Of a stretch of DNA of 64,000 nucleotides, positions 1 through 64,000 are shown piece after piece (the first letter of the stretch is position 1; each line of letters opens with the position of its first letter). Made by a program: the position numbers and the translations under genes. Below the pieces are notes generated by a model. That model was given only the letters and a program-made list of their open reading frames with translations, was not told the origin of the DNA and ran no database searches. This stretch comes from Bacteroidota bacterium. Lineage in GTDB: Bacteria > Bacteroidota > Bacteroidia > Chitinophagales > Chitinophagaceae. The DNA lies in assembly GCA_018267955.1 (NCBI GenBank), contig JAFDXL010000008.1, forward strand, positions 372,001 to 436,000, written 5' to 3'.

Positions 1-51
1 GTAAAAGTTACCGTGATCAGGGAATTAAGAGCGGTAAATATTGCCCGCTAA
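1..51 (+). CDS. rny: RNase Y, C-terminal end only (partial)
   Basis: The first 16 codons of the window read in frame to a TAA and end KVTVIRELRAVNIAR. This closely matches the conserved C-terminus of RNase Y (KVTVIRE-RAVEYAK in Bacillus), the membrane-anchored endoribonuclease that starts mRNA decay. The catalytic KH and HD domains lie upstream of the window and cannot be checked. A terminator follows about 30 bp downstream, so this is probably the last gene of its transcript. The call rests on a short but distinctive tail. Confidence 0.7.
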   Translation, partial: VKVTVIRELRAVNIAR

Positions 52-80
52 TACATCTTTTGGGTTAGTTAAATAAAACG

Positions 81-107
81 GCTCCGGATTTTTCCGGGGC
101 TTTTTTT
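81..107 (+). terminator. Rho-independent terminator after rny
   Basis: A 7-bp stem GCTCCGG / CCGGGGC (one G-T pair) with an ATTTT-type loop is followed by seven T. It lies just after the RNase Y stop codon. Confidence 0.8.
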
Positions 108-184
108 ATTAGCGCAATTGAATATAAAATCCCCCTTTTGGGGCAGAACATATTTTATAATTTCAAAAGCCAAACCCAATGTAA

Positions 185-1318
185 ATGAAGAAAGTCTTAA
201 AGGTTGTCGGTATCATCCTCCTTGTACTTGTAGTATTAATAATAGGCACGATCTTCTATTTGAGGTATCATATAACTCACATCAAAGACAGTCATGATCT
301 GCAGGCGCAGGTAGATGCAATAGGGGACGATTTCATTCAGAAGAAATTTGCTCCTGGCATCTGCGTAGGGATAGTAAAGGGAAATACAGTGATGATTAAA
401 GGATATGGGACGACAGATAAGAACGGCGGGCAGATTCCCGACAGCAATACGATTTTTGAAATTGGATCCATCACTAAGGTGTTTACTGCAGAGATAACAC
501 AGCGTCTCGTAGATGATGGGTTACTGCACTGGAATGATCATATCCAGGCTGTATTACCCGATAGTGCGAAACTTAAATTTGATGACAGCAGCACATTATT
601 GAATTTAGTTAATCATACTTCAGGTTTTGCAAGGATACCGGACTCTATTCTGTTGTTGCTAAAGAATGAATGTGATCCATATAGCACGCTTACTAATGCG
701 GATATTGCCAGGTATTTAAGGACTTGTACGGACAAAAAGAGGCCTGATCTGCATCACTATGACTACTCTAATTTTGGCACCGCATTGTTAGCTAATATTG
801 ATGAATACAGAACAGGTAAAAGCTATGAAACACTTTTACAGGAGTTGATATGCGTTCCTTTGCATATGTCGCATACTTCTTTGTTTGTTAAAGACAGCAG
901 CAAATTTGCAACCGGCTACGATGAAAAAGGAAATAAAACCTGCCATTGGAATTTTGGTGCCATGTATGGATGCGGAGCTATCAGGTCTGATATTGCCGAC
1001 ATGGTAAAATTTCTAAAAGCAAATATGGATAGTACTAATCTTCTTTATAATTCTTTTCATAAAACACAACAGGAGACCGCTTTGATACCGACCGGTGGCA
1101 TTGCTTATGGGTGGCATATAGATAAGATGAATGGTGTATTCTCCGGAATATTCAAGATCATATGGCATAATGGCGGTACCGGAGGTTTTAGATCTTACAT
1201 GGGTTTTGACCCAAAGAGAAAAACAGGTATCATTATCATCGCTAACCAGGCTACTGATGAGGTGGATAGGGCCGGTATTGATATATTAATCAAGGCCTGT
1301 ACTACGTCATGGCAATAG
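185..1318 (+). CDS. Serine hydrolase, beta-lactamase / class C PBP-like, membrane-anchored
   Basis: This 377-residue protein has the three active-site motifs of the serine beta-lactamase / D-Ala-D-Ala carboxypeptidase fold: SITK (SxxK, near residue 97), YSN (YxN, near residue 195) and HNGGTGG (in place of KTG, near residue 328). A hydrophobic segment at residues 5-27 follows MKK and lacks a clear cleavage site, so the enzyme is probably anchored in the inner membrane facing the periplasm. The substrate cannot be read; such proteins include peptidases, esterases and peptide amidases. It has its own transcript start region after the rny terminator and converges on the next gene with a 7-bp gap. 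Confidence 0.8.
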   Translation: MKKVLKVVGIILLVLVVLIIGTIFYLRYHITHIKDSHDLQAQVDAIGDDFIQKKFAPGICVGIVKGNTVMIKGYGTTDKNGGQIPDSNTIFEIGSITKVFTAEITQRLVDDGLLHWNDHIQAVLPDSAKLKFDDSSTLLNLVNHTSGFARIPDSILLLLKNECDPYSTLTNADIARYLRTCTDKKRPDLHHYDYSNFGTALLANIDEYRTGKSYETLLQELICVPLHMSHTSLFVKDSSKFATGYDEKGNKTCHWNFGAMYGCGAIRSDIADMVKFLKANMDSTNLLYNSFHKTQQETALIPTGGIAYGWHIDKMNGVFSGIFKIIWHNGGTGGFRSYMGFDPKRKTGIIIIANQATDEVDRAGIDILIKACTTSWQ

Positions 1319-1325
1319 TGTGCGA

Positions 1326-2360
1326 CTAATCAATACCCAGCCACCATTGTTTATGTTCGTTTTTGCCATTAATATTTACTGCTTCCCCGATCATTGGGTG
1401 CAGAATAGGCATCTCCATTTTGCTTGCCTCTGCAACCACTCTTGTAATCGGTTCATCCCAGGCATGTAGCGAAAGCGAGAACTTGGCCCAATGTACAGGC
1501 AACAAAACTTTTGCTTTGAGGTCTATAGCAGCCTGCACTGTTTCTTCCGGCATCATGTGTATATACTTCCAGTATGCATTGTACTGGCCGCATTCCAGTA
1601 TCACGAGATCAAATGGTCCGTGCTGTTCACCGATGAGTTCAAAATGAGTGTCGTACCCCGAATCTCCGCCGATAAATATTTTCATAGTTGGGGTTACAAG
1701 CACCATAGACAACCATATAGATTGATTCCGCTTAAAGCCCCTGCCTGAAAAATGTCTGCCGGAAGTAGTAAATATTTTAAACCCATCTCCCAGGTCTTCT
1801 TCTTCATCCCAGTCTTTTTCTGTGATGATCTTATGATCAAAGCCCCATTGCTCAAAATGAGCCCCGACACCTAAACCTGTAATAATTCGTTTTACTTTGC
1901 TTTTGAGTTTAATGATCGTTTCATAGTCAAGATGGTCATAGTGATCGTGTGTGATGATCAGATAATCGATCTCGGGCATGTCTTCCGGTGTATAAACATC
2001 ACTGCCCTTAAAACTGTAGGTTGTAAAGCTGAATGGGGATGCATTGCCACTAAATACGGGATCAACCAATATCTTTTTCCCATCTACCTGCATAAAATAA
2101 GATGAATGACCAAACCATATGAGTACATCCTTTTTAGGATCCAGGTGATGAAGATCCGTTTTTTCGGATGGGAGCGTAACGGATGGCCTGTTCCTTTTGT
2201 CTTTATTGTAAAGAAACTCTTTGGTTATTTTTAAAAAGCTGGCACCTTCGGCCAGGTTTGGAGTAAAGCTTTTGTTCTGAAAACTGCCGTTACTATAGTT
2301 AGCAGAAGCTTTTATTTTTTCCAGCCTTTTGCCGGAAGCTAATTTGCCGAAAGTTTGCAT
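1326..2360 (-). CDS. MBL-fold metallo-hydrolase, NAPE-PLD/UlaG-like
   Basis: This 344-residue cytoplasmic protein belongs to the metallo-beta-lactamase superfamily. The metal-binding HxHxDH motif is visible as THDHYDHLD near residue 140. A WFGHSSYF segment near residue 83 and a late PVHWAKF histidine are typical of the N-acyl-phosphatidylethanolamine phospholipase D-like branch. The bacterial substrate is unknown. It is the third gene of a minus-strand run after tetR and the short-chain dehydrogenase (20-bp gap), so it is likely controlled by the same TetR regulator. No signal peptide is seen. Confidence 0.8.
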   Translation of the reverse strand: MQTFGKLASGKRLEKIKASANYSNGSFQNKSFTPNLAEGASFLKITKEFLYNKDKRNRPSVTLPSEKTDLHHLDPKKDVLIWFGHSSYFMQVDGKKILVDPVFSGNASPFSFTTYSFKGSDVYTPEDMPEIDYLIITHDHYDHLDYETIIKLKSKVKRIITGLGVGAHFEQWGFDHKIITEKDWDEEEDLGDGFKIFTTSGRHFSGRGFKRNQSIWLSMVLVTPTMKIFIGGDSGYDTHFELIGEQHGPFDLVILECGQYNAYWKYIHMMPEETVQAAIDLKAKVLLPVHWAKFSLSLHAWDEPITRVVAEASKMEMPILHPMIGEAVNINGKNEHKQWWLGID

Positions 2361-2380
2361 GAGTAGCAGTTTAATTAGAA

Positions 2381-3208
2381 TTAAGAAAGTTGGTTGATCA
2401 TTCCTATCATCAGTCTGTCAAACATCCTGTCTGATAAAATCTTCTTTGCAAAGAGTATAGGATACGCACCACTACCTGCAATGTACCTTGTTTTAGGATG
2501 GCTTGCTGTAGCTGCCTTACGTATAGTTTTCGCTATTACAACCGGATCACTGCCCATTTTGTCTGCCTTTGCAAACATAGCAGCGTGCTTGTGAGTTAAC
2601 GCAGCATAAGCAGTATTGCCAGAAGTTTGAAGCATTTTATCCCTGGCGATAGAAGCCCATTCTGTTTTAATAGCACCTGGTTCCACAACAACCACGTCTA
2701 TGCCAAATTCTTTAAGTTCCATACGCAGGCTATCGCTCAAGCCCTCAACGGCAAATTTAGTTGCATGATACCAGCTACCGTGTGGTTCTCCTATTTTTCC
2801 GCCCATAGAAGATACATTGATGATTTTGCCTGATCGCTGTGCCCTCATATAAGGTAGAACAAGTTGGGTAAGCCTTGCTAAGCCAAATACATTCACTTCA
2901 AACTGGTACCTGGCTTCTTCCATAGGTACATCTTCCAGTGCACCATAAGATCCATAACCTGCATTATTTACTAAAACATCTATACGGCCCATTTGGTTTA
3001 TGATTGTATCTATTCCGTTTTGCATAGAGTCATCATCTGTTACATCCATAGCTAACAGATCTATGTTCGAAGAGATTAAGTCAGCCATCCTGTCTGTGCG
3101 ACGCGCGGCTGCATATACTTTAAATCCTACCTCTGTTAGCATCTTGGCTGTTTCTTTACCTATTCCGGAAGATGCACCTGTTACCAGGGCTACTTTATTC
3201 TTATTCAT
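2381..3208 (-). CDS. Short-chain dehydrogenase/reductase (SDR)
   Basis: This is a classical SDR of 275 residues. It has the Rossmann dinucleotide motif TGASSGIG near residue 10, NNAG near residue 88, the catalytic serine in NVSSMGGK and the catalytic YHATK (YxxxK). It would catalyse an NAD(P)H-dependent oxidoreduction on an unknown small substrate. I chose the ATG at 3208 rather than the in-frame GTG at 3235, because the GTG lies inside a putative TetR operator and ATG places the glycine motif at the usual distance. It follows tetR by 48 bp, has its own operator copy, and precedes the MBL-fold gene. Confidence 0.85.
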   Translation of the reverse strand: MNKNKVALVTGASSGIGKETAKMLTEVGFKVYAAARRTDRMADLISSNIDLLAMDVTDDDSMQNGIDTIINQMGRIDVLVNNAGYGSYGALEDVPMEEARYQFEVNVFGLARLTQLVLPYMRAQRSGKIINVSSMGGKIGEPHGSWYHATKFAVEGLSDSLRMELKEFGIDVVVVEPGAIKTEWASIARDKMLQTSGNTAYAALTHKHAAMFAKADKMGSDPVVIAKTIRKAATASHPKTRYIAGSGAYPILFAKKILSDRMFDRLMIGMINQLS

Positions 3209-3219
3209 TTCTTTAATTT

Positions 3220-3239
3220 TAGATTGATTAATCACTCTA
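3220..3239. promoter_or_regulatory. Putative TetR operator, copy 1 (upstream of SDR gene)
   Basis: The 20-mer TAGATTGATTAATCACTCTA is a near-perfect palindrome (two mismatched pairs around a GATTAATC core). It lies just upstream of the SDR start. The same sequence with two changes occurs at 3820-3839, at the promoter of the adjacent tetR. Repeat, symmetry and position all point to a TetR-family binding site; binding itself is inferred. Confidence 0.65.
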
Positions 3240-3256
3240 TTGATAGATTAAAAATG

Positions 3257-3814
3257 TTAGCTGAGCATTTTCCATAAAAGTTCGAAAGAGTCTGCAATCA
3301 CCTGCTTTTGCCTGGCTTGCGATAATTTGGCCCTTGTGAGGTATTGGTGGACTGCAGATAAATGACTGTTCAGCAATTCTGCCACATATTCCGGCGGTGT
3401 TACTTTTATCTCTTTTGCGCGTATGCCTTCTTTTACAAGATCAAGTAAGGCACTGCTTTGCTCTTGTATTTGCGGTGGCACTAACGCCAAATATGGCGAT
3501 GTTATGAATTGCTGTGTAAACCTGAATTCTGAAGGGTTTTCAAGCGACCAGTTGATGGCGCTGATATAATTTCTCCGGGCTATATCTTTAATGGATTCCT
3601 GCCCGTTAGGCTTTATATCTATACAAAAACTAAGCTTGGTTTTAATATCTGCATAAAGCGCTATGATCAGTTCGTCCTTGGTTTTATAGTAGTGAAATAA
3701 GGTCCCATTCGCCACTCCCGCCTCTTGTGCTATTTTGCTGGTAGGGGTACCATGAAACCCATACTCAGTAAATAATTTTAGTGCTGCAGCTAATATATCC
3801 TTTTGTTTATCCAC
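3257..3814 (-). CDS. TetR/AcrR family transcriptional regulator
   Basis: This helix-turn-helix repressor has about 185 residues. The TetR DNA-binding domain is clear: ILAAALKLFTEYGFHGTPTS, then KIAQEAGVANGTLFHYYKTK as the recognition helix region. It is followed by a divergent ligand-binding half. The longest frame starts at a GTG at 3835, but that codon lies within the operator and at the predicted transcription start downstream of a TATCTTTG box. The GTG at 3814 therefore fits better. It likely represses itself and the SDR / MBL-fold genes downstream, using the 20-bp sites at 3820-3839 and 3220-3239. The inducer is unknown. Confidence 0.85.
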   Translation of the reverse strand: MDKQKDILAAALKLFTEYGFHGTPTSKIAQEAGVANGTLFHYYKTKDELIIALYADIKTKLSFCIDIKPNGQESIKDIARRNYISAINWSLENPSEFRFTQQFITSPYLALVPPQIQEQSSALLDLVKEGIRAKEIKVTPPEYVAELLNSHLSAVHQYLTRAKLSQARQKQVIADSFELLWKMLS

Positions 3815-3819
3815 TTGTT

Positions 3820-3839
3820 TAGATCGACTAATCACTCTA
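3820..3839. promoter_or_regulatory. Putative TetR operator, copy 2 (tetR promoter)
   Basis: TAGATCGACTAATCACTCTA differs from the copy at 3220-3239 in two bases. It directly abuts the -7 box of tetR and overlaps the expected transcription start, the usual place for an autorepression site. Confidence 0.65.
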
Positions 3840-3847
3840 CAAAGATA
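3840..3847 (-). promoter_or_regulatory. Bacteroidota -7 promoter box for tetR
   Basis: On the minus strand the sequence reads TATCTTTG, an exact TAnnTTTG match. It is about 25 nt upstream of the GTG at 3814 and next to operator copy 2. Confidence 0.6.
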
Positions 3848-3892
3848 TTAAGCTTATAAATCCCGGCAAATAAATTTTCCTGATAGCCTGAT

Positions 3893-4405
3893 TTAATCGT
3901 TAAGAGTATTGAGATTTATACCTGCGTAAAACCCAAGATCTTTGTTAGTTATTAGCTTGGTGATGAGCGCTATTTGCCCCGTATGGTACGAATAGTGCTC
4001 TGTAACATGCACTATTATTCCAATACCCGAAAGGGAAAATCCCTGCACAGTCCTGACTTTCAGAAGCTCATTTTCTGAACAGTCTTTTATAATTGAAACT
4101 GCTGTATCAATTGTGTCTTGCAGTTTTTGAAATAATTCGGCTTTCGTGAAGCCTCCTTTTGTAGCAAACTCTTTATCCCGTTCCCTGTTATCTGCCTTAC
4201 CACCAATGGATGAGATGATGTATTGGGTAATATTGCCACACAAGTGCAGAATGAGGGTGCCAATACTATTAGTTGATTCATTGGGTTGGTGCCATACTTC
4301 CTCCTCTGTAAGGCTTTTAAGGCATTTCTCGATCCGGGGCGTATTAAGTTCTATATAATGAATACTTTGTTCAATGAACTCCCGGCTTACAGAATGTGTT
4401 ATCAT
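3893..4405 (-). CDS. DinB/DUF1572-like four-helix protein
   Basis: This 170-residue protein has the layout of the DinB/YfiT four-helix superfamily. Histidines in HLCGN near residue 55 and in HVTEHYSYHTGQ near residue 135 are placed like the family's metal ligands. Family members include thiol-dependent transferases (bacillithiol, mycothiol) and many proteins of unknown role, so no reaction is assigned. Its start overlaps the stop of the upstream PaaK-like gene by 4 bp (ATGA), so the two are translationally coupled. Confidence 0.7.
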   Translation of the reverse strand: MITHSVSREFIEQSIHYIELNTPRIEKCLKSLTEEEVWHQPNESTNSIGTLILHLCGNITQYIISSIGGKADNRERDKEFATKGGFTKAELFQKLQDTIDTAVSIIKDCSENELLKVRTVQGFSLSGIGIIVHVTEHYSYHTGQIALITKLITNKDLGFYAGINLNTLND

Positions 4406-5712
4406 GCTTCAAATTGAAAATCCCTGTTATCAATAAATTTTATTTGCTTCCGGCTATTGGGTGGAAACTGCATTTGCTGCATCTCGCTGCCGGAGTGAAA
4501 ATGGAGTAGTGGTATTACCCGAAGTTTAGATTGAAGAATAGGCTTCAGCTTCGCTTCGCAATCATCTACAGGCAGTGGAGTAGTAAGGTGTAGCCTTAGT
4601 TCATCTGTGCCCAGTTCATTAATAAATACCTCCACTAGGTATTCCTTGATGTAAGGAATGCTATTAAGTATGTCAAATATCGCAGGTGGATATAAGGTTG
4701 TTCCCTTGTACTTGATCATTTGTTGTTTACGTCCCAAAACGGGGCTTAGCCTGCGCGACCTTCTGCCGCAACTGCATTGTGTTTCATATACGGTGCAGAT
4801 ATCGCCCGTCCTATACCGCAATAGCGGCATACCTTCTACACCCAATGTTGTAATGGTAACTTCTCCGTATTCGCCATGTTTCAATGGTTCACCATGTTCA
4901 TTTAATATTTCCAGGATGATCAGGTCTGGCTGTTGATGTCCGCCCATACCGGCAGCACACTCGGTAAATGCTGTTTGCATTTCGGTAGATGCGTAGGTAC
5001 CGAATAGTTTTATAGGCCAGTGTTCATGAATTTTTTGTCCCAAAACATTGTATTCAAAATCAGCTTGCCTGAGGCTCTCGCCAATACAAATGGCTTTCTT
5101 AACAGGAGTATGTTTCAGGTCGATCCCATGTTCATTGGCATATTCTATCATTTTGAGCATAAAAGTAGGCACAGCCACAAGGCTGTTACACTGCAGGCGA
5201 AATAGCGTATCCCATTGCATAGCAGGCAGCCCCGGCCCGGTACGCACTAATGCCGCTCCCAGTTTACGGATGCCCTGGTAATAGGCAATGCCGGCCATGA
5301 ATTGCCTGTCGAGCGTCAGCATTAATTGATAACAATCGCCCTCTTTACCATCAGCTGTCAGGAAAGCTTGCTGCTCATTATAAGCCAGTCTTTCCAGGTC
5401 ATTTGCGGTTAGCGCTATCGTTACTGGCTTACCAAGTGTGCCCGATGTAGCTGTATATTCTTTGATCTTATCAGCAGTAACACAAAGAAAATCCCAGTTG
5501 TGTTCCTGCATATCACTTTTGCTGGTGGTTGGCAGGAAATGCATATCCTTTAGCCCATGGATATTATCGATATTGATATGATGCTCCTTAAAAATGCGCT
5601 GATAGTAGGGCGAATGGGCCTGCAGATACTGAAGCAAACGTTTCAGCTCTTTAGATTGCCATTCGTCCTGTGTATGTAATGAGTCAAAAGCCAGTTTCGG
5701 CTGATATTGCAT
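4402..5712 (-). CDS. AMP-dependent synthetase, phenylacetate-CoA ligase (PaaK)-like
   Basis: This protein has about 436 residues. It has the adenylation P-loop of the PaaK branch (YTATSGTLGKPVTI), the GTYASTEMQTAF core that binds AMP, and YRTGDI followed by a C-terminal CSCGRRSRRL / GRKQQMIKYKG region. PaaK-like enzymes activate aryl or acyl acids with ATP, usually to the CoA thioester; the substrate here is unknown. I chose the ATG at 5712 because the 37 residues upstream look non-coding and run into the guaB intergenic region. It overlaps the DinB-like gene by 4 bp. Confidence 0.75.
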   Translation of the reverse strand: MQYQPKLAFDSLHTQDEWQSKELKRLLQYLQAHSPYYQRIFKEHHINIDNIHGLKDMHFLPTTSKSDMQEHNWDFLCVTADKIKEYTATSGTLGKPVTIALTANDLERLAYNEQQAFLTADGKEGDCYQLMLTLDRQFMAGIAYYQGIRKLGAALVRTGPGLPAMQWDTLFRLQCNSLVAVPTFMLKMIEYANEHGIDLKHTPVKKAICIGESLRQADFEYNVLGQKIHEHWPIKLFGTYASTEMQTAFTECAAGMGGHQQPDLIILEILNEHGEPLKHGEYGEVTITTLGVEGMPLLRYRTGDICTVYETQCSCGRRSRRLSPVLGRKQQMIKYKGTTLYPPAIFDILNSIPYIKEYLVEVFINELGTDELRLHLTTPLPVDDCEAKLKPILQSKLRVIPLLHFHSGSEMQQMQFPPNSRKQIKFIDNRDFQFEA

Positions 5713-5848
5713 GGGGCAAAATTTTACGAAAAGGTACAATTTAGTGGTCGATAATAAATAGAAAGGGCCTAAAAGGTTACCTGTAGCGCCTTTTATAGGC
5801 CTATTGACTATTGTTATGGACAATTTTTATTAATTCATTTTCCTGCAT

Positions 5849-5856
5849 TATCTTTG
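5849..5856 (+). promoter_or_regulatory. -7 promoter box of guaB (near-leaderless)
   Basis: TATCTTTG matches TAnnTTTG exactly and ends only 3 nt before the guaB ATG. The transcript would start at or just before the start codon. Confidence 0.65.
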
Positions 5857-5859
5857 CAC

Positions 5860-7329
5860 ATGGCTGCAAAATCTAAGTTCTACGGCGAAGGCCTTACATT
5901 CGATGATGTACTCCTTGTGCCCGCTTACTCTGAAGTCCTTCCGAAAGATGTAAGCACAGTTACCCAACTTACAAAAGATATTAAACTGAACATACCCATG
6001 GTGTCTGCCGCTATGGATACGGTTACAGAATCTCCATTAGGCATAGCATTGGCTCGTGAAGGCGGTATTGGCATGCTGCATAAAAATATGAGCATTGAAC
6101 GCCAGGCTGAGCAGGTACGTAAAGTAAAACGCAGCGAAAATGGCCTGATCGTGGATCCCATTACCCTGGCGCCTGATGCTACCGTGGGTGAGGCATTAAA
6201 GTTGATGCGCGACAATAAAATTGGCGGTATTCCTATTGTTGATGGAGGTAAAACACTGATAGGTATCCTTACCAACCGCGATATGCGTTTTGAGAAAAAT
6301 GTAAAGAAGAAGGTAGGTGAAATAATGACCCGCGAAAACCTGGTTACTGCACCGGCGGGTACCAGTATGCTGAAAGCAGAGGGTATTTTGGAAAAGTATA
6401 AGATCGAGAAACTTCCCATAGTAGATAAGAAAGGTAAATTGATAGGGTTGATCACCTTCAGGGATATTATTCAACTGAAGAGTCATCCCAATTCTGCTAA
6501 AGATAGCATGGGGCGCTTATTGGCAGGTGCTGCCGTAGGTGTTACTGGCGATATGATACAGCGTATAGAAGCACTGATGGCTGCCGGTGTTGATATTATT
6601 ACTTTAGATAGTTCTCATGGTCATTCCAAAGGTGTTATCGATGCTGTAAGACTAGTTAAGAAAACATTCAAAACGCTACCGGTAATTGCAGGTAACGTTG
6701 CTACGGCAGCAGGCGCAAAAGCACTTGCCGACGCAGGCGCAGATGCTATTAAAGTAGGCGTTGGGCCGGGTTCTATTTGTACTACACGTATTGTTACAGG
6801 TGCCGGTGCTCCGCAGTTAACGGCTATTATGGAAGCGGTATCGGCAGTTAAGAAAAGGGGTATTCCGGTAATCGCTGATGGCGGCATTCGTTATACAGGA
6901 GACATGGTAAAGGCTATTGTTGCAGGTGCATCCTGCATTATGGCGGGTTCTATTTTTGCAGGTACAGAAGAAAGTCCGGGTGAAACTATTATCTACGAAG
7001 GACGTAAGTTTAAATCTTATCGTGGTATGGGCTCACTGGAAGCTATGCAGGAAGGTTCCAAAGATCGCTACTTCCAGGATGGGGAAGCGGATGTGAAGAA
7101 ACTGGTACCGGAAGGTATTGTGGGCAGGGTGCCTTATAAAGGAATGGTAAATGAGGTAGTGCAGCAATTTGTTGGTGGTTTACGTGCAGGTATGGGCCTC
7201 TGTGGTGCAAAAGATATTAAGGCATTGCAGGAAGATGCTCAATTCCTTCGTATCACATCCGCGAGTATGGCAGAAAGCCATCCGCACGATATTGTGATCA
7301 CTAAAGAGGCGCCAAACTATTCGCGTTAA
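5860..7329 (+). CDS. guaB: IMP dehydrogenase
   Basis: GuaB oxidises IMP to XMP with NAD+, the committed step of GMP synthesis. The 489-residue protein is the normal full length: a TIM barrel interrupted by two CBS domains (about residues 100-155 and 160-212). The catalytic loop GPGSICTTR places the nucleophile at Cys307. The flap and IMP-binding segments ([18 protein letters not shown]) are also present. I chose the ATG at 5860 rather than an upstream in-frame TTG that lies inside the promoter box. The gene stands alone between its own promoter and a terminator. The call is firm. Confidence 0.97.
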
Positions 7330-7350
7330 TTTGATATCCAAGGATATAAA

Positions 7351-7377
7351 AAAGGGCCGCAATTGCAGCCCTTTTCT
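7351..7377. terminator. Bidirectional terminator between guaB and a convergent gene
   Basis: An inverted repeat AAGGGC-c-GCAATTGC-a-GCCCTT is flanked by A on the left and T on the right. It can terminate guaB and the convergent regulator gene. Confidence 0.75.
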
Positions 7378-7394
7378 ATTTTAATGAATCAACA

Positions 7395-7679
7395 CTATAA
7401 GTGCAGGTATCCCTTTATGTCGTTTACGTATTTCTCAAATGCTTTGATCCCTTTTGGGGTGATCTTGCATTTGGTAAGGGGGTAGTTTTTTTTAAAAGTC
7501 TTGATGATTTCTATATATCCTGCTTCCCTGAGTTTATCCAGCTGCAGGCTTAAATTGCCGGCAGTAGCCTTCGTCTTTTCCTTGAGATACACAAATTCTG
7601 CTTCTTCCAGGCTTACAAGCAAAGAGATAATGGAAAGCCTTAGCTGCGAGTGTAATATAGGATCAAGATCATTAAGCAT
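7395..7679 (-). CDS. Small winged-helix transcriptional regulator
   Basis: This 94-residue protein is a single winged-helix DNA-binding domain of the short MarR/ArsR-like (HTH_34) type. Visible parts are LRLSIISLLVS for helix 1, TAGNLSLQLDKLREAGYI for the recognition helix and start of the wing, and KITPKGIKAFEKYV for the C-terminal helix. There are no metal-binding cysteines. It overlaps the end of the upstream membrane-protein gene by 8 bp. In Bacteroidota this pairing usually means the regulator controls its partner, but targets cannot be read here. Confidence 0.8.
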   Translation of the reverse strand: MLNDLDPILHSQLRLSIISLLVSLEEAEFVYLKEKTKATAGNLSLQLDKLREAGYIEIIKTFKKNYPLTKCKITPKGIKAFEKYVNDIKGYLHL

Positions 7680-8256
7680 TCACCTTGCGTTTATAATATC
7701 CTTTCATCATTAATCCGGGTACGATGCATGCAAAAACCATAGCCGCTGCACAATACAGGAATTGTATCGTAAATTCTGAATTGAATGCAAATATGGAACA
7801 AAGCGCGCATAAAACAGCACCTATTATAGAAGGGTAGTACTTAGTAACACCACCTGTTATAAAAGCTGCCAGTGCGTATAATAATATGATTACGGGCATT
7901 ACATTGTCTATGCCCAATTTGGTGCCGAATATCATGATAATTCCTGCACAAAACCCAAGGCCACCCCATGTAAAACCATACAGGCGATCTGAAAAGGCCT
8001 TAGCCTTTTCCTCCTTTTCATCCTTTCTGTTTCTTAACACAGAAAGTAATCCACCGATTGGAAAAAGAATCCATGCATAGGATAGCCACTCTAATTTATA
8101 GGTGAAGCCAATATACAGGCTCAGACAATAAAGCCCGGTTAGCGTACCCCATATAGTAAGATAGTAAGCAGCACCTGTTTGCTCTTGCTTAGCAGTGTGT
8201 ATCATATCCTCAATGATCTCAAGGCTTTGTTTTTCTGAAAGTGATTCGTTTTGCAT
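7672..8256 (-). CDS. Integral membrane protein of unknown function
   Basis: This 194-residue protein has a polar N-terminal helix and about six transmembrane segments: around residues 30-50, 57-74, a pair near 95-130, one near 135-160 and a final one near 165-185. A charged loop (RNRKDEKEEKAK) separates segments 2 and 3. I recognise no enzyme or transporter motif. It is co-transcribed with the winged-helix regulator through an 8-bp overlap, so the two probably form a functional unit. Confidence 0.75.
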   Translation of the reverse strand: MQNESLSEKQSLEIIEDMIHTAKQEQTGAAYYLTIWGTLTGLYCLSLYIGFTYKLEWLSYAWILFPIGGLLSVLRNRKDEKEEKAKAFSDRLYGFTWGGLGFCAGIIMIFGTKLGIDNVMPVIILLYALAAFITGGVTKYYPSIIGAVLCALCSIFAFNSEFTIQFLYCAAAMVFACIVPGLMMKGYYKRKVNA

Positions 8257-8344
8257 ACAGATATATGATTAGATTGTAAAAGTAAACTAGTTAATATTAT
8301 CAACCAAATTGTTTTAAATATTTCCTCAACTCCAAATCATTGAA

Positions 8345-10741
8345 TTAAAAGGTTATTGATATGCCGGCCACAATGCGTCCTTGATTGCTAAAATCAAATT
8401 TGCCCGGGGTAATGTGATAATAAGCGCCCAGATCGAGGTTGAGATAGGCTAGATGCAAATAGTTAACACGCAGTATATGATTAATGAGTACGCCCGCTTC
8501 ATGATATCCTGTTTCATTGGCTACAAGCGCTGCGTCTGCAGCACGATTATTGTCTGATAAGGTTCCGTATAAAAAATTATACGCAAGGCTTAAATAGGGC
8601 TGGCTATACCGGTTTGTATAAAAACACCTGTCGAAATCATGTCGATATAAAACACCTGCAAAACGATCATTGAAATAAGAGAAAGGCAGCATGGTAAGAA
8701 ACCCGCCCTGCGCATAGAATTGTATATCTCCCCGGTCAACTTTATACCCGGTGCCGGCTAGTAAAATGGACCTTGGTAAAGGGTTATCATTTTTACTTTT
8801 AATAATACCTCCCATTATTTTAAAGTTGTCTTTGCCCCAGTGATTAAAATGGTGAGTATATAAAATTGCCGCCAACCCCCGGGCGTAATTGGTAGTATAG
8901 GTACCGCTTGTTAACTGTCCATACGATAGTTTAGCATAAAGGATGGGATATTTAGTGCCTGCAGGAAGATAATATCCAAAGAAGGGAGTACGCTTTTCCG
9001 CATAGGCGTATCGCAGGTTCAGAGATCCTTCCGTAATATCATAAATGCCTGGTGCAGCGCCGGGCTGATTGAACGCATAATTGTATAAAGGCTTTAACTC
9101 TTGTTTTAAACCTTGAAGTTCCAGCTCCAGGTAATTGATTCGTCCATGTGCAGTTGCAGAGAATTCAGTTACATGATCTACCCGTGCAAGTAACCATGTT
9201 TGCAGCCCTCGACGGTCTATTTCAGGGTTGATATTTATGTTGCCGGTATTTCTATAGTTATTTTGATACGCAGCTTCCACCCAAAATTCTTCATTATTCC
9301 CCGGAAAAATTTTCAAAGAAGCGCCATACTTAACCACTTTATCTTTAAAACCATAACCAAACCATCCACCCGCAGAAAAATATTTAGATATTTTATCGTT
9401 GGTATATAGTCCTAATCCCAGCCTGGTGCCTTCGTAAGTGTTAAACGCCAATATTTTTGTTAGGTCTATATCTACAAACTTAATGGGCAACCGGCCAAGT
9501 GCTATATTGGTAGCGCTGCTCAGGTACTGATCAATACCTGCCTGTTGCATCAGCGTATCCATGTTTACATAGGTGTTCCGTTCTTTTATAGTAATGGTAT
9601 CAAACCTGTATCTGCGCCAGTCATCTTCTGAATGCAAGTCAACTGAATCGGTAAGTTTGATCGCATGCGCTTTGTCGAAACGAACCGTTTTGTCCAAAGT
9701 ATATTTTACGGAATCTATAATGGAGTGCCCCGACCATACCATGCCTATGTCAGGCGACGGATATTTGTTGAAAGTAAATTCATAATTGAGTTCTCTTGGA
9801 AACCATTTGCCATCGACGAAGCTGTATATCTGTTCCATTTTTACACTACGCTCGTCCGTAGTGTCAGTAGTTTTAGCTATGATGTGTGATATTGCATATC
9901 CATTAGTATTGATATACACTACACCTTCCAGCGAATTAAAGACCACATTCTTCTTAGGCTTATACTTAAGCACATAGATCGTATCACTGCCGTTCTGCAA
10001 TTCATCGAGCAGATAAAAATTATAGCGGTATTGCCATCCTTCTGATATGGGGTTGGTATAGTCTATAGTGTTCAATTTAATGTAGTTGTCATAGGCATGA
10101 AAAGGTAATATGCCGTTAATAACGTTGGTAAAAAAAGTTTTGCTGAAGCCCGAGAAGCGGGAAGCAACTACATCTTCCTGTCTTGTATTAGGTCTTTTAT
10201 ACGCTACTTTGCTATACGTTTCTGAAAACAGAACATGGTTTTTGGCCGAGAAGGAATCTAATTTTTTATACTGACTGTCACGCATTTGCTTCGAAGAGCT
10301 ATAGTGCGGCAGCAGGTCTACCTTCATTTTATAATAGATATCATATTTGTATTGGTCATACTTATCAGGGTTGTTATTTGCCTTGTTGCGAATGGTAGTG
10401 TTGATGATCCGCTTTATTTTTTCGTAAGGAGGGCGAATCACAACTTCGTTGTTATCGTTTACAACAGGGGATAGAAATATAGTGTCGATACCAAGGACGC
10501 TAATGGTTTTAGTGGTGTAGCCTACATAAGAAATATGAAGTTTCTGAATGCCTGATAGCAGTTCAAAAGAGAATTTGCCATTGATATCGGTTACTAATCC
10601 TTGTCTTGTATTCCCTTGGCGTATGGTGGCAAAAGCAAGAGGCTGATGTGTTTGTTCATCTACGACAATACCGGCCACGTGCTGGCAGATACCTGCAACA
10701 GGTATCATAAAAGCGATGATAAAAAGATAGAGTCTGCCCAT
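8345..10741 (-). CDS. DUF5686 outer-membrane protein with carboxypeptidase-regulatory-like domain
   Basis: This 798-residue exported protein has a signal peptide ending near CQH (residue 20). Next comes a CarboxypepD_reg-like beta-sandwich (GIVVDEQTHQPLAFATI, through VTDINGKFSF and ISYVGYTTKTI). A DUF5686 region follows, and a long C-terminal half with alternating beta-strand character ends in GISITF, as outer-membrane barrels do. Family members are common in Bacteroidota and have no established function. The terminal aromatic residue and strand pattern suggest a barrel in the outer membrane. Confidence 0.85.
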   Translation of the reverse strand: MGRLYLFIIAFMIPVAGICQHVAGIVVDEQTHQPLAFATIRQGNTRQGLVTDINGKFSFELLSGIQKLHISYVGYTTKTISVLGIDTIFLSPVVNDNNEVVIRPPYEKIKRIINTTIRNKANNNPDKYDQYKYDIYYKMKVDLLPHYSSSKQMRDSQYKKLDSFSAKNHVLFSETYSKVAYKRPNTRQEDVVASRFSGFSKTFFTNVINGILPFHAYDNYIKLNTIDYTNPISEGWQYRYNFYLLDELQNGSDTIYVLKYKPKKNVVFNSLEGVVYINTNGYAISHIIAKTTDTTDERSVKMEQIYSFVDGKWFPRELNYEFTFNKYPSPDIGMVWSGHSIIDSVKYTLDKTVRFDKAHAIKLTDSVDLHSEDDWRRYRFDTITIKERNTYVNMDTLMQQAGIDQYLSSATNIALGRLPIKFVDIDLTKILAFNTYEGTRLGLGLYTNDKISKYFSAGGWFGYGFKDKVVKYGASLKIFPGNNEEFWVEAAYQNNYRNTGNININPEIDRRGLQTWLLARVDHVTEFSATAHGRINYLELELQGLKQELKPLYNYAFNQPGAAPGIYDITEGSLNLRYAYAEKRTPFFGYYLPAGTKYPILYAKLSYGQLTSGTYTTNYARGLAAILYTHHFNHWGKDNFKIMGGIIKSKNDNPLPRSILLAGTGYKVDRGDIQFYAQGGFLTMLPFSYFNDRFAGVLYRHDFDRCFYTNRYSQPYLSLAYNFLYGTLSDNNRAADAALVANETGYHEAGVLINHILRVNYLHLAYLNLDLGAYYHITPGKFDFSNQGRIVAGISITF

Positions 10742-10821
10742 AGTATTCGCAAAAAAAATACTAAAAATGGGTGACTATCAAGGGGATAATTATGCTTTAA
10801 TTTTATTTTAACGAAAACTCC

Positions 10822-12024
10822 TTACTCTTCGGTATCAAAACCAGCTTTTACTGGTGTACGTTTTACAAGCGAATAAATAATTTTTGCCTGCTGGTAGATA
10901 TTATTGTTGTATTTATTGCCTAATACAATGATTGTGAAGTTCTCTTTAATAAAGCGATAAAACACCGTGTTATTGCCATGCCACCAGCCATTATGGTAGA
11001 TAACCTTGCCACCATCGGGGAAGCAAAGCATACGCCACCCAAGACCATAGTTCTTTTGACCGGGCCTTTCAAAAGAGCAGGGACCATAAGCAAGTTCCAG
11101 GGTTTCATTATTTAGCAGCGTATTATTGTAGAAAGACTGGTCCCAGCGATACATATCTTCAACAGTACTATAGATATTTTTATCGCCATATACACCATCT
11201 GCAAACATGTCTGGTTCGCGTCTCCAGTTATATTTATAACTGATGGCATTTCCCGGTGGCATCGGATGACGGGTAGGGTCATAGACAAATGTATTTTTCA
11301 TGCCCAGGGGATCAAAGATGTATTTTTTCAGGAAATCGGGGTAACGCATTTCTGTTACAGCTTCTATAACGCAGGCAAGTATTGCATAGTTGCTGTTGCA
11401 GTAGCGAAAACGTGTGTTGGGCCTTGACTCCAGCTTCGGTTTATATTGCGCGAACATATTCAATACCTCATCATTATTAATCGGCGTCCGGGTATCTTTT
11501 CTATAAGAAGGTATCCAATGTATATAATCGGGCACGCCTGATCTGTGGCAGAGCAACATTTTTACTGTAACATCTGCATAAGGGAATTTCGGAAGATAGG
11601 TTTGCACCTTCTCATCTATGTTCAGGTACTTGTGCTGGTACAGGTACATTATAGCTGCTGCGGTAAATGTTTTAGATGTAGATGCCAACTGGCTAGATGT
11701 AGTGGGGGCTAATCGTTGTTGTGTTTCGCGGTTAGCAAAGCCAATATACCTTTCGAAGAGGACCTTTCCTTTATATCCTACCAATACACTTCCGTTAAAA
11801 CCAACGCGAGCCTGTACACTATAAAAGGAGTCGAGGCTGTGAATAATGGCTTTGTATTCTGCCGCGTTAGTATCAGCATAGTTTACACTGGTACTTTTAA
11901 GAGCAGCAGGTTCGTCATGAAACCCTGATGGGGTAGCCTTAACAGGATCTGTTTTGGAATGGCAGGCTACTATCAATACGAATAGTATGCCGGTGGCTAT
12001 ATATGGAAAAAAATATTTACGCAT
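10822..12024 (-). CDS. Serine hydrolase lipoprotein, beta-lactamase family
   Basis: From the ATG at 12024 this is a 400-residue protein. Its lipoprotein signal peptide ends in the lipobox LIVAC (Cys near residue 20), followed by a serine beta-lactamase fold. The motifs are STSK (SxxK), YCNSNYA (YxN) and HNGWWHG (KTG equivalent). It should sit on the periplasmic face of a membrane and act as a peptidase or esterase of unknown substrate. The longer frame to 12051 adds nine residues before the signal peptide and is less likely. It is the last gene of the TlpA - FUSC - AcpH run. Confidence 0.8.
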   Translation of the reverse strand: MRKYFFPYIATGILFVLIVACHSKTDPVKATPSGFHDEPAALKSTSVNYADTNAAEYKAIIHSLDSFYSVQARVGFNGSVLVGYKGKVLFERYIGFANRETQQRLAPTTSSQLASTSKTFTAAAIMYLYQHKYLNIDEKVQTYLPKFPYADVTVKMLLCHRSGVPDYIHWIPSYRKDTRTPINNDEVLNMFAQYKPKLESRPNTRFRYCNSNYAILACVIEAVTEMRYPDFLKKYIFDPLGMKNTFVYDPTRHPMPPGNAISYKYNWRREPDMFADGVYGDKNIYSTVEDMYRWDQSFYNNTLLNNETLELAYGPCSFERPGQKNYGLGWRMLCFPDGGKVIYHNGWWHGNNTVFYRFIKENFTIIVLGNKYNNNIYQQAKIIYSLVKRTPVKAGFDTEE

Positions 12025-12065
12025 TGTTGTCGGAAACTTCAAAAATAACATGCCATTGCTTGACC

Positions 12066-12653
12066 TTAGGCACTTAACTCAATTTTAACATATTTCACCA
12101 TGTCATCTATAAGTTCATAATAACATTGGTTTAGCTCGTAATAGTGCTTTATAAAGATCTGATAAGCTTTTTCTGTAGGCGCTATATACTTCGCCCGTCG
12201 CTGTAATCCTTGCAGGGAACGTTGTATCCCCAGCAAGGTGCGATAGCCATACAGCCAGTTATGTTCTTTCATATGCGGGAAGTATGCAGCAAATGATGAG
12301 GGGAAATATTGGCTGAAGGCCTCCAGTTTTTGATAGGTTTCTTGTGTAAATTCCAGCAACATATCTTCTGATGGAAAATACCGCGCATCATTGGCCAGGA
12401 AGTGATCAAATAGTGTATCTAACACCGCACCTGAATAAAGTCCGAAATCTTCCCGGAACCAAACCTTTGCACGCAAAATTGCCGGGTGATTATCCGCAAA
12501 TCCATCTATCTTTCTGTGCAGCATTGCCCCCTTTGCAATTCTTTCAGGAAGTGTATCTAATATTTTTAATCCCTTAAAATGATCACCGGTGATGTTACCT
12601 GTTAATATCTCGCCATCTCCAAAAGACAGGAATGCATGACCTAAATAGTTCAT
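12066..12653 (-). CDS. acpH: Acyl carrier protein phosphodiesterase (AcpH/DUF479)
   Basis: This 195-residue protein matches the AcpH family, an HD-fold enzyme that removes the phosphopantetheine arm from holo-ACP. Visible are the N-terminal MNYLGHAFLSFG, then GNITGDHFKG, and MLHRKIDGFADNHP with the metal-binding His and Asp. DTLFDHFLAND supplies further ligands. The length is normal for the family. It lies 18 bp after the FUSC gene and 41 bp before the serine hydrolase in the same direction, so it is probably in one operon with them. Confidence 0.85.
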   Translation of the reverse strand: MNYLGHAFLSFGDGEILTGNITGDHFKGLKILDTLPERIAKGAMLHRKIDGFADNHPAILRAKVWFREDFGLYSGAVLDTLFDHFLANDARYFPSEDMLLEFTQETYQKLEAFSQYFPSSFAAYFPHMKEHNWLYGYRTLLGIQRSLQGLQRRAKYIAPTEKAYQIFIKHYYELNQCYYELIDDMVKYVKIELSA

Positions 12654-12671
12654 AAAAACGAAACTACGGTT

Positions 12672-14843
12672 TTATTCAGTTTCATTATTGGCAAGTTTCA
12701 GCAGGTCGCTATGTACTGCTTTTAGTTCAATGAGCATCCTGTCGAGATATAGCTGTTGCAACGAAGACAGGGGTTGATTAAAATGCGGGCTAGTTCCATT
12801 TTCAACAAGTTGAATGTTATTCTCTGTATTTATTTTCTTTACCAATTCCATATTTGCGTTGAACCAGTAGAGAATCTCAGTCAGCTTGTTATTTTGCACC
12901 TGCAGGTCGCTTTGCCCGGTTGTCGTTGCATTTTCCTGCTCCAGGTACACATTGTTTAGCTCTCTTGTTACCCGCACATTATGCATGATAAGCTGGTAAT
13001 AAGGGCCGAATTGTTTCCGCTTTGCCCGTGGTTCCTGCATATACCTATTGAAAGAATCGAAGGCATTACTGTTTTTTGTTTCTGCGCTTCTCTTCAGCCT
13101 TGTCCAGTTGGTAACAGGCATATCAGAAAAGTAGGTAGCAACAAAATAGCTGTAATTACTGCATATAGCATCCGCAAGATAGGAGGGCAGCCATTTGGCA
13201 TCCCAGTGTGGTAAAAGCGCAAAACCTGCGATGATGGCTAATGCGGCACCTCCTGCTGTTGCCAGCGCTCTTGTAAGTATCAGCATGGGGTTAAGGCTAT
13301 CTTCCACATCAAACAAAAGCACCACACTTATGGTTATAAAAAAAACCGCTATCGAATATCGCCTCCGCAGAAAATATACCATCATCAAATAACTGATGAA
13401 CAGTATGGTCTCATTTAAGTACAGCCTCATTGGTGTTATCAGGAAAATACCCCCGGCAATACCCCCGGTTATGGTACCTATCATGCGATCAAAAGCCTTG
13501 GTAAGGGTAGCGCCGAAATATGGTTGCAAAACAATAATCACGGTAAACGGTAGCCAGTAACCATGATCGATCTTAAACCATTTAAAAATGAAAAGTGCGA
13601 TGGTGCTTGCTATTGCCGAGCGCATTGCATATCGGGTAGTAAATGTGTTGAAGTTGAAAAGCAGTTTAACGTTTCGTATCCAATGTTTAGGATGGATGAT
13701 AAACATTGTACGCACTAACGAATAGGAACGGAAAACGGAATGATCCTTTTCCATCTCCTTCAGATTATTTACTGCAGACAACGCAAGTTTTATTACCCGC
13801 TCGCTTAAATGGACGATACGTTTTACGGGCTCTGCAAATTTGCTGTCGTCATTACTATTATATTCTTTTAATAAAGAAGTAAGGTTGTCAAGCCTGTTGA
13901 TGCGGGAGATTACTAACAGTTCTTCTTCCGGTTTTAATACGATCATGAACGAGGCCATCCGTTCCGATAGCTTTTGCATCGCTTTTAGTATCGCGTAGAT
14001 TTTTAGCTTCAGGCTGTTGTCCGCATCTTGTATGTTTAATCGTTCCAGCTCTTCGCTAATAGTAATAATATGCGCAGCAACCAATGAGGTGGCTTTACGT
14101 GTTTGCGCCAGTTGATATTCGTGTTGGTCTTTTGCCGTTACCTGGTGCGCCATTGTTTCATATAGCGCAAGGGAGCTGTCAATTGCGTTGCGGACAGATT
14201 TCTCCTTCAGGTAAATATCCCGTAACGAGCTGCGAACTTCTGTTCCTTCCCAGCCCTTTGCTATCACTTCTATCAGGTCTGATATGTTTCTCCAGATCAC
14301 TGCAACCGACCGCCTGTACGGTTGCCGGGCGGGTGTAAATAATGCAGCTGCTATACCCACTAGTGCATTCCAGGTTCCTCCAATTAATACCACAAGCATT
14401 CGATGCTCCAGGCCTTTGATGTCTTGAGTTGGATAGGCATTGGTAATGATAAAGACAACATACACGCATATTGCAAGTCCGCTGCCACGGTCGCCCAGGT
14501 TCTTAAATAAGCCTGAAATAAAGCCAACAGCCAGCATGCTGATAACGCTTATCCATATATTGTTACCTGTAACGCTTCCCAGTAAGGTAAAGGCAAGTGT
14601 AAGGAAGATACCGCCAAGCAGGATGCGTAATCTTTGTCCGAAAGAGCCTTTTAATTCTACCCAGCAAATACATTCGGCTGTCAGGGTCATCCAGCTCGCA
14701 TCAGCAACATGGTTGGTCGCACTTCCCCATATAACCGGTATAATGGCGGCAAAAGCCATACGCAGCCCCCAGCTAAAGACAGGCTCAAAGGTCTCCTGCT
14801 CCAGCAGTTTGTTGATTGTTTTATATGGTGCTATTAGCGCCAA
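12672..14843 (-). CDS. FUSC-family inner-membrane protein (YccS/aromatic-acid-exporter-like)
   Basis: This 723-residue protein has two transmembrane bundles, at about residues 25-180 and 390-530. They are separated by a long helical cytoplasmic region and followed by another cytoplasmic helical tail. This is the layout of the fusaric acid resistance / YccS / AaeB superfamily of efflux proteins. A segment WLPFTVIIVLQPYFGATLTKAFDRMIGT in the second bundle is the typical FUSC signature. The substrate is unknown. It starts 1 bp after the TlpA-like gene ends, so the two are tightly coupled. Confidence 0.8.
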   Translation of the reverse strand: MALIAPYKTINKLLEQETFEPVFSWGLRMAFAAIIPVIWGSATNHVADASWMTLTAECICWVELKGSFGQRLRILLGGIFLTLAFTLLGSVTGNNIWISVISMLAVGFISGLFKNLGDRGSGLAICVYVVFIITNAYPTQDIKGLEHRMLVVLIGGTWNALVGIAAALFTPARQPYRRSVAVIWRNISDLIEVIAKGWEGTEVRSSLRDIYLKEKSVRNAIDSSLALYETMAHQVTAKDQHEYQLAQTRKATSLVAAHIITISEELERLNIQDADNSLKLKIYAILKAMQKLSERMASFMIVLKPEEELLVISRINRLDNLTSLLKEYNSNDDSKFAEPVKRIVHLSERVIKLALSAVNNLKEMEKDHSVFRSYSLVRTMFIIHPKHWIRNVKLLFNFNTFTTRYAMRSAIASTIALFIFKWFKIDHGYWLPFTVIIVLQPYFGATLTKAFDRMIGTITGGIAGGIFLITPMRLYLNETILFISYLMMVYFLRRRYSIAVFFITISVVLLFDVEDSLNPMLILTRALATAGGAALAIIAGFALLPHWDAKWLPSYLADAICSNYSYFVATYFSDMPVTNWTRLKRSAETKNSNAFDSFNRYMQEPRAKRKQFGPYYQLIMHNVRVTRELNNVYLEQENATTTGQSDLQVQNNKLTEILYWFNANMELVKKINTENNIQLVENGTSPHFNQPLSSLQQLYLDRMLIELKAVHSDLLKLANNETE

Positions 14844-14844
14844 A

Positions 14845-15330
14845 TTATTCTAACGATAATTGTTTCTCTATAAGCGGACGCAGCATTTCTGCTTTGAGTG
14901 ATCCTTCAAAAAAATTTGCGTACTCGTTTTTCTTATAGCGAAGCATAGTAGCCGGAATAGAACCTTGCCAACGGCTATCTATTTTCGGGATAAAGTCGTT
15001 AGCATTGGTTTCGTTAAGCCATATTACTTCGTGAGCCAGCTTTTTCTTTTTTGCAAAGGCAGTTACTTTGGCAGGGTAGGCTTCTTTGAAGTCCATACTT
15101 ACCAGCAATATTTTTACCGGCTTATTAGCCAGGCTGGTTCGTAGCTTCTCAAATTCAGGCAGTTCCTTCACACAGGGGCCGCACCATGTTGCCCAAAAGT
15201 TTACCACATAGAATGTATCAAGGTTTGATGTTCGTTTCATTAAGTCATCAGCACTGTAGGCCTTTATTTCCTGTGCACCCGCGCCGATAGATAATAATAT
15301 AAACAAGATTATATAAGCTATATGTTTCAT
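14845..15330 (-). CDS. TlpA-family thioredoxin-like protein, periplasmic
   Basis: This 161-residue protein has a signal peptide (about residues 1-19, ending GAGAQ) and then a thioredoxin fold. The redox motif WCGPC lies in NFWATWCGPCVKELPEF near residue 52, as in TlpA/ResA-type thiol-disulfide reductases. The cis-proline region reads SIPATML. It probably reduces or oxidises cysteines of exported proteins. It is the first gene of the minus-strand run leading into FUSC. No cytochrome c maturation genes are next to it, so its client is unknown. Confidence 0.88.
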   Translation of the reverse strand: MKHIAYIILFILLSIGAGAQEIKAYSADDLMKRTSNLDTFYVVNFWATWCGPCVKELPEFEKLRTSLANKPVKILLVSMDFKEAYPAKVTAFAKKKKLAHEVIWLNETNANDFIPKIDSRWQGSIPATMLRYKKNEYANFFEGSLKAEMLRPLIEKQLSLE

Positions 15331-15422
15331 GTTTGTTCTACTCTTTATGTAAAGTTATCACGGCATCATCAACAAGCAAATAAAACAACAGCATAAATAG
15401 TTAATGTTTGCCCCATTTACAG

Positions 15423-15430
15423 TAGGTTTG
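15423..15430 (+). promoter_or_regulatory. -7 promoter box of the acyl-CoA carboxylase gene
   Basis: TAGGTTTG matches TAnnTTTG and lies 22 nt before the ATG at 15453. Confidence 0.5.
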
Positions 15431-15452
15431 TTCATGATTTTTAAAACTCTGT

Positions 15453-16991
15453 ATGGACAAGATATCCTTATTAAATAAGAAGCAGCAGGAAGCAGTATTG
15501 GGTGGAGGGGCAAAACGTATAGATGCACAACATAAGAAAGGCAAACTGACAGCGAGAGAGCGTCTGCAATTATTATTAGATGAAGGTTCTTTTGAGGAGA
15601 TTGGAATGCTGGTAACGCATCGTAGCCAGGATTTTGGAATGGAGAAAGAAGTGTACCTGGGCGATGGGGTGGTTACCGGGTATGGAACTATCAATGGCAG
15701 GCTGGTGTATGTCTTTTCGCAGGACTTTACCGTGTTTGGAGGAAGCTTATCAGAAACACACGCGGAGAAGATCTGTAAAATAATGGACCTGGCTATGCAG
15801 AATGGCGCACCTGTGATAGGGCTAAACGATAGCGGTGGCGCACGTATACAGGAAGGTGTTGTTTCATTAGGTGGGTATGCAGATATTTTCCATCGTAATG
15901 TGCAGGCATCCGGCGTTATCCCGCAAATATCTGCTGTTATGGGGCCATGCGCCGGTGGTGCGGTGTATTCGCCTGCGATAACAGATTTTATTATGATGGT
16001 GGAAAACACTTCATATATGTTTGTGACGGGGCCAAACGTAGTGAAGACGGTAACGCACGAAACCGTTACTAGTGAAGAATTAGGTGGGGCGCAAACACAT
16101 GCTTCCAAATCAGGGGTTACTCATTTTGCCTGTGCAAACGAGGTAGAATGTATTGAGAATATCAAGCGATTGCTGAGTTATATACCACAAAATTGCGAGG
16201 AAGATGCGCCTGTATATGCTTATGAACAGGCCGATGAAACAAGGGCGAAACTGGATAACATTATCCCTGATAATCCCAACCAACCTTATGATATCAAAGA
16301 AGTAATAGAAGAACTGGTTGATGGAAATTCTTTCCTGGAAGTGCATAAAGATTATGCTGAGAATATTATAGTGGGATTTGCACGCCTGGGTGGCCGCAGC
16401 ATAGGGATCGTAGCTAACCAGCCTGCAAGCCTAGCCGGAGTACTGGATATCAATGCCAGTAAAAAAGGTGCTCGCTTCACCCGTTTTTGCGATGCCTTTA
16501 ATATTCCGCTTTTAGTACTGGTAGACGTGCCGGGTTTCTTGCCTGGTACCGACCAGGAATGGAATGGTATCATTATTAATGGTGCTAAATTGCTCTATGC
16601 TTTAAGTGAAGCTACGGTACCAAAGATCACCGTAATTACACGCAAGGCATATGGTGGTGCATATGATGTTATGAATTCCAAACATATTGGCGCTGATCTG
16701 AATTATGCATGGCCAACTGCTGAAATTGCGGTAATGGGTGCAAAAGGTGCCGCAGAGATCATCTTCAAGAAAGAAATAGCTGAAGCAGCAGACCATGAGG
16801 CCAAATGGAAGGAGAAAGAAATGGAATATATGGAGAAGTTTGCTAATCCTTACGGAGCCGCTTCCCGTGGTTTCGTGGATGAGGTAATCATACCATCCGC
16901 TACAAGAGCAAAGCTTATTAAAGCCTATAAGATGCTGGAACATAAAGTGGTGAATGCACCCAAACGCAAACACGGAAATATACCTTTGTAG
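15453..16991 (+). CDS. Acyl-CoA carboxylase beta subunit (propionyl-CoA carboxylase / methylmalonyl-CoA decarboxylase type)
   Basis: This is the 512-residue carboxyltransferase subunit that moves CO2 between carboxybiotin and an acyl-CoA. The length matches PccB/MmdA. Seen are the N-terminal carboxyltransferase half with [13 protein letters not shown] (oxyanion loop) and [11 protein letters not shown]. The C-terminal half has [13 protein letters not shown] and [11 protein letters not shown]. No biotin carboxylase, biotin carrier or decarboxylase membrane subunit lies nearby. I therefore cannot decide between propionyl-CoA carboxylase and methylmalonyl-CoA decarboxylase, and I leave the symbol empty. 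A terminator follows. Confidence 0.9.
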
Positions 16992-17014
16992 TGTTATTTT
17001 TTAAATTTGTAATG

Positions 17015-17040
17015 CGGCTGCTTCGGTAGCCGTATTTTTG
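17015..17040 (+). terminator. Terminator after the carboxylase gene; T-tract doubles as next promoter
   Basis: The 7-bp stem CGGCTGC / GTAGCCG closes a TTCG tetraloop and is followed by TATTTTTGTTT. The T-tract contains a perfect -7 box (17033-17040). Confidence 0.75.
17033..17040 (+). promoter_or_regulatory. -7 promoter box of the UbiA-like gene, within terminator tail
   Basis: TATTTTTG matches TAnnTTTG exactly and lies 9 nt before the GTG at 17050. It overlaps the T-tract of the upstream terminator. Confidence 0.5.
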
Positions 17041-17049
17041 TTTACAGAA

Positions 17050-17898
17050 GTGTTGTCTGCAATCAATAAACTCGTTAACTGGTTTTTGTTTACCAGTATT
17101 TTCGCTGCAAGTTGTGCAGTGGGCATGTGTATGGCTACGGAAAGGCTGTTGCTAAATACAATCCCCAGCCTGTTATCGCCTTTACATTCCCTCGTTTTCG
17201 GTAGTACTTTGGTAATATATAATGCTCATTTTTTGCTCAAGCGTTCTACTCCCGAATTATCGGATCGGTTCGGATGGTCGCAGCATTATCGCACCTGGCA
17301 TTACATTGTCTTCTCGATTGGTTTTGTTTTGGCTTTTGGTAGCTTGTTCTGGATGCCCTGGAAATTACTGCTGGGCTGTGCTGTATTAGGATTGCTGTCT
17401 TTTACCTACTCGCTTCCATTGCTTCCATTCAAAAACAAAAAGCGCCTGAAAGATTTCGGGTGGATCAAGATAGTCGTGCTTACCAGTGTTTGGACGATTG
17501 TTACAAGTGCTCTCCCGATGCTTTACTGGAATAAGCCAATAGCAGCTTACCCACTTGAGATAGTATTGCGTTTTGCCTTCATGTTCGCCCTTTGTGTAGC
17601 TTTTGATATTCGCGATATGCAAACGGACCTGGAGGATAAAATATTTACATTGCCTAACCTGATAGGTGTGAAGAATAGTTATCGCCTTATCGCATTCACA
17701 TTACTGGTATTTATGGCTTTGAGCGTGATGCAGTATTTCAGGTATCCTTCACTTGTACGGCTTAATGGTGAATTTATTACCGCTATCATCACCATGCTTG
17801 CTATTATTTATGCCAAATATTATCCTTCGGATAGAATATATCTTGGACTGATAGACGGGATGATGTTATTCTATGCCTTACTGGTTTTATATCATTAA
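17050..17898 (+). CDS. Polytopic membrane protein, UbiA prenyltransferase-like
   Basis: This protein of about 282 residues has eight or nine hydrophobic segments. The sequence FDIRDMQTDLEDKIFTLPNLIG (about residues 192-213) resembles the second Asp-rich motif of UbiA prenyltransferases and the TLP segment that follows it. The first motif, normally NDxxDxxxD, is not recognisable: its place holds YNAHFLLKR. It may be a divergent or inactive UbiA homologue. The longest frame begins at a TTG at 17038 inside the -7 box, so I prefer the GTG at 17050. A palindromic terminator follows. Confidence 0.6.
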   Translation: MLSAINKLVNWFLFTSIFAASCAVGMCMATERLLLNTIPSLLSPLHSLVFGSTLVIYNAHFLLKRSTPELSDRFGWSQHYRTWHYIVFSIGFVLAFGSLFWMPWKLLLGCAVLGLLSFTYSLPLLPFKNKKRLKDFGWIKIVVLTSVWTIVTSALPMLYWNKPIAAYPLEIVLRFAFMFALCVAFDIRDMQTDLEDKIFTLPNLIGVKNSYRLIAFTLLVFMALSVMQYFRYPSLVRLNGEFITAIITMLAIIYAKYYPSDRIYLGLIDGMMLFYALLVLYH

Positions 17899-17900
17899 AA

Positions 17901-17922
17901 AAGCCACCCTGCAGGGTGGCTT
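17901..17922. terminator. Bidirectional terminator (22-bp palindrome)
   Basis: AAGCCACCCTG / CAGGGTGGCTT is a perfect palindrome between two convergent genes, with A-rich sequence on the left. It can serve the UbiA-like gene and the T9SS cargo gene. Confidence 0.75.
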
Positions 17923-17943
17923 GAATTCTCTGAATAATTTCAT

Positions 17944-18813
17944 TTACTGTTTTATAACTGGAATACAATTTTGCATTCCATCTTTTGCTAGTTGTAATTG
18001 GTAAATACCCGGTGCCCAGTTACCGCCATTGATGTTGGCACTCAGGGTACCATTAGTTACATTCACCTGTTGGCTATAAACCTTGCTGCCGTATAGGTTA
18101 TAAACGTTTATATCCCATGTTCCATTAGTGGCATTCTCTTCATACACATTAATTGTTCCGGTTGTAGGATTAGGATACACCTTTACTTCCTGTTCGAAGC
18201 TAGTGTTAGCTATTCCTACCGTTGATTCGCTAAATGTGAAAACAGCATTGTTAGGCTTATCACCACTTTCAGAACCATTGTTGTTCACTGCATTCAATGT
18301 CAGGTAAAACTTAACATCACCGGAGCCAAAATGTGGCGCTACCCATTGAGCTGTCGTAGCATAGGTCCAGGAGCTGCCACTACCGGTGCCGGCTATTGAC
18401 GCTGTATGTTCTACTATTTGCAGGCTGCCGGTTGTGCGCACAGCAGTTGATGCGCCGGTAGCAGTTAATGTACCGGCCTGTGTCGATGTGTTGGAAGCTA
18501 ATACCGTTGATAACTGGAATCCGAACCTGCTCATACCGGAAGCGCTGCATGTGCCTCCTATATGCACTGTATAAGTTTTACCTGCAGTGTATGAAGTTGC
18601 AGGTGTGGACGAGCTGCCTTCTGTAATTGTAATAGTAGGCACTGTTACAGTAGTATTGGATGCATGGCAGCCACCGCTGCTACAGTTTCCACTGCTGCCC
18701 GCGCTGCCGGTTCTGTTACCGGCGCCATTTGCTAATGGTCCGCTCTCGTAGCTGGACAATGATAATACGACAAAACCACCCAGTAGGGCGAAAATGAGAG
18801 TTTTTTGTTTCAT
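17944..18813 (-). CDS. T9SS-secreted protein, choice-of-anchor V / Reeler-like, type A sorting domain
   Basis: This 289-residue protein has a signal peptide (MKQKTLIFALLGGFVVLSL). A Gly/Ser-rich stretch with CSSGGCH follows near residue 45. Next comes a beta-sandwich region (TYTVHIGGTC through KFYLTLNAVN) like Reeler / choice-of-anchor V domains. The C-terminal type A sorting domain begins VKVYPNPTTGTINVY and ends GIYQLQLAKDG, so the protein should cross the outer membrane through T9SS. Related proteins usually carry CxxCH in the N-terminal spot; this one has CxxxxCH. I chose the ATG at 18813 because it starts the signal peptide. Confidence 0.85.
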   Translation of the reverse strand: MKQKTLIFALLGGFVVLSLSSYESGPLANGAGNRTGSAGSSGNCSSGGCHASNTTVTVPTITITEGSSSTPATSYTAGKTYTVHIGGTCSASGMSRFGFQLSTVLASNTSTQAGTLTATGASTAVRTTGSLQIVEHTASIAGTGSGSSWTYATTAQWVAPHFGSGDVKFYLTLNAVNNNGSESGDKPNNAVFTFSESTVGIANTSFEQEVKVYPNPTTGTINVYEENATNGTWDINVYNLYGSKVYSQQVNVTNGTLSANINGGNWAPGIYQLQLAKDGMQNCIPVIKQ

Positions 18814-18846
18814 TATATGTTTTATGTAGTAGTGACAAAACAAAAC

Positions 18847-18862
18847 ATAAGCTAAAGCTTAT
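18847..18862. promoter_or_regulatory. 16-bp palindrome in the divergent trmB / T9SS-cargo promoter region
   Basis: ATAAGCTAAAGCTTAT pairs seven bases on each side of AA. On the plus strand its last TAT begins the TATCTTTG box of trmB. On the minus strand its end begins TATGTTTTG, a near-match -7 box for the T9SS gene. It may be an operator for both directions, or chance. Confidence 0.35.
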
Positions 18863-18867
18863 CTTTG
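18860..18867 (+). promoter_or_regulatory. -7 promoter box of trmB
   Basis: TATCTTTG is an exact TAnnTTTG match 10 nt before the trmB ATG. Confidence 0.6.
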
Positions 18868-18877
18868 CTTCCTAATT

Positions 18878-19579
18878 ATGGGACAAAAGAAGTTAATTAA
18901 GTTTGAGGCAATTGGCAATTACCCGAATGTATTACAATATCCTGAGAATGTTGTAGGTACATGGAAAGATTTTTTTAAGAATAACAATCCGATCACATTA
19001 GAATTGGCATGTGGTAAAGGTGAATACAGTGTAGGCCTGGGCCGTTTGCATCCTGAACGGAATTTTATAGGCGTTGATATAAAAGGAAATCGCATATATA
19101 CGGGTGCTAAAATCGCCCTGGCAGAAAAATTAGGTAATGTTGCTTTCCTGCGTATTCATATTGGGCAGATTGCAAATTATTTTGCTCCCGGCGAGGTAAA
19201 AGAGATATGGATCATATTCCCCGATCCGTTCCTAAGGGATTCCAGGGCTAAGAACAGGTTGACACATGCTCGTTTTTTATATCAATATCAAAAGATATTA
19301 GTTCCGGGCGCGAAGATCAACCTCAAGACCGACTCCAAAGAATTGTACGATTTCACACTCGAAACAATAGCAGAGCAGGGTTGTATCATTCACGAAAATA
19401 TTGCGGATGTGTACGGTAAAGGCAAAGCGGAAGGCTCCTTGGCCATACAAACCTTTTACGAAAAAATGCACCTGGCAGAAGGGCGCACTATATATTTTAT
19501 ATCTTTTTCTCTGCCAGACACCCCAATCGTAATGCCAGAAAGATTCCAGGCTCATGAGTCAGCTGATAGAGGGGATTGA
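18878..19579 (+). CDS. trmB: tRNA (guanine-N7)-methyltransferase
   Basis: TrmB uses S-adenosylmethionine to make m7G at position 46 of tRNA. The 233-residue protein shows the SAM-binding region LELACGKGEYSVGL, then GVDIKGNRIYTGAK, and the family signature IIFPDPFLRDSRAKNRLTH. NLKTDSKELYDFT is also typical. The length is normal. Its last 26 bp overlap the start of the DUF5522 gene in another frame, and the alkyltransferase-like gene follows, so the three genes form a compact operon. Confidence 0.93.
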   Translation: MGQKKLIKFEAIGNYPNVLQYPENVVGTWKDFFKNNNPITLELACGKGEYSVGLGRLHPERNFIGVDIKGNRIYTGAKIALAEKLGNVAFLRIHIGQIANYFAPGEVKEIWIIFPDPFLRDSRAKNRLTHARFLYQYQKILVPGAKINLKTDSKELYDFTLETIAEQGCIIHENIADVYGKGKAEGSLAIQTFYEKMHLAEGRTIYFISFSLPDTPIVMPERFQAHESADRGD

Positions 19580-19748
19580 TTATTACCTGCTGCCGGACGG
19601 ACGCTTGGTTTTTACGGCCCTCTTTTTAAAGAAAAGAGGATTTTGTTGTGGTAAGGGATGCTTAAATTGCCCTTACGATTATATAAATGTGCAGGAACCA
19701 CGCCGCACAGAGCTACTGAATAAACGTAAGGAGAATGAGCAACACTAA
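19554..19748 (+). CDS. DUF5522 small cysteine-rich protein
   Basis: This 64-residue protein matches the DUF5522 family, known from Bacteroidota and other groups but without an assigned role. It has a short N-terminal strand region (DYYLLPDGRLVFTALFLKKR) and a cysteine cluster GFCCGKGCLNCPYDY that could bind zinc or an Fe-S cluster. It overlaps trmB by 26 bp and the next gene by 14 bp, so translation is tightly coupled. The overlap with a tRNA methyltransferase hints at a role in RNA modification, but that is inference only. Confidence 0.75.
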   Translation: MSQLIEGIDYYLLPDGRLVFTALFLKKRGFCCGKGCLNCPYDYINVQEPRRTELLNKRKENEQH

Positions 19749-20082
19749 ACCTGCCAAAGAAAACATTTATGAAATTATCTATGAAATTGTCCGCACGGTA
19801 CCAAAGGGTAGGGTAACGACCTATGGTGCTGTTGCAGCAGCAATAGGTGTAAAGTCCGGCGCACGTATGGTAGGTTATGCTATGAATTCCTGCGCAGGTC
19901 TTAAACCAGCAGTTCCTGCTCATAGAGTTGTAAACCGTAATGGTATGCTCACCGGGAAGCATCATTTTTCTCCACCTGAAAAAATGGAACAATTACTCAA
20001 AAAAGAAGGTGTAAAAGTGAAAGATGATATTGTTGTAGACTTTGAACAATTATTCTGGGATCCTGTTAAGGAATTATTGTAG
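19735..20082 (+). CDS. Alkyltransferase-like (ATL) protein, MGMT family without catalytic Cys
   Basis: This 115-residue protein is the DNA-binding C-terminal domain of the O6-alkylguanine-DNA alkyltransferase family. The helix-turn-helix reads GRVTTYGAVAAAIG, followed by ARMVGYAMNS with the arginine finger. The active-site motif is PAHRV instead of PCHRV, so the alkyl-accepting cysteine is replaced by alanine. Such ATL proteins bind O6-alkylguanine lesions and pass them to nucleotide excision repair rather than reversing them. The start overlaps the DUF5522 gene. A terminator follows immediately. Confidence 0.88.
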   Translation: MSNTKPAKENIYEIIYEIVRTVPKGRVTTYGAVAAAIGVKSGARMVGYAMNSCAGLKPAVPAHRVVNRNGMLTGKHHFSPPEKMEQLLKKEGVKVKDDIVVDFEQLFWDPVKELL

Positions 20083-20105
20083 AACTGTTTTGGGAACAGT
20101 TTTTG
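20083..20105 (+). terminator. Terminator after the ATL gene
   Basis: The stem AACTGTT / AACAGTT with loop TTGGG is followed by a T-run and begins right after the ATL stop codon. Confidence 0.65.
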
Positions 20106-20139
20106 TATATCTAGTTGTAAAGAATAGTTACCAGCACTA

Positions 20140-21825
20140 ATGAGAATGCGCACGCCACACAACCGGTCAGTTTATATAGTTGTTACTTTGTTTTTGATAT
20201 CCTTGTCTTTCCTGTTTCCATCATGCAGATCCAAAAGAGTAAGGAATGCACATAAAGGAGGCATTATAAATGCAAAAGCCGAAAAATTTAATGAATCGGA
20301 TGTAGCCGACGAACTGGAGAAGATATTCAGTGGCACTTCCGTAGATGATAGTATTTGGCAAAAGGGTAAAATTTTCAACATATCACGGGTAATGCAAAAA
20401 GCTTATAGCGAAGAAGAATATTACCCCATCTGGCTTACTGATAATGGAGATACCAGCTATGTTGCTAGTTTGTTACAGGAGCTTAATGATACAAAGTTTG
20501 ATGGGCTGAATCCTGAAGACTACAATGCAGGGAAGCTACGCTCCATGCTAAATGCATACAAAGCCGGCAAGAATATCGGTGATGAGGAAGTGATCAGGTT
20601 CGATACCCTATGTACACGTAGTTATTTGCAGGCATCAAAAGATCTTTTGCTTGGAAAGATTGTCCCTGCCAAAGCTGATTCGCTTTGGTTTCATGCAAAT
20701 GATTCTGTTTGGAGACCATATATTTCCCTGGCTAAAATGGGTAGCGGGAAAGCAGATTATCCAACACTCGATTCTTTTCGCAGCAGGCAGCTAACATATA
20801 AGCTTCTGCGAAACGTATTGATCAAATACAATTCATTACCTAACGATAGCGCTTATGTAGGTGCTAAAGCTGCCGCTGCTAATGGAATACTTACTGATAG
20901 TGTAAAGGATATTATCATGCGGTCTGAGCTGCCATGGGATGCTTCTGTTGATGACAGCATTAATAACCTTCAGAAGATACTCACAGAGGAATATCAATAT
21001 TACCTGGCCTATACCCATAGCAAGGGCGATAGCATTGTTAAAGCGAGCTATGCAGCTCCTATTAATGTTATTAAAGAGAAGATCGACGTTAATATGGAAC
21101 GGCTTCGATGGATGAAGCAAAATCCCGAATCGCTGTATGTGCTGGTTAATGTCCCCTTATTGCAATTTTTCCTGCGGATTGATGGAAATGACGCGATGAA
21201 TATGCAGGTGGTAGTTGGCAAAACGATCCGGCAAACGCCAAGCCTTAATGCAAACCTTGCCAATGTGGTCATCAACCCTCCATGGGCGGTACCGCCCACT
21301 ATTATGAAAAAAGATGTTTTGCCGGGGTTGCTAAAGAGCGGACAAGCCTATTTGAGTAAGAAAGGGTTAAAGGTGTATGATATGAAGGGTAAGGAAGTAA
21401 GTCCTAATAAAGTTACGGCCACAAACTATAAACGTTTTGTATTTCGGCAGGATCCCGGCGATGACAATGCTTTAGGCAATGTGAAATTTAATCTTCCCAA
21501 CAAATGGGATATATATATGCATGATACACCGCATCGGGAAGACTTTGGTAAAAAGGACAGGTTTAAAAGCTCTGGCTGTATAAGGTTGCAAAGGCCAAGA
21601 GAATTGGCAGAATTTATTCTAAGCGATCTCGAAGGCAAATATTTTACGCAGGGCAAACTGGATACAATGATCCAAACCAGGAAAACCCGCTACGAAGTGT
21701 TGGCTAAAAAAATACCGGTGCATATCGTGTACCTAACGGCATTTGAAGATAGCACACATACACGCGTTCACTTTATACCCGATGTATATGGGAGAGATCC
21801 TAAGCTTGCTTCCCTGTTAAAATAA
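20140..21825 (+). CDS. L,D-transpeptidase, YcbB/LdtD-like, lipoprotein
   Basis: This 561-residue cell-wall enzyme has a signal peptide with lipobox FLFPSC (Cys near residue 29). A large N-terminal scaffold with a peptidoglycan-binding-like region (YPIWLTDNGDT, KFDGLNPEDYN) follows. The YkuD catalytic domain lies at about residues 340-510. Its motif is HDTPHRED for the histidine region and KSSGCIRLQRP for the catalytic cysteine. YcbB-type enzymes make 3-3 cross-links in peptidoglycan. The stop overlaps by 9 bp the end of a convergent gene for another L,D-transpeptidase-like protein. Confidence 0.88.
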   Translation: MRMRTPHNRSVYIVVTLFLISLSFLFPSCRSKRVRNAHKGGIINAKAEKFNESDVADELEKIFSGTSVDDSIWQKGKIFNISRVMQKAYSEEEYYPIWLTDNGDTSYVASLLQELNDTKFDGLNPEDYNAGKLRSMLNAYKAGKNIGDEEVIRFDTLCTRSYLQASKDLLLGKIVPAKADSLWFHANDSVWRPYISLAKMGSGKADYPTLDSFRSRQLTYKLLRNVLIKYNSLPNDSAYVGAKAAAANGILTDSVKDIIMRSELPWDASVDDSINNLQKILTEEYQYYLAYTHSKGDSIVKASYAAPINVIKEKIDVNMERLRWMKQNPESLYVLVNVPLLQFFLRIDGNDAMNMQVVVGKTIRQTPSLNANLANVVINPPWAVPPTIMKKDVLPGLLKSGQAYLSKKGLKVYDMKGKEVSPNKVTATNYKRFVFRQDPGDDNALGNVKFNLPNKWDIYMHDTPHREDFGKKDRFKSSGCIRLQRPRELAEFILSDLEGKYFTQGKLDTMIQTRKTRYEVLAKKIPVHIVYLTAFEDSTHTRVHFIPDVYGRDPKLASLLK

Positions 21826-22662
21826 TGGCAACCTTAATTGCGGCAAATCTTTCATCAGAGATTTGGCATAAGGGCCATATTCATATATAATTTCTGGCTT
21901 TGCTTTTTTGCCTGCCATTGCAAGCTTGTCAAACTCATTTTGTCCGGTAATTGGCCTGTTAAGCCAAACCGAAGACTGCAGATACTTTGCTTGTGGATAA
22001 TAGATAAAAAGACAGGTGCTATCCTTTATCATACCAATAACTTTATCAGACAATTTGCTGGATACTGCAGGGCATCCCCAGCTGCGACCCAGCCTCTGGT
22101 TGTTATTTATATAACCTGTGTTCACATATTCGGCCCCATGTACCACTATATTGCGCTCATAGGCAAGGTCGTTATAACCTTTATCCATCCCATACAAATA
22201 CAATGAATTGCCGTGCTCGCCAGTATAGGTATTACCGGTTACATAAAAGCCGAGGCTGCTTTGATGCGAGTTCATTTTATTAGAAAACTTATTCGCAAAT
22301 TCGTCACCAGAACCCTGTCCATGCGCTACATAAGTATTTAATAATACCTTCCGCTCACGAAGGTCAATGATCCACATCCTGTTTGCGTTAGCGGATAAAG
22401 ACATGTCACAGATCGTAAGGATGTCTTTATCTGCATTCAGTTTCCCTGCATCCCTAAGGTTGCTGTAACCGTGGTATGCTTTACTAAATACATCAAGAGA
22501 TGGTTTAGCGTTTTCGCCAAAATCTATGGAATTGTAGATACCCTCAGCACGCTGTTCAGCTGTCAGAGAGATAACGGTGTTTTCTATTCCATTGCCTGCA
22601 TTTACTTTACCATGGGGCATCATCATAAAACATACCCCTATACACAACATCAGTTTCTTCAT
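21817..22662 (-). CDS. Murein L,D-transpeptidase catalytic domain family protein
   Basis: This 281-residue exported protein has an N-terminal signal peptide (MKKLMLCIGVCFMMMPHGKVNA). It belongs to the YkuD-related family with HGAEYVN for the histidine and GRSWGCPAV for the catalytic cysteine. SLYLYGMDKGYNDLAYERNIV lies between them. It probably cleaves or links peptidoglycan stem peptides in the periplasm. It is convergent with the YcbB-like gene and their coding ends overlap by 9 bp. The two proteins are not close copies of each other. Confidence 0.85.
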   Translation of the reverse strand: MKKLMLCIGVCFMMMPHGKVNAGNGIENTVISLTAEQRAEGIYNSIDFGENAKPSLDVFSKAYHGYSNLRDAGKLNADKDILTICDMSLSANANRMWIIDLRERKVLLNTYVAHGQGSGDEFANKFSNKMNSHQSSLGFYVTGNTYTGEHGNSLYLYGMDKGYNDLAYERNIVVHGAEYVNTGYINNNQRLGRSWGCPAVSSKLSDKVIGMIKDSTCLFIYYPQAKYLQSSVWLNRPITGQNEFDKLAMAGKKAKPEIIYEYGPYAKSLMKDLPQLRLPLF

Positions 22663-22857
22663 GCCTTTTTTAAGGTTTGAGTAAAATATTACTTCTATAT
22701 TATCACGTGGAATATTTCAAAAATAAGACATAGTATGTTAAAGGAATGTAATAACTGGCAAAGGATGATAAAAGTCATAAGTAAGCCATTCTCTATTCAT
22801 GTATAGTGGGTATTTATCATTCATTTAGCGTATAGTGCCACGCATTTATATTTTGTG

Positions 22858-22865
22858 TAGATTTG
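22858..22865 (+). promoter_or_regulatory. -7 promoter box of the thiolase gene
   Basis: TAGATTTG matches TAnnTTTG and lies 23 nt before the ATG at 22889, in a 226-bp gap that otherwise holds only AT-rich sequence. Confidence 0.5.
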
Positions 22866-22888
22866 GCGGTCTTTAAAAATATTATATT

Positions 22889-24067
22889 ATGAAAGAAGTG
22901 TATATAGTTTCTGCCGTACGCACACCGATAGGTAGCTGGGGTGGATCTCTGAAAGATTTTTCTGCAACCAAGCTGGGTTCATTTGCCATTAAAGGTGCAT
23001 TGGAACGCATTGGTCTGAATGCTGCCGAGGTAAATGAAGTTTTGATGGGTTGTGTATTACAGGCAAATCTTGGTCAGGCACCTGCCCGCCAGGCAGCTCG
23101 TTTTGCGGGTATTCCTGATAATGTTCCTTGTACCACAGTTAACAAGGTATGTGCAAGTGGTATGAAGGCTGTTATGCAGGGTGCTCAATCTATTATGCTG
23201 GGTGATGCAGATGTTGTAGTTGCCGGTGGTATGGAAAGTATGAGTAATGTCCCTTTCTATAATGAGAATTTGCGTTGGGGTAGTAAATATGGTAATGTTA
23301 CTTTGATAGATGGCCTGGCAAAAGATGGCCTTACTGATGTATATCATAACTACGCAATGGGTAATGCTGCCGAACTGTGTGCTAAAGAATGCAACATTGG
23401 CCGTGCCGATCAGGATGCATTTGCAATAGAAAGCTACAAACGCAGCCAGGCTGCATGGAATGAAGGTAAGTTTGATAACGAAATAGTGACTGTAGAGATA
23501 CCTTCTAAAAAAGGTGAGCCTGTTAAGTTTGCAAAAGATGAGGAACCCTGGAATGTGAAATTTGAAAAGATCCCTGATCTGCGCCCTGCTTTTATAAAAG
23601 ATGGTACAGTGACAGCTGCTAACGCAAGTACAATGAACGACGGTGCTGCAGCAGTGGTATTAATGAGTAAAGAAAAAGCAGAAGCATTAGGTATTAAACC
23701 ATTGGCTAAGATCAAAGGCTATGCAGATGCAGAACAAGCTCCTGAATGGTTTACCACTACGCCATCTTTGGCAGTGCCTAAAGCAGTAGCTAAGGCTGGC
23801 CTGAAGATGGAGGATATTGAGTATGTAGAATTGAACGAAGCATTCAGCGTAGTAGGTATTGTGAATACACAAAAAATGAACCTGAAACCAGAACAGGTGA
23901 ATGTGAATGGTGGTGCTGTATCTATTGGCCACCCATTAGGTGCCAGTGGTGCGCGTATCATTGTTACTTTGTTAAGTGTATTGAACCAGCAAGGAGCTAA
24001 ATACGGTGCAGCTGGTATATGTAACGGTGGTGGTGGCGCAAGCGCTGTGGTGTTGGAACGACTCTAA
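22889..24067 (+). CDS. Acetyl-CoA C-acetyltransferase (thiolase)
   Basis: This 392-residue thiolase condenses two acetyl-CoA to acetoacetyl-CoA, or cleaves 3-ketoacyl-CoA in the reverse direction. The catalytic triad is in the standard places: Cys88 (NKVCASGMKAV), His348 (GHPLGASGAR) and Cys378 (CNGGGGAS). NEAF near the C-terminal half is also typical. The length fits the biosynthetic / AtoB-type family. No other fatty-acid oxidation gene is adjacent, so I cannot say which direction dominates. A strong terminator follows. Confidence 0.93.
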   Translation: MKEVYIVSAVRTPIGSWGGSLKDFSATKLGSFAIKGALERIGLNAAEVNEVLMGCVLQANLGQAPARQAARFAGIPDNVPCTTVNKVCASGMKAVMQGAQSIMLGDADVVVAGGMESMSNVPFYNENLRWGSKYGNVTLIDGLAKDGLTDVYHNYAMGNAAELCAKECNIGRADQDAFAIESYKRSQAAWNEGKFDNEIVTVEIPSKKGEPVKFAKDEEPWNVKFEKIPDLRPAFIKDGTVTAANASTMNDGAAAVVLMSKEKAEALGIKPLAKIKGYADAEQAPEWFTTTPSLAVPKAVAKAGLKMEDIEYVELNEAFSVVGIVNTQKMNLKPEQVNVNGGAVSIGHPLGASGARIIVTLLSVLNQQGAKYGAAGICNGGGGASAVVLERL

Positions 24068-24088
24068 CGATAACCGAATGATATTGAT

Positions 24089-24116
24089 AATAAAAGCCGC
24101 TCGTGCGGCTTTTATT
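24089..24116. terminator. Bidirectional terminator after thiolase
   Basis: A perfect 12-bp stem AATAAAAGCCGC / GCGGCTTTTATT has a TCGT loop. The stop codon of the convergent kinase gene lies in its right arm, so it serves both genes. Confidence 0.85.
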
Positions 24117-25896
24117 ATGCTGTAATAAGTTGTTTTTCCAGCGCAGCTTTTTCCAGTTTATTATATAGCTCATTCATGTTTACAGGCTTATAAAGATAGT
24201 CGTCAAAACCGGTATCAAGTATTTCCTGCTGTTCGCTAATAGAGGCTGTAAAGGCGATGATATATACATTAGCCTTCATCCGGTCTTTAAGAGACCTTAT
24301 CTTTTTTGTGGTTTCATACCCGTTCATCTCCGGCATATGAAGATCCATCAATATAAGATCAAAATCGTTATTGCAGTGGCTGTTATATGCTTCTACGCCA
24401 TTTACCGCAAGCGTAGCGTTAATATTTAACTTCTCCAGTTGTTTTTTGATGAGCAGGCGGTTAACATCGTTATCCTCTGCTACCAATACTTTTAGGGTAC
24501 TTAAATTCTTTCTCTTTGGGGTGTCATCCTGTTGGTCGTTTACCTTCGTTGCTACCAGGTCAAATGTTATAGTGAAAGAGAACGTAGAGCCTTCGCCCGG
24601 AATACTTTCCAGGATTAGGGAGCTGTTGAATAAGCCTAATACTTGTTTAACGATCGCGAGGCCTAAACCGGTACCGCCGTATTTTCTTGTAGTATGAGAT
24701 TCGGCCTGTGTAAACAAATCAAAGATAGAATCATGCTTGTCTGGCGAAATACCTATACCAGTATCAGCAACGGAAAATAATATTTTAGCCTGCGAGTGTT
24801 TTTTTTCAATGTTTGATAAACGGACGGTAACACCACCACGCTCGGTAAATTTAATGGCGTTCCCCACAAGGTTATAGATAAGCTGCGATAACCTGGTAGG
24901 GTCACTCTTGATAGTAGTATGTTCAAGGGCAGGGTCTATTTCAAGTTTGAAGTCCAGCTGTTTATCCCGTGCTTTCTTCGCCAGGCCGATGCAAATATTT
25001 TGCATGAATTCATCAAGCCTGAAGTTCACATCCTCCAATACCAGCTTGTCGGATTCCAGTTTATTGAAGTCGAGGATATTATTTATCAGGGCGTGCAGAT
25101 CTCTTGCAGATAATTGCAATATCTTAAGATTTTCTTTTTGCCTTTCCTCCGGGTTATCTTCCAGTAATAGTTCTGAAATACCTACAACAGAATTCAATGG
25201 AGTTCTTAACTCATGCGACATTGTAGACAAAAAATTAGATTTTGTCGCAGCTAACTTATTGGCCTGGGTAATAGAGTTTTCTAATTGATGATTCAGCCTT
25301 TCTTTTTCAGCGATAGTTTCACTGAATGCGTTGTAAAACAAGTAGTGCACAGTGATAAGAGATATAAAGTTCAGTATTGCCAGTATGATCAGGCCGGTTG
25401 ATGCAAACTGATAAGAAGAGGTCTGGATCGTATTATAATCGGCCCCATAAAAGAAAAAAGAAACCAAAACCGGCAACACGGCTAATATGGAGTAAAATAC
25501 GCCCCACCTTCCACCTAAAGCATAAAAGCTTCCGAGGAGGATCATAAAAACAAATTGCAGGTTTTGCAGATTAACGCTGTGTGCAAACAGGAAGATGCTC
25601 GTAGTAACGATCATGATTCCTATTATTACCATAATATGCGCAGCAGTCTTGTACGCTTGTGGTTTGTATAAAACAAGTTTGGTTAATGCAATGTAAAACA
25701 AGCACGCAACGGCCGCCCTGGCTACCTGCTCATTTTGATGATAGGCCGCACCGATTACAATAACAATAATCGTCTTCAATATCGAAAATAGCAACATCGC
25801 ATAGATGATGCGGATACGTGCCTTGCTGAGGTTGTCTTTCTCGGTATTAAGCGCTTTTCTGAGAGACCAGTTAAAAAATGGTAATGTACTATTCAT
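24115..25896 (-). CDS. Hybrid sensor histidine kinase with receiver domain
   Basis: This 593-residue protein starts with about six transmembrane segments (residues 25-200) and no large periplasmic domain. A short coiled coil, a HisKA domain with the phospho-acceptor in MSHELRTPLNSV, and an HATPase_c domain (NLVGNAIKFTERG, DTGIGI, GGTGLGL) follow. A C-terminal receiver domain carries the phospho-acceptor Asp in LILMDLHMPEMNG. It should relay phosphate internally and perhaps to an unseen output protein. No response regulator with an output domain is adjacent. The stimulus is unknown. Confidence 0.92.
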   Translation of the reverse strand: MNSTLPFFNWSLRKALNTEKDNLSKARIRIIYAMLLFSILKTIIVIVIGAAYHQNEQVARAAVACLFYIALTKLVLYKPQAYKTAAHIMVIIGIMIVTTSIFLFAHSVNLQNLQFVFMILLGSFYALGGRWGVFYSILAVLPVLVSFFFYGADYNTIQTSSYQFASTGLIILAILNFISLITVHYLFYNAFSETIAEKERLNHQLENSITQANKLAATKSNFLSTMSHELRTPLNSVVGISELLLEDNPEERQKENLKILQLSARDLHALINNILDFNKLESDKLVLEDVNFRLDEFMQNICIGLAKKARDKQLDFKLEIDPALEHTTIKSDPTRLSQLIYNLVGNAIKFTERGGVTVRLSNIEKKHSQAKILFSVADTGIGISPDKHDSIFDLFTQAESHTTRKYGGTGLGLAIVKQVLGLFNSSLILESIPGEGSTFSFTITFDLVATKVNDQQDDTPKRKNLSTLKVLVAEDNDVNRLLIKKQLEKLNINATLAVNGVEAYNSHCNNDFDLILMDLHMPEMNGYETTKKIRSLKDRMKANVYIIAFTASISEQQEILDTGFDDYLYKPVNMNELYNKLEKAALEKQLITA

Positions 25897-26006
25897 GCCA
25901 ATGGTAGTATAAAGCTATAATAAATTACCGAATGTATAACCCGCTGTTTATTCAAATGATTAATAAATAATATAGCCAACCATGAACGGCTGTAAAATTG
26001 TAAATT

Positions 26007-26014
26007 TAACTTTG
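26007..26014 (+). promoter_or_regulatory. -7 promoter box of the MerR-family gene
   Basis: TAACTTTG is an exact match 16 nt before the ATG at 26031, in the divergent gap with the hybrid kinase gene. Confidence 0.55.
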
Positions 26015-26030
26015 ATTAAAACTGCTTTTT

Positions 26031-26429
26031 ATGCTGATCGGGCACCTTTCCAAGTTATCAGGATTTTCAAAAGATACTATTCGTTTTTATGAAAAGATAG
26101 GCTTGATTTCGGTTCCGAAGCAAAGGAGCGCTAATGCCAGTTACAAGGATTATCCGGTAGAAATCTTGCATAGTTTACGGGTAATAAAAAAATATAAAGA
26201 GCTGGGATTTACGTTAGAAGAGATCCGCGAATTATTAGTGCTTCAATCAATAAAAGTGCTGGATATAGCAAAGCTTATTGGTTTGATGGAGATTAAAATA
26301 ACCGGGCTGGATGAACAAATAGAAAAACTGCACGCTGTACGCATGCAGTTAAACAGGGAGAAGCAGTCGCTTTATGAAAAACAATTAGGCCGCATCATAG
26401 AGCTTCCCGAAATGAGGCTTGCTGCCTAA
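26031..26429 (+). CDS. MerR-family transcriptional regulator
   Basis: This 132-residue regulator has the MerR helix-turn-helix and wing at residues 1-70 (IGHLSKLSGFSKDTIRFYEKIGLI, then NASYKDYP). A dimerisation coiled coil follows at about 80-120. It contains no cysteine, so it is not a thiol-type metal sensor. The effector and targets are unknown. MerR proteins usually activate from a promoter with a long spacer. Its coding end overlaps the convergent clpP-like gene by 4 bp. Confidence 0.88.
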   Translation: MLIGHLSKLSGFSKDTIRFYEKIGLISVPKQRSANASYKDYPVEILHSLRVIKKYKELGFTLEEIRELLVLQSIKVLDIAKLIGLMEIKITGLDEQIEKLHAVRMQLNREKQSLYEKQLGRIIELPEMRLAA

Positions 26430-27001
26430 GCTGCCATCAGCTTATCTACTATACCATAAGCAATGGCTTCATTTGCATCCATCCAGTAATCTCTGTCAAA
26501 ATCTTTCTTGATCTTATCAACAGTTTGGCTGCAATTATCTGCTAGTATTTGTGCAGCAATGTCTTTTGTTTTCATTATTTGCTGAGCATGTATCTGTATG
26601 TCAGCATAGTTTCCCTGGAAACCTCCCATAGAAGGCTGATGTATCATCACCTCTGCACGCGGGAAAATATATCTATGGCCTTTTTCCCCGCCGGATAATA
26701 GTATAGAGCCCATAGAGGCTGCAAACCCCATGCAGTAGGTATATACGGGCGCTTCAACATGCAGCATGGTATCATACACTGCATAGCCGCTGGTAACTAT
26801 ACCTCCGGGGCTATTAATGTAAAAGTGTATGGGAGCATTTGATAGCGAGGAAAGATAAACCATCTGTTCCACCAGTTCCTTAGCAGTGCTATCTTCTACA
26901 GCGCCCCACAGATATATTTTCCGCTGATCCAGCAGTTGCTTATGCAGTAGGGTGCTGACCCTCGTATTCACAAATTGTTCCGTTTCTTTTCTTATACTCA
27001 T
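26426..27001 (-). CDS. clpP: ATP-dependent Clp protease proteolytic subunit (ClpP) family
   Basis: This 191-residue serine peptidase matches ClpP. The catalytic triad is Ser96 (GFAASMGS), His121 (MIHQPSMGG) and Asp171 (FDRDYW), the standard positions. FYINSPGG near residue 60 lines the barrel. I chose the ATG at 27001; the longer frame to 27109 overlaps a neighbouring gene and has no ClpP-like content. No tig or clpX lies next to it, which is the common arrangement for the main ClpP. It may therefore be a second, paralogous ClpP. It needs a partner ATPase encoded elsewhere. Confidence 0.9.
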   Translation of the reverse strand: MSIRKETEQFVNTRVSTLLHKQLLDQRKIYLWGAVEDSTAKELVEQMVYLSSLSNAPIHFYINSPGGIVTSGYAVYDTMLHVEAPVYTYCMGFAASMGSILLSGGEKGHRYIFPRAEVMIHQPSMGGFQGNYADIQIHAQQIMKTKDIAAQILADNCSQTVDKIKKDFDRDYWMDANEAIAYGIVDKLMAA

Positions 27002-27050
27002 CTTTTTTAGGCAAGTATAAGGGGTGGAGTATACTCCATGGTTTCTCTTA

Positions 27051-27338
27051 TCAGGAAGTTTTTTTTCGTAATAAAAAGAATAGCCCTGAAAAGAACGTGA
27101 AAAACACAAAGAAATAAACAGCAGCCATTATCCAGTCTGTAACTGTTGCCATCTTGTTTTTAAATCCGGGCGATTCATCTACATAAATTAAGAATGTAGT
27201 AGTACCTAATGCAGCCGTGAAAAGAAGCATCAGTGCACCGCGGATATCACGCCAATTATTAAAAATTGCACGCCCGGTATAGTAAACGGCCAAACAGAAG
27301 GCGAATAAAACGCCCATGGCGATAAATTGGAATAACAT
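27051..27338 (-). CDS. Small membrane protein, three transmembrane segments
   Basis: This 95-residue protein has three hydrophobic segments, at about residues 5-24, 35-52 and 68-90, and a short positively charged tail (LLRKKTS). I recognise no family. Spacing (49 bp before clpP on the same strand) suggests co-transcription with clpP. The regular hydrophobic pattern and a conventional ATG support it being real. Confidence 0.6.
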   Translation of the reverse strand: MLFQFIAMGVLFAFCLAVYYTGRAIFNNWRDIRGALMLLFTAALGTTTFLIYVDESPGFKNKMATVTDWIMAAVYFFVFFTFFSGLFFLLRKKTS

Positions 27339-27380
27339 AGTTGACGGTTTTAGTAATATAACGTGTCAACAAGTTAAAAA

Positions 27381-28583
27381 TTATTTGGCTATGGTAAAAT
27401 GGAATGTTGTTCCCTCGCCAACCTTAGAACTAATGAGTATGTCGCCGCCTAATTTATTTACAAGCCGTTTTACGGTTACAAGTCCTATTCCATGCCCCAA
27501 GGTATTGAAACGGTCTGTTCCTGTCAACGTCGTATAGGCTGGTTCAAATATCCGTTCAAGCTCATCTTCTGCCATTCCCCTGCCATTGTCTGCTACCGAG
27601 AAGTGATATTTACCTGTGTCTTCAAAAAAAGAAATGCTTACAAGGCCATCCGCTTTATCGTTATACCTTATCGCATTCGTCGTTAAATTGAGCAAGATCT
27701 GTAACAAGGGTACTTTGGGTGCGAATATTCTACTTTCCGTCCCCTTGCTGATTAATTCAAATTGTTTGGGTAACTGAACCATGCGCCTCAGTTCAAGCAT
27801 TAGTTCTTCAAACGTAAAATCGCTTACAGCTTGTGAGAAATTTAGTGTTCTTGAGTATTTTAGGATATCATCAATGAGTTGCTTGAGCTGAACCGCTGAA
27901 TCGCCCATATATTTTATGACCTCCAGGTTCTCCTCGCTTAATTGGTTATTACTGTTATGTAACAGTATCTCAGAAAGTCCAATGATATTATTGCAGGGCG
28001 ATTTTAGATCATGCGCTACTACCTGTGCAAATTTTTCAAGTTGTTCATTTATCTCTTCCAGGGAAAAGCGGCTAAGGGCCAGCTCCTTGTTTTTCTTCCG
28101 TAATTCAAATTGTGTTACTACCTGGTTAGCAAGCGCTTTCAACGATTTTAGCTGGCTTTCATTGAGCTGCCTTGGTTTAGTATCAATAACACAAAGAGTG
28201 CCTAACACGTTTCCGTCTTCTGCTTTTAATGGTACGCCTGCGTAAAATATTACATGGGGTTCGCCTGTCACCAAAGGGTTATCCCGGAAGCGTTCATCTT
28301 CCTCTGAATTTGGTACCAGTAATATCTCATCTGCTTTATTTATTGCATGACCACAGAAAGTTATCTCCCGAGGGGTCTCCTGCGAGAGCATCCCCACCTT
28401 CGACTTCAGCCACTGGCGGTCGGCATCTATAATGCTAATAGATGCAATAGGTGTTTGGCATATTTCTGACGCCAATATTGTAATATCATCAAAGTCTTTC
28501 TCCGGTAATGTGTCCAATATCTGGTATGAGTAAAGCGTATTCAGGCGATCCTGCTCATTGGCCGGCATTGGCGCTGGTTGCAT
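27381..28583 (-). CDS. GAF-domain sensor histidine kinase
   Basis: This 400-residue cytoplasmic kinase has an N-terminal GAF domain (about residues 25-165, typical start RLNTLYSYQILDTLPEKDFD). A HisKA domain follows with the phospho-acceptor in VVAHDLKSPCNN. The HATPase_c domain has NLTTNAIRYN, DNGRGM and GHGIGLVTV. There is no transmembrane segment, so the signal is internal. It has no adjacent response regulator. The ABC permease gene upstream ends 39 bp before it on the same strand, so the genes may share a transcript. Confidence 0.9.
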   Translation of the reverse strand: MQPAPMPANEQDRLNTLYSYQILDTLPEKDFDDITILASEICQTPIASISIIDADRQWLKSKVGMLSQETPREITFCGHAINKADEILLVPNSEEDERFRDNPLVTGEPHVIFYAGVPLKAEDGNVLGTLCVIDTKPRQLNESQLKSLKALANQVVTQFELRKKNKELALSRFSLEEINEQLEKFAQVVAHDLKSPCNNIIGLSEILLHNSNNQLSEENLEVIKYMGDSAVQLKQLIDDILKYSRTLNFSQAVSDFTFEELMLELRRMVQLPKQFELISKGTESRIFAPKVPLLQILLNLTTNAIRYNDKADGLVSISFFEDTGKYHFSVADNGRGMAEDELERIFEPAYTTLTGTDRFNTLGHGIGLVTVKRLVNKLGGDILISSKVGEGTTFHFTIAK

Positions 28584-28603
28584 ATTGTATGTTTGTTGTT
28601 GTA

Positions 28604-28611
28604 TAAAGATA
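28604..28611 (-). promoter_or_regulatory. Possible -7 promoter box of the GAF kinase gene
   Basis: The minus strand reads TATCTTTA about 20 nt before the ATG, one base from TAnnTTTG. No clear -33 element is seen. Confidence 0.3.
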
Positions 28612-28622
28612 ACAGAAGGGTG

Positions 28623-29828
28623 CTATTTTTGTTGGTGCATAGCACGGTAAATACCGCTGCTAACAAAAGCCAGCAAAATTACAGTGCTCAGCAACAGTGC
28701 CGTCCAAATAGGCCACCCCGGTATGGCCGGTAATGCCAGGTTCATTTCTTTTACTTTTTCGGCAGCTATATATTGAGCGTACACTGCTAACCCCGCAGCA
28801 ATACCTTGTGTAAGGGCCACCAGGGGCAAAAACCTTCGAAACATAAATCTGCTCAGGTATCCCGGGCTATATCCCAATTGCAGCAGCAGCGACAATGATT
28901 GTTGCGCTTTAGCAATAGTAAGTTCTATAAATAGTATGAATACCAGTGTGCCTATTCCCATAATCAGCATAGCGAGCAGCCCTGTTGCTGAAGTGATAGC
29001 ATCTACCACAGAGCGAAGTTTGCTCCATTTCAGTTGCTCACTGTTTGTAGTGTAATCCCTTTCCTCCAGGAAGCGCACAAATGCGGCATCAGATGGATCT
29101 TTCACTTTTAAGATTAGTCTTGAGGGGGCTATAACTTGTCCACCGGCAAATCGGGTATTCCCATAGTCGATGAAGGATTGTGGTACCAGTACAGAATTGA
29201 TCCGGTCAGAAAAACCAACAATATGCGCATTGTATGTTTCGGTATAAGGGTCTCGCCCGACCTTCAGGTTAAAAGCTAAAAGCTGAATTGTTTGGGGCGA
29301 CAGCTGCGGGAGCCCCTGGCTTAGTGCAAACCCATAATTGTATAGGTTCAAAAAGTCAGACGACAGGATAATAGGTACCTGGGCATCTCCGGGTTCCCAA
29401 CTCCAGTTCACAGGCTGTTTATCAATAAACTTATCAGGCGCTGCTTCCAGGAACATTTCTGTGGCAAAGGCTATGTTCGTATTCAACGTCGCCCATACCG
29501 GAAACCTGTTTGATGTTAGCATCCCTACATCCTGCACTTCAGGTGCACCTTTCAGGGCTTCTATTTCTTTTGCAGTAAAAAAAGTAGCGCCTTTTTTTGC
29601 CATACTTTCGTTGGTAACTGCCTTGCCTATGGTCAAAAATGTGCTGCCGAGGCTATCATTGCTTCCTTTGCCGCTGAGTATCTCCTTGAAATTCCACCAT
29701 ACCATTACAGATAGCAATAGTAGGGTAGTGCCTACACATAATGCCAGTAATGATATCCATAGCCTGTTATTGCTTTTTTGTTGCAGCAATAGTTTTCGTA
29801 GCAGTTTTTTTTGCGTAATCTGGCTCAC
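28623..29828 (-). CDS. ABC transporter permease, FtsX/MacB-like
   Basis: This 401-residue permease has one N-terminal transmembrane segment (about residues 24-46), a large extracytoplasmic domain (residues 50-270) and three C-terminal transmembrane segments (about 285-310, 330-355 and 370-395). This is the FtsX / MacB / LolC type VII exporter layout. Such systems usually act mechanically on envelope substrates rather than importing solutes. It overlaps the ATPase gene by 4 bp, so the two form one transporter. The substrate is unknown. Confidence 0.8.
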   Translation of the reverse strand: MSQITQKKLLRKLLLQQKSNNRLWISLLALCVGTTLLLLSVMVWWNFKEILSGKGSNDSLGSTFLTIGKAVTNESMAKKGATFFTAKEIEALKGAPEVQDVGMLTSNRFPVWATLNTNIAFATEMFLEAAPDKFIDKQPVNWSWEPGDAQVPIILSSDFLNLYNYGFALSQGLPQLSPQTIQLLAFNLKVGRDPYTETYNAHIVGFSDRINSVLVPQSFIDYGNTRFAGGQVIAPSRLILKVKDPSDAAFVRFLEERDYTTNSEQLKWSKLRSVVDAITSATGLLAMLIMGIGTLVFILFIELTIAKAQQSLSLLLQLGYSPGYLSRFMFRRFLPLVALTQGIAAGLAVYAQYIAAEKVKEMNLALPAIPGWPIWTALLLSTVILLAFVSSGIYRAMHQQK

Positions 29829-30469
29829 AATAGCAATTTTCGGGTGTAGTTAAAGAAATCATTGTCTTCCAGGTCCGCCAGTATTAGCCCCGCATTATTC
29901 GTTTCCGTTACTTCTTTAATCAGCGCCACTGCTTTCTTTATATTGGCATGATCCAGGTGGCTAAAGGGTTCATCCATCAATAGCCATTCAAATGGTTGCA
30001 GTAAAGCCCGTATAATGGCTACCCGTTGTTGCTCACCATAAGATAAAGTCCTGGCAAGGCTGTCTCTTTTATGGCCTATACCCAATCGCTCCATCCATTT
30101 TTCTGCTTCATGTTCGGTAATAGTATTGGTCAGCCTGCGTTTCACTTCCAGGTTTTCCCATGCTGTCAGTTCAGGAAACAATCTCATATCCTGGAAGATG
30201 ATACTTAAATAGGAAGCTCTTAACTGCGATAATTGCTCAGGCCTGATTGTGGTCATGTTATATGCGCTCCAATGTATTTTGCCTTCGTAATCGTCACGCA
30301 AGCCATACAGCAGATGTATAAGCGTGGTTTTACCCGTGCCGGAGGGCGCTTGTATAAATACTTTTTCTCCGGGGTTAATGACAATATCCTGGTTCCATAT
30401 CCAGGAATTGTATTCATTTATTTTATCCTTCAGCGGTATGGGTACCACATGCTCAATGCCTAATTGCAT
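29825..30469 (-). CDS. ABC transporter ATP-binding protein
   Basis: This 214-residue nucleotide-binding protein has Walker A APSGTGKTTL near residue 40, a Q-loop in IIFQDMRLFPE, the signature LSYGEQQRVAI and Walker B WLLMDEPFSHLD. It drives the FtsX-like permease encoded immediately downstream, with a 4-bp overlap. The LolD/MacB-type partner fits an envelope-related exporter. The H-loop region (LILADLEDNDF) lacks the usual histidine and has Asp instead, a possible deviation worth noting. Confidence 0.88.
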   Translation of the reverse strand: MQLGIEHVVPIPLKDKINEYNSWIWNQDIVINPGEKVFIQAPSGTGKTTLIHLLYGLRDDYEGKIHWSAYNMTTIRPEQLSQLRASYLSIIFQDMRLFPELTAWENLEVKRRLTNTITEHEAEKWMERLGIGHKRDSLARTLSYGEQQRVAIIRALLQPFEWLLMDEPFSHLDHANIKKAVALIKEVTETNNAGLILADLEDNDFFNYTRKLLL

Positions 30470-30656
30470 ATAATGGGCTTCCTCTATTTAATAGGTACAA
30501 ATATTCAATTTATAAATCCTAAAATCCTAATGACAGGGCAAACTGTTTTATCGAATTCCACATCCCTGGATAGTTTTCCACGCTTGCGTTGCAGGTTTAA
30601 CTTATTGTATTAATCAGATGTGAAACAAGAAGTGGTTTATTTTCTTAAATTTAGAT

Positions 30657-32426
30657 ATGATATCACGACTTTTTGATATTGTCGAAAAACGCTACCGCGA
30701 AGAGCCGGAAGCTGCTATGCTGGCAGGCAAGGAAAATGCCCAATACCGTACCTATAGCTGCAGAGAGGTTTGGGAGACCGCGCAAAAGCTTTGTGGCGGT
30801 TTACTGTCACTGGGTATCGCTAACCAGGATCGTGCCTCCGAAAAGTTAGAAAAGATAGCTTTGATAGCCCCCAACCGGCCCGAATGGATCATTACTGATG
30901 TGGCTGTGCAACTTACCGGTGCTGTGCTTACTCCGTTATATCCCACCATCAGTCCGCATGATATGATCTATGTGCTCAACGAAGCACAGGTGAAAATATT
31001 ATTTATTGCCGGGCAGGAATTATATGAACGCTTCCGGGATGCCTTCAAAGAGATCCCGAGTTTGCAATACATATTCTCCTTTGATGAAGTGAATGGTGTG
31101 AAGAACTGGAAGGAGCTCATCAATAAAAATTTACAGCCCGATTCAAATGTAGTAGATGGTATCCATCCGGAAACATTGGCTACTATCATTTACACATCAG
31201 GTACTACCGGCAATCCTAAAGGTGTGATGCTGAGCCATCATAATATTGTCAGCAATGTAGAAAGCTGCATGTGCGAGTTCTGGTTTGCAACCAAGGGTGA
31301 ACGTACACTTAGCTTTCTTCCGCTTAATCATATTTTTGAACGTACCGTTACTTATATATATCTGAATGCGGGCGTTTCTGTGTATTATGCAGAGAGTATG
31401 GATACTATTGGCGCGAATCTGAAAGAGGTTAAACCAATAGTATTTACAACAGTTCCGCGTTTACTGGAAAAAGTGTACGAACGCATCTACGCAACCGGCT
31501 TAGAACAGAAGGGAATTAAAAAGGCCCTTTTCTTCTGGGCATTAAACCTCGGGTTTAAGTTCGATAACATCAATCACGGAAGTCTTTGGTACCGTATTCA
31601 GTTGGCAATTGCGAACGCGCTTGTCTTTAAAAAATGGCGGGATGCCCTTGGTGGGAATGTGAAAGCCATAGTAACGGGTGCCGCTGCCTGTCAGGTAAGA
31701 TTGATACGGGTTTTCACCGCTGCCAAACTGGTAATAATGGAGGGCTATGGCCTTACCGAAACCTCTCCCGTAATATCGGTAAACAAATTTGCAAGCGAAG
31801 ACCGCAGGGTAGGTACTATAGGGCCTGTAATAAAGGATGTGCAGGTAAAGCTTGCGGAAGATGGTGAGATACTGTGTAAAGGCCCCAATATAATGATGGG
31901 GTACTACAAAAATCCTGAAATGACGGCGGAAGCCATAAAAGACGGCTGGTTTTATACCGGTGATATAGGAGAATGGGTAGAGGGTCGTTTCCTGAAGATT
32001 ACAGATCGCAAGAAGGAAATTTTCAAAACTGCAGGCGGTAAGTATGTAGCACCTCAGGTCGTGGAAAATAAGATGAAAGAAAGTGTGTTCATCGAGCAGA
32101 TGATGGTCATCGGCGCAGGACGTAAATTTGTTAGTGCTTTGATTGTACCGGCCTTTAATTATGTTCGTAAATACTTGCAGGATCATGGCACTACACCACC
32201 TGCATCTAATGAAGAGCTGGTAAAGATGCCTGAAGTACAACAACTGATACAAAAGCAGGTTGATAAATACAACCCGCTTTTCAGCCACCCGGAACAAATA
32301 AAGAAGTTCGACCTGTTACCGAATGAATGGACCATTGACGCCGGTGAATTAACGCCTACTATAAAAGTAAAACGCAAAGTAATTGAGCAGAAGTACAGCA
32401 GTATTATTGATGCTATATATGCTTAA
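30657..32426 (+). CDS. Long-chain acyl-CoA synthetase (AMP-forming)
   Basis: This 589-residue protein belongs to the FadD15 / long-chain acyl-CoA ligase branch of the AMP-binding superfamily. It has the P-loop YTSGTTGNPKGVMLSH, the YGLTETSP core and WFYTGDIGEW, then the C-terminal hinge KITDRKKEIFKTAGGKYVAP with the catalytic lysine region. It activates fatty acids to acyl-CoA using ATP, for lipid synthesis or beta-oxidation. A near-match -7 box (TAAATTTA) lies just before the ATG. Length and motifs are complete. Confidence 0.92.
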   Translation: MISRLFDIVEKRYREEPEAAMLAGKENAQYRTYSCREVWETAQKLCGGLLSLGIANQDRASEKLEKIALIAPNRPEWIITDVAVQLTGAVLTPLYPTISPHDMIYVLNEAQVKILFIAGQELYERFRDAFKEIPSLQYIFSFDEVNGVKNWKELINKNLQPDSNVVDGIHPETLATIIYTSGTTGNPKGVMLSHHNIVSNVESCMCEFWFATKGERTLSFLPLNHIFERTVTYIYLNAGVSVYYAESMDTIGANLKEVKPIVFTTVPRLLEKVYERIYATGLEQKGIKKALFFWALNLGFKFDNINHGSLWYRIQLAIANALVFKKWRDALGGNVKAIVTGAAACQVRLIRVFTAAKLVIMEGYGLTETSPVISVNKFASEDRRVGTIGPVIKDVQVKLAEDGEILCKGPNIMMGYYKNPEMTAEAIKDGWFYTGDIGEWVEGRFLKITDRKKEIFKTAGGKYVAPQVVENKMKESVFIEQMMVIGAGRKFVSALIVPAFNYVRKYLQDHGTTPPASNEELVKMPEVQQLIQKQVDKYNPLFSHPEQIKKFDLLPNEWTIDAGELTPTIKVKRKVIEQKYSSIIDAIYA

Positions 32427-32438
32427 TAATTGACGCTA

Positions 32439-32804
32439 ATGAGAGTTTTTCTTTTTTGCACATTTCTGGTGCCGCTGCAATTTGTAGTATATGGCCAGCA
32501 ACACAGCCTGCCGATATACTATTTTGTAAAATCGGGTAGTGCAACAATGTATTCCGATACAGTTTTTACAGCGACCAATGGTTTTTCCGCAGAAGTTGGC
32601 GAAGACATTATTTTCGCTGATTCCGCGATAGTCCATAACGGAAAGAAAGCATTAATAATTGATGCCTATAAAAATGTAAACGTCACAAGGAACGACAAAC
32701 TGCGAGACAATAATTGTGACACTTTCAAGGCCGTCGGACATACCTGGCAAACCGGCCACCCGTCATATTCTGGCGACCACATACGGTTGCAATACGAAAA
32801 GTAA
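32439..32804 (+). CDS. Small exported protein of unknown function
   Basis: From the ATG at 32439 this is a 121-residue protein with a signal peptide (MRVFLFCTFLVPLQFVVYGQ) and a mature part of about 100 residues. The mature part has beta-strand character (SLPIYYFVKSG, KALIIDAYKNVNVT) and one cysteine (DNNCDTF). I recognise no family. It lies 12 bp after the acyl-CoA ligase gene and may be on its transcript. It converges on selD. The clear signal peptide supports it being real. Confidence 0.6.
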   Translation: MRVFLFCTFLVPLQFVVYGQQHSLPIYYFVKSGSATMYSDTVFTATNGFSAEVGEDIIFADSAIVHNGKKALIIDAYKNVNVTRNDKLRDNNCDTFKAVGHTWQTGHPSYSGDHIRLQYEK

Positions 32805-32893
32805 ACGTTAGATGTTATTTTGTTGCTGGTTGTTTTGCGTTTGCTCTATATTATTCTTTCCTATGTAAACTGTTTGATTTTTCGCGAATTACT

Positions 32894-33958
32894 TCACGCA
32901 GATATTACAACAGTTTTCTCATCCTTTGTAATCATTTTGCCTATTGGGTGCATACATTGTGCCAGGCCATTTACTTCAAATAAGTGCATGATCTCTTCTG
33001 CAGCTTCAGGTGCTACGCTAATAAGTAATCCGCCATTGGTCTGCGGGTCGGGGAGAAGATTAAAGGCTTGCATCACATCTACTCCAGGTTCAAATTTTAC
33101 TTTGGTCGAATAGCTATTCCAGTTCCGGTAGGTAGCATCGGGTACTATTCGTTGTGCCATATATTCTTTTACACCCGGCAATATTTGTATTGCGCTATAG
33201 CTAAGGTAGGCTGACAATCCACTGCCTTCCGTCATTTCTATAAGATGTCCCAGCAAACCAAAACCTGTTACATCTGTCATTGCATGTACGCTGCTCATGG
33301 CTCCTAACTGTTCTCCAATTTTATTCAGGCTCGTCATTTGTTCCACCATTATTGCAGCAAGCTCAGGTGTTATAACACCTCTTTTTTGGGCAGTAGATAG
33401 CACGCCGACACCAAGGGGCTTGGTCAGGAACAACAGGTCGCCTTCTCTTGCAGTATCGTTGCGTTTCAGATTGGCTACCGGCATCAGGCCTGTTACAGCC
33501 AATCCAAACATTGGTTCTTGGGTGTCTATGCTATGGCCTCCGGCAAGGGGTATATTTGCAGCCGCGCAGGTAGCCTTTCCGCCTGCTATTACCTTTTGGG
33601 CTATTTCTGCAGGCAATTTATCAACAGGCCATCCTAATATGGCTACTGCCAGTAATGGCGAGCCTCCCATTGCATACACATCACTGATGGCATTGGCTGC
33701 TGCAATTCGGCCAAAGTCGTAGGGGTCATCCACTATCGGCATGAAAAAGTCTGTCGTGGATATGATTGCGCTGCCGTTCCCCAGGTCGTAAACAGCCGCG
33801 TCATCCTTACTGCTGTTACCCACCAGTAGTTTTTTATCATCCGGTGTCGCAATGCTGTTTTTAAGTATTTGTTCGAGCACAGCGGGAGCGATTTTACAGC
33901 CACATCCGGCACCACGCGAGTATTGGGTAAGTTTGATCTCTGTATTTGTCTGTTCCAT
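32894..33958 (-). CDS. selD: Selenide, water dikinase (Cys type)
   Basis: SelD makes selenophosphate, the activated selenium donor, from selenide and ATP. The 354-residue protein begins with MEQTNTEIKLTQYSRGAGCG. The catalytic residues are Cys19 and Lys22 in GAGCGCK, so this is the cysteine form rather than selenocysteine. TTDFFMPIVDDPYDFG and GHSIDTQEP are typical ATP-binding parts. I chose the ATG at 33958, 2 bp after the mnmH stop. The two genes form an operon, which points to selenium use in tRNA modification. Confidence 0.93.
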   Translation of the reverse strand: MEQTNTEIKLTQYSRGAGCGCKIAPAVLEQILKNSIATPDDKKLLVGNSSKDDAAVYDLGNGSAIISTTDFFMPIVDDPYDFGRIAAANAISDVYAMGGSPLLAVAILGWPVDKLPAEIAQKVIAGGKATCAAANIPLAGGHSIDTQEPMFGLAVTGLMPVANLKRNDTAREGDLLFLTKPLGVGVLSTAQKRGVITPELAAIMVEQMTSLNKIGEQLGAMSSVHAMTDVTGFGLLGHLIEMTEGSGLSAYLSYSAIQILPGVKEYMAQRIVPDATYRNWNSYSTKVKFEPGVDVMQAFNLLPDPQTNGGLLISVAPEAAEEIMHLFEVNGLAQCMHPIGKMITKDEKTVVISA

Positions 33959-33960
33959 TA

Positions 33961-34974
33961 TTAATTGTTCAGGTGTTCTGAAAGAGTTGTTACGATTTGT
34001 GCGGCATCCGTAGTAGGGCATGGTATGGTTTGTATTTGCTGTGCAGTTCGCTCCTGCAATGCCTTTCTATATTGTTTGTCGTAATACCTTAATAAAATTG
34101 TAAAGCATCCTTTAATATCGTCTTCAAGCAGGCAATTCACAGCATTTTTTGTATCCAGGCCACCAAGTCTTTTTTGTATGCGCATAATGCTGTTAACAAG
34201 TTTAGGCTTTTGTTGTTTTCCATATCCTTTAACAATATGTTCCAGCCGCTGCTCAAAAGGAATATCTACAAAATACACCTTTGCGTTGCGCATTTGCTTC
34301 CAAAATGGCTGTGGAATGTTCACGAGTCCGATGCGCTGGCTCTCGTCTTCCAGCCATATCGTATTAGCTTCCTGCTTTACTAATTCTGTAGCCAGCAGGT
34401 TTTCAAACATTTCCTGGCGAGGTTGTGTTTTGCCTTCTACATCACCGAAAGCTGAACCCCGGTGTACAGCTATCGACTCCAGGTCTATATGAGGTCGCAG
34501 TTTTTGCAATGCTTCCGTTTTGCCCGATCCCGTATAGCCGCCCAGGATGCGTAGGCTCCATTGCTTGTCAAACTGCTTCAGCACCCATTGTCTATATGCC
34601 TTGTAACCCCCTGCCAGGGTGTATACTTTAAAACCATAAAGATCAAGCAGCCATGCTACACCGGCACTACGCATGCCGCCACGCCAGCAATGCACCAGTA
34701 AGGTTTTGTCTTTTCGGGCTATTGTCTCTGCCTGTTCTACCATAGGCCGCATCTTCACGCCGAAATAATCGAGGCCTATTTTAACTGCGGTTTCCCTGCT
34801 TTGCTGTTTATATGCAGTGCCCACTACTTTTCTTTCCTCATCTGTAAAAAGTGGGAAACTATGAGCGCCGGGTATATGTGCCTGTTGATATTCCCCCGGG
34901 CTTCTTACATCCAGAATAGGATGTTTTGTAGCGAGGTACAGGAATTGCTCAATTGAAAGCTTATTGATAGCCAT
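33961..34974 (-). CDS. mnmH: tRNA 2-selenouridine synthase
   Basis: MnmH (SelU/YbbB) replaces sulfur by selenium in 2-thiouridine at the wobble position of tRNA, using selenophosphate. The 337-residue protein has an N-terminal rhodanese domain (LDVRSPGEYQQAHIPGA) whose catalytic cysteine lies in HCWRGGMRSAG. A P-loop domain with GGYTGSGKTE near residue 145 follows. The partner gene selD starts 2 bp downstream. A helical protein of unknown function lies 32 bp upstream in the same direction and may be on the same transcript. Confidence 0.93.
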   Translation of the reverse strand: MAINKLSIEQFLYLATKHPILDVRSPGEYQQAHIPGAHSFPLFTDEERKVVGTAYKQQSRETAVKIGLDYFGVKMRPMVEQAETIARKDKTLLVHCWRGGMRSAGVAWLLDLYGFKVYTLAGGYKAYRQWVLKQFDKQWSLRILGGYTGSGKTEALQKLRPHIDLESIAVHRGSAFGDVEGKTQPRQEMFENLLATELVKQEANTIWLEDESQRIGLVNIPQPFWKQMRNAKVYFVDIPFEQRLEHIVKGYGKQQKPKLVNSIMRIQKRLGGLDTKNAVNCLLEDDIKGCFTILLRYYDKQYRKALQERTAQQIQTIPCPTTDAAQIVTTLSEHLNN

Positions 34975-35006
34975 TACGCCACCAAAGTTAATAAACTGGA
35001 GGAACC

Positions 35007-36557
35007 TTAGGATGCAGTCTTACTTTCCTGCAGCCCTTCTTTTACCTTTCTGACCACCCATTCCTTATAAGGTACCCTGTTGAGTTTACTTTCTATCCAT
35101 ACAGGGAAATTGAAAATGGTAAATACCTGTTGCTGCACAGGATCATTTGCTGTAAGTTTCAATGTATCTGATAGTTGGTTAAATTGTTGCTGCAGGCCTT
35201 TAAAATTGCCGGTATGATAAGCTTTATTCAGCGCATGTATAATTGCCTTTTCAAAGGGCAGCGGCGTTTCGTGCCGGTAAAAGTAGGAGTAGGTGCTTTT
35301 ATATTGCAGCTCGAAGAGGTAATTATCTTTTTTCTCAAAGCATATTACTAGTAAAAAGAGGTGCGCAAAAGAATAGTGTTCTGTTCTGCTATTGTTGTCG
35401 AAGAGCAGGAGCGCGTTTTTTATATAGTGGTATGCATCATCATAATCTCTAAGTACAAAACAGGCTATCCCGAGAGACAGGTTTAGTGTACGTTGTATGT
35501 CTTCGTTCACGTATTGCTCCCACTGTAGCATCATCTTCTTCATACCCTTCACTAGGGCTTCTACTTTATAGTAATCTGCCAGCTTGTTATAAATTCTGTT
35601 TAATGCAAGGTGTTTAATGGCTTCAAAATAGGCAATATGTGATGCGCCATTAATTCTTTTGTTTGCAGGGTGTTCCATTACATCTATCACATGCTGATAA
35701 TCTTTTGCCAGCACGGCAGTGTAGTAAAACACGTATAATACCTCGATGTAATTTTCAGGATCATATCCGATACGGTCGGGCGCTGCTTGCCAGTTATGGA
35801 TGTTTACATAGGCATGTACATAGCTTTCTGCATTGTGTTGCAGGTAATGCAGGGTAGCCTTTGTCATGTGGTAGTAATGCTTATACAGGAAGGAACGGTT
35901 AACGATAGGAGCATCCAGTATTGGCTGCTGTAACATATTTTTTATAGTTCCCTGGTCTTCTTTGGTTTGCCTGAAATGTGCTTTCCGTCTTAATAATAAA
36001 GCCTGGAAATGTAGTTCCTGCATTTCCAGCAGCTTGGCATACTCCTCAACAGAAATGATGGCCTCATCATAATCGTTCAATAAGTCTTGTTGGGTAGCCT
36101 TGGGGTTATAATAGAGTTGTAGTTTTCTGTACTCTTCTTTTAGCAATTGTATCATTGCATAATTCTCATACTGTCTTGCCTGCTTTAGGGATGACTGCCA
36201 TATTTTAAGCGCCATTTTATGCAGGTTCTTATTCCTCAATATGCGTACCAGGGAAAGTTGCTGATAAAGTCCCGCGTCAATATCTTCCGTCGCATGCAAC
36301 ACAAGAAGTGCTTTAAATAATTGCTCTGTTAGATAATTCTTTGTGTAGGATATGTTTTTGGCGTTAAGCGCCGGAGATAATTGTTGTATGAGCTTTGATT
36401 CATCATATTCCTGTTGTTTATTAAGCAGATCAAACACTTGCAGATATAGTGGATCATGACCGTTGCCGGTGCTTCGGGAAAAATCCCTTCGGAAGAAGAG
36501 CTTCTCCTGCTGGGTAAGGCTCTGTACCAATTGCCATATATTACTGGATGCAGCCAT
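35007..36557 (-). CDS. Helical repeat (TPR-like) protein of unknown function
   Basis: This 516-residue cytoplasmic protein is almost entirely alpha-helical, with a repeating pattern of paired helices resembling tetratricopeptide repeats (for example SLGIACFVLRDYDDAYHYIKNALLLF). No catalytic motif or signal peptide is seen. It resembles conserved Bacteroidota proteins of unknown role. I chose the ATG at 36557 rather than an in-frame TTG at 36608. It precedes mnmH-selD on the same strand with a 32-bp gap. TPR-like folds usually mediate protein contacts. Confidence 0.65.
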   Translation of the reverse strand: MAASSNIWQLVQSLTQQEKLFFRRDFSRSTGNGHDPLYLQVFDLLNKQQEYDESKLIQQLSPALNAKNISYTKNYLTEQLFKALLVLHATEDIDAGLYQQLSLVRILRNKNLHKMALKIWQSSLKQARQYENYAMIQLLKEEYRKLQLYYNPKATQQDLLNDYDEAIISVEEYAKLLEMQELHFQALLLRRKAHFRQTKEDQGTIKNMLQQPILDAPIVNRSFLYKHYYHMTKATLHYLQHNAESYVHAYVNIHNWQAAPDRIGYDPENYIEVLYVFYYTAVLAKDYQHVIDVMEHPANKRINGASHIAYFEAIKHLALNRIYNKLADYYKVEALVKGMKKMMLQWEQYVNEDIQRTLNLSLGIACFVLRDYDDAYHYIKNALLLFDNNSRTEHYSFAHLFLLVICFEKKDNYLFELQYKSTYSYFYRHETPLPFEKAIIHALNKAYHTGNFKGLQQQFNQLSDTLKLTANDPVQQQVFTIFNFPVWIESKLNRVPYKEWVVRKVKEGLQESKTAS

Positions 36558-36675
36558 AATAATTAGAGAAACTGGAATAGGCTCTCCCAAAAAATCAGCA
36601 GTCCGCAAAATGAGAAATGCAGTTTTTTCTGACTTCGCCTCTGTCTTATCCTCTTATCAATCTAAATAATGAACC

Positions 36676-36708
36676 CAAAAGTTAGAGAAAAATTAAATGT
36701 CATCCAAA
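36676..36708 (-). promoter_or_regulatory. Promoter (-33 and -7) upstream of the TPR-like gene
   Basis: On the minus strand TTTG (36708-36705) is followed after 20 nt by TAACTTTTG (36684-36676). This matches Bacteroidota promoter spacing, although the -7 box has one extra T. The leader would be about 115 nt. Confidence 0.4.
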
Positions 36709-36794
36709 TGTCATGGGTTTAGTTTTATGTTATAAAAATGAATTTTTTAACCGAGATCAATTGAATAATTACCCCTGCTGATAAATCAAAAAAG

Positions 36795-36820
36795 TAAAGG
36801 CGCAGTTAACTGCGCCTTTA
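36795..36820 (-). terminator. Terminator after proS - DUF5362 (26-bp palindrome)
   Basis: TAAAGGCGCAGTT / AACTGCGCCTTTA is a perfect palindrome just past the DUF5362 stop codon. T-rich sequence follows on the minus strand. Confidence 0.75.
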
Positions 36821-36840
36821 TCATATTATGTCGGTTAAGA

Positions 36841-37290
36841 TTATCGATGCATTCCTGCAAAGGAACCAACCATTATCAGTAGAATAATGATGAGCAGGTA
36901 TAGTGCTAAAATGATGATCGTAATAACACCTATATACTTGAACATGCTCTTTAGATAGTACATGGCCCTGGCAAAGGTATTATTGTCATTGCTGTACACT
37001 GCTTCTTTACATAATACAGCAAATTTGTACAACGCGAAAACGGGATAAAAATAAATTGCAGCGATGAGTGTATAAGCCAAGCCAAAACCAATGCCGCCAA
37101 TTGCGGCAAGGGCATTGTTAACGCCAGGTGTTTGCATCACTGCAGAACCAATGGCAAATCCCGCAAAGATCATCATCCCCATGAACACAAAACCCGCGAT
37201 GCCGAGGAACTTTGCCCATCCGGCTGCTTCTTTCAGATGGTTTTTAGCAGTTTCATCAACAATTAACTGTGGTGTTTCTTCGTTGAGCAT
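36841..37290 (-). CDS. DUF5362-family membrane protein
   Basis: This 149-residue protein has three or four transmembrane segments (about residues 28-50, 58-85 and 112-142). A polar N-terminus and a DNNTFARAMYYLKSMFKYIG segment match the DUF5362 family of small Bacteroidota membrane proteins. No function is known. It lies 29 bp after proS on the same strand and before a shared terminator, so it is likely co-transcribed with proS. Confidence 0.75.
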   Translation of the reverse strand: MLNEETPQLIVDETAKNHLKEAAGWAKFLGIAGFVFMGMMIFAGFAIGSAVMQTPGVNNALAAIGGIGFGLAYTLIAAIYFYPVFALYKFAVLCKEAVYSNDNNTFARAMYYLKSMFKYIGVITIIILALYLLIIILLIMVGSFAGMHR

Positions 37291-37319
37291 ATTTCATAGT
37301 GTTTGTTAAGTAAATATAC

Positions 37320-38798
37320 TTAATACGCTCTTGCAAACAATACACGCTGTGTCGATGGATTGCCGGTCAATATACATTTACCGTTCTCCTGCACATTGTT
37401 CAATGGTATACAGCGTATAGTAGCCTTGGTCAGTTCTTTGATCTTAGCCTCGGTTTCTGCAGTACCGTCCCAGTGCGCAGATACAAAACCCGGAGTTTCA
37501 TCCAAAACACGAACAAATTCATCCCAGCTATCTACCGTACGCATATTTTCTGTACGGAATGCAAGTGCTTTATTATACAGGTTTGTTTGTATATCAGTCA
37601 GCAATTGGGCTATATGGCTTTCAATACCGTCCAGCGATACTGAAGATTTGGTTTTCTCATCCCTGCGGGCTACTTCTGCCACATTATTTTCCAGGTCGCG
37701 AGCACCCAGGGCAATGCGCACAGGTACGCCGCGCAGTTCATATTCTGCAAATTTCCATCCCGGGCGGGTGGTATCGTCATTGTCAAACTTCGCACGGATG
37801 CCTTTCAACTGCAATTCCTTAACTAATGCCTTGGCCTTGTCATCTATTTTTTGCCTTGCTTCTGCATCTTTATTGTAAATAGGCACAATAACCACCTGCA
37901 GCGGAGCAATGCGCGGAGGCAGCACCAAGCCTTCATCGTCACTATGCGCCATTACCAGAGCACCTATCAGGCGTGTAGATACGCCCCATGAAGTAGCCCA
38001 AACATGTTCGATCTTATTGTCTTTGTCGGCAAATTTCACGTCAAATGCCTTGGCAAAATTCTGGCCCAGGAAGTGAGAAGTACCTGCCTGCAATGCTTTA
38101 CCGTCTTGCATCAATGCTTCTATGCAATAAGTATCCTCGGCCCCTGCAAAACGTTCGCTTGGTGATTTCACGCCGCGGATCACAGGCAACGCCATATATT
38201 CTTCCACAAAGGTTGCATATACATCGAGCATCTTAACGGTCTCTTCAATAGCTTCTTCACGTGTTGCGTGTGCGGTATGGCCTTCCTGCCACAGGAATTC
38301 TGCGGTGCGTAGGAAGAGGCGGGTACGCATCTCCCAACGTACTACGTTTGCCCATTGGTTAATGAGCAGGGGCAGGTCGCGGTATGACTGTATCCATTTT
38401 TTGTACGTGCTCCAGATAATGGTTTCCGAAGTAGGCCTTACTATCAGCTCTTCTTCCAGTTTAGCCTCCGGGTCCACAATAACACCATTGCCGTTCGGGT
38501 CGTTTTTCAGGCGGTAATGGGTTACTACAGCGCATTCCTTCGCAAAGCCCTCAACGTGAGATGCTTCTTTACTGAGGTAGCTTTTGGGTATAAACAGCGG
38601 GAAATAGGCATTTTGGTGCCCTGTATCCTTAAACATTTTGTCTAATACGTCGCGCATATTCTCCCAAAGTGCAAACCCATAAGGTTTTATCACCATGCAA
38701 CCGCGTACGTCAGAGTGTTCAGCTAATCCGCCTTTCAATATCAGGTCATTATACCATTGGGCATAGTCCTGTTTACGAGATGTTAAAATATTGCTCAT
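37320..38798 (-). CDS. proS: Prolyl-tRNA synthetase, archaeal/eukaryotic-type
   Basis: ProRS charges tRNA-Pro with proline. The 492-residue length and order of motifs (class II motif 1 near [16 protein letters not shown], motif 2 in [25 protein letters not shown], motif 3 in [20 protein letters not shown]) identify the short archaeal/eukaryotic type without the bacterial editing insertion. The C-terminal anticodon-binding domain ends in Tyr, as this type does. A TACATTTG box lies upstream. It is the first gene of a two-gene transcript with the DUF5362 gene. Confidence 0.96.
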
Positions 38799-38837
38799 GT
38801 TAATCTTGGCACACTTTTCGGTGTCTTAAAAGTGTGG

Positions 38838-38845
38838 CAAATGTA
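38838..38845 (-). promoter_or_regulatory. -7 promoter box of proS
   Basis: The minus strand reads TACATTTG, an exact TAnnTTTG match about 40 nt before the proS ATG. Confidence 0.5.
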
Positions 38846-38873
38846 CTAATTTCACTAAGTAAAACATTATAAG

Positions 38874-40067
38874 ATGAAACGCCTCATCATTACCGGCCTT
38901 TTGTTGACGAGCATCGTTAGCAATAATTCCTATGCCCAAAGCAAGAATTACGAAGACGATATTTACTATACGAAGAAGGATGCGCAAAAGGATGCCGAGG
39001 AGCAGAAGAAAATAGACGAAGAGTATGAGCGGCAGAGAGCGGCTGAGCAGGAACGTGCTAGGCAGGCAGCGCAGGATAACGGCAATGGAAATATATACAG
39101 CAGCAATGACAATAGCAGCGATGTGTATATAGACTATGATGACGATAGTTATTATTCTAACCGTTTCTCCAATTTTGGCTACGGATCTTTTTATGATCCT
39201 TACCGTTTCAATTCCTGGTATTCCCCATATTATTCAGGTTTTGGTATGGGTTATGGCTGGGGCTATGGTTCAGGCTGGTCTGTAGGCATTGGCTATGGTG
39301 GCCCTTATTGGTCTCCATATTGGGGTTATAGTGCATGGTATGGTTATCCCGGTTTTTATAGCGCATGGAACTATCCATATTATGCTTGCACCGGTTGGGG
39401 CTATGGTTTTGGAGGATACTACGGTGGCTATTATGGTTATGGAGGCTACTACGGTGGAGGCTATTATGGTGGTTATAATGAGGGTTTAAACAATGGTAAT
39501 GTTCGCGGCAGGTCTTACGGTCCCCGTACTTCCATGAATACTTTTAATTACGGCCCCCGGGTGTCAACCGGCATACGCCAGGCAGCAGGTAGCACCATCG
39601 GCACACGTACCGATCCTCAATTGCGTACTTCTGGCCCGGTAAATACTTCAGGTAATGCAGGTGGTGGCCGCGGTATGGCACAGCCATCAATGCCATCTGG
39701 TGTTAGCGCTCGCCCTTATAATACTACTCCTGGTGGTGGCGTAAGAGGAGCAGAAGTTGCAAGCCCTAATTCAGTAAGGACATTTAGTTCCGGTGCCGGC
39801 GAGGTTCGCCAGGCGCAGCCTGCTCAAGGCTATCAGCAGCCGGTACGTACTTATGAGTCTGCAAGCCCTCGCAGTTACGAGCAGCAGCAGCCGGTACGTA
39901 CTTATGAAGCTCCGGCTCGCACATATGAGCAACCAAGCCGCAGTTACGAGGCCCCATCCCGCAGCTTTGGCGGCGGTGGCGGATTCGGAGGTGGCAGCCG
40001 CGGTGGCGGTGGTGGTTTTGGTGGTGGCGGCGGTAGTCGCGGCGGCGGTGGTGGTGGCCGCAGATAA
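38874..40067 (+). CDS. Exported Gly/Tyr-rich low-complexity protein with RTYE repeats
   Basis: This 397-residue protein has a signal peptide (MKRLIITGLLLTSIVSNNSYAQ), then a charged coiled region (KKDAQKDAEEQKKIDEEYER). A Gly/Tyr/Trp-rich stretch of YGG and YWG units (about residues 95-210) follows. A Pro/Gln region carries repeated PVRTYE / PSRSYE / RSYE units (about 320-365), and the tail is very Gly-rich with SRGGGG. It is probably an envelope or surface structural protein. I recognise no enzyme. The clear signal peptide and long open frame support it. A terminator follows. Confidence 0.75.
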   Translation: MKRLIITGLLLTSIVSNNSYAQSKNYEDDIYYTKKDAQKDAEEQKKIDEEYERQRAAEQERARQAAQDNGNGNIYSSNDNSSDVYIDYDDDSYYSNRFSNFGYGSFYDPYRFNSWYSPYYSGFGMGYGWGYGSGWSVGIGYGGPYWSPYWGYSAWYGYPGFYSAWNYPYYACTGWGYGFGGYYGGYYGYGGYYGGGYYGGYNEGLNNGNVRGRSYGPRTSMNTFNYGPRVSTGIRQAAGSTIGTRTDPQLRTSGPVNTSGNAGGGRGMAQPSMPSGVSARPYNTTPGGGVRGAEVASPNSVRTFSSGAGEVRQAQPAQGYQQPVRTYESASPRSYEQQQPVRTYEAPARTYEQPSRSYEAPSRSFGGGGGFGGGSRGGGGGFGGGGGSRGGGGGGRR

Positions 40068-40095
40068 TTCAGGCTACAACAACAGGCAAAATATT

Positions 40096-40135
40096 AATCC
40101 CGTTTGATGGTACCAGCATCCGCGGGATTTTTTTT
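40096..40135 (+). terminator. Terminator after the Gly/Tyr-rich gene
   Basis: The outer stem AATCCCG / CGGGATT has an inner GATG / CATC pairing and is followed by eight T. Confidence 0.75.
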
Positions 40136-40245
40136 AACAAAAGATTTTTTAACAGAGGTATAATATTTGATTGTTGATATTTGGTGTGTCATTATTAAAC
40201 ATTAATCACCATTTTTTGTCATAGTTAATAACAGAAACTTCTTTT

Positions 40246-41808
40246 ATGAACATCCGTACATATCTTTCAGCAACCGTATTGCTGGCGGCAAATACAGCAG
40301 GTTTTAATGTGCTTGCGCAAGATGAAACAGACGCGTTGCGCTATTCCTATTTATCTCCCCAGGCTACCGCCCGCTCTATGGGTTTTGCCGGCGCTGTAGG
40401 CGCGTTAGGGGGCGATTTTACTTCACTTAGCGTCAACCCTGCAGGCATCGGTGTTTATCGCAGGTCCGAATTCACATTTACGCCATCGCTTAAAATAAAT
40501 GGCACTAAAAGCACCTATCAAAATACGGAAACGAACGATAATACTACGCGCTTTACAATTAATAACCTGGGTGTTGTATTTACAAGCGCTGCAGAAGGCC
40601 AGCGTTATGAACGTAGCAAATGGAAATCTGTTTCCTTTGGCGTAGGCATCAACCGCATTGCCGATTTTAGCCGCAATTATACTTACAATGGTTCCATTAC
40701 GCCATGGCAAGGTCCCGGCGATAATGATCTGACGCATAATTCTGCTTCTGAGATATTTTCGATAGATGCCAACAATAACGCCACACCAACAACTGCTAAT
40801 CAGATGCCCACAAATTCCCGCGGCTATCTCGGTTATCAAAGCTATTTGCTGGATACTTTAGGTGGGGCTTTCGTTCCGGTAACTATCTACTCTTCAAAAC
40901 TAAACCAACAGAAAGTAGTGCAGGAACGTGGCGGTATTACAGATATCGCGATATCCCTTGGCGCCAACTACATGGAAAAATTAATGCTGGGTGCTACTGT
41001 GGGAATACCTTCAATTATCTATAAACGCGATATCACCTTCACAGAATCAGATGCAAGCGGAGTTCCTAATAATTTCTTTAATAACTATCAATACACAGAG
41101 TCTTTAGTTACCCGCGGTACGGGTGTAAATCTGAAATTGGGTGCAATATATAAGCCGGTTGATTTCTTACGTCTCGGCCTTGCCGTGCATACACCTACCT
41201 ATTATTCTATGAAGGATGTACAGGATATGACGCTAACTGCCAATACAGAGAACTTTAAATATGTACTTGGTTCACAAGATACTAACCCGATCACTAAGGC
41301 AGTTGCCGACCAATCTGTTTTTCAATACAACATGGTAACGCCTTGGAGGATGGTGGCAAGCGCTGCTGCTATCATTGGCAAATACGGCTTTATCTCTGCC
41401 GACTATGAATATGTTGACTACTCTTCTACAAGATTTAAATATGATGGCATTTATAAGGATCAGCAAACTGCCTTAAACCAGGTAATTAAAAATACATACA
41501 AGGGGGCATCCATTTTAAGAGTAGGCGTAGAAGGCCGTATCGATATAGTTTCCATACGCTTAGGCTTTGGATATTATGGCAGTCCCTACAAAAACAATTC
41601 TACCAACGGGCAGAGTATGAATGTTACCGCAGGTGTTGGTTTCCGTTTAGATAATTGGTTTGTTGATTTTGGCGTTATGCATACCATGGTGCAAGACCAG
41701 GAATATCCTTACGCGCTTAACTACGGCACTATTTCTCCGGTGATACCTACGGCTACTATTAAAAGCAGCATGAACAATGCCGCATTGACAGTGGGCGTTA
41801 AATTTTAA
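40246..41808 (+). CDS. Outer-membrane transport protein, OmpP1/FadL-like
   Basis: This 520-residue exported barrel protein has a signal peptide ending NVLAQ (residue 25). The N-terminal segment SPQATARSMGFAGAVGALGGDFTSLSVNPAGIG is typical of the FadL/TodX and PorV-like family. The remaining length has alternating strand character and ends TVGVKF, with a terminal Phe as in outer-membrane barrels. FadL-like proteins pass hydrophobic molecules such as fatty acids. In Bacteroidota some relatives (PorV) act in T9SS instead. It is monocistronic between two terminators. Confidence 0.82.
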   Translation: MNIRTYLSATVLLAANTAGFNVLAQDETDALRYSYLSPQATARSMGFAGAVGALGGDFTSLSVNPAGIGVYRRSEFTFTPSLKINGTKSTYQNTETNDNTTRFTINNLGVVFTSAAEGQRYERSKWKSVSFGVGINRIADFSRNYTYNGSITPWQGPGDNDLTHNSASEIFSIDANNNATPTTANQMPTNSRGYLGYQSYLLDTLGGAFVPVTIYSSKLNQQKVVQERGGITDIAISLGANYMEKLMLGATVGIPSIIYKRDITFTESDASGVPNNFFNNYQYTESLVTRGTGVNLKLGAIYKPVDFLRLGLAVHTPTYYSMKDVQDMTLTANTENFKYVLGSQDTNPITKAVADQSVFQYNMVTPWRMVASAAAIIGKYGFISADYEYVDYSSTRFKYDGIYKDQQTALNQVIKNTYKGASILRVGVEGRIDIVSIRLGFGYYGSPYKNNSTNGQSMNVTAGVGFRLDNWFVDFGVMHTMVQDQEYPYALNYGTISPVIPTATIKSSMNNAALTVGVKF

Positions 41809-41832
41809 TAACTAAATTTTAGAATATATTGG

Positions 41833-41858
41833 GGAGCGCATATTTGCGCTCCTTTTTT
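41833..41858 (+). terminator. Terminator after the FadL-like gene
   Basis: The 8-bp stem GGAGCGCA / TGCGCTCC has loop TATT and is followed by six T. Confidence 0.85.
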
Positions 41859-41885
41859 ACTATGCCCATATCTCAACTCAAAACC

Positions 41886-41893
41886 TATATTTG
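41886..41893 (+). promoter_or_regulatory. -7 promoter box of parE
   Basis: TATATTTG is an exact TAnnTTTG match about 27 nt before the parE ATG at 41921. Confidence 0.6.
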
Positions 41894-41920
41894 CACACAG
41901 ATAAAGTGAAAGAACAGAAG

Positions 41921-43804
41921 ATGGCAGAACAGAATCAATATACGGAAGACAGTATTAAATCGCTCGACTGGCGCGAGCACATACGCCTGCGCCCCGGTAT
42001 GTATATCGGCAAGCTGGGCGATGGCAGCAGTATGGACGATGGTATCTACATTCTCATAAAAGAGGTGATAGATAACTGTATAGATGAATATACCATGGGA
42101 TATGGTAAGCGGGTAGAGATAAGGATTGACAAAGGTTCTGTAACCGTTCGCGATTATGGGCGGGGTATTCCTTTAGGTAAGGTGGTAGATGTGGTTAGTA
42201 AGATCAATACAGGCGCTAAATATGATAGTAAAGCGTTCCAGAAGTCTGTGGGCCTGAATGGTGTTGGTACAAAAGCGGTAAATGCGCTTAGTAGTTATTT
42301 CAAAGTGTCCGCTTTCAGGGATGGTAGAATGAAGGTGGCCGAGTTTGAAAAGGGCGTTCTTATCAAGGAACACAAAGAGACCGATACTACAGAATCTAAT
42401 GGCACATTGGTAAACTTTACGCCTGATGATACAGTGTTTAAACACTATCATTTTATAAATGAATATGTAGAGAACCAGGTTTGGAACTATTGCTTCCTGA
42501 ATGCAGGGTTGCAAATAAATCTGAATGGCAGGAATTTCCTTTCGAAAAATGGTTTGCTGGATCTGTTGCAGCGCAAGACCAATCCCGAATCTTGTCGTTA
42601 TCCAATCATTCATCTGAAGGCGGAAGATATTGAAGTGGCTATCACGCATACCGGAGACTATGGCGAGGATATCTATTCTTTTGTAAACGGTCAGCATACA
42701 ACACAGGGTGGTACACACCAGGCGGCTTTCCGCGAGGCATTTGTAAAGGTGATTCGTGATTTCTTTAAGAAGGACTACGATGCGGCAGACATACGTCAGA
42801 GTATTTGTGCGGCTATTTCTGTCCGTGTACAGGAACCGGTGTTTGAGTCACAGACAAAAACCAAACTGGGCTCACAATATGTTTTTGAAGGGGGGCCTAG
42901 TATGAAGTCCTTCGTTCTGGAATTCTTTGCTAAAGAGCTGGATAACTTCCTGCATAAAAATGCAGCTGTTGCTGATGCGATGAAAAAGCGCATTGAGCAA
43001 AGCGAGCGCGAACGTAAAGAGCTTTCGGGTATTCGTAAACTTGCCAATGAACGTGCTAAGAAAGCAAACCTGCATAATAAAAAGCTTCGCGATTGTCGCA
43101 TTCACCTGAATGACGATGTGCCGAATAAAGGCAAGGAAGAATTTCAGCAAAAGCAACTGGAGAGCACTATCTTCATTACAGAGGGCGACTCTGCAAGCGG
43201 TAGTATCACCAAAAGCCGTAATGTAGAAACACAAGCGGTATTCAGCCTTCGTGGTAAGCCTCTGAACTGTTACGGGCTTACCAAAAAAGTGGTGTATGAA
43301 AACGAGGAATTCAACTTGCTGCAGCATGCACTGAATATTGAAGAAGGCTTGGATGGGCTGCGCTATAACAATATAGTGATAGCAACCGATGCTGATGTGG
43401 ATGGTATGCACATCCGCCTGCTTATTATGACCTTCTTCCTGCAGTTCTTCCCCGACCTGGTAAAGAACGGGCACGTATATGTATTGGAAACACCGTTGTT
43501 CCGTGTGCGTAATAAACAGAAAACGATCTATTGTTATTCTGATGAAGAACGTCGTAATGCAATTGCTGAATTAGGCAGTAAGCCTGAGATCACGCGATTC
43601 AAAGGCTTGGGTGAGATCAGCCCTGAAGAGTTTGCACAGTTCATAGGTGATGATATGCGTAAAGAGCCTGTTTTGCTTGCGCATGACCTTCAGCTTCAAA
43701 AAATGCTGGAATACTTTATGGGTAAGAATACTCCGGAACGCCAGCGTCATATCATAGATAACCTGCGGGTAGAAAAAGATGTGGTGGAAGAATTAATGAG
43801 TTAA
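41921..43804 (+). CDS. parE: DNA topoisomerase IV subunit B
   Basis: ParE is the ATPase subunit of the type II topoisomerase that separates replicated chromosomes. The 627-residue protein has a GHKL ATPase domain ([49 protein letters not shown]). The TOPRIM part has TEGDSASG and [12 protein letters not shown]. The form [19 protein letters not shown] is typical of Bacteroidota ParE rather than GyrB. I chose the ATG at 41921 because the upstream in-frame TTG overlaps the -7 box. parC is not next to it. Confidence 0.93.
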
Positions 43805-43823
43805 GATATCATAGATATTTTTG

Positions 43824-43853
43824 AATAACAGCCGCTTTTAAGCGGCTGTTATT
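43824..43853 (+). terminator. Terminator after parE
   Basis: A perfect 14-bp stem AATAACAGCCGCTT / AAGCGGCTGTTATT is separated by TT. Confidence 0.8.
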
Positions 43854-43863
43854 ATTTAATTTC

Positions 43864-44343
43864 ATGCGCATGAGATACACAGCAAAAGGCGAGCACAACA
43901 GGCATTTCGAGTTGTTTGATGAAAACGGTGATTCAATTGGCCGCATCGATTATGACGGTTGGTTTTCAGTAAGTGTTACACTTCAGTATCGTGGTATGGA
44001 GTACCAGGTAGCCCCTGCTAATGCATGGCATACTGCCATATCGGTTACAGAAGGTGATCGGGAAGTTGCCGAGATACGCCACAATTGGGCCGGCCACCTG
44101 GTGTTGCACATGGCAGACGGCAATACTTATCTGTATAAGCATGGTTTCTTCGATACTCGCATGACATTGTATAACGCAGACGAACAGGCGCTGGCAGTAA
44201 TGCAGCCCGATTTCAAATGGTCTAAGTTCAGCTTCAACTACGAGATAGAAACAAACGAAAACTATCCTGAAGCAAAAGATGGCTTGCTGATGCTGATACT
44301 GATCTATTGCTGCAATAATAAAAAACGGCATGGAGCTGCTTAG
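43864..44343 (+). CDS. Conserved-looking protein of unknown function
   Basis: This protein of 157-159 residues may start at the ATG at 43864 or 43870. It is rich in beta strands with aromatic and charged residues (HFELFDENGDSIGRIDYDGW, VLHMADGNTYLYKHG). It ends in a short hydrophobic helix (LLMLILIYCC) followed by NNKKRH. The strand pattern loosely recalls the tubby/LOR-like fold, but I cannot confirm this. It follows the parE terminator and converges on the PolX gene. Confidence 0.6.
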   Translation: MRMRYTAKGEHNRHFELFDENGDSIGRIDYDGWFSVSVTLQYRGMEYQVAPANAWHTAISVTEGDREVAEIRHNWAGHLVLHMADGNTYLYKHGFFDTRMTLYNADEQALAVMQPDFKWSKFSFNYEIETNENYPEAKDGLLMLILIYCCNNKKRHGAA

Positions 44344-44371
44344 CCCATGCCGCTGAAATAATACACGAATA

Positions 44372-46048
44372 TTACCTGTTCCGTTTTGCCTGTTGCACCT
44401 TTACGAATGCTTCAAATTGCGTCAGAGTAAAACTGCTCAGATTTCTGTCTGCGGTAAGGCCGCCTTTCTGAGCAGCCAATACGCCATAATATACATCATG
44501 GTAGCCTTCAACCGCGTGTGCATCCGGATCGATCGATAACAGTACACCTTTCTCAAGAGCATATTCTATCCATCTCCAGTCAAGATCCAGCCTGCGCGGG
44601 TGCGCATTTATTTCTATCACTACATTCTGTGCGGCACATGCATCAATGATGGCTTTATGATCTAACGGATAACCCTCGCGCGATAATAGCAGTCGTCCGG
44701 TTGGGTGCCCTAATATGCTGGTGTAGGGATTGTGTATGGCAGCCATTACACGCTCCATAGCCCGTTCCTGCATCATCTTCAGATTACTGTGTACAGATGC
44801 TATCACCAGGTCGAATGTCGATAGAACCTGCGGGTTATAATCAAGGCTTCCATCACTCAATATATCGGCTTCTATACTTTTAAATATCCTGAAGGGCGCC
44901 AGTTTTTCGTTCAGTGCATTGATCTCCTGGTGTTGAGCCGCAATGCGCTCGGGGGTTAACCCATTAGCATAGTAAGCTGCCTGGGAGTGATCGCTGATTA
45001 CCAGGTATTCATAGCCTTTGTCGATAGCTGCTTTAGCCATCTGTTCCAGGGTGTTGCTGCCATCGCTCCATACACTGTGAGAGTGGATAATACTTTTGAT
45101 GTCTTCCACCTGTATCAGCTCAGGTAGTTGATTGCTGGCTGCTTTATCCAGCACATGGCGCTCTTCGCGCATAGCAGGGTGTATATAGCTAAGGTTATTA
45201 AAGCTGAATATTTGTTCTTCGCTATTAAGCGCTTCAGGTAGTTTATATTTTTCGTTGAATGTTTCAATAAAGTCTTTGCTGCCAGATGTACGGAATAGAG
45301 TAGAGTAGAAGGCTGATTCGTTGGCTACAGGATGCACTATTATTTTGGGCTGGTTGGGAGCCTGTATATGCAGCAGTTGATCTTGTTCTTCGATTGTAAT
45401 GCCTTGCGTAACGCCGAATTGTTGCTTAATGATCGATCTGTCAGTAGTTGTAATAATATCCAGGTGCTCAATCGTTGGCAATTGCCTGCGGAAAGCACCA
45501 CCAAGAGCAAAGAGCTTCCCGGGATTTACGCGTTGTAGCTGGGTTATCAGCAGGTTGGCAATATTTTCTACTTCGGCCCATAAGTGAAAGCCCATGTTAG
45601 ACCGTATAAAGGCAATGTTCTGTAATATGCTTTCCTGTGTTTTTGTGCCAAATCCTTTATAGTTCACCAAACGGTTTTCATTACAGGCATATTCCAGTTC
45701 CCCCACGCTTTCTATCGCCATCTCTTTCCATATCACAGCTATTTTCTTTGGCCCTAGTCCTTTTACCTGCATCATTTCCAGCACGCCTACAGGAGTTTTT
45801 TCCAGTATCTGCTGCAGCGCTTCCATGGTGCCGGTGTGTTGCACTTCTCTTATCTTCTGGCCAATGCTGTCCCCAAATCCCCTGATGCTGAATAGTTCCG
45901 CATCCTCCATGGCGCTGATCTCTTTGGGCAGCTTCTCAATATTATAAGCTGCAACGCCATAAGACTTTGCTTTGAAAGAATTTTCACCATGTATATCCAT
46001 CAGTTTGGATAGTAGAGAGAACTGGTCAGCTATTTCGTAGTTGGTCAT
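44372..46048 (-). CDS. PolX-family protein with degenerate polymerase site and intact PHP domain
   Basis: This 558-residue protein has helix-hairpin-helix DNA-binding segments (FSIRGFGDSIGQKI, VKGLGPKKIAVI, YKGFGTKTQ), a family X polymerase-like region (residues 155-270) and a C-terminal PHP domain. In the polymerase region GAFRRQLPTIEHLDI has His195 where the first catalytic Asp should be, and KIIVHPV lacks the third Asp. DNA synthesis is therefore unlikely. The PHP domain keeps HSHSVWSDG, ISDHSQ, NAHPRR and DPDAH metal ligands, so nuclease activity is plausible. The ATG at 46048 is preferred because a longer start would run into the cmk terminator. Confidence 0.88.
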   Translation of the reverse strand: MTNYEIADQFSLLSKLMDIHGENSFKAKSYGVAAYNIEKLPKEISAMEDAELFSIRGFGDSIGQKIREVQHTGTMEALQQILEKTPVGVLEMMQVKGLGPKKIAVIWKEMAIESVGELEYACNENRLVNYKGFGTKTQESILQNIAFIRSNMGFHLWAEVENIANLLITQLQRVNPGKLFALGGAFRRQLPTIEHLDIITTTDRSIIKQQFGVTQGITIEEQDQLLHIQAPNQPKIIVHPVANESAFYSTLFRTSGSKDFIETFNEKYKLPEALNSEEQIFSFNNLSYIHPAMREERHVLDKAASNQLPELIQVEDIKSIIHSHSVWSDGSNTLEQMAKAAIDKGYEYLVISDHSQAAYYANGLTPERIAAQHQEINALNEKLAPFRIFKSIEADILSDGSLDYNPQVLSTFDLVIASVHSNLKMMQERAMERVMAAIHNPYTSILGHPTGRLLLSREGYPLDHKAIIDACAAQNVVIEINAHPRRLDLDWRWIEYALEKGVLLSIDPDAHAVEGYHDVYYGVLAAQKGGLTADRNLSSFTLTQFEAFVKVQQAKRNR

Positions 46049-46072
46049 TTTGCAGTGCAATGTTTTATGGCA

Positions 46073-46103
46073 GGAAAAAGCCACTTTGTATCTCAAAAGT
46101 GGC
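46073..46103 (-). terminator. Terminator after cmk
   Basis: On the minus strand the stem GCCACTTT / AAAGTGGC has a short loop and is followed by TTTTT. It lies between cmk and the PolX-family gene. Confidence 0.7.
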
Positions 46104-46131
46104 AAATCAGTATCGAAAAATAAAATGAATT

Positions 46132-46827
46132 TTAGCCTTCTGTCAGCTGCGAAGAACGTTCCCTTACCCAGCCCAGAACTTTTTCTAATTGCTCTTCACG
46201 GGTCAGGCTGCTATTATCCAATACAATAGCATCATCTGCTTGTCTCAAAGGACTCACATCCCTGTTACTGTCTATATAATCCCGTAGTTCCAGGTTATGT
46301 TTTACTTCTTCCAGTGTAATGCTTGGGTTGACCTGGTATAATTCTTCAAAACGACGTTTTACCCTTACGGCAGGGTCGGCCGTCATAAATATTTTTAATT
46401 CTGCATCCGGGAATACGGTTGTGCCAATATCCCGTCCATCCATTACAATGCCTTTCTTTTTCCCAAGCTTTTTTTGCTGGGCCGTTGCAAAGGCACGTAC
46501 TTCCCTGATGGCGGCAACATCGCTAACTTTTTCGGCCACGATCATATCCCTTACCTGGTGTTCTACATTCTCATCATTCAGGAATATTTCCGATTTATGT
46601 GTGGTTTCGTTTACATGAAAATTGAGGTGAATATTGGCCAATGCATCCATTACCTCTCCGGTCTCTTTTATATCCACATTATTACGAAGCATGTACAATG
46701 TAATGGCACGGTACATGGCGCCACTGTCAATATATTGGTAACCAAGTTTTGCTGCCAGTTCTTTGGCAAGAGTGCTTTTGCCACAGGAAGAATACCCATC
46801 GATCGCTATGATAATCTTATGCCTCAT
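46132..46827 (-). CDS. cmk: Cytidylate kinase
   Basis: Cmk phosphorylates CMP and dCMP with ATP. The 231-residue protein has the P-loop DGYSSCGKSTLAKEL, the YIDSGAMYRAIT substrate segment, and VMDGRDIGTTVFPDAELKIF. RDYIDSNRDVSPLRQADDA belongs to the C-terminal lid region. I chose the ATG at 46827, which puts the P-loop at the usual position. The longer frame to 46866 adds 13 residues without family resemblance. Confidence 0.95.
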   Translation of the reverse strand: MRHKIIIAIDGYSSCGKSTLAKELAAKLGYQYIDSGAMYRAITLYMLRNNVDIKETGEVMDALANIHLNFHVNETTHKSEIFLNDENVEHQVRDMIVAEKVSDVAAIREVRAFATAQQKKLGKKKGIVMDGRDIGTTVFPDAELKIFMTADPAVRVKRRFEELYQVNPSITLEEVKHNLELRDYIDSNRDVSPLRQADDAIVLDNSSLTREEQLEKVLGWVRERSSQLTEG

Positions 46828-46921
46828 CAAGGCAAATTTCCGCCTTATAAACGGTAAAAAAAACATTGAAGATTATTTTTAAAACATTTATATTATTGAA
46901 GATTAGCTAATATTCAGAGTG

Positions 46922-47464
46922 ATGAATAACAACTATTTATTTACGTCTTCGCGATTGGGTTTCAGGGAATGGAACGATGATGATGTTGATCCGATGACAC
47001 TGACTAATAATGATCCTGATGTGATGAAGTACTTTCCTTCTACTCAGATCGGTGCGCAAACAGAAGCTTTTATCAGGCGTATGCAAAATCAGTTCGAAGA
47101 AAGAGGGTATTGCTACTTCGCGGTAGATACTTTGCAGGATAATAAATTTATCGGGTTCATTGGTCTTTCATTTCAGACCTTCAAAGCTTCATTCACTCCC
47201 TGCATCGACATTGGCTGGCGGTTGGCTAATGATGCTTGGGGTAATGGCTACGCTACAGAAGGTGCATTGCGTTGTCTGCAATATGGTTTTGATTTGCCGG
47301 GTGTTGAAGAGATATATTCTATGGCGCCTAAAGTCAATGAGCCTTCTATAAACGTCATGCAGAAGATAGGAATGCATTATGTTTCAGACTTTAAACATCC
47401 GTTATTAGTTAAACATCCTCAATTGGAAGATTGTATCTTGTATAAAATTCAAAAGCCCCGCTAA
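46922..47464 (+). CDS. GNAT-family acetyltransferase, RimJ/RimL-like
   Basis: This 180-residue protein has the GNAT fold of the RimJ/RimL type, which moves acetyl from acetyl-CoA to protein N-termini or small amines. Visible are LGFREWNDDDVDPM, then FIGFIGLSFQ, IGWRLANDAWGNGYATEGA for acetyl-CoA binding, and VNEPSINVMQKIGM. The substrate is unknown. I chose the ATG at 46922 rather than the in-frame GTG one codon earlier. It ends in a bidirectional terminator shared with the dipeptidase gene. Confidence 0.88.
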   Translation: MNNNYLFTSSRLGFREWNDDDVDPMTLTNNDPDVMKYFPSTQIGAQTEAFIRRMQNQFEERGYCYFAVDTLQDNKFIGFIGLSFQTFKASFTPCIDIGWRLANDAWGNGYATEGALRCLQYGFDLPGVEEIYSMAPKVNEPSINVMQKIGMHYVSDFKHPLLVKHPQLEDCILYKIQKPR

Positions 47465-47476
47465 TCGGGGCTTTTG
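47450..47476. terminator. Bidirectional terminator between acetyltransferase and dipeptidase genes
   Basis: The 11-bp stem CAAAAGCCCCG / CGGGGCTTTTG has loop CTAAT and overlaps the end of the acetyltransferase coding region. Confidence 0.8.
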
Positions 47477-47493
47477 AATGAGAATATCAGGAA

Positions 47494-48867
47494 TTAGTTC
47501 TTGCTCATTTCCGCATAATATTTGTGGAAGTAAGGCAGCGTTTCTATTCCTTTGAAATAGTTGAACACATCATATTTCTCATTGGGTGAGTGGATGTTGT
47601 CATTGTCCAGTCCAAAGCCCATTAATACAGTTTTCAATCCCAGTATTTTTTCGAACAGCGCGATGATAGGGATGCTTCCACCGCCGCGTGTAGGTATTGG
47701 GTCTTTACCAAATGATGTTTTGATTGCTTCTGCGGCAGCTTTATATGCTACAGAGTCTGTTGGAGTTACAACTGGCTCACCACCATGGTGTGCAGTAACC
47801 GTAACTTTTACGTAATCAGGAGCAATGCTTTCAAAATGTTTTTGGAACATAGCAGCTATCTCATCAGAGCTCTGATCCGGAACCAGGCGCATAGATATTT
47901 TAGCATTCGCTTTTGACGGCAATACGGTTTTAGCACCTTCACCTGTATAGCCACCCCAAATGCCGTTTACATCCAAAGTTGGGCGTATGCCTGTGCGTTC
48001 CAATGTAGTATATCCTTTTTCACCCCAAACTTCGTTAACACCAAGGTCTTTTTTGTATTCATTCAGGTCAAATGGCGCATTGTTCAGCGCTTTGCGGTCA
48101 GCATCGCTCAGGTTTTGCACTTTATCATAGAATGCTGGAATGGTGATGTGGTTATTCTCGTCGTGCAGCGAAGCGATCATTTTGCAAAGAATATTGATCG
48201 GGTTGGCTACAGCGCCACCGTACACACCGCTGTGCAGGTCGCGGTTAGGGCCTACTACTTCTACTTCCATGTAAGCCAGTCCGCGCAGGCCTGTTTCCAG
48301 TGATGGATGTTCCATGCTGATCATAGAGGTATCAGATACCAGTACGATATCAGCCTTCAGTTTTTCCTTATTGCTTTCTAGGAATTTGCCAAGGTTAGAT
48401 GAACCCACTTCTTCCTCTCCTTCTATCATGAATTTGATGTTGCAGGGAAGCGTATTGGTTTTCACCATCACTTCCAGCGCCTTCACATGCATAAACATCT
48501 GTCCTTTATCATCACAAGCGCCGCGTGCGTATATCTTTTCGTCTTTTATCACCGGTTCAAAGGGGCCGCTGTGCCATAATTCCAGCGGATCAGGTGGCTG
48601 CACATCATAGTGGCCATATACCAGTACTGTAGGCAGCGACGGGTCTATCATTTTTTCGCCATATACGATTGGGTGTCCGTCAGTAGGGCATATTTCTGCT
48701 TTGTCGCAGCCGGCTTTCAGCAGGTTCTCTTTAACTGCATCGGCGCAGCGCGAAACATCGCCTTTGTACTTGCTGTCTGCACTTACAGATGGTATGCGCA
48801 GCAGGTCCAGTAATTCATCCAGGAAGCGTTGCTTATTTGATGTGAGGTATTCGTTCCAAACTTGCAT
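47494..48867 (-). CDS. M20-family dipeptidase
   Basis: This 457-residue cytoplasmic metallopeptidase of the M20/M25/M40 family probably cleaves dipeptides. The first metal-ligand motif VYGHYDVQPPDP lies near residue 80. GACDDKGQ supplies the bridging Asp, and MIEGEEEVGSSN carries the catalytic Glu. Further ligands lie in LVSDTSM. A central dimerisation domain precedes the late SIPIIALFE. The ATG at 48867 is firm, because the longer frame starts at a TTG within the -7 box. Confidence 0.9.
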   Translation of the reverse strand: MQVWNEYLTSNKQRFLDELLDLLRIPSVSADSKYKGDVSRCADAVKENLLKAGCDKAEICPTDGHPIVYGEKMIDPSLPTVLVYGHYDVQPPDPLELWHSGPFEPVIKDEKIYARGACDDKGQMFMHVKALEVMVKTNTLPCNIKFMIEGEEEVGSSNLGKFLESNKEKLKADIVLVSDTSMISMEHPSLETGLRGLAYMEVEVVGPNRDLHSGVYGGAVANPINILCKMIASLHDENNHITIPAFYDKVQNLSDADRKALNNAPFDLNEYKKDLGVNEVWGEKGYTTLERTGIRPTLDVNGIWGGYTGEGAKTVLPSKANAKISMRLVPDQSSDEIAAMFQKHFESIAPDYVKVTVTAHHGGEPVVTPTDSVAYKAAAEAIKTSFGKDPIPTRGGGSIPIIALFEKILGLKTVLMGFGLDNDNIHSPNEKYDVFNYFKGIETLPYFHKYYAEMSKN

Positions 48868-48885
48868 TTCTAAAAATTTAGGTCT

Positions 48886-48893
48886 CAAATGTA
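48886..48893 (-). promoter_or_regulatory. -7 promoter box of the dipeptidase gene
   Basis: The minus strand reads TACATTTG. A TTG lies 20 nt further upstream, which fits a -33 element. The box ends 18 nt before the ATG. Confidence 0.65.
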
Positions 48894-49027
48894 GTCAATT
48901 CATAAAACAGCCTCAACAAGCATTTACAAATCCCCTGTTAAATCCCTATAAATAGCGTTGGGTGGCATGGTTTTTAAATCGGATTAAGTATATAAAACTG
49001 ATCTTAAATCTTATAAAAACACAGGTT

Positions 49028-49258
49028 ATGACAACACGAAACTGGGTATTGTTGGGATTGTGCGTTACTGCCGCAGCAGGCGTAGCCGCACTGTTTACAA
49101 CAGAACAAGGCAAAAAGGTTCGCAACAATCTTTCTGACTCTCTGTCCGACTGGTCGGATAAGCTCACAAAATTTGCAAAAAGTAACGGCGACGGGCTGGC
49201 AATGGCGGCAAATGACGTTAAGTCAAACGCAGCAAGGCATTTAAAGAACCTGCCATAG
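49028..49258 (+). CDS. Small YtxH-like membrane-anchored protein
   Basis: This 76-residue protein has one hydrophobic segment (NWVLLGLCVTAAAGVAALF) followed by an amphipathic region (GKKVRNNLSDSLSDWSDKLTKF). This is the pattern of YtxH-type general stress proteins, whose exact function is unknown. I chose the ATG at 49028 because the upstream part of the longer frame (MAWFLNRIKYIKLIL) overlaps the promoter region. A hairpin follows directly. Confidence 0.65.
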   Translation: MTTRNWVLLGLCVTAAAGVAALFTTEQGKKVRNNLSDSLSDWSDKLTKFAKSNGDGLAMAANDVKSNAARHLKNLP

Positions 49259-49266
49259 CAGGACAC

Positions 49267-49294
49267 GAAGGGCCGGGTGAAAATCCGGCCCTTC
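49267..49294. terminator. Hairpin terminator after the YtxH-like gene
   Basis: A perfect 10-bp stem GAAGGGCCGG / CCGGCCCTTC encloses GTGAAAAT. The downstream side is AT-rich, with only a weak T-run. Confidence 0.65.
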
Positions 49295-49349
49295 ATATTT
49301 ATTATTATTTAAATTTTAAAACGAAATTGCCAAATTATTTATTTTCGAC

Positions 49350-49357
49350 TAACTTTG
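49350..49357 (+). promoter_or_regulatory. -7 promoter box of queA
   Basis: TAACTTTG is preceded by TTG at 49327-49329 with a 20-nt spacer, so both Bacteroidota promoter elements are present. Confidence 0.7.
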
Positions 49358-49383
49358 CACACTTTTAAAGTTGTCTGCCATAT

Positions 49384-50433
49384 ATGAAGTTGTCGCAATT
49401 TAAATTTGACTTACCTCTAAATCTTATCGCACAGCATCCTGCAAAGACTAGGGAAGAAAGTAGGTTAATGGTTATCCACCGCGACTCTGGTAAGATCGAG
49501 CATAAGACCTTCCGCGATATTATCGACTATTTTGATGATAAGGACGTAATGGTCGTTAACAATACCAAAGTATTTCCTGCAAGGCTTTACGGCCGTAAAG
49601 AGAAGACCGGAGCCAAAATAGAAGTGTTCCTGCTTCGCGAACTCAACAAGCCAAACCGTTTATGGGATGTTATAGTAGACCCCGCACGTAAGATACGCGT
49701 GGGCAATAAGCTATACTTCGGCGATAATGACGAGTTGGTGGCAGAAGTTATTGATAACACTACCTCCCGTGGCCGTACTATCCGTTTCCTCTTTGATGGC
49801 GACGAAGAAGCTTTCAAAAAGATACTGGATACTTTGGGCGAAACTCCGCTGCCAAAGTACATCAAAAGAAAGCCGGAAGAAGAAGACAGGGAACGTTACC
49901 AGACCGTTTATGCCAAGTACGAAGGTGCAGTTGCAGCTCCTACAGCTGGTCTGCACTTCAGTCGCGAACTCATTAAGCGCCTGGAGATCAAGGGTGTAAA
50001 TTTCGCTGAAGCAACCTTGCACACAGGTTTAGGCACCTTCCGCCCAATAGAAGTAGAAGATCTTTCCAAACATAAAATGGATGCGGAATATTTCCGTGTA
50101 GATGAGTTCGCTACCAAAATAGTGAACAAAGCCAAGCTGGACCATCGCAAAATATGCTCTGTTGGTACTACTACCATGCGTGCGCTGGAAAGCTCTGTTA
50201 CAGCACAGGGGCTGCTGAAAGCAGAAGAGGGCTGGACAAACTTGTTCATCCACCCGCCGTATGATTTTTCTATAGCTAATTCACTGGTTACCAACTTCCA
50301 CCTGCCTAAGACAAGCCTTCTGATAATGGTTTGTGCATTTGCAGGCTACGAACTTACAATGGAAGCTTACAATACAGCTATCAAAGAAAAATACCGCTTC
50401 TTCAGCTACGGCGATGCCATGTTAGTATTATAA
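49384..50433 (+). CDS. queA: S-adenosylmethionine:tRNA ribosyltransferase-isomerase
   Basis: QueA moves the ribose part of SAM onto 7-aminomethyl-deazaguanine in tRNA, making epoxyqueuosine. The 349-residue length is normal. Family segments include [33 protein letters not shown], and [25 protein letters not shown] and [17 protein letters not shown] are also typical. No other queuosine gene is adjacent. The transcript likely ends at a strong hairpin just after the gene. Confidence 0.96.
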
Positions 50434-50455
50434 TAATTCACGATAATAAAGTTTT

Positions 50456-50498
50456 ATACAACAGCGTACGTATCATATCGTACGCTGTTGTATTTTTG
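50456..50498 (+). terminator. Terminator after queA, fused to the gmhA promoter
   Basis: A perfect 15-bp stem ATACAACAGCGTACG / CGTACGCTGTTGTAT encloses TATCATAT and is followed by TTTTTGGG. The T-tract with the last stem bases forms the -7 box at 50491-50498. Confidence 0.8.
50491..50498 (+). promoter_or_regulatory. -7 promoter box of gmhA, inside terminator tail
   Basis: TATTTTTG is an exact TAnnTTTG match ending 5 nt before the gmhA ATG. It overlaps the 3' arm and T-tract of the queA terminator. Confidence 0.5.
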
Positions 50499-50503
50499 GG
50501 TAT

Positions 50504-51079
50504 ATGCAGCAAAAGATCAGGGCTATTTTACAAGAGTCGATAAATGTTAAAAGCAAGTTGTTAGAGGATGCTGTTTTGATGCAAACCATCGAACAGGTAG
50601 TAGAGGCAATAATAGATGCTTTCAATGCAGGTAACAAAGTACTGTTTTGCGGCAATGGCGGCAGCGCGGCTGATGCGCAGCACCTTGCAGCAGAGTTTAG
50701 CGGCAGGTTCTATACCGACCGCAATCCATTGCCGTCCGAAGCACTCCACTGTAATACTTCCTATTTAACTGCCGTAGCAAACGATTATGGCTACGAGTTC
50801 GTATATAGCAGGATAGTAAAAGGTACAGGCAAGCCGGGTGATGTGATAGTAGGGCTAAGTACATCAGGTAACTCAGCTAATATTACACTGGCATTACAGA
50901 CTGCCCGCGAAATTGGTATGAAAACTGTAGGATTTACAGGAGAAGGCGGTGGTAAAATGAAGGATTGGTGCGATTTTTTAATAGCTGTTCCTAGCAAGGA
51001 CACGCCAAGGATACAGGAAAGCCATATCACGATCGGACATATTATCTGCCAGTTAGTAGAAGAAAGATTATTTATTTAA
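50504..51079 (+). CDS. gmhA: Sedoheptulose-7-phosphate isomerase
   Basis: GmhA converts sedoheptulose 7-phosphate to D-glycero-D-manno-heptose 7-phosphate, the first step of heptose synthesis for lipopolysaccharide. The 191-residue SIS-domain protein shows FCGNGGSAADAQHLAAEFSG, then GLSTSGNSANI for phosphate binding, and QESHITIGHIICQLVE with the catalytic histidine region. The next gene, 14 bp downstream, encodes the matching phosphatase, which supports the pathway assignment. Confidence 0.92.
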   Translation: MQQKIRAILQESINVKSKLLEDAVLMQTIEQVVEAIIDAFNAGNKVLFCGNGGSAADAQHLAAEFSGRFYTDRNPLPSEALHCNTSYLTAVANDYGYEFVYSRIVKGTGKPGDVIVGLSTSGNSANITLALQTAREIGMKTVGFTGEGGGKMKDWCDFLIAVPSKDTPRIQESHITIGHIICQLVEERLFI

Positions 51080-51093
51080 AACACAAAGACGAA

Positions 51094-51672
51094 ATGAGCG
51101 CGTTTAGTATTCCGGCACCTATAGATAGAAGCTGGACCCTGTTCCTGGACAGGGATGGGGTGATCAATGTGGAGAATGTAGGGTCTTACATTACCGATTG
51201 GAATGATTTTAAATTTTGTGATGGTACGTTGCCTGCACTTCGTAAGCTGAATGAAGTGTTTGGGCGTATTGTGGTGGTTACCAATCAGCGTGGGGTAGGG
51301 AAGGGTGTGATGTCTAAAGATGTGATGAAAGAGATACATGCTAACATGATTAATAGTGTAGTTGACGAAGGTGGCCGTATTGACAAGGTATATGCGTGCA
51401 CTGCAGTAGACGATGCAGATCATAACCGTAAACCCAATACCGGTATGGCCATGCAGGCCAAAGAAGATTTTCCCGAAATCGATTTTCAACGCAGTGTAAT
51501 GGTAGGTAATAGTGTTTCAGACATGGAGTTTGGTAAACGCCTTGCTATGCATACCGTTTTCCTCACTACCAAATACGAGCCGTTTGCATTACCGCACGAT
51601 CTTATTGATGAGCAATATGCATCGCTACAGGTATGGGCAGAACAGTTAAAACCTGCACTAATCGCTGGATAG
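51094..51672 (+). CDS. gmhB: HAD-IIIA phosphatase, heptose-bisphosphate phosphatase (GmhB)-like
   Basis: This 192-residue HAD-superfamily phosphatase has motif I LFLDRDGVINVE (nucleophile Asp), motif II VVVTNQRGVGKG, the lysine motif HNRKPNTGM and motif IV VMVGNSVSDMEFG. It lies 14 bp after gmhA, so it most likely removes the C7 phosphate of heptose 1,7-bisphosphate. The zinc-binding loop of typical GmhB (CxH...CxC before RKP) is missing, with only one Cys (VYACTAVDDADHN). The substrate could therefore differ. A terminator follows. Confidence 0.8.
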   Translation: MSAFSIPAPIDRSWTLFLDRDGVINVENVGSYITDWNDFKFCDGTLPALRKLNEVFGRIVVVTNQRGVGKGVMSKDVMKEIHANMINSVVDEGGRIDKVYACTAVDDADHNRKPNTGMAMQAKEDFPEIDFQRSVMVGNSVSDMEFGKRLAMHTVFLTTKYEPFALPHDLIDEQYASLQVWAEQLKPALIAG

Positions 51673-51701
51673 CAATTAGTTATGTTTCTAGAAACTTACT
51701 T

Positions 51702-51729
51702 GAGGTGCTTTTATCAGCACCTCTTTTTA
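51702..51729 (+). terminator. Terminator after gmhB
   Basis: The 7-bp stem GAGGTGC / GCACCTC encloses TTTTATCA and is followed by five T. Confidence 0.85.
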
Positions 51730-51837
51730 TATGTATTTATAGGCATCCCGATCGACTTTAATCCTCTTTTTAATGCCATTTTTCACAGATTAGGGATTTT
51801 TTGCACGAAAATTTGTTATAAAATAAAAACTTTTCTT

Positions 51838-51845
51838 TACCTTTG
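51838..51845 (+). promoter_or_regulatory. -7 promoter box of the infA-rplQ operon
   Basis: TACCTTTG is an exact match, with a TTTG 22 nt upstream (51812-51815) as a possible -33 element. It lies 14 nt before the infA ATG. Confidence 0.65.
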
Positions 51846-51859
51846 CAGTCCTTTTAAAT

Positions 51860-52078
51860 ATGGCTAAACAGTCCTTAATCAAACAAGACGGTACTATTGT
51901 AGAAGCATTATCAAACGCTATGTTCAGGGTACGTCTCGAAAATGGGCACGAAATATTAGCTACCATATCTGGTAAAATGCGGATGCACTACATACGTATT
52001 CTGCCGGGAGATAAGGTAGGTGTAGAGATGAGTCCTTATGATTTAAGCCGTGGCCGTATTATATATAGGTATAAATAA
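51860..52078 (+). CDS. infA: Translation initiation factor IF-1
   Basis: This 72-residue single S1/OB-fold protein occupies the ribosomal A site during initiation. It starts [20 protein letters not shown] and contains [20 protein letters not shown] and [22 protein letters not shown], the standard family sequence. It opens the alpha-operon run of this genome directly behind its own promoter. The spc-operon genes (secY and others) are not upstream; gmhB is. Confidence 0.97.
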
Positions 52079-52104
52079 AATTTTAAATAAATTAACCAAC
52101 TGTC

Positions 52105-52221
52105 ATGAAGGTTAGAGCAGCTATAAAAAAGCGTAGTGCTGATTGCAAGATTGTTCGTCGTAAAGGTAAACTGTACGTGATCAACAAAAAGAATCCTCGT
52201 TTTAAACAACGCCAGGGATAA
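52105..52221 (+). CDS. rpmJ: 50S ribosomal protein L36, zinc-free type
   Basis: This 38-residue protein reads [20 protein letters not shown] and ends [12 protein letters not shown]. It is the standard L36 sequence except that only one of the three cysteines and none of the zinc-binding histidine remains. This is the C-minus form usual in Bacteroidota. It lies 26 bp after infA. Confidence 0.95.
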
Positions 52222-52267
52222 TATTAATTAGAAATTAGTTTTTAGAAATTAAAATTTATAAAAATAC

Positions 52268-52648
52268 ATGGCTCGTATAGCTGGTATAGACCTTCCAAAG
52301 AACAAGCGTGGTGAGATAGCGCTCACATATATCTACGGTATCGGCCGTAGCACTGCTCAGTACATCCTCGACAAATCAGGCATTTCTTATGATAAGAAAG
52401 CTATGGAGTGGAACGATGATGAGCAAGCGTCTATCCGTAACATCATAAGCAGTGAGTTTAAAGTGGAAGGCCAGTTGCGTTCAGAAGTTCAGATGAACAT
52501 CAAACGCCTGATGGATATTGCATGTTATCGCGGCGTACGTCACCGTAAAGGTTTGCCTCTGCGTGGTCAGCGTACTCGTACCAACAGCCGTACCCGTAAA
52601 GGTAAGCGCAAAACTGTTGCAGGTAAAAAGAAAGCACCTAAGAAATAA
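52268..52648 (+). CDS. rpsM: 30S ribosomal protein S13
   Basis: S13 sits at the head of the small subunit and contacts the large subunit and tRNA. The 126-residue protein starts [20 protein letters not shown] and carries the helix-two-turns-helix [14 protein letters not shown]. The basic C-terminal tail has [25 protein letters not shown]. The length is normal. The gap downstream to rpsK is about 105 bp and contains a folded RNA element (52654-52730). Confidence 0.98.
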
Positions 52649-52653
52649 TCTTA

Positions 52654-52730
52654 GAGCCACTGCCGGATCTGTTGGGGTGCAGCAGGGAGGAGTGGCTCAA
52701 AACCGTTTAACGACGGTTCTTTTTATTAAC
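52654..52730 (+). promoter_or_regulatory. Structured RNA / attenuator-like element between rpsM and rpsK
   Basis: An 8-bp stem GAGCCACT / AGTGGCTC (52654-52661 with 52691-52698) encloses an inner hairpin CTGTT / AGCAG (52669-52673 with 52681-52685) and an unpaired GGAGG. Two bases later a second hairpin AACCGT / ACGGTT (52701-52706 with 52713-52718) is followed by CTTTTTATT, like an intrinsic terminator. A terminator-like hairpin inside a ribosomal-protein operon suggests attenuation or protein-binding feedback. The mechanism is inferred. Confidence 0.5.
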
Positions 52731-52753
52731 GACTACCTTAGTTCAAAATTAAA

Positions 52754-53155
52754 ATGGCAAAAGCTCAATCTTCTGCAAAAGCCGCGGCTAAAAAGCGCGT
52801 AGTAAAAGTTGATCCGCACGGCGATGTGCATATCAGCGCAACATTCAATAACATCATCGTAAGCATTACCAACAAACAAGGCCAGGTAATTTCATGGTCT
52901 TCTGCAGGTAAAATGGGCTTCCGTGGTTCTAAAAAGAACACCCCATACGCTGCTCAGATGGCTTCTCAGGACTGCGGTAAAGTAGCAGCCGATGCAGGTC
53001 TGAAGAAAGTAGACGTATTCGTTAAAGGTCCTGGTTCTGGCCGTGAAGGTGCTATCCGTGCTTTAGCAGCAGTTGGTATCGAAGTAGTATCTATCAAAGA
53101 CGTTACTCCTATGCCGCACAATGGTTGCCGCCCTCCTAAAAAACGTAGGGTATAA
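52754..53155 (+). CDS. rpsK: 30S ribosomal protein S11
   Basis: S11 forms part of the platform of the small subunit. The 133-residue protein has the conserved [40 protein letters not shown] and the C-terminal [21 protein letters not shown] are also diagnostic. The Asn-Gly in HNGCRP is the usual isoaspartate site. It is preceded by the attenuator-like element and followed by a 106-bp gap containing a hairpin. Confidence 0.98.
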
Positions 53156-53202
53156 TCTACAACCACATTAATAGTATTTTTTTTAATTTTTAAATAATAA
53201 TA

Positions 53203-53245
53203 CTGCTACGTATCGGGTTTTACGATTTTAAATGAGACGCAGCAG
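53203..53245 (+). promoter_or_regulatory. Hairpin in the rpsK-rpsD gap
   Basis: CTGCTACGT (53203-53211) pairs with ACGCAGCAG (53237-53245), eight pairs with one mismatch. An inner ATCG / CGAT pair lies between them. The structure ends 16 nt before the rpsD ATG, close enough to affect translation. S4 is the usual autoregulator of this operon, so an S4 site is possible but unproven. Confidence 0.4.
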
Positions 53246-53261
53246 GTAACAAAAATCGAAA

Positions 53262-53867
53262 ATGGCACGTTATACAGGACCAAAAAACAGAATCTGCCGC
53301 ATATTCGGCGAACCAATCTTAGGCTCAGGCAAAAACCTGCAAAAGAATAGCAATCCTCCGGGACAGCACGGCCCTTCTAAAAAGCGCAAGGCTGCAAGTG
53401 AATATGCTATTCAGCTGAAAGAAAAACAAAAAGCTAAGTATACCTATGGTGTTTTGGAAAAACAATTCCGCAACACATATACTGAAGCTGCACGTCTGAA
53501 GGGTGCAACTGGTGAGAACCTGATCAAATTGCTGGAAGCTCGTCTGGACAATACAGTATTTCGTTTAGGTATTGCACCTACTCGTCCTGCTGCCCGTCAG
53601 CTGGTTTCTCACAAACACATTATGGTTAATGGCGAGATCGTAAACATCCCGTCTTACCAAATGAAACCGGGAGACATCATTGAACTGAAGCCAAAGAGCA
53701 AGGTGAATACAGATGTTACCAGCATGATACGCGGTAAAAACCCTAAGATCAGCTGGGTTGACTGGAACGAAAAAGATCTGAAAGGTACATACATTGCTCA
53801 TCCGGAACGCGAATCAGTTCCTGAGAACATTAAGGAGCAATTGATAGTGGAATTGTACTCTAAGTAA
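53262..53867 (+). CDS. rpsD: 30S ribosomal protein S4
   Basis: S4 nucleates small-subunit assembly and, in model bacteria, represses its own operon. The 201-residue protein starts MARYTGPKNRICRIFGEPIL and includes NPPGQHGPSKKRK. The S4 RNA-binding domain at about residues 92-150 reads ARLDNTVFRLGIAPTRPAARQ followed by HIMVNGEIVNIPSY. The N-terminus has only one Cys, so it is the zinc-free form. Confidence 0.98.
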   Translation: MARYTGPKNRICRIFGEPILGSGKNLQKNSNPPGQHGPSKKRKAASEYAIQLKEKQKAKYTYGVLEKQFRNTYTEAARLKGATGENLIKLLEARLDNTVFRLGIAPTRPAARQLVSHKHIMVNGEIVNIPSYQMKPGDIIELKPKSKVNTDVTSMIRGKNPKISWVDWNEKDLKGTYIAHPERESVPENIKEQLIVELYSK

Positions 53868-53876
53868 TAATTTTAC

Positions 53877-53915
53877 GCTCCTGCTTCACCGCAGGAGCTT
53901 TGCTTGTTTTTAGCA
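53877..53915 (+). promoter_or_regulatory. GC-rich hairpin plus T-runs between rpsD and rpoA
   Basis: A perfect 8-bp stem GCTCCTGC / GCAGGAGC (53877-53884 with 53891-53898) with loop TTCACC is followed by TTTGCTTGTTTTT. It resembles an imperfect intrinsic terminator, placed 60 bp before rpoA. It could reduce readthrough to rpoA or mark an RNA processing site. Confidence 0.45.
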
Positions 53916-53959
53916 GGCACCCCAATAACACAAAAACGTAAAAAAATCAAAAGCTCAAT

Positions 53960-54955
53960 ATGGCCATATTGAATTTTCAAAAACCGGATAAGATAGTTCT
54001 TCAGAAAGCTAATGACTTCGAAGCACAATTCGAATTCCGTCCTCTGGAACAAGGATATGGTGTTACCATTGGTAACGCTCTTCGTCGTGTATTGCTTTCT
54101 TCTCTGGAAGGGTATGCGATCACTGCTATCAAAATAGCTGGTGCAGATCACGAATTTGCTACCATCAAAGGTGTACTCGAAGATGTTACTGAGATCATCC
54201 TGAACCTGAAACAGGTACGCCTGAAAAAGGCTGTAGAAGGGGATGTTACTTCTGACAGGGTAGAACTGACTATCAAAGGTAAAGAAGCGTTTACTGCTGC
54301 TATGATCGGCGAAGCGCTGCCTAACTTTGAAGTTATGAACCCCGAACTGGTTATCTGCAGCATGGATCCTGGTACTACTTTCCAGATCGAACTGCATATC
54401 GGCAAAGGCCGTGGCTATGTTCCTGCAGAAGAAAATCGTCCTAAAGAAGCGCCGCTGGGTATTATCGCCATCGACTCTATCTACACACCGATCAAAAATG
54501 TAAAATACAGTATCGAAAACACCCGCGTTGAACAACGTACGGACTTCGAAAAACTGATAATGGAAGTTTCTACAGATGGTACTATCCATCCTGAAGAAGC
54601 TGTAAAAGAAGCTTCACGCATCCTTATCCAGCACCTGATGATCATCACCGATGAGAACATCTCACTGGATACTAAGCGCGAAGAAAAAGAAGCAGTGGTA
54701 GATGAAGAAACACTGCAACTGCGCAAAGTATTGAACACTCCTCTGGAAGATCTGGAACTTTCTGTACGTGCATTCAACTGTCTGAAAGCTGCTAAGATCA
54801 ATTCTCTGAGCGAGCTGGTACAATACACTCAGGAAGAACTGATGAAATTCCGCAACTTTGGTCAGAAATCTCTGTCTGAAATTGAACAGGTGCTGGGCGA
54901 ACGCGGTCTGCACTTCGGTATGGATATCAGCAAATTCCACCGCAGCAACGATTAA
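53960..54955 (+). CDS. rpoA: DNA-directed RNA polymerase alpha subunit
   Basis: This 331-residue alpha subunit forms the dimer on which RNA polymerase assembles. The N-terminal domain has the conserved [20 protein letters not shown] and [10 protein letters not shown]. The C-terminal domain at about residues 255-320 ([20 protein letters not shown], then [18 protein letters not shown]) contacts DNA and activators. The length and domain order are normal. An AT-rich inverted repeat separates it from rplQ. Confidence 0.98.
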
Positions 54956-54963
54956 TATTAATT

Positions 54964-55026
54964 CAAAATCCAAAAGTAAAAATTCAAAAAACGGATCATT
55001 TTACTTTTGGATTTTGCTTTTTGAAT
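54964..55026. repeat. Interleaved AT-rich inverted repeats between rpoA and rplQ
   Basis: CAAAATCCAAAAGTAAAA (54964-54981) is perfectly matched by its reverse complement at 54999-55016. A second pair, ATTCAAAAA (54982-54990) and TTTTTGAAT (55018-55026), is interleaved with the first in the order A, B, A', B'. The arms could form alternative hairpins or a pseudoknot-like fold. Confidence 0.6.
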
Positions 55027-55091
55027 TTTTACTTAACATCAGTACTTCATATTCCTTGACACGGTATGAAGGAATTTAAAAACTAACAGTC

Positions 55092-55649
55092 ATGCGTCAC
55101 GGAGACAAAATCAAAAATCTAAGCCGTACAGCCTCGCATCGCCGGGCTTTATTGTCAAACCTTGCTAGCCAGCTTATCGAGCACAAGCGTATTGTTACCA
55201 CCCTTGCTAAGGCCAAATCTCTGCGTGTTTATGTAGAGCCGCTGCTGACACGTGGTAAAAGCGATACCATGCACAACCGTCGTGTAGTGTTCAGCTACCT
55301 GCAGGATAAAGAAGCTATCAAAGAATTGTTTAGCACTATCGGCGATAAAATAGCTAACCGCCCGGGTGGTTATACTCGTATCATCAAATTGCCTCGCCGT
55401 ATGGGTGACGCTGCTGATATGGCTATGATCGAGCTGGTTGATTTCAACGAGATCTACAAAACCGGTACTAAAGATGCAGCTGCTAAGAAAACCCGTCGTA
55501 GCCGTCGTGGTAACGCAGCTCCTGCTAAGAAAACAGAAACTGCTGCTCCTGCTGCAGAAGCTTCAGCTCCTGTTATCGAAGAATCTCCTGCAGTTCCTGA
55601 GATCAACGAAGCACCTGCTACAGAAGGTACAGAAGAAAGCAACGCTTAA
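55092..55649 (+). CDS. rplQ: 50S ribosomal protein L17 with extended C-terminal tail
   Basis: The first 120 residues are standard L17 ([20 protein letters not shown], then [19 protein letters not shown] and [28 protein letters not shown]). The protein continues to 185 residues with a low-complexity tail: a basic [16 protein letters not shown] patch, then an Ala/Pro/Glu-rich stretch ending EESNA. The tail is longer than the usual 115-130-residue L17 and is probably disordered. It is the last gene of the operon, before a terminator. Confidence 0.97.
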
Positions 55650-55669
55650 TTTTTTTAATAAGCATATTG

Positions 55670-55697
55670 ATAAAGGCTACCATTTGGTAGCCTTTAT
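55670..55697 (+). terminator. Terminator of the infA-rplQ operon
   Basis: A perfect 13-bp stem ATAAAGGCTACCA / TGGTAGCCTTTAT is separated by TT. Confidence 0.85.
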
Positions 55698-55728
55698 TAT
55701 TTCCGTTACTTAGTAACTTGCCCCCTCT

Positions 55729-56445
55729 ATGTGCACTGTAACTTTTGTTCCCACTCAAACCGGCATTTTTCTATCTTCTAACAGGGATGAACTTGTTTTA
55801 AGAAAGCCTGCTACTCCGCCCATGGAGCATCAATATAGTTTTGGCAAAATATTATTTGCACAGGATGGCGAAAAGGGTGGCACCTGGATGGGTGCACACG
55901 AGAATGGCAATATTATGGTGCTGATGAACGGTGCGTTTGAGCGTCATAAAAGACAGGAAGCTTACAGGGAGAGTAGGGGTATTATTTTCCTCGAAATATT
56001 CAATGGGCCTGAGCCGGTTCGGAATTTCGATACAATAGAGCTCAATGATATAGAACCATTCACCTTAGTACAATGGCAGCAGGATAATTCTTCTCTTTGG
56101 GAAATGCGCTGGGATGGCGAAAGTAAATTTATTGCAGAGAAGAAGCCGGACCTTCCTCAAATATGGTCGTCTGCAATGCTGTACGATAAGCCGGTAATTG
56201 AAAAGAGGGAACAGTGGTTTGATAAGTGGTTGCAGGAAGGTCACAATTTCAATTTCCAGGAAATAATGAAGTTTCACGAGTTTGGTGGCGATGGTGATGA
56301 AATGACAGACCTGAAAATGAATAGGAATGGAATTCTTAAAACCGTTAGTATTACAGTGGTAGAGGCTTTAGATAATGAGTTTGTAATGCACTATCATGAT
56401 ACCATATCTGGTGAGCGGTTTAAGAATGAATGGCGGCACAAATAG
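55729..56445 (+). CDS. NRDE / TANGO2-family protein
   Basis: This 238-residue protein begins MCTVTFVPTQTGIFLSSNRD and has the NRDE motif that names the TANGO2 (DUF833) family. GGTWMGAHENGNIMVLMNG is also conserved. The N-terminal Met-Cys suggests an Ntn-hydrolase-like nucleophile if the Met is removed. Bacterial members have no settled function; animal TANGO2 has been linked to heme or lipid handling. It stands alone after the ribosomal operon terminator. Confidence 0.85.
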   Translation: MCTVTFVPTQTGIFLSSNRDELVLRKPATPPMEHQYSFGKILFAQDGEKGGTWMGAHENGNIMVLMNGAFERHKRQEAYRESRGIIFLEIFNGPEPVRNFDTIELNDIEPFTLVQWQQDNSSLWEMRWDGESKFIAEKKPDLPQIWSSAMLYDKPVIEKREQWFDKWLQEGHNFNFQEIMKFHEFGGDGDEMTDLKMNRNGILKTVSITVVEALDNEFVMHYHDTISGERFKNEWRHK

Positions 56446-56446
56446 T

Positions 56447-56454
56447 TAACTTTG
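56447..56454 (+). promoter_or_regulatory. -7 promoter box of the cytochrome-c-like lipoprotein gene
   Basis: TAACTTTG is an exact match starting 2 nt after the stop codon of the NRDE gene and about 42 nt before the GTG at 56497. Confidence 0.45.
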
Positions 56455-56496
56455 AGATAATATTAGCTTCATAACTTGCTGACAAACAAAACAAAC

Positions 56497-56928
56497 GTGC
56501 GTCAGTTAAGTCAAAAAATCGCAGCTATATCTATTGCAGCAATTGCTCTGGTGTCTTGCAAGCATAACGCTGCAAATTTCGTAGTAACACCTGCAAATAC
56601 AGGAAATCCAACTTCTAATGCGCCGACAGCTTGTGATACTACAAATGTTAGCTATAGCAAAGATGTTCAGCCAATTATCAGGAACAACTGCTATGAATGT
56701 CATGCAACTTCCGTTACACAGGAAGGCGGCCTTAACCTGGAGGATACCACTTCATTAAAGCAATATTTAACGAAGCACTATCGCGGGGATGGTATATATG
56801 GTTCTCAGTTAATGCATATCATCAATCAACTACCGGGTAGTTTACAAATGCCACCAAGCTATAAGCTCGACTCTTGTTCCATAAATAAAATACAGCGTTG
56901 GATACACCTTGGCGCCCCTATTTCTTAA
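56497..56928 (+). CDS. Cytochrome-c-like lipoprotein (single CxxCH)
   Basis: From a GTG at 56497 this is a 143-residue protein with a lipoprotein signal peptide (RQLSQKIAAISIAAIALVSC; lipid-bearing Cys near residue 21). Its mature domain has one heme-binding motif NCYECHAT. The segment VSYSKDVQPIIRNNCYECH is typical of Bacteroidota cytochrome-c-like / PSCyt1 domains. A methionine in LQMPPSYKLD could be the distal ligand. The longer frame starting at a TTG at 56476 is less likely. It converges on YitT with a 4-bp overlap. Confidence 0.8.
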   Translation: MRQLSQKIAAISIAAIALVSCKHNAANFVVTPANTGNPTSNAPTACDTTNVSYSKDVQPIIRNNCYECHATSVTQEGGLNLEDTTSLKQYLTKHYRGDGIYGSQLMHIINQLPGSLQMPPSYKLDSCSINKIQRWIHLGAPIS

Positions 56929-57824
56929 TGTAACGGGCGCTTCTTTATCATACCGCCTTTGGTATCATTGATAGTATGCTGGATGATGAATGCATCATTA
57001 TCCACTTTTTCTACCTCGTGTACCAGGCGATGAACTTCAAGGCGGGTTACTACCGAGAATATGATCTTGCGGTCTTCATCAATAATGCCTTTTTTCCCAA
57101 ATCCTCCTTCGCCCTTGTATATAGTTACTGCCCTGCCCAGGTTGTTAATAATGGTCGATTTTATTTCGTCTGCCTTTTCAGATATAATGGTCACTCCGAT
57201 ATACTCTTCAATACCGGTTATAAGAAAGTCAACCGTCTTCGACGCAGACAAATAAGTGAGCATAGAATAGAGTGCAGTTTCGATGTTGATAAGCAATGCA
57301 GATACGCAAAATAGAAGCACATTAAAAAGGGCGATAACATCCCCAACACTCATGCTGGAATTGCGGGTAATATAAATGGCCATTACCTCCGTGCCATCTA
57401 TCACACTACCCCCCCGAATAGCAAGTCCTATGCCTGCGCCAAGGAAAAAGCCCCCGAAAACTGCGATCAGTAATTTGTCGTTAGTAATATGGGGCAAGTC
57501 TATGAACGCAACAATCACCGCCAGGCCGGCAATAGCTAGTAATGTTTTCAAGGCAAATTCTCTGGATATCTGCCGTATGGCAATAATAATAAAAGGAATA
57601 TTGATCAGGACTATCAATATCGGCAAGGGAAAGCCGGTCAGCCTTGTTATTAACAGCGATATACCTGTAACACCACCATCCAGGAACCCATTGGGTAATA
57701 AAAAGCCTTTAAGGCCAATGGCTGCTGAGCAGATGCCTGCGCAGATAAGGAAAAATTCTTTTGACCTTTTCAGTCCTGGGTTGCCCGGTTTAGCAGATCC
57801 TGTATGATGTTGTGCGCTATTCAT
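56925..57824 (-). CDS. YitT-family membrane protein (DUF161/DUF2179)
   Basis: This 299-residue protein has five or six transmembrane segments in its first two thirds (starting FFLICAGICSAAIGLKGFLL). It has the family signature NGFLDGGVTGISLLI and the GTEVMAIY segment. A soluble C-terminal DUF2179 domain follows (ITIISEKADEI, GEGGFGKKGIIDEDRKIIFSVV). YitT-type proteins are widespread and of unknown transport function. The ATG at 57824 is preferred over 57893 because it removes an implausible N-terminal extension. Confidence 0.88.
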   Translation of the reverse strand: MNSAQHHTGSAKPGNPGLKRSKEFFLICAGICSAAIGLKGFLLPNGFLDGGVTGISLLITRLTGFPLPILIVLINIPFIIIAIRQISREFALKTLLAIAGLAVIVAFIDLPHITNDKLLIAVFGGFFLGAGIGLAIRGGSVIDGTEVMAIYITRNSSMSVGDVIALFNVLLFCVSALLINIETALYSMLTYLSASKTVDFLITGIEEYIGVTIISEKADEIKSTIINNLGRAVTIYKGEGGFGKKGIIDEDRKIIFSVVTRLEVHRLVHEVEKVDNDAFIIQHTINDTKGGMIKKRPLH

Positions 57825-57990
57825 CGGTGTATAGATGTTTTTAAAGATAATAAAACAAACCCTCAACATAGGTAAACAGAATGTCAAGGCCATGCTAAAT
57901 ATCGTTCTGCAGGGAGCAAAACAGCAAAAAATGGCTATCTTGTTCCCCGAGCCCCTTATAATAGGTTTTAAATAAAGTCTTTAAATCAAA

Positions 57991-59115
57991 ATGTCTGTAA
58001 CAATAAAACGTTGCGATTCACTGAATGATCTGAAAAAATTTGTTCAGTTTCCTTACGACCTGTATAAAAGCAACAAATATTGGGTTCCCCCGATGAAAAA
58101 AGATGAGCTGAATGCATTGCAGCCCGCAACAAACCCTGCATTCGGCATTTGCGAAGCTCAGTTTTGGCTGGCCATTAAGGACGGAAAGGTAGCTGGCAGG
58201 GTAGGGGCTATTGTTAATAAAGCCTACAACGAAAAGGTTGGTGAAAATAAATGTCGCCTCAGCCGTATCGAATTCATAGATGATAAAGAAGTAAGCAAGG
58301 CATTATTAGATACGGTAGAACAATGGGCTAAGGAGAAAGGAATGGATGGCGTACATGGCCCGCTTGGTTTCACTAACCTCGATCACCAGGCTATTCTTAT
58401 CGAAGGCTTCGATCATCTTCCCTCCATAGCATCAGAATATCATTTGCCATATTATAAAGCGCATTTTGAAGCTGCCGGCTATGAAAAAGAAATGGATTGG
58501 GTGGAGTTTCGCCTGAAGCTGGAAAAAGAAATACCGGAGAAAGCACTGAAGCTGAATGACATGATCCAAAGGCGCTATAACCTGAAGGTGGTTCATTTTG
58601 CCAACAGGGAAGAGATGAAAAAATATGCGCCCTGCGTGCTGGAACTTTTAAATGTCGCTTTCGGAGACTTATTCAGCTTTGTGGCAATGAATAAAGAGCT
58701 TTCTCAATTCTATATAGATAAGTACTTCAATATTCTCAACCCTGAGTTTGTAAAAGTTATTGAAGACAAGGATGGCAATATTATCGGTTTCATTATTAGT
58801 TTACCATCTCTGAGCGAGGCTATGCAAAAGGCTGGCGGTAAATTGTTCCCATTCGGCTGGTACTACCTCACGCAGGCATTAAAGAAACCTAAAGTGGTAG
58901 ACTTATTACTCACTGGTATACATCCCGATTGGCAGGCGCAGGGCGTCAGTGCATTGCTTATTACAGAACTGCAAAAGGTGATGCAAAAGCATGGTGTCGA
59001 ATACGTAGAAACAACCGGTATGATCGAAACCAATGAAAAGGCCATCAACCACTGGAAGAATTACGATCATATACAACACAAACGCAAACGTTGTTTTGTA
59101 AAGATGTTCAAATAA
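57991..59115 (+). CDS. Acyl-CoA N-acyltransferase-like protein (GNAT fold)
   Basis: This 374-residue cytoplasmic protein looks like a double GNAT-fold protein. The N-terminal half has WLAIKDGKVAGRVGAIVN. The middle carries VHGPLGFTNLDHQAILIEGF, a signature of a conserved Bacteroidota family with no assigned substrate. The C-terminal half has GIHPDWQAQGVSALLI, like an acetyl-CoA-binding loop, followed by TGMIETNEKAINHWKNY. The reaction is unknown. It is monocistronic with a terminator. Confidence 0.75.
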   Translation: MSVTIKRCDSLNDLKKFVQFPYDLYKSNKYWVPPMKKDELNALQPATNPAFGICEAQFWLAIKDGKVAGRVGAIVNKAYNEKVGENKCRLSRIEFIDDKEVSKALLDTVEQWAKEKGMDGVHGPLGFTNLDHQAILIEGFDHLPSIASEYHLPYYKAHFEAAGYEKEMDWVEFRLKLEKEIPEKALKLNDMIQRRYNLKVVHFANREEMKKYAPCVLELLNVAFGDLFSFVAMNKELSQFYIDKYFNILNPEFVKVIEDKDGNIIGFIISLPSLSEAMQKAGGKLFPFGWYYLTQALKKPKVVDLLLTGIHPDWQAQGVSALLITELQKVMQKHGVEYVETTGMIETNEKAINHWKNYDHIQHKRKRCFVKMFK

Positions 59116-59121
59116 ATAATG

Positions 59122-59144
59122 AAGCCCCGATTACGGGGCTTTTT
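59122..59144 (+). terminator. Terminator after the GNAT-like gene
   Basis: The 8-bp stem AAGCCCCG / CGGGGCTT encloses ATTA and is followed by a T-run. Confidence 0.85.
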
Positions 59145-59146
59145 GT

Positions 59147-59827
59147 TTAGAGAAGATTCTTTTCCTGCAGGCCTTGCAACTCCATATATTTTTTGAAGGC
59201 CTTAATATCTTCCTGTACCAGTTTTTCAAACGAAGGATTGAACAAGCGCGATACAGCGTTGCCGACAATTCCCAACGGTGCCCGATAAGTGATAACCACA
59301 CTTACTTTGGTAGCGCCTCCACCTACATCTTCAAAGGTTACTTTGCCGGCGTTAACTACACTTGCGCCAGGTAGGGAATTCCAGCCGATCATCTCGTTCG
59401 GAATATCTTTTACTATTTCTGCATACCATTCAACCGCACCGCCCGGTATTTTAGCTTTCCAGTGAGATGTTTTGCTATCAATACTTTTTACACTTTCCAG
59501 GTGGTTCATAAATAAAGGCAGGTTCTCTACATTCCGCCAGAATTCATAAACCTCATCCCTCGAGCGTCCAACTATAACACTGGTACGTGCATTGATATTG
59601 CGCACAGGATTGGCAAGTTTTTCTTTGTTAAAAACACTATAGAGAGTGCAGTGTCCGGTTATTCCACGATAAAACAGGTATAATCCTGCTGACAACAATG
59701 GAAGGTTAAAATTTTTGTTTTTGGCTACATAACTGCCAACCAGCAAACCGCCAATTACCGATAATACCCGTTCCGGCATGCTTACGTTTATTTCCGGTTT
59801 TCCGGATACTGATGAATTCTCGATCAT
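59147..59827 (-). CDS. SRPBCC-family protein with N-terminal membrane segments (DUF2892-like)
   Basis: This 226-residue protein has a hydrophobic N-terminal part (MPERVLSVIGGLLVGSYVA and LPLLSAGLYLFYRGITGHC) like DUF2892 membrane domains. A START/SRPBCC lipid-binding-type domain follows at about residues 75-215 (TSVIVGRSRDEVYEFWRNVE, IPGGAVEWYAEIV, KVTFEDVGGGATKV). SRPBCC domains bind hydrophobic ligands such as quinones or polyketides. The ligand is unknown. It is convergent with the GNAT-like gene. Confidence 0.8.
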   Translation of the reverse strand: MIENSSVSGKPEINVSMPERVLSVIGGLLVGSYVAKNKNFNLPLLSAGLYLFYRGITGHCTLYSVFNKEKLANPVRNINARTSVIVGRSRDEVYEFWRNVENLPLFMNHLESVKSIDSKTSHWKAKIPGGAVEWYAEIVKDIPNEMIGWNSLPGASVVNAGKVTFEDVGGGATKVSVVITYRAPLGIVGNAVSRLFNPSFEKLVQEDIKAFKKYMELQGLQEKNLL

Positions 59828-59927
59828 AACTAATTGTTTTACGGTTCAGTAGTTTATTTCACGACTTCACTGATAACAATCATAAAAATTATACCATTAA
59901 CTCATGGTAAAACCTTTAATGTTTAAA

Positions 59928-59935
59928 TAGCTTTG
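59928..59935 (+). promoter_or_regulatory. -7 promoter box of the ku-ligD operon
   Basis: TAGCTTTG is an exact TAnnTTTG match 38 nt before the ku ATG. Confidence 0.5.
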
Positions 59936-59973
59936 GCATTGTTTTTATCTGTTAACTTAATAAAACAGGTACT

Positions 59974-60750
59974 ATGCGTGCTATATGGAGCGGCGCCATC
60001 GGCTTTGGCCTGGTAAATATTCCCATCAAATTATACAGTGCTATAGAAGATAGCACCTTAGATCTTGATATGCTGGATAAGAAAGATCATGCGAATATCA
60101 AGTTCCAGCGTGTCAATGAGAATACGGGCAGGGTAGTGAAATGGGAAGATATCGTTAAAGGGTATAAGTACAATGACGATTATGTTGTATTAGAGGATGA
60201 AGACTTTGAAAAGGCGAACCCGGAAAAAAGCCATGTGATTGCTATTAACGAATTTGTGAAGGAAGATAGCATCTCGAGTATGTACTACGAGAACGTTTAT
60301 TATGCTGAACCCGCAAAGGGGGGGGAACGTGCCTATGCATTGCTTAGAGAGGCACTAAAAGAAAGTGATAAAGTAGCGTTGGGTAGTTTTGTGATGCGCA
60401 CCAAAGAGAATTTCTGTATGCTGAAGGCAGATGGTGATGTGGTGCTACTGCTGAAATTGAGATTTCCGCAGGAGATCCGCGATAGCAAGGAAGTTGCCGC
60501 TCCGGCAAAAACATCCGTAAAACCTGCTGAACTGAAAATGGCACTAGCCCTTATTAATCAGCTTACACCGAAGAAGTTTGATATTACCAAATATAAAGAC
60601 ACCTATACAGATGCTTTGATGAAGATAATAGAATCAAAAGCTAAGGGCAAACGCATAGCTAAGCCAAAGTTCAAAATTGTGCATAACAAGACAAAAGACA
60701 TCATGGCGCAATTGAAAGAAAGCATCGAGAAAAGTAAAAAAGCATCCTGA
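59974..60750 (+). CDS. ku: Bacterial Ku, DNA end-binding protein
   Basis: Ku forms a ring dimer that binds double-strand DNA ends and recruits LigD for non-homologous end joining. The 258-residue protein starts MRAIWSGAIGFGLVNIPIKL, the family signature, and includes RVNENTGRVVKWEDIVKGY and YYAEPAKGGERAYALLREAL. A Lys-rich C-terminal tail follows, as is usual for bacterial Ku. Its TGA overlaps the ATG of the LigD phosphoesterase ORF (TGATG... with the A shared), so translation is coupled. Confidence 0.96.
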   Translation: MRAIWSGAIGFGLVNIPIKLYSAIEDSTLDLDMLDKKDHANIKFQRVNENTGRVVKWEDIVKGYKYNDDYVVLEDEDFEKANPEKSHVIAINEFVKEDSISSMYYENVYYAEPAKGGERAYALLREALKESDKVALGSFVMRTKENFCMLKADGDVVLLLKLRFPQEIRDSKEVAAPAKTSVKPAELKMALALINQLTPKKFDITKYKDTYTDALMKIIESKAKGKRIAKPKFKIVHNKTKDIMAQLKESIEKSKKAS

Positions 60751-61358
60751 TGAGCCTGTCGAAATACAACCAGAAACGAAATTTTAATGATACACCGGAA
60801 CCTGCCGGAAAAGCACGTAAAGCAGACAGCAAGTTGATATTTGTGGTGCAACGCCACCATGCGTCCCATTTGCATTACGATTTTCGCCTGGAGTTAAACG
60901 GTGTTCTTCTAAGCTGGGCTGTTCCTAAAGGTCCTTCGTTAAACCCCGCGGATAAAAGATTAGCTATGATGGTGGAAGATCACCCGCTTGACTATGCAAC
61001 CTTTGAAGGAGACATACCGGAAGGTAACTATGGTGCTGGTCATGTGGATGTTTGGGACCATGGCACTTATGAGCCGGTGAATGAAGAAAGCGAAACCATT
61101 ACTCCAAAAGAATTTAAAAGTAATCTTCATAAAGGCAGCATTAAATTCAGGATGAAGGGCAAACATCTTAAAGGTGAATTTGCTTTAGTGAAACTGAAAA
61201 GAGGACAGGAAGATAACAGCTGGCTACTGATAAAGCATCGTGATAAATACGCAACAGACGAACCATACAACAGCGAAGACTATGCAAAGAAAAGTTCGCT
61301 GAAGTACACAGAAGCACGGAATAATCGCCGGGGTTTAAAAAAAAAGTCAACTCCATAA
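60750..61358 (+). CDS. ligD: LigD N-terminal 3'-phosphoesterase domain (first part of frameshifted ligD)
   Basis: This 202-residue ORF is the 3'-phosphoesterase (PE) domain of LigD, which trims 3' ends before joining. FVVQRHHASHLHYDFRLELNG carries the catalytic His and Asp. WAVPKGPS and GNYGAGHVDVWDHGTYEP are also conserved. The ORF ends LKKKSTP shortly after an A9 run. A -1 slip at A AAA AAG (61340-61346) would continue directly into the ligase-polymerase ORF and give an 839-residue protein, the size of full PE-ligase-polymerase LigD. Ku overlaps its start by one base. Confidence 0.92.
   Translation: MSLSKYNQKRNFNDTPEPAGKARKADSKLIFVVQRHHASHLHYDFRLELNGVLLSWAVPKGPSLNPADKRLAMMVEDHPLDYATFEGDIPEGNYGAGHVDVWDHGTYEPVNEESETITPKEFKSNLHKGSIKFRMKGKHLKGEFALVKLKRGQEDNSWLLIKHRDKYATDEPYNSEDYAKKSSLKYTEARNNRRGLKKKSTP
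61337..61346 (+). other. Candidate -1 frameshift site (A9 run ending in G) within ligD
   Basis: Nine A followed by G (61337-61346). In the PE frame the codons are TTA AAA AAA AAG TCA ACT CCA TAA, so A AAA AAG lies in the correct phase for -1 slippage, as in E. coli dnaX. A weak downstream stem GACC / GGTC (61361-61364 with 61378-61381) exists. The ligase frame is open from 61325 and its extra residues look like a linker. A real indel or an assembly error in the homopolymer would look the same. Confidence 0.5.
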
Positions 61359-61420
61359 CTGACCCTCCTGATCCTCCGGTCTCACGCGCCCCAAAGGATG
61401 AAAAATATAAGCAGTTTATA

Positions 61421-63268
61421 GTGCCTATGCTTGCACGGCTGCACAATCAAGCTTTTGACAGGAAAGATTGGATATTCGAGATCAAATGGGATGGTTATCG
61501 TGCCATCGCAGAGTTGAACGGAGCTAAAACACGTTTATACTCTCGCAACGGTTTGTCATTTGCAGCTAAGTATCCTGTTGTTTTTGATGAGTTGACAACG
61601 ATCAAAAAGAAAATGATCATAGATGGCGAGATCGTTGCGCTAAACGAAAAAGGAATGCCCGATTTTCAACTACTGCAGCAATACGGAGAAAAGGAAGTGC
61701 CACTCATTTATTATGTATTCGATATTCTTTCCTTAAATGGTAAGTCAACCGAAGATATGCCGCTAATAGACAGGAAAGAACTTCTTAAAAGGTATCTCCC
61801 GGAATCTGAAGTGATCAAATATTGTGATCACATCGCCGAGAAAGGAAAGACTTTTTTTAATGAAGTAAAGAAACAGGGACTGGAGGGCATTATTGCCAAA
61901 AATGCGCAAAGTGCTTATGCTGAAGGTAGCCGCAATGGAGACTGGCTAAAGATAAAACATGTATTAACGGATGAGGCAGTGATAGCTGGCTATACCGCAC
62001 CTCGAAACAGCCGCAAATATTTTGGTGCACTAGTTTTGGGTACTTACGAAAAAGGAAAGCTTACCTATATTGGTCATACAGGTACAGGATTCACTGATAA
62101 GATACTGAAAGACGTATATAGTAAGCTGCAACCGCTTATTACCGATGCTAATCCTTTTGGTAAAAAGGTACCCGTAAATACAGCCGTTACCTGGGTGAAA
62201 CCGGAATTAGTATGTAATCTTAAGTATACGGAGATCACCAAAGATGGTATTCGCAGGCACCCAGTGTTCATGGGCTTACGGGTCGATAAAGCCCCGAAGG
62301 ACGTGCACCGGGAAGCACCTGTGGAAGTGCCGGAATCTAAGACAACAAAACAAACATCAAAACATATGGCAGCCACATCATTGAGCAAAAAGCTCATACT
62401 CACCAACCTTGATAAGGTGTTCTGGCCCGATGAGGGCTACACCAAAGGCGATGTATTGAACTACTACAACAGTGTTTATAAATACATCATCAAGCATATC
62501 AAAGATCGTCCGCAATCCTTGAAACGAACTCCAAATGGTATTAACGGACCTGCCTTCTTTCATAAAGACGCTGGTGAGAACGCTCCCGAATGGATGGATA
62601 CATATCCTACTTATTCAGAGAACGTCCATAAGACGATCGACTACCTGGTATGCAATACAAAAGACGCATTGCTTTACATTGTTAACCTTGGTTGTATTGA
62701 GATCAATCCTTGGAATTCACGGGTGCAGTCGCCAGACCGTCCTGATTACCTCGTACTAGACCTGGACCCGTCCGATAAAAATACATTCGATGAGGTGGTT
62801 GCCTGTGCGCAGGTGATCAAAGAGATATTGGAGCAAGGTGGTGCAGAGAGTTATTGTAAAACATCCGGTTCTACGGGCTTGCATGTTTACCTGCCTCTTG
62901 CTGCTAAATATACTTACGAACAGGCTCGTGATTTTGCGCAAGTGATAGCACAGATGGCACAGGAGCAATTACCTGAATTTACTACTTTGGAACGTTCTCT
63001 TAGTAAGCGTAAGAAAAATCATATTTACATAGATTACCTGCAGAACAAGGAAGGGGCAACTTTGTCTTGTGCCTACAGCCTGCGCCCGAAACCAGGTGCA
63101 CCGGTATCTATGCCGCTGGAATGGAACGAGGTGAAAATGGGTTTAAATCCGCTCGACTTTAATATCAATAATGCTTTGGAACGGATCGAAAAGAAGGGTG
63201 ATATTTTTCTGCCGGTATTAAAGAAGGGAGTAGATATAGTTAAGGTATTAAAGAATTTGGGAGCTTAA
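61421..63268 (+). CDS. ligD: LigD ligase-polymerase domains (second part of frameshifted ligD)
   Basis: Read from the GTG at 61421 this is 615 residues. The frame is open upstream to 61325 with no ATG before the third codon. It has the ATP-dependent ligase with FEIKWDGYRAIAE (nucleotide-binding Lys). The polymerase/primase domain follows at about residues 320-610 (VFWPDEGYTKGDVLNYY, LDLDPSDKN with the metal Asp pair, TSGSTGLHVYLPL). Together with the PE ORF this makes the complete LigD of bacterial end joining. Without frameshifting it would be made alone, as in species with split LigD functions. The nei-like gene follows 10 bp later. Confidence 0.92.
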   Translation: MPMLARLHNQAFDRKDWIFEIKWDGYRAIAELNGAKTRLYSRNGLSFAAKYPVVFDELTTIKKKMIIDGEIVALNEKGMPDFQLLQQYGEKEVPLIYYVFDILSLNGKSTEDMPLIDRKELLKRYLPESEVIKYCDHIAEKGKTFFNEVKKQGLEGIIAKNAQSAYAEGSRNGDWLKIKHVLTDEAVIAGYTAPRNSRKYFGALVLGTYEKGKLTYIGHTGTGFTDKILKDVYSKLQPLITDANPFGKKVPVNTAVTWVKPELVCNLKYTEITKDGIRRHPVFMGLRVDKAPKDVHREAPVEVPESKTTKQTSKHMAATSLSKKLILTNLDKVFWPDEGYTKGDVLNYYNSVYKYIIKHIKDRPQSLKRTPNGINGPAFFHKDAGENAPEWMDTYPTYSENVHKTIDYLVCNTKDALLYIVNLGCIEINPWNSRVQSPDRPDYLVLDLDPSDKNTFDEVVACAQVIKEILEQGGAESYCKTSGSTGLHVYLPLAAKYTYEQARDFAQVIAQMAQEQLPEFTTLERSLSKRKKNHIYIDYLQNKEGATLSCAYSLRPKPGAPVSMPLEWNEVKMGLNPLDFNINNALERIEKKGDIFLPVLKKGVDIVKVLKNLGA

Positions 63269-63278
63269 GATTATTCAT

Positions 63279-64000
63279 ATGCCGGAAGGTCCATCAATTG
63301 TAATTTTAAAAGAGCAGGTACAGCAGTTCAAAGGTAAGCTTGTTACAGAGGTTCACGGCAATACAAAGGTTGATAAGGAACGCTTACGCAATAAGAAGAT
63401 CATTGATTTCAAAAGCTGGGGAAAACATTTCCTTATTTGTTTCAAAGATTTCACGGTGCGAATTCATTTAATGCTGTTTGGCTCCTACCGTATCGATGAA
63501 AGAAAGCCAACTGATGCCCGCCTTGGTCTTGTATTTAAAAATGGTGAACTTAATTTTTACGCATGCTCTGTAGTAATACTGGAGGAAGATTTAGATGAAA
63601 TATATGATTGGAGCGCCGACATCATGTCTGATAGCTGGAGCAATGCAAAAGCCAAAAAGAAGCTAAAAGCAAATCCCGATCAGTTGGTATGTGATGCGTT
63701 GCTCGATCAAAACATATTCGCAGGCTCAGGTAACATCGTTAAAAACGAAGTACTGTTTCGCATTAAAGTACACCCCGCAAGCAGGGTAGGAGCATTACCC
63801 GAAAAGAAATTAAACGAGCTGATTAACGAAACGCACAAATATGCCTTCCAGTTTTACGATTGGAAAAAGAAGTTCGAATTAAAGAAGCATTGGCAGGCAC
63901 ATACCAAAATGATATGCCCGCGTTGCGATATTCCCCTGAAAAAAGAATATCTGGGTAAAACCAACCGGCGAAGCTTTTTCTGTACTAATTGCCAGGAATT
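63279..64000 (+). CDS. Fpg/Nei-family DNA glycosylase (endonuclease VIII-like), runs off the window
   Basis: The 240 visible codons begin MPEGPSIVILKEQVQQFKGK. Pro2 (nucleophile) and Glu3 are the catalytic residues of the Fpg/Nei family, which cuts out oxidised bases and nicks the DNA. The helix-two-turns-helix region reads LLDQNIFAGSGNIVKNEVLF. A zinc finger has CPRC and CTNC before the window ends, so the 3' end is nearly complete. MPEGPSI fits Nei better than Fpg. It lies 10 bp after ligD, so a base-repair enzyme shares the end-joining operon. Confidence 0.88.
   Translation, partial: MPEGPSIVILKEQVQQFKGKLVTEVHGNTKVDKERLRNKKIIDFKSWGKHFLICFKDFTVRIHLMLFGSYRIDERKPTDARLGLVFKNGELNFYACSVVILEEDLDEIYDWSADIMSDSWSNAKAKKKLKANPDQLVCDALLDQNIFAGSGNIVKNEVLFRIKVHPASRVGALPEKKLNELINETHKYAFQFYDWKKKFELKKHWQAHTKMICPRCDIPLKKEYLGKTNRRSFFCTNCQE

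Follow-up and report, generated by a model that had tools for sequence, protein, structure and literature searches.

Organization of the ligD locus

The window, by which we mean the whole 64-kb stretch of DNA analysed here, carries a Ku gene followed by a ligD gene laid out over two reading frames. The features, with the basis of each in brackets, are as follows.

59974..60750, + strand: Ku gene, 258 aa (Ku_bact TIGR02772, 4e-86)
60750..61358, + strand: ligD phosphoesterase (PE) frame, 202 aa if no slip occurs, C-terminus KKKSTP (LigD_N PF13298, 4e-44)
61325..63268, + strand: ligase-polymerase frame, -1 relative to PE, open from 61325 and ending with TAA (open reading frames; domain matches)
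61337..61345, + strand: A9 run, the putative slippage site, followed by G61346 (sequence; relatives)
61340..61346, + strand: in-phase A_AAA_AAG heptamer (sequence)
61356..61358, + strand: TAA stop of the PE-only product (sequence)
61421..61429, + strand: GTG-CCT-ATG, candidate starts, the ATG being the conserved Met of the PML motif (sequence; list of open reading frames)

The TGA stop of Ku and the PE start codon, an ATG, overlap. The ligase-polymerase frame matches DNA_ligase_A_M, DNA_ligase_A_C and LigD_Prim-Pol (1e-88), as well as TIGR02776 (3e-168), and the LigD domain set (PF13298, PF01068, PF04679 and PF21686) is present over the two frames, with the Ku partner expected of a LigD adjoining it. 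As in a conventional three-domain LigD encoded beside Ku, the PE, ligase (LIG) and polymerase (POL) domains follow one another in that order and Ku lies upstream; unlike the conventional form, PE and LIG-POL lie in different frames of the DNA, and ligD in the window has no single uninterrupted reading frame. According to the accessible text of a survey from 2020, which took in about 6,000 complete genomes, all Bacteroidetes with non-homologous end joining (NHEJ) have the conventional LigD form (PMC7719229).

An earlier note on this DNA had described a PE frame ending just after an A9 run, a ligase frame open back to 61325 and a heptamer in phase, and our reading of the locus agrees. The run at 61337-61345 lies inside the PE open reading frame of 60750-61358; the codons over the site are TTA AAA AAA AAG TCA ACT CCA TAA, which places A_AAA_AAG in phase and the end of the stop 12 nt after G61346. 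One -1 step joins 199 and 640 codons into 839, so that RGLKKK is followed by VNSITDPPDPPV, and the residues predicted across the PE/ligase frame junction are KKKVNSITDPPDPP. Counted from the GTG at 61421, the ligase-polymerase open reading frame has 615 aa; this GTG and the ATG behind it are the only ATG, GTG or TTG candidates in the ligase frame up to the PML Met.

The A9 run is the sole run of A or T of at least nine in the window. The 4.18-Mb assembly holds 26 distinct runs of this kind (counted from 36 overlapping matches), fewer than the 182-327 predicted by a Markov extrapolation from the window, and by inspection none of the other 25 joins two long open frames as the ligD run does.

Conservation of the A run among ligD loci

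After removal of 19 duplicates from 201 classified loci, 182 distinct ligD loci were compared. The loci with PE and ligase in one frame (fused loci) are a sample taken from among the matches listed, with 40 fetched besides those that arrived with the searches, and one search for relatives contributed the best 80 of 591. A further 24 PE loci with no ligase match within 1500 bases (18 + 6; 22 distinct, as two pairs are duplicates) were kept apart from these counts. Not all of these are stand-alone PE genes: L033, L057 and L067 are followed, as judged by eye, by POL-like frames, L086 is followed by a ligase C-terminal piece, and L070 and L075 are close to the end of a contig.

We found the ligase frame at -1 in 51 of the 182 distinct sampled loci, the window included, and in frame in 121. 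The -1 splits are spread over 22 genus codes from two families and also include named Chryseobacterium, Niabella and Chitinophaga. In 50 of the 51, an A9 or A10 run lies inside the overlap in which both frames are open; the longest run is nine in 38, ten in 12 and six in one (L040), and none has a longest run of seven or eight. Codon resampling of the same 51 loci leads one to expect a run of at least nine in 19.1 and a longest run of seven or eight in 16.8. By comparison, runs of at least nine occur in one of the ten loci where the ligase either is at +1 or shares the PE frame but lies beyond a stop (seven of them split at +1), and in none of the 24 PE loci that lack a ligase domain behind. 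Out-of-frame loci with at least nine As are at -1 in 50 cases and at +1 in one, and A9 is invariant over seven aligned loci of the window's genus. Comparison among relatives, which the earlier note had proposed as a check, thus brings out both the split and the A run as conserved, together with the direction of the frame step. It counts against slippage that KKK-rich linkers by themselves yield many A9 runs (19.1 of 51 by codon resampling).

Long runs are also in excess in fused ligD, being found in 50 of the 121 sampled loci against 27.3 expected from codon resampling. In these 50 loci the -1 frame meets its first stop at a median of six codons; this is no sign of selection for prompt stops (mean percentile 0.48 against codon resampling), so any argument for free-PE output from fused genes draws on the run excess only.

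Ligase-frame starts and coding constraint

Among the 51 -1 splits, 27 have no ATG, GTG or TTG in the ligase frame ahead of the PML Met. The remaining 24 have a possible start there, an ATG in 11 of them, and this counts against slippage, as do the GTG and ATG of the window. Between the PE stop and the PML Met, 166 of 334 changes over 17 pairs of loci fall at third positions of ligase-frame codons; for the loci without a start, the figure is 73 of 165 (P = 0.002, seven pairs, four of which are also among the 17). Because the codon alignments were built on the translation of the ligase frame, they are biased in its favour; the binomial test, for its part, takes the changes as independent. In some pairs the third-position excess is absent (L018/L019, 7 of 22; L007/L027, 11 of 32). 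With these qualifications, the codons upstream of the PML Met look translated, or at least constrained, in the ligase frame, including where the comparison finds no start.

Heptamer, lysine tRNAs and stimulatory elements

A programmed -1 ribosomal frameshift at A_AAA_AAG, the mechanism of E. coli dnaX, would fix the ratio of PE to full LigD. The window has the heptamer in the exact phase, as have 31 of the 50 -1 splits with at least nine As. The ribosome, too, can slip on A9, and each run of nine holds an in-phase A_AAA_AAA or A_AAA_AAG; the -1 direction of 50 of the 51 out-of-frame loci with such runs suits a ribosomal slip as well as it suits insertion of one A. The other 19 of the 50 lack the in-phase A_AAA_AAG, having A9G in phase 0 or 1, A10C, A10T, or A10G in phase 0 or 2. 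Exact phase was rejected as the key feature, since runs are found in each of the three codon phases, with G, C or T as the next base. What is conserved across these sequences is the length of the run and not the heptamer. A 7-nt site, moreover, does not need nine As, yet longest runs of seven or eight are missing where 16.8 were expected.

In E. coli dnaX, frameshifting is stimulated by an upstream Shine-Dalgarno (SD)-like element and a downstream hairpin. Neither is seen as a group feature of the 51 -1 splits. An SD-like motif within 16 nt upstream was found in only two, and the mean fold z of the next 60 nt is -0.39, against -0.29 and -0.15 for fused controls, with z below -2 in four of the 51 and -0.34 in the window. 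The fold z of L007 (-3.4) stands out, yet the controls include similar single loci.

Ribosomal slippage of the E. coli dnaX type is also associated with a single tRNA-Lys that reads AAG by wobble. The window's genome has both tRNA-Lys(UUU) and tRNA-Lys(CUU), as judged from 30 of 34 tRNA matches. Among 25 genomes with split ligD, tRNA-Lys(CUU) is the best match in 14 and another tRNA is in 11; the argument from tRNAs thus does not hold throughout, and some of these genomes may read AAG with tRNA-Lys(UUU) alone. Taken together, the heptamer count, the CUU tRNA and the lack of an SD or hairpin signal favour slippage by RNA polymerase on at least nine As, which fits these sequences better than a dnaX-type ribosomal slip; we consider the latter unlikely. 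The earlier note had listed transcriptional slippage on A9 among its readings and stressed the dnaX-type slip in its title; the former now emerges as the best fit and the latter as the weaker candidate.

Alternative explanations for the split

Ordinary gene fission would have the ligase-polymerase translated from the GTG at 61421 or the ATG at 61427, or through translational coupling at the stop of PE. Both codons lie close to the start of the ligase domain, a ligase-frame ATG precedes the PML Met in 11 of the 51 -1 splits, in some overlapping the PE stop, and L040 (A6, with an ATGA overlap) looks like true coupling. Fission seems quite improbable, given the 27 loci without a start before the PML Met and the apparent constraint on upstream codons; it also leaves unexplained why at least nine As occur in 50 of 51 -1 splits and in none of 24 ligase-less PE loci. 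Phase variation, in which the A9 tract in DNA gains or loses bases and toggles full LigD between cells, could draw on at least 20 changes between fused and split states among 169 scored loci (FastTree, a minimum count), and on a difference of one A at the run between the split loci L018 and L019 (A9) and a fused locus that shares their genus code, L021 (A10). A tract that toggles by +1 and -1 should, however, yield both out-of-frame states, whereas across species 50 loci are at -1 and one at +1, and species within one genus code have the A9 split in common (L003, L004, L007, L009 and L010; also L036 and L039). We regard phase variation as improbable.

The third reading of the earlier note was a real or artefactual indel. 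Conservation refutes an artefact or a private indel, and programmed recoding gains support. Homopolymers are prone to sequencing error, and L022 (A8, +1) could be one such case; the same kind of run with the same direction in 50 distinct loci of different genomes nevertheless refutes error or a decaying pseudogene as a general account, and we give it almost no weight. All expected domains are matched, and the ligase domain is under purifying selection (11, 6 and 60 changes at first, second and third codon positions between L003 and L004).

A model of transcriptional slippage and its precedents

We conclude from these comparisons that the ligD split is best regarded as conserved recoding, and that one ligD gene probably gives two proteins through programmed transcriptional slippage on A9 (probability about 0.72). 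At the run, RNA polymerase would sometimes insert a single extra A, or some other count of As that equals 1 modulo 3. On unslipped messages ribosomes would terminate 12 nt later and release a free PE of 202 aa; on messages with the added A they would enter the ligase-polymerase frame and make a full PE-LIG-POL LigD of about 839 aa. That slippage takes place at the RNA polymerase step, in what ratio, and that free PE is of use, we infer from sequence.

The closest parallel is dnaX of Thermus thermophilus, which, in the parts of the sources available (PMC5009743, PMC1088944), likewise has a sense-strand A9, two products from one gene and two Lys tRNAs; the available text of the review links the two tRNAs to RNA polymerase slippage (PMC5009743). 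In that gene the long product comes from the unslipped message, which in ligD would give the short one; the gene and the phylum differ, and ligD is known here from DNA. Citrobacter rodentium tssM1 and Yersinia pseudotuberculosis tssM3, as described in the accessible part of PMC4256274, resemble ligD in having a stop soon after a poly-A tract, with added As restoring full length, and in having a relative of opposite polarity at the tract; they differ in being secretion genes with A11 and in that slippage was demonstrated by blots, GFP fusions and mass spectrometry. E. coli dnaX shares the in-phase heptamer with ligD of the window; ligD differs in showing no SD or hairpin signal, in a heptamer that is not conserved and in the presence of a second Lys tRNA. 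A literature search, whose reach left out most subscription papers and preprints, found no paper on frameshifting or slippage in LigD or a DNA ligase; 'ligase' is absent from the first 300,000 characters of PMC5009743 and occurs once, as Mur ligase, in the main text of PMC3711429 as available.

Implications for bacteroidotal end joining

The best known cellular case of slippage is dnaX, and it would be unusual, if true, for a cellular repair enzyme to be subject to conserved programmed slippage. We suggest tentatively, at somewhat less than even odds, that the linker A run is a recurrent bacteroidotal end-joining switch, in which slippage supplies the other product in split and fused genes alike and the ratio is selected: some full LigD would come from split genes, and some free PE from fused ones with at least nine As. 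If slippage is real, what looks in many genera like a broken ligD, or like a pair of genes, would be one functional gene, the counts in surveys of NHEJ domain architecture would have to be revised, and free PE (3'-end healing) against full LigD would become a testable ratio in double-strand-break repair.

The split ligD gene in the window

In the window, ligD stands between a Ku gene and a DNA glycosylase gene, and its phosphoesterase (PE) and ligase-polymerase (LIG-POL) parts lie in different frames:

59974-60750: Ku gene, the 5' neighbour of ligD
60750-61358: PE frame of ligD; its stop is 12 nt past the A9 run plus its G
61337-61345: run of nine As (A9), then G
61325-63268: ligase-polymerase frame of ligD, at -1 relative to the PE frame; it opens at 61325, and its stop codon ends at 63268
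63279-64000: part within the window of an Fpg/Nei-like DNA glycosylase gene, which starts 10 nt past ligD and perhaps shares a transcript with it

The codons over the junction are TTA AAA AAA AAG TCA ACT CCA TAA, and a single -1 step joins the frames into 199 + 640 = 839 codons. When re-derived, the frames, the run position and this sum all agreed with the earlier note. GTG at 61421 and ATG at 61427 are still possible starts for the ligase frame.

Distribution of the split and of the A run

PE matches were found in 137 of 294 genomes in a family sample and in 66 of 298 in an order sample. Short-frame places among the matches listed in the family sample, 40 fused places and the best 80 of 591 named loci were fetched, giving 201 classified loci, 182 of them distinct; the fused loci are a sample of those existing. 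Of 15 genomes in the window's genus, 8 contain a PE match; ligD is split in five of these and fused in three. The earlier note had proposed checking whether run and split persist in close relatives, and in the genus the run is kept in all eight loci and the split in five: TAAAAAAAAAG is invariant between divergent flanks in an alignment of seven of these loci (five split, two fused), and the eighth, fused, likewise has A9.

The ligase frame is at -1 in 51 of the 182 distinct loci, with a longest run of A9 in 38, A10 in 12 and A6 in one; in all 50 with A≥9 (nine or more As in the PE-ligase linker), the run sits within the span open in both frames. Thirty-nine of the 50 come from sampled genomes covering 22 genus codes in two families; the remaining 11 are named records (six Chryseobacterium, one Niabella, Chitinophaga qingshengii, two more MAGs named Chitinophagaceae or Bacteroidetes, and one Acidobacteriaceae MAG). 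Fused loci number 121, of which 50 have A≥9; the ligase is at +1 in seven (A≥9 in one) and in frame yet past a stop in three (A≥9 in none). Where a PE lacks a downstream ligase domain (24 loci, 22 distinct), the longest run measures 4-8.

Several loci deserve individual mention. The Acidobacteriaceae MAG, outside Bacteroidota, has an A10G run, a -1 ligase frame and a 383-nt linker. The A6 locus looks like an ordinary coupled split, its PE stop and ligase-frame ATG overlapping as ATGA. One +1 locus (L022) has A8, and its relatives L024 and L148 have A9 and a -1 frame, so either an A was lost or the sequence is in error there; the A12 arrangement of Paenimyroides ummariense, also at +1, is not joinable by a -1 ribosomal slip. 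In L033, L057 and L067 the PE is followed by a POL-like frame (judged by eye), with no ligase domain match between.

The run is more than a by-product of a lysine-rich linker. When synonymous codons of the joined linkers were redrawn using each locus's own codon usage, A≥9 was expected in 19.1 of the 51 -1 splits (observed 50) and a maximum run length of 7-8 in 16.8 (observed none), while for fused linkers 27.3 of 121 were expected (observed 50). In -1 splits, A≥9 density is 4.9 per kb in linkers versus 0.08 in the PE domain and 0 in the ligase domain. The window's genome has 26 distinct A/T runs of at least nine versus 182-327 expected by Markov extrapolation from the window, 7 to 13 times fewer, and by inspection only that in ligD links two long frames. 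The longest, an A16 (G000:C10:826900-826915), lies behind a 200-codon open frame. In a sizeable fraction of genomes, selection against runs reportedly sets in once they reach nine (PMC1088944).

Entry into the ligase frame

Between the opening of the ligase frame and the conserved methionine of its PML motif, 27 of the 51 -1 splits have no ATG, GTG or TTG, 13 have GTG or TTG only, and 11 have ATG. From the PE stop to this methionine, 166 of 334 changes (17 pairs) hit the third codon position in the ligase frame; this excess is support, not proof, since the codon alignments were built on ligase-frame translation and lean towards that frame. It is strong in L009/L010 (11/13), L151/L156 (14/16) and L154/L168 (11/16), with TTG or GTG present in that stretch in L010 and L151; pairs without it include L018/L019 (7/22) and L007/L027 (11/32). 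Among no-start loci only (7 pairs, four shared with the 17), the figure is 73 of 165 (P = 0.002). The remaining ligase domain is under purifying selection. The ligase frame is thus probably entered from the PE.

Proposed transcriptional slippage and its alternatives

The earlier note had offered transcriptional slippage on A9, a dnaX-type slip at the A_AAA_AAG heptamer, and an indel. We favour transcriptional slippage (probability about 0.72), in which one A inserted at the run would place translation in the -1 frame and hence in the ligase-polymerase. This preference, drawn from sequence comparison, arises because run length is kept and the heptamer is not, stimulators are lacking, the genome has two Lys tRNAs, slippage at A9 is published, and one added A equals a -1 step. 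Bacterial RNA polymerase is described as slipping efficiently at nine As or Ts (PMC5009743). Ribosomal slippage, which we consider unlikely, would predict a conserved heptamer and tolerance of shorter runs; however, the in-phase heptamer occurs in just 31 of the 50 -1 splits with A≥9, so it does not stand as a conserved element, and longest runs of 7-8 are absent from the -1 splits. A Shine-Dalgarno-like element occurs in 2 of 51, and folding downstream of the run gives no signal (mean z -0.39 versus -0.29 and -0.15 in fused controls). The sole tRNA-Lys of E. coli is said to make A_AAA_AAG shift-prone, and two Lys tRNAs are a suggested reason for RNA-polymerase slippage in Thermus thermophilus dnaX (PMC5009743); the window's genome likewise has both tRNA-Lys UUU and CUU. 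In searches of 25 split relatives for tRNA-Lys(CUU), the best match was CUU itself in 14, tRNA-Lys(UUU) in 3 and a different tRNA in 8, so some may lack it. Both kinds of slippage could act together.

A random indel, or plain fission into separate genes, which we judge very improbable, would leave no common run, but A≥9 is common to 50 of 51 -1 splits. Phase variation predicts both out-of-frame states and appears very unlikely, as across species out-of-frame loci with A≥9 divide 50 at -1 to one at +1.

Fused relatives

A FastTree tree with 169 scored loci requires at least 20 changes between fused and split states, and the run is often retained across such a change. Across 15 supported independent pairs, the run is unchanged in 9.1 on average, tracks the split in 5.9 and opposes it in none. 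Under one genus code, ligD is split with A9 in L018 and L019 and fused with A10 in L021, a one-A step. Both polarities are reported at poly-A tracts in tssM of Citrobacter and Yersinia (PMC4256274). That fused genes with A≥9 yield some free PE is only a possibility, because stops in their slipped frame come no earlier than codon usage predicts.

Possible role of the split

Programmed poly-A slippage is already known as a kind; the literature searched yielded no report of slippage in ligD. Split ligD may plausibly yield free PE, because relatives have PE genes that no ligase domain follows. It could assist the second LIG-POL protein of the window's genome, encoded without PE (L002; G000:C6:36727-39971, ORF 28-2124, 698 aa, domains by eye). 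A 2020 survey of non-homologous end joining (NHEJ) describes NHEJ-positive Bacteroidetes as all conventional (PMC7719229); the DNA sequences of these loci qualify that statement.
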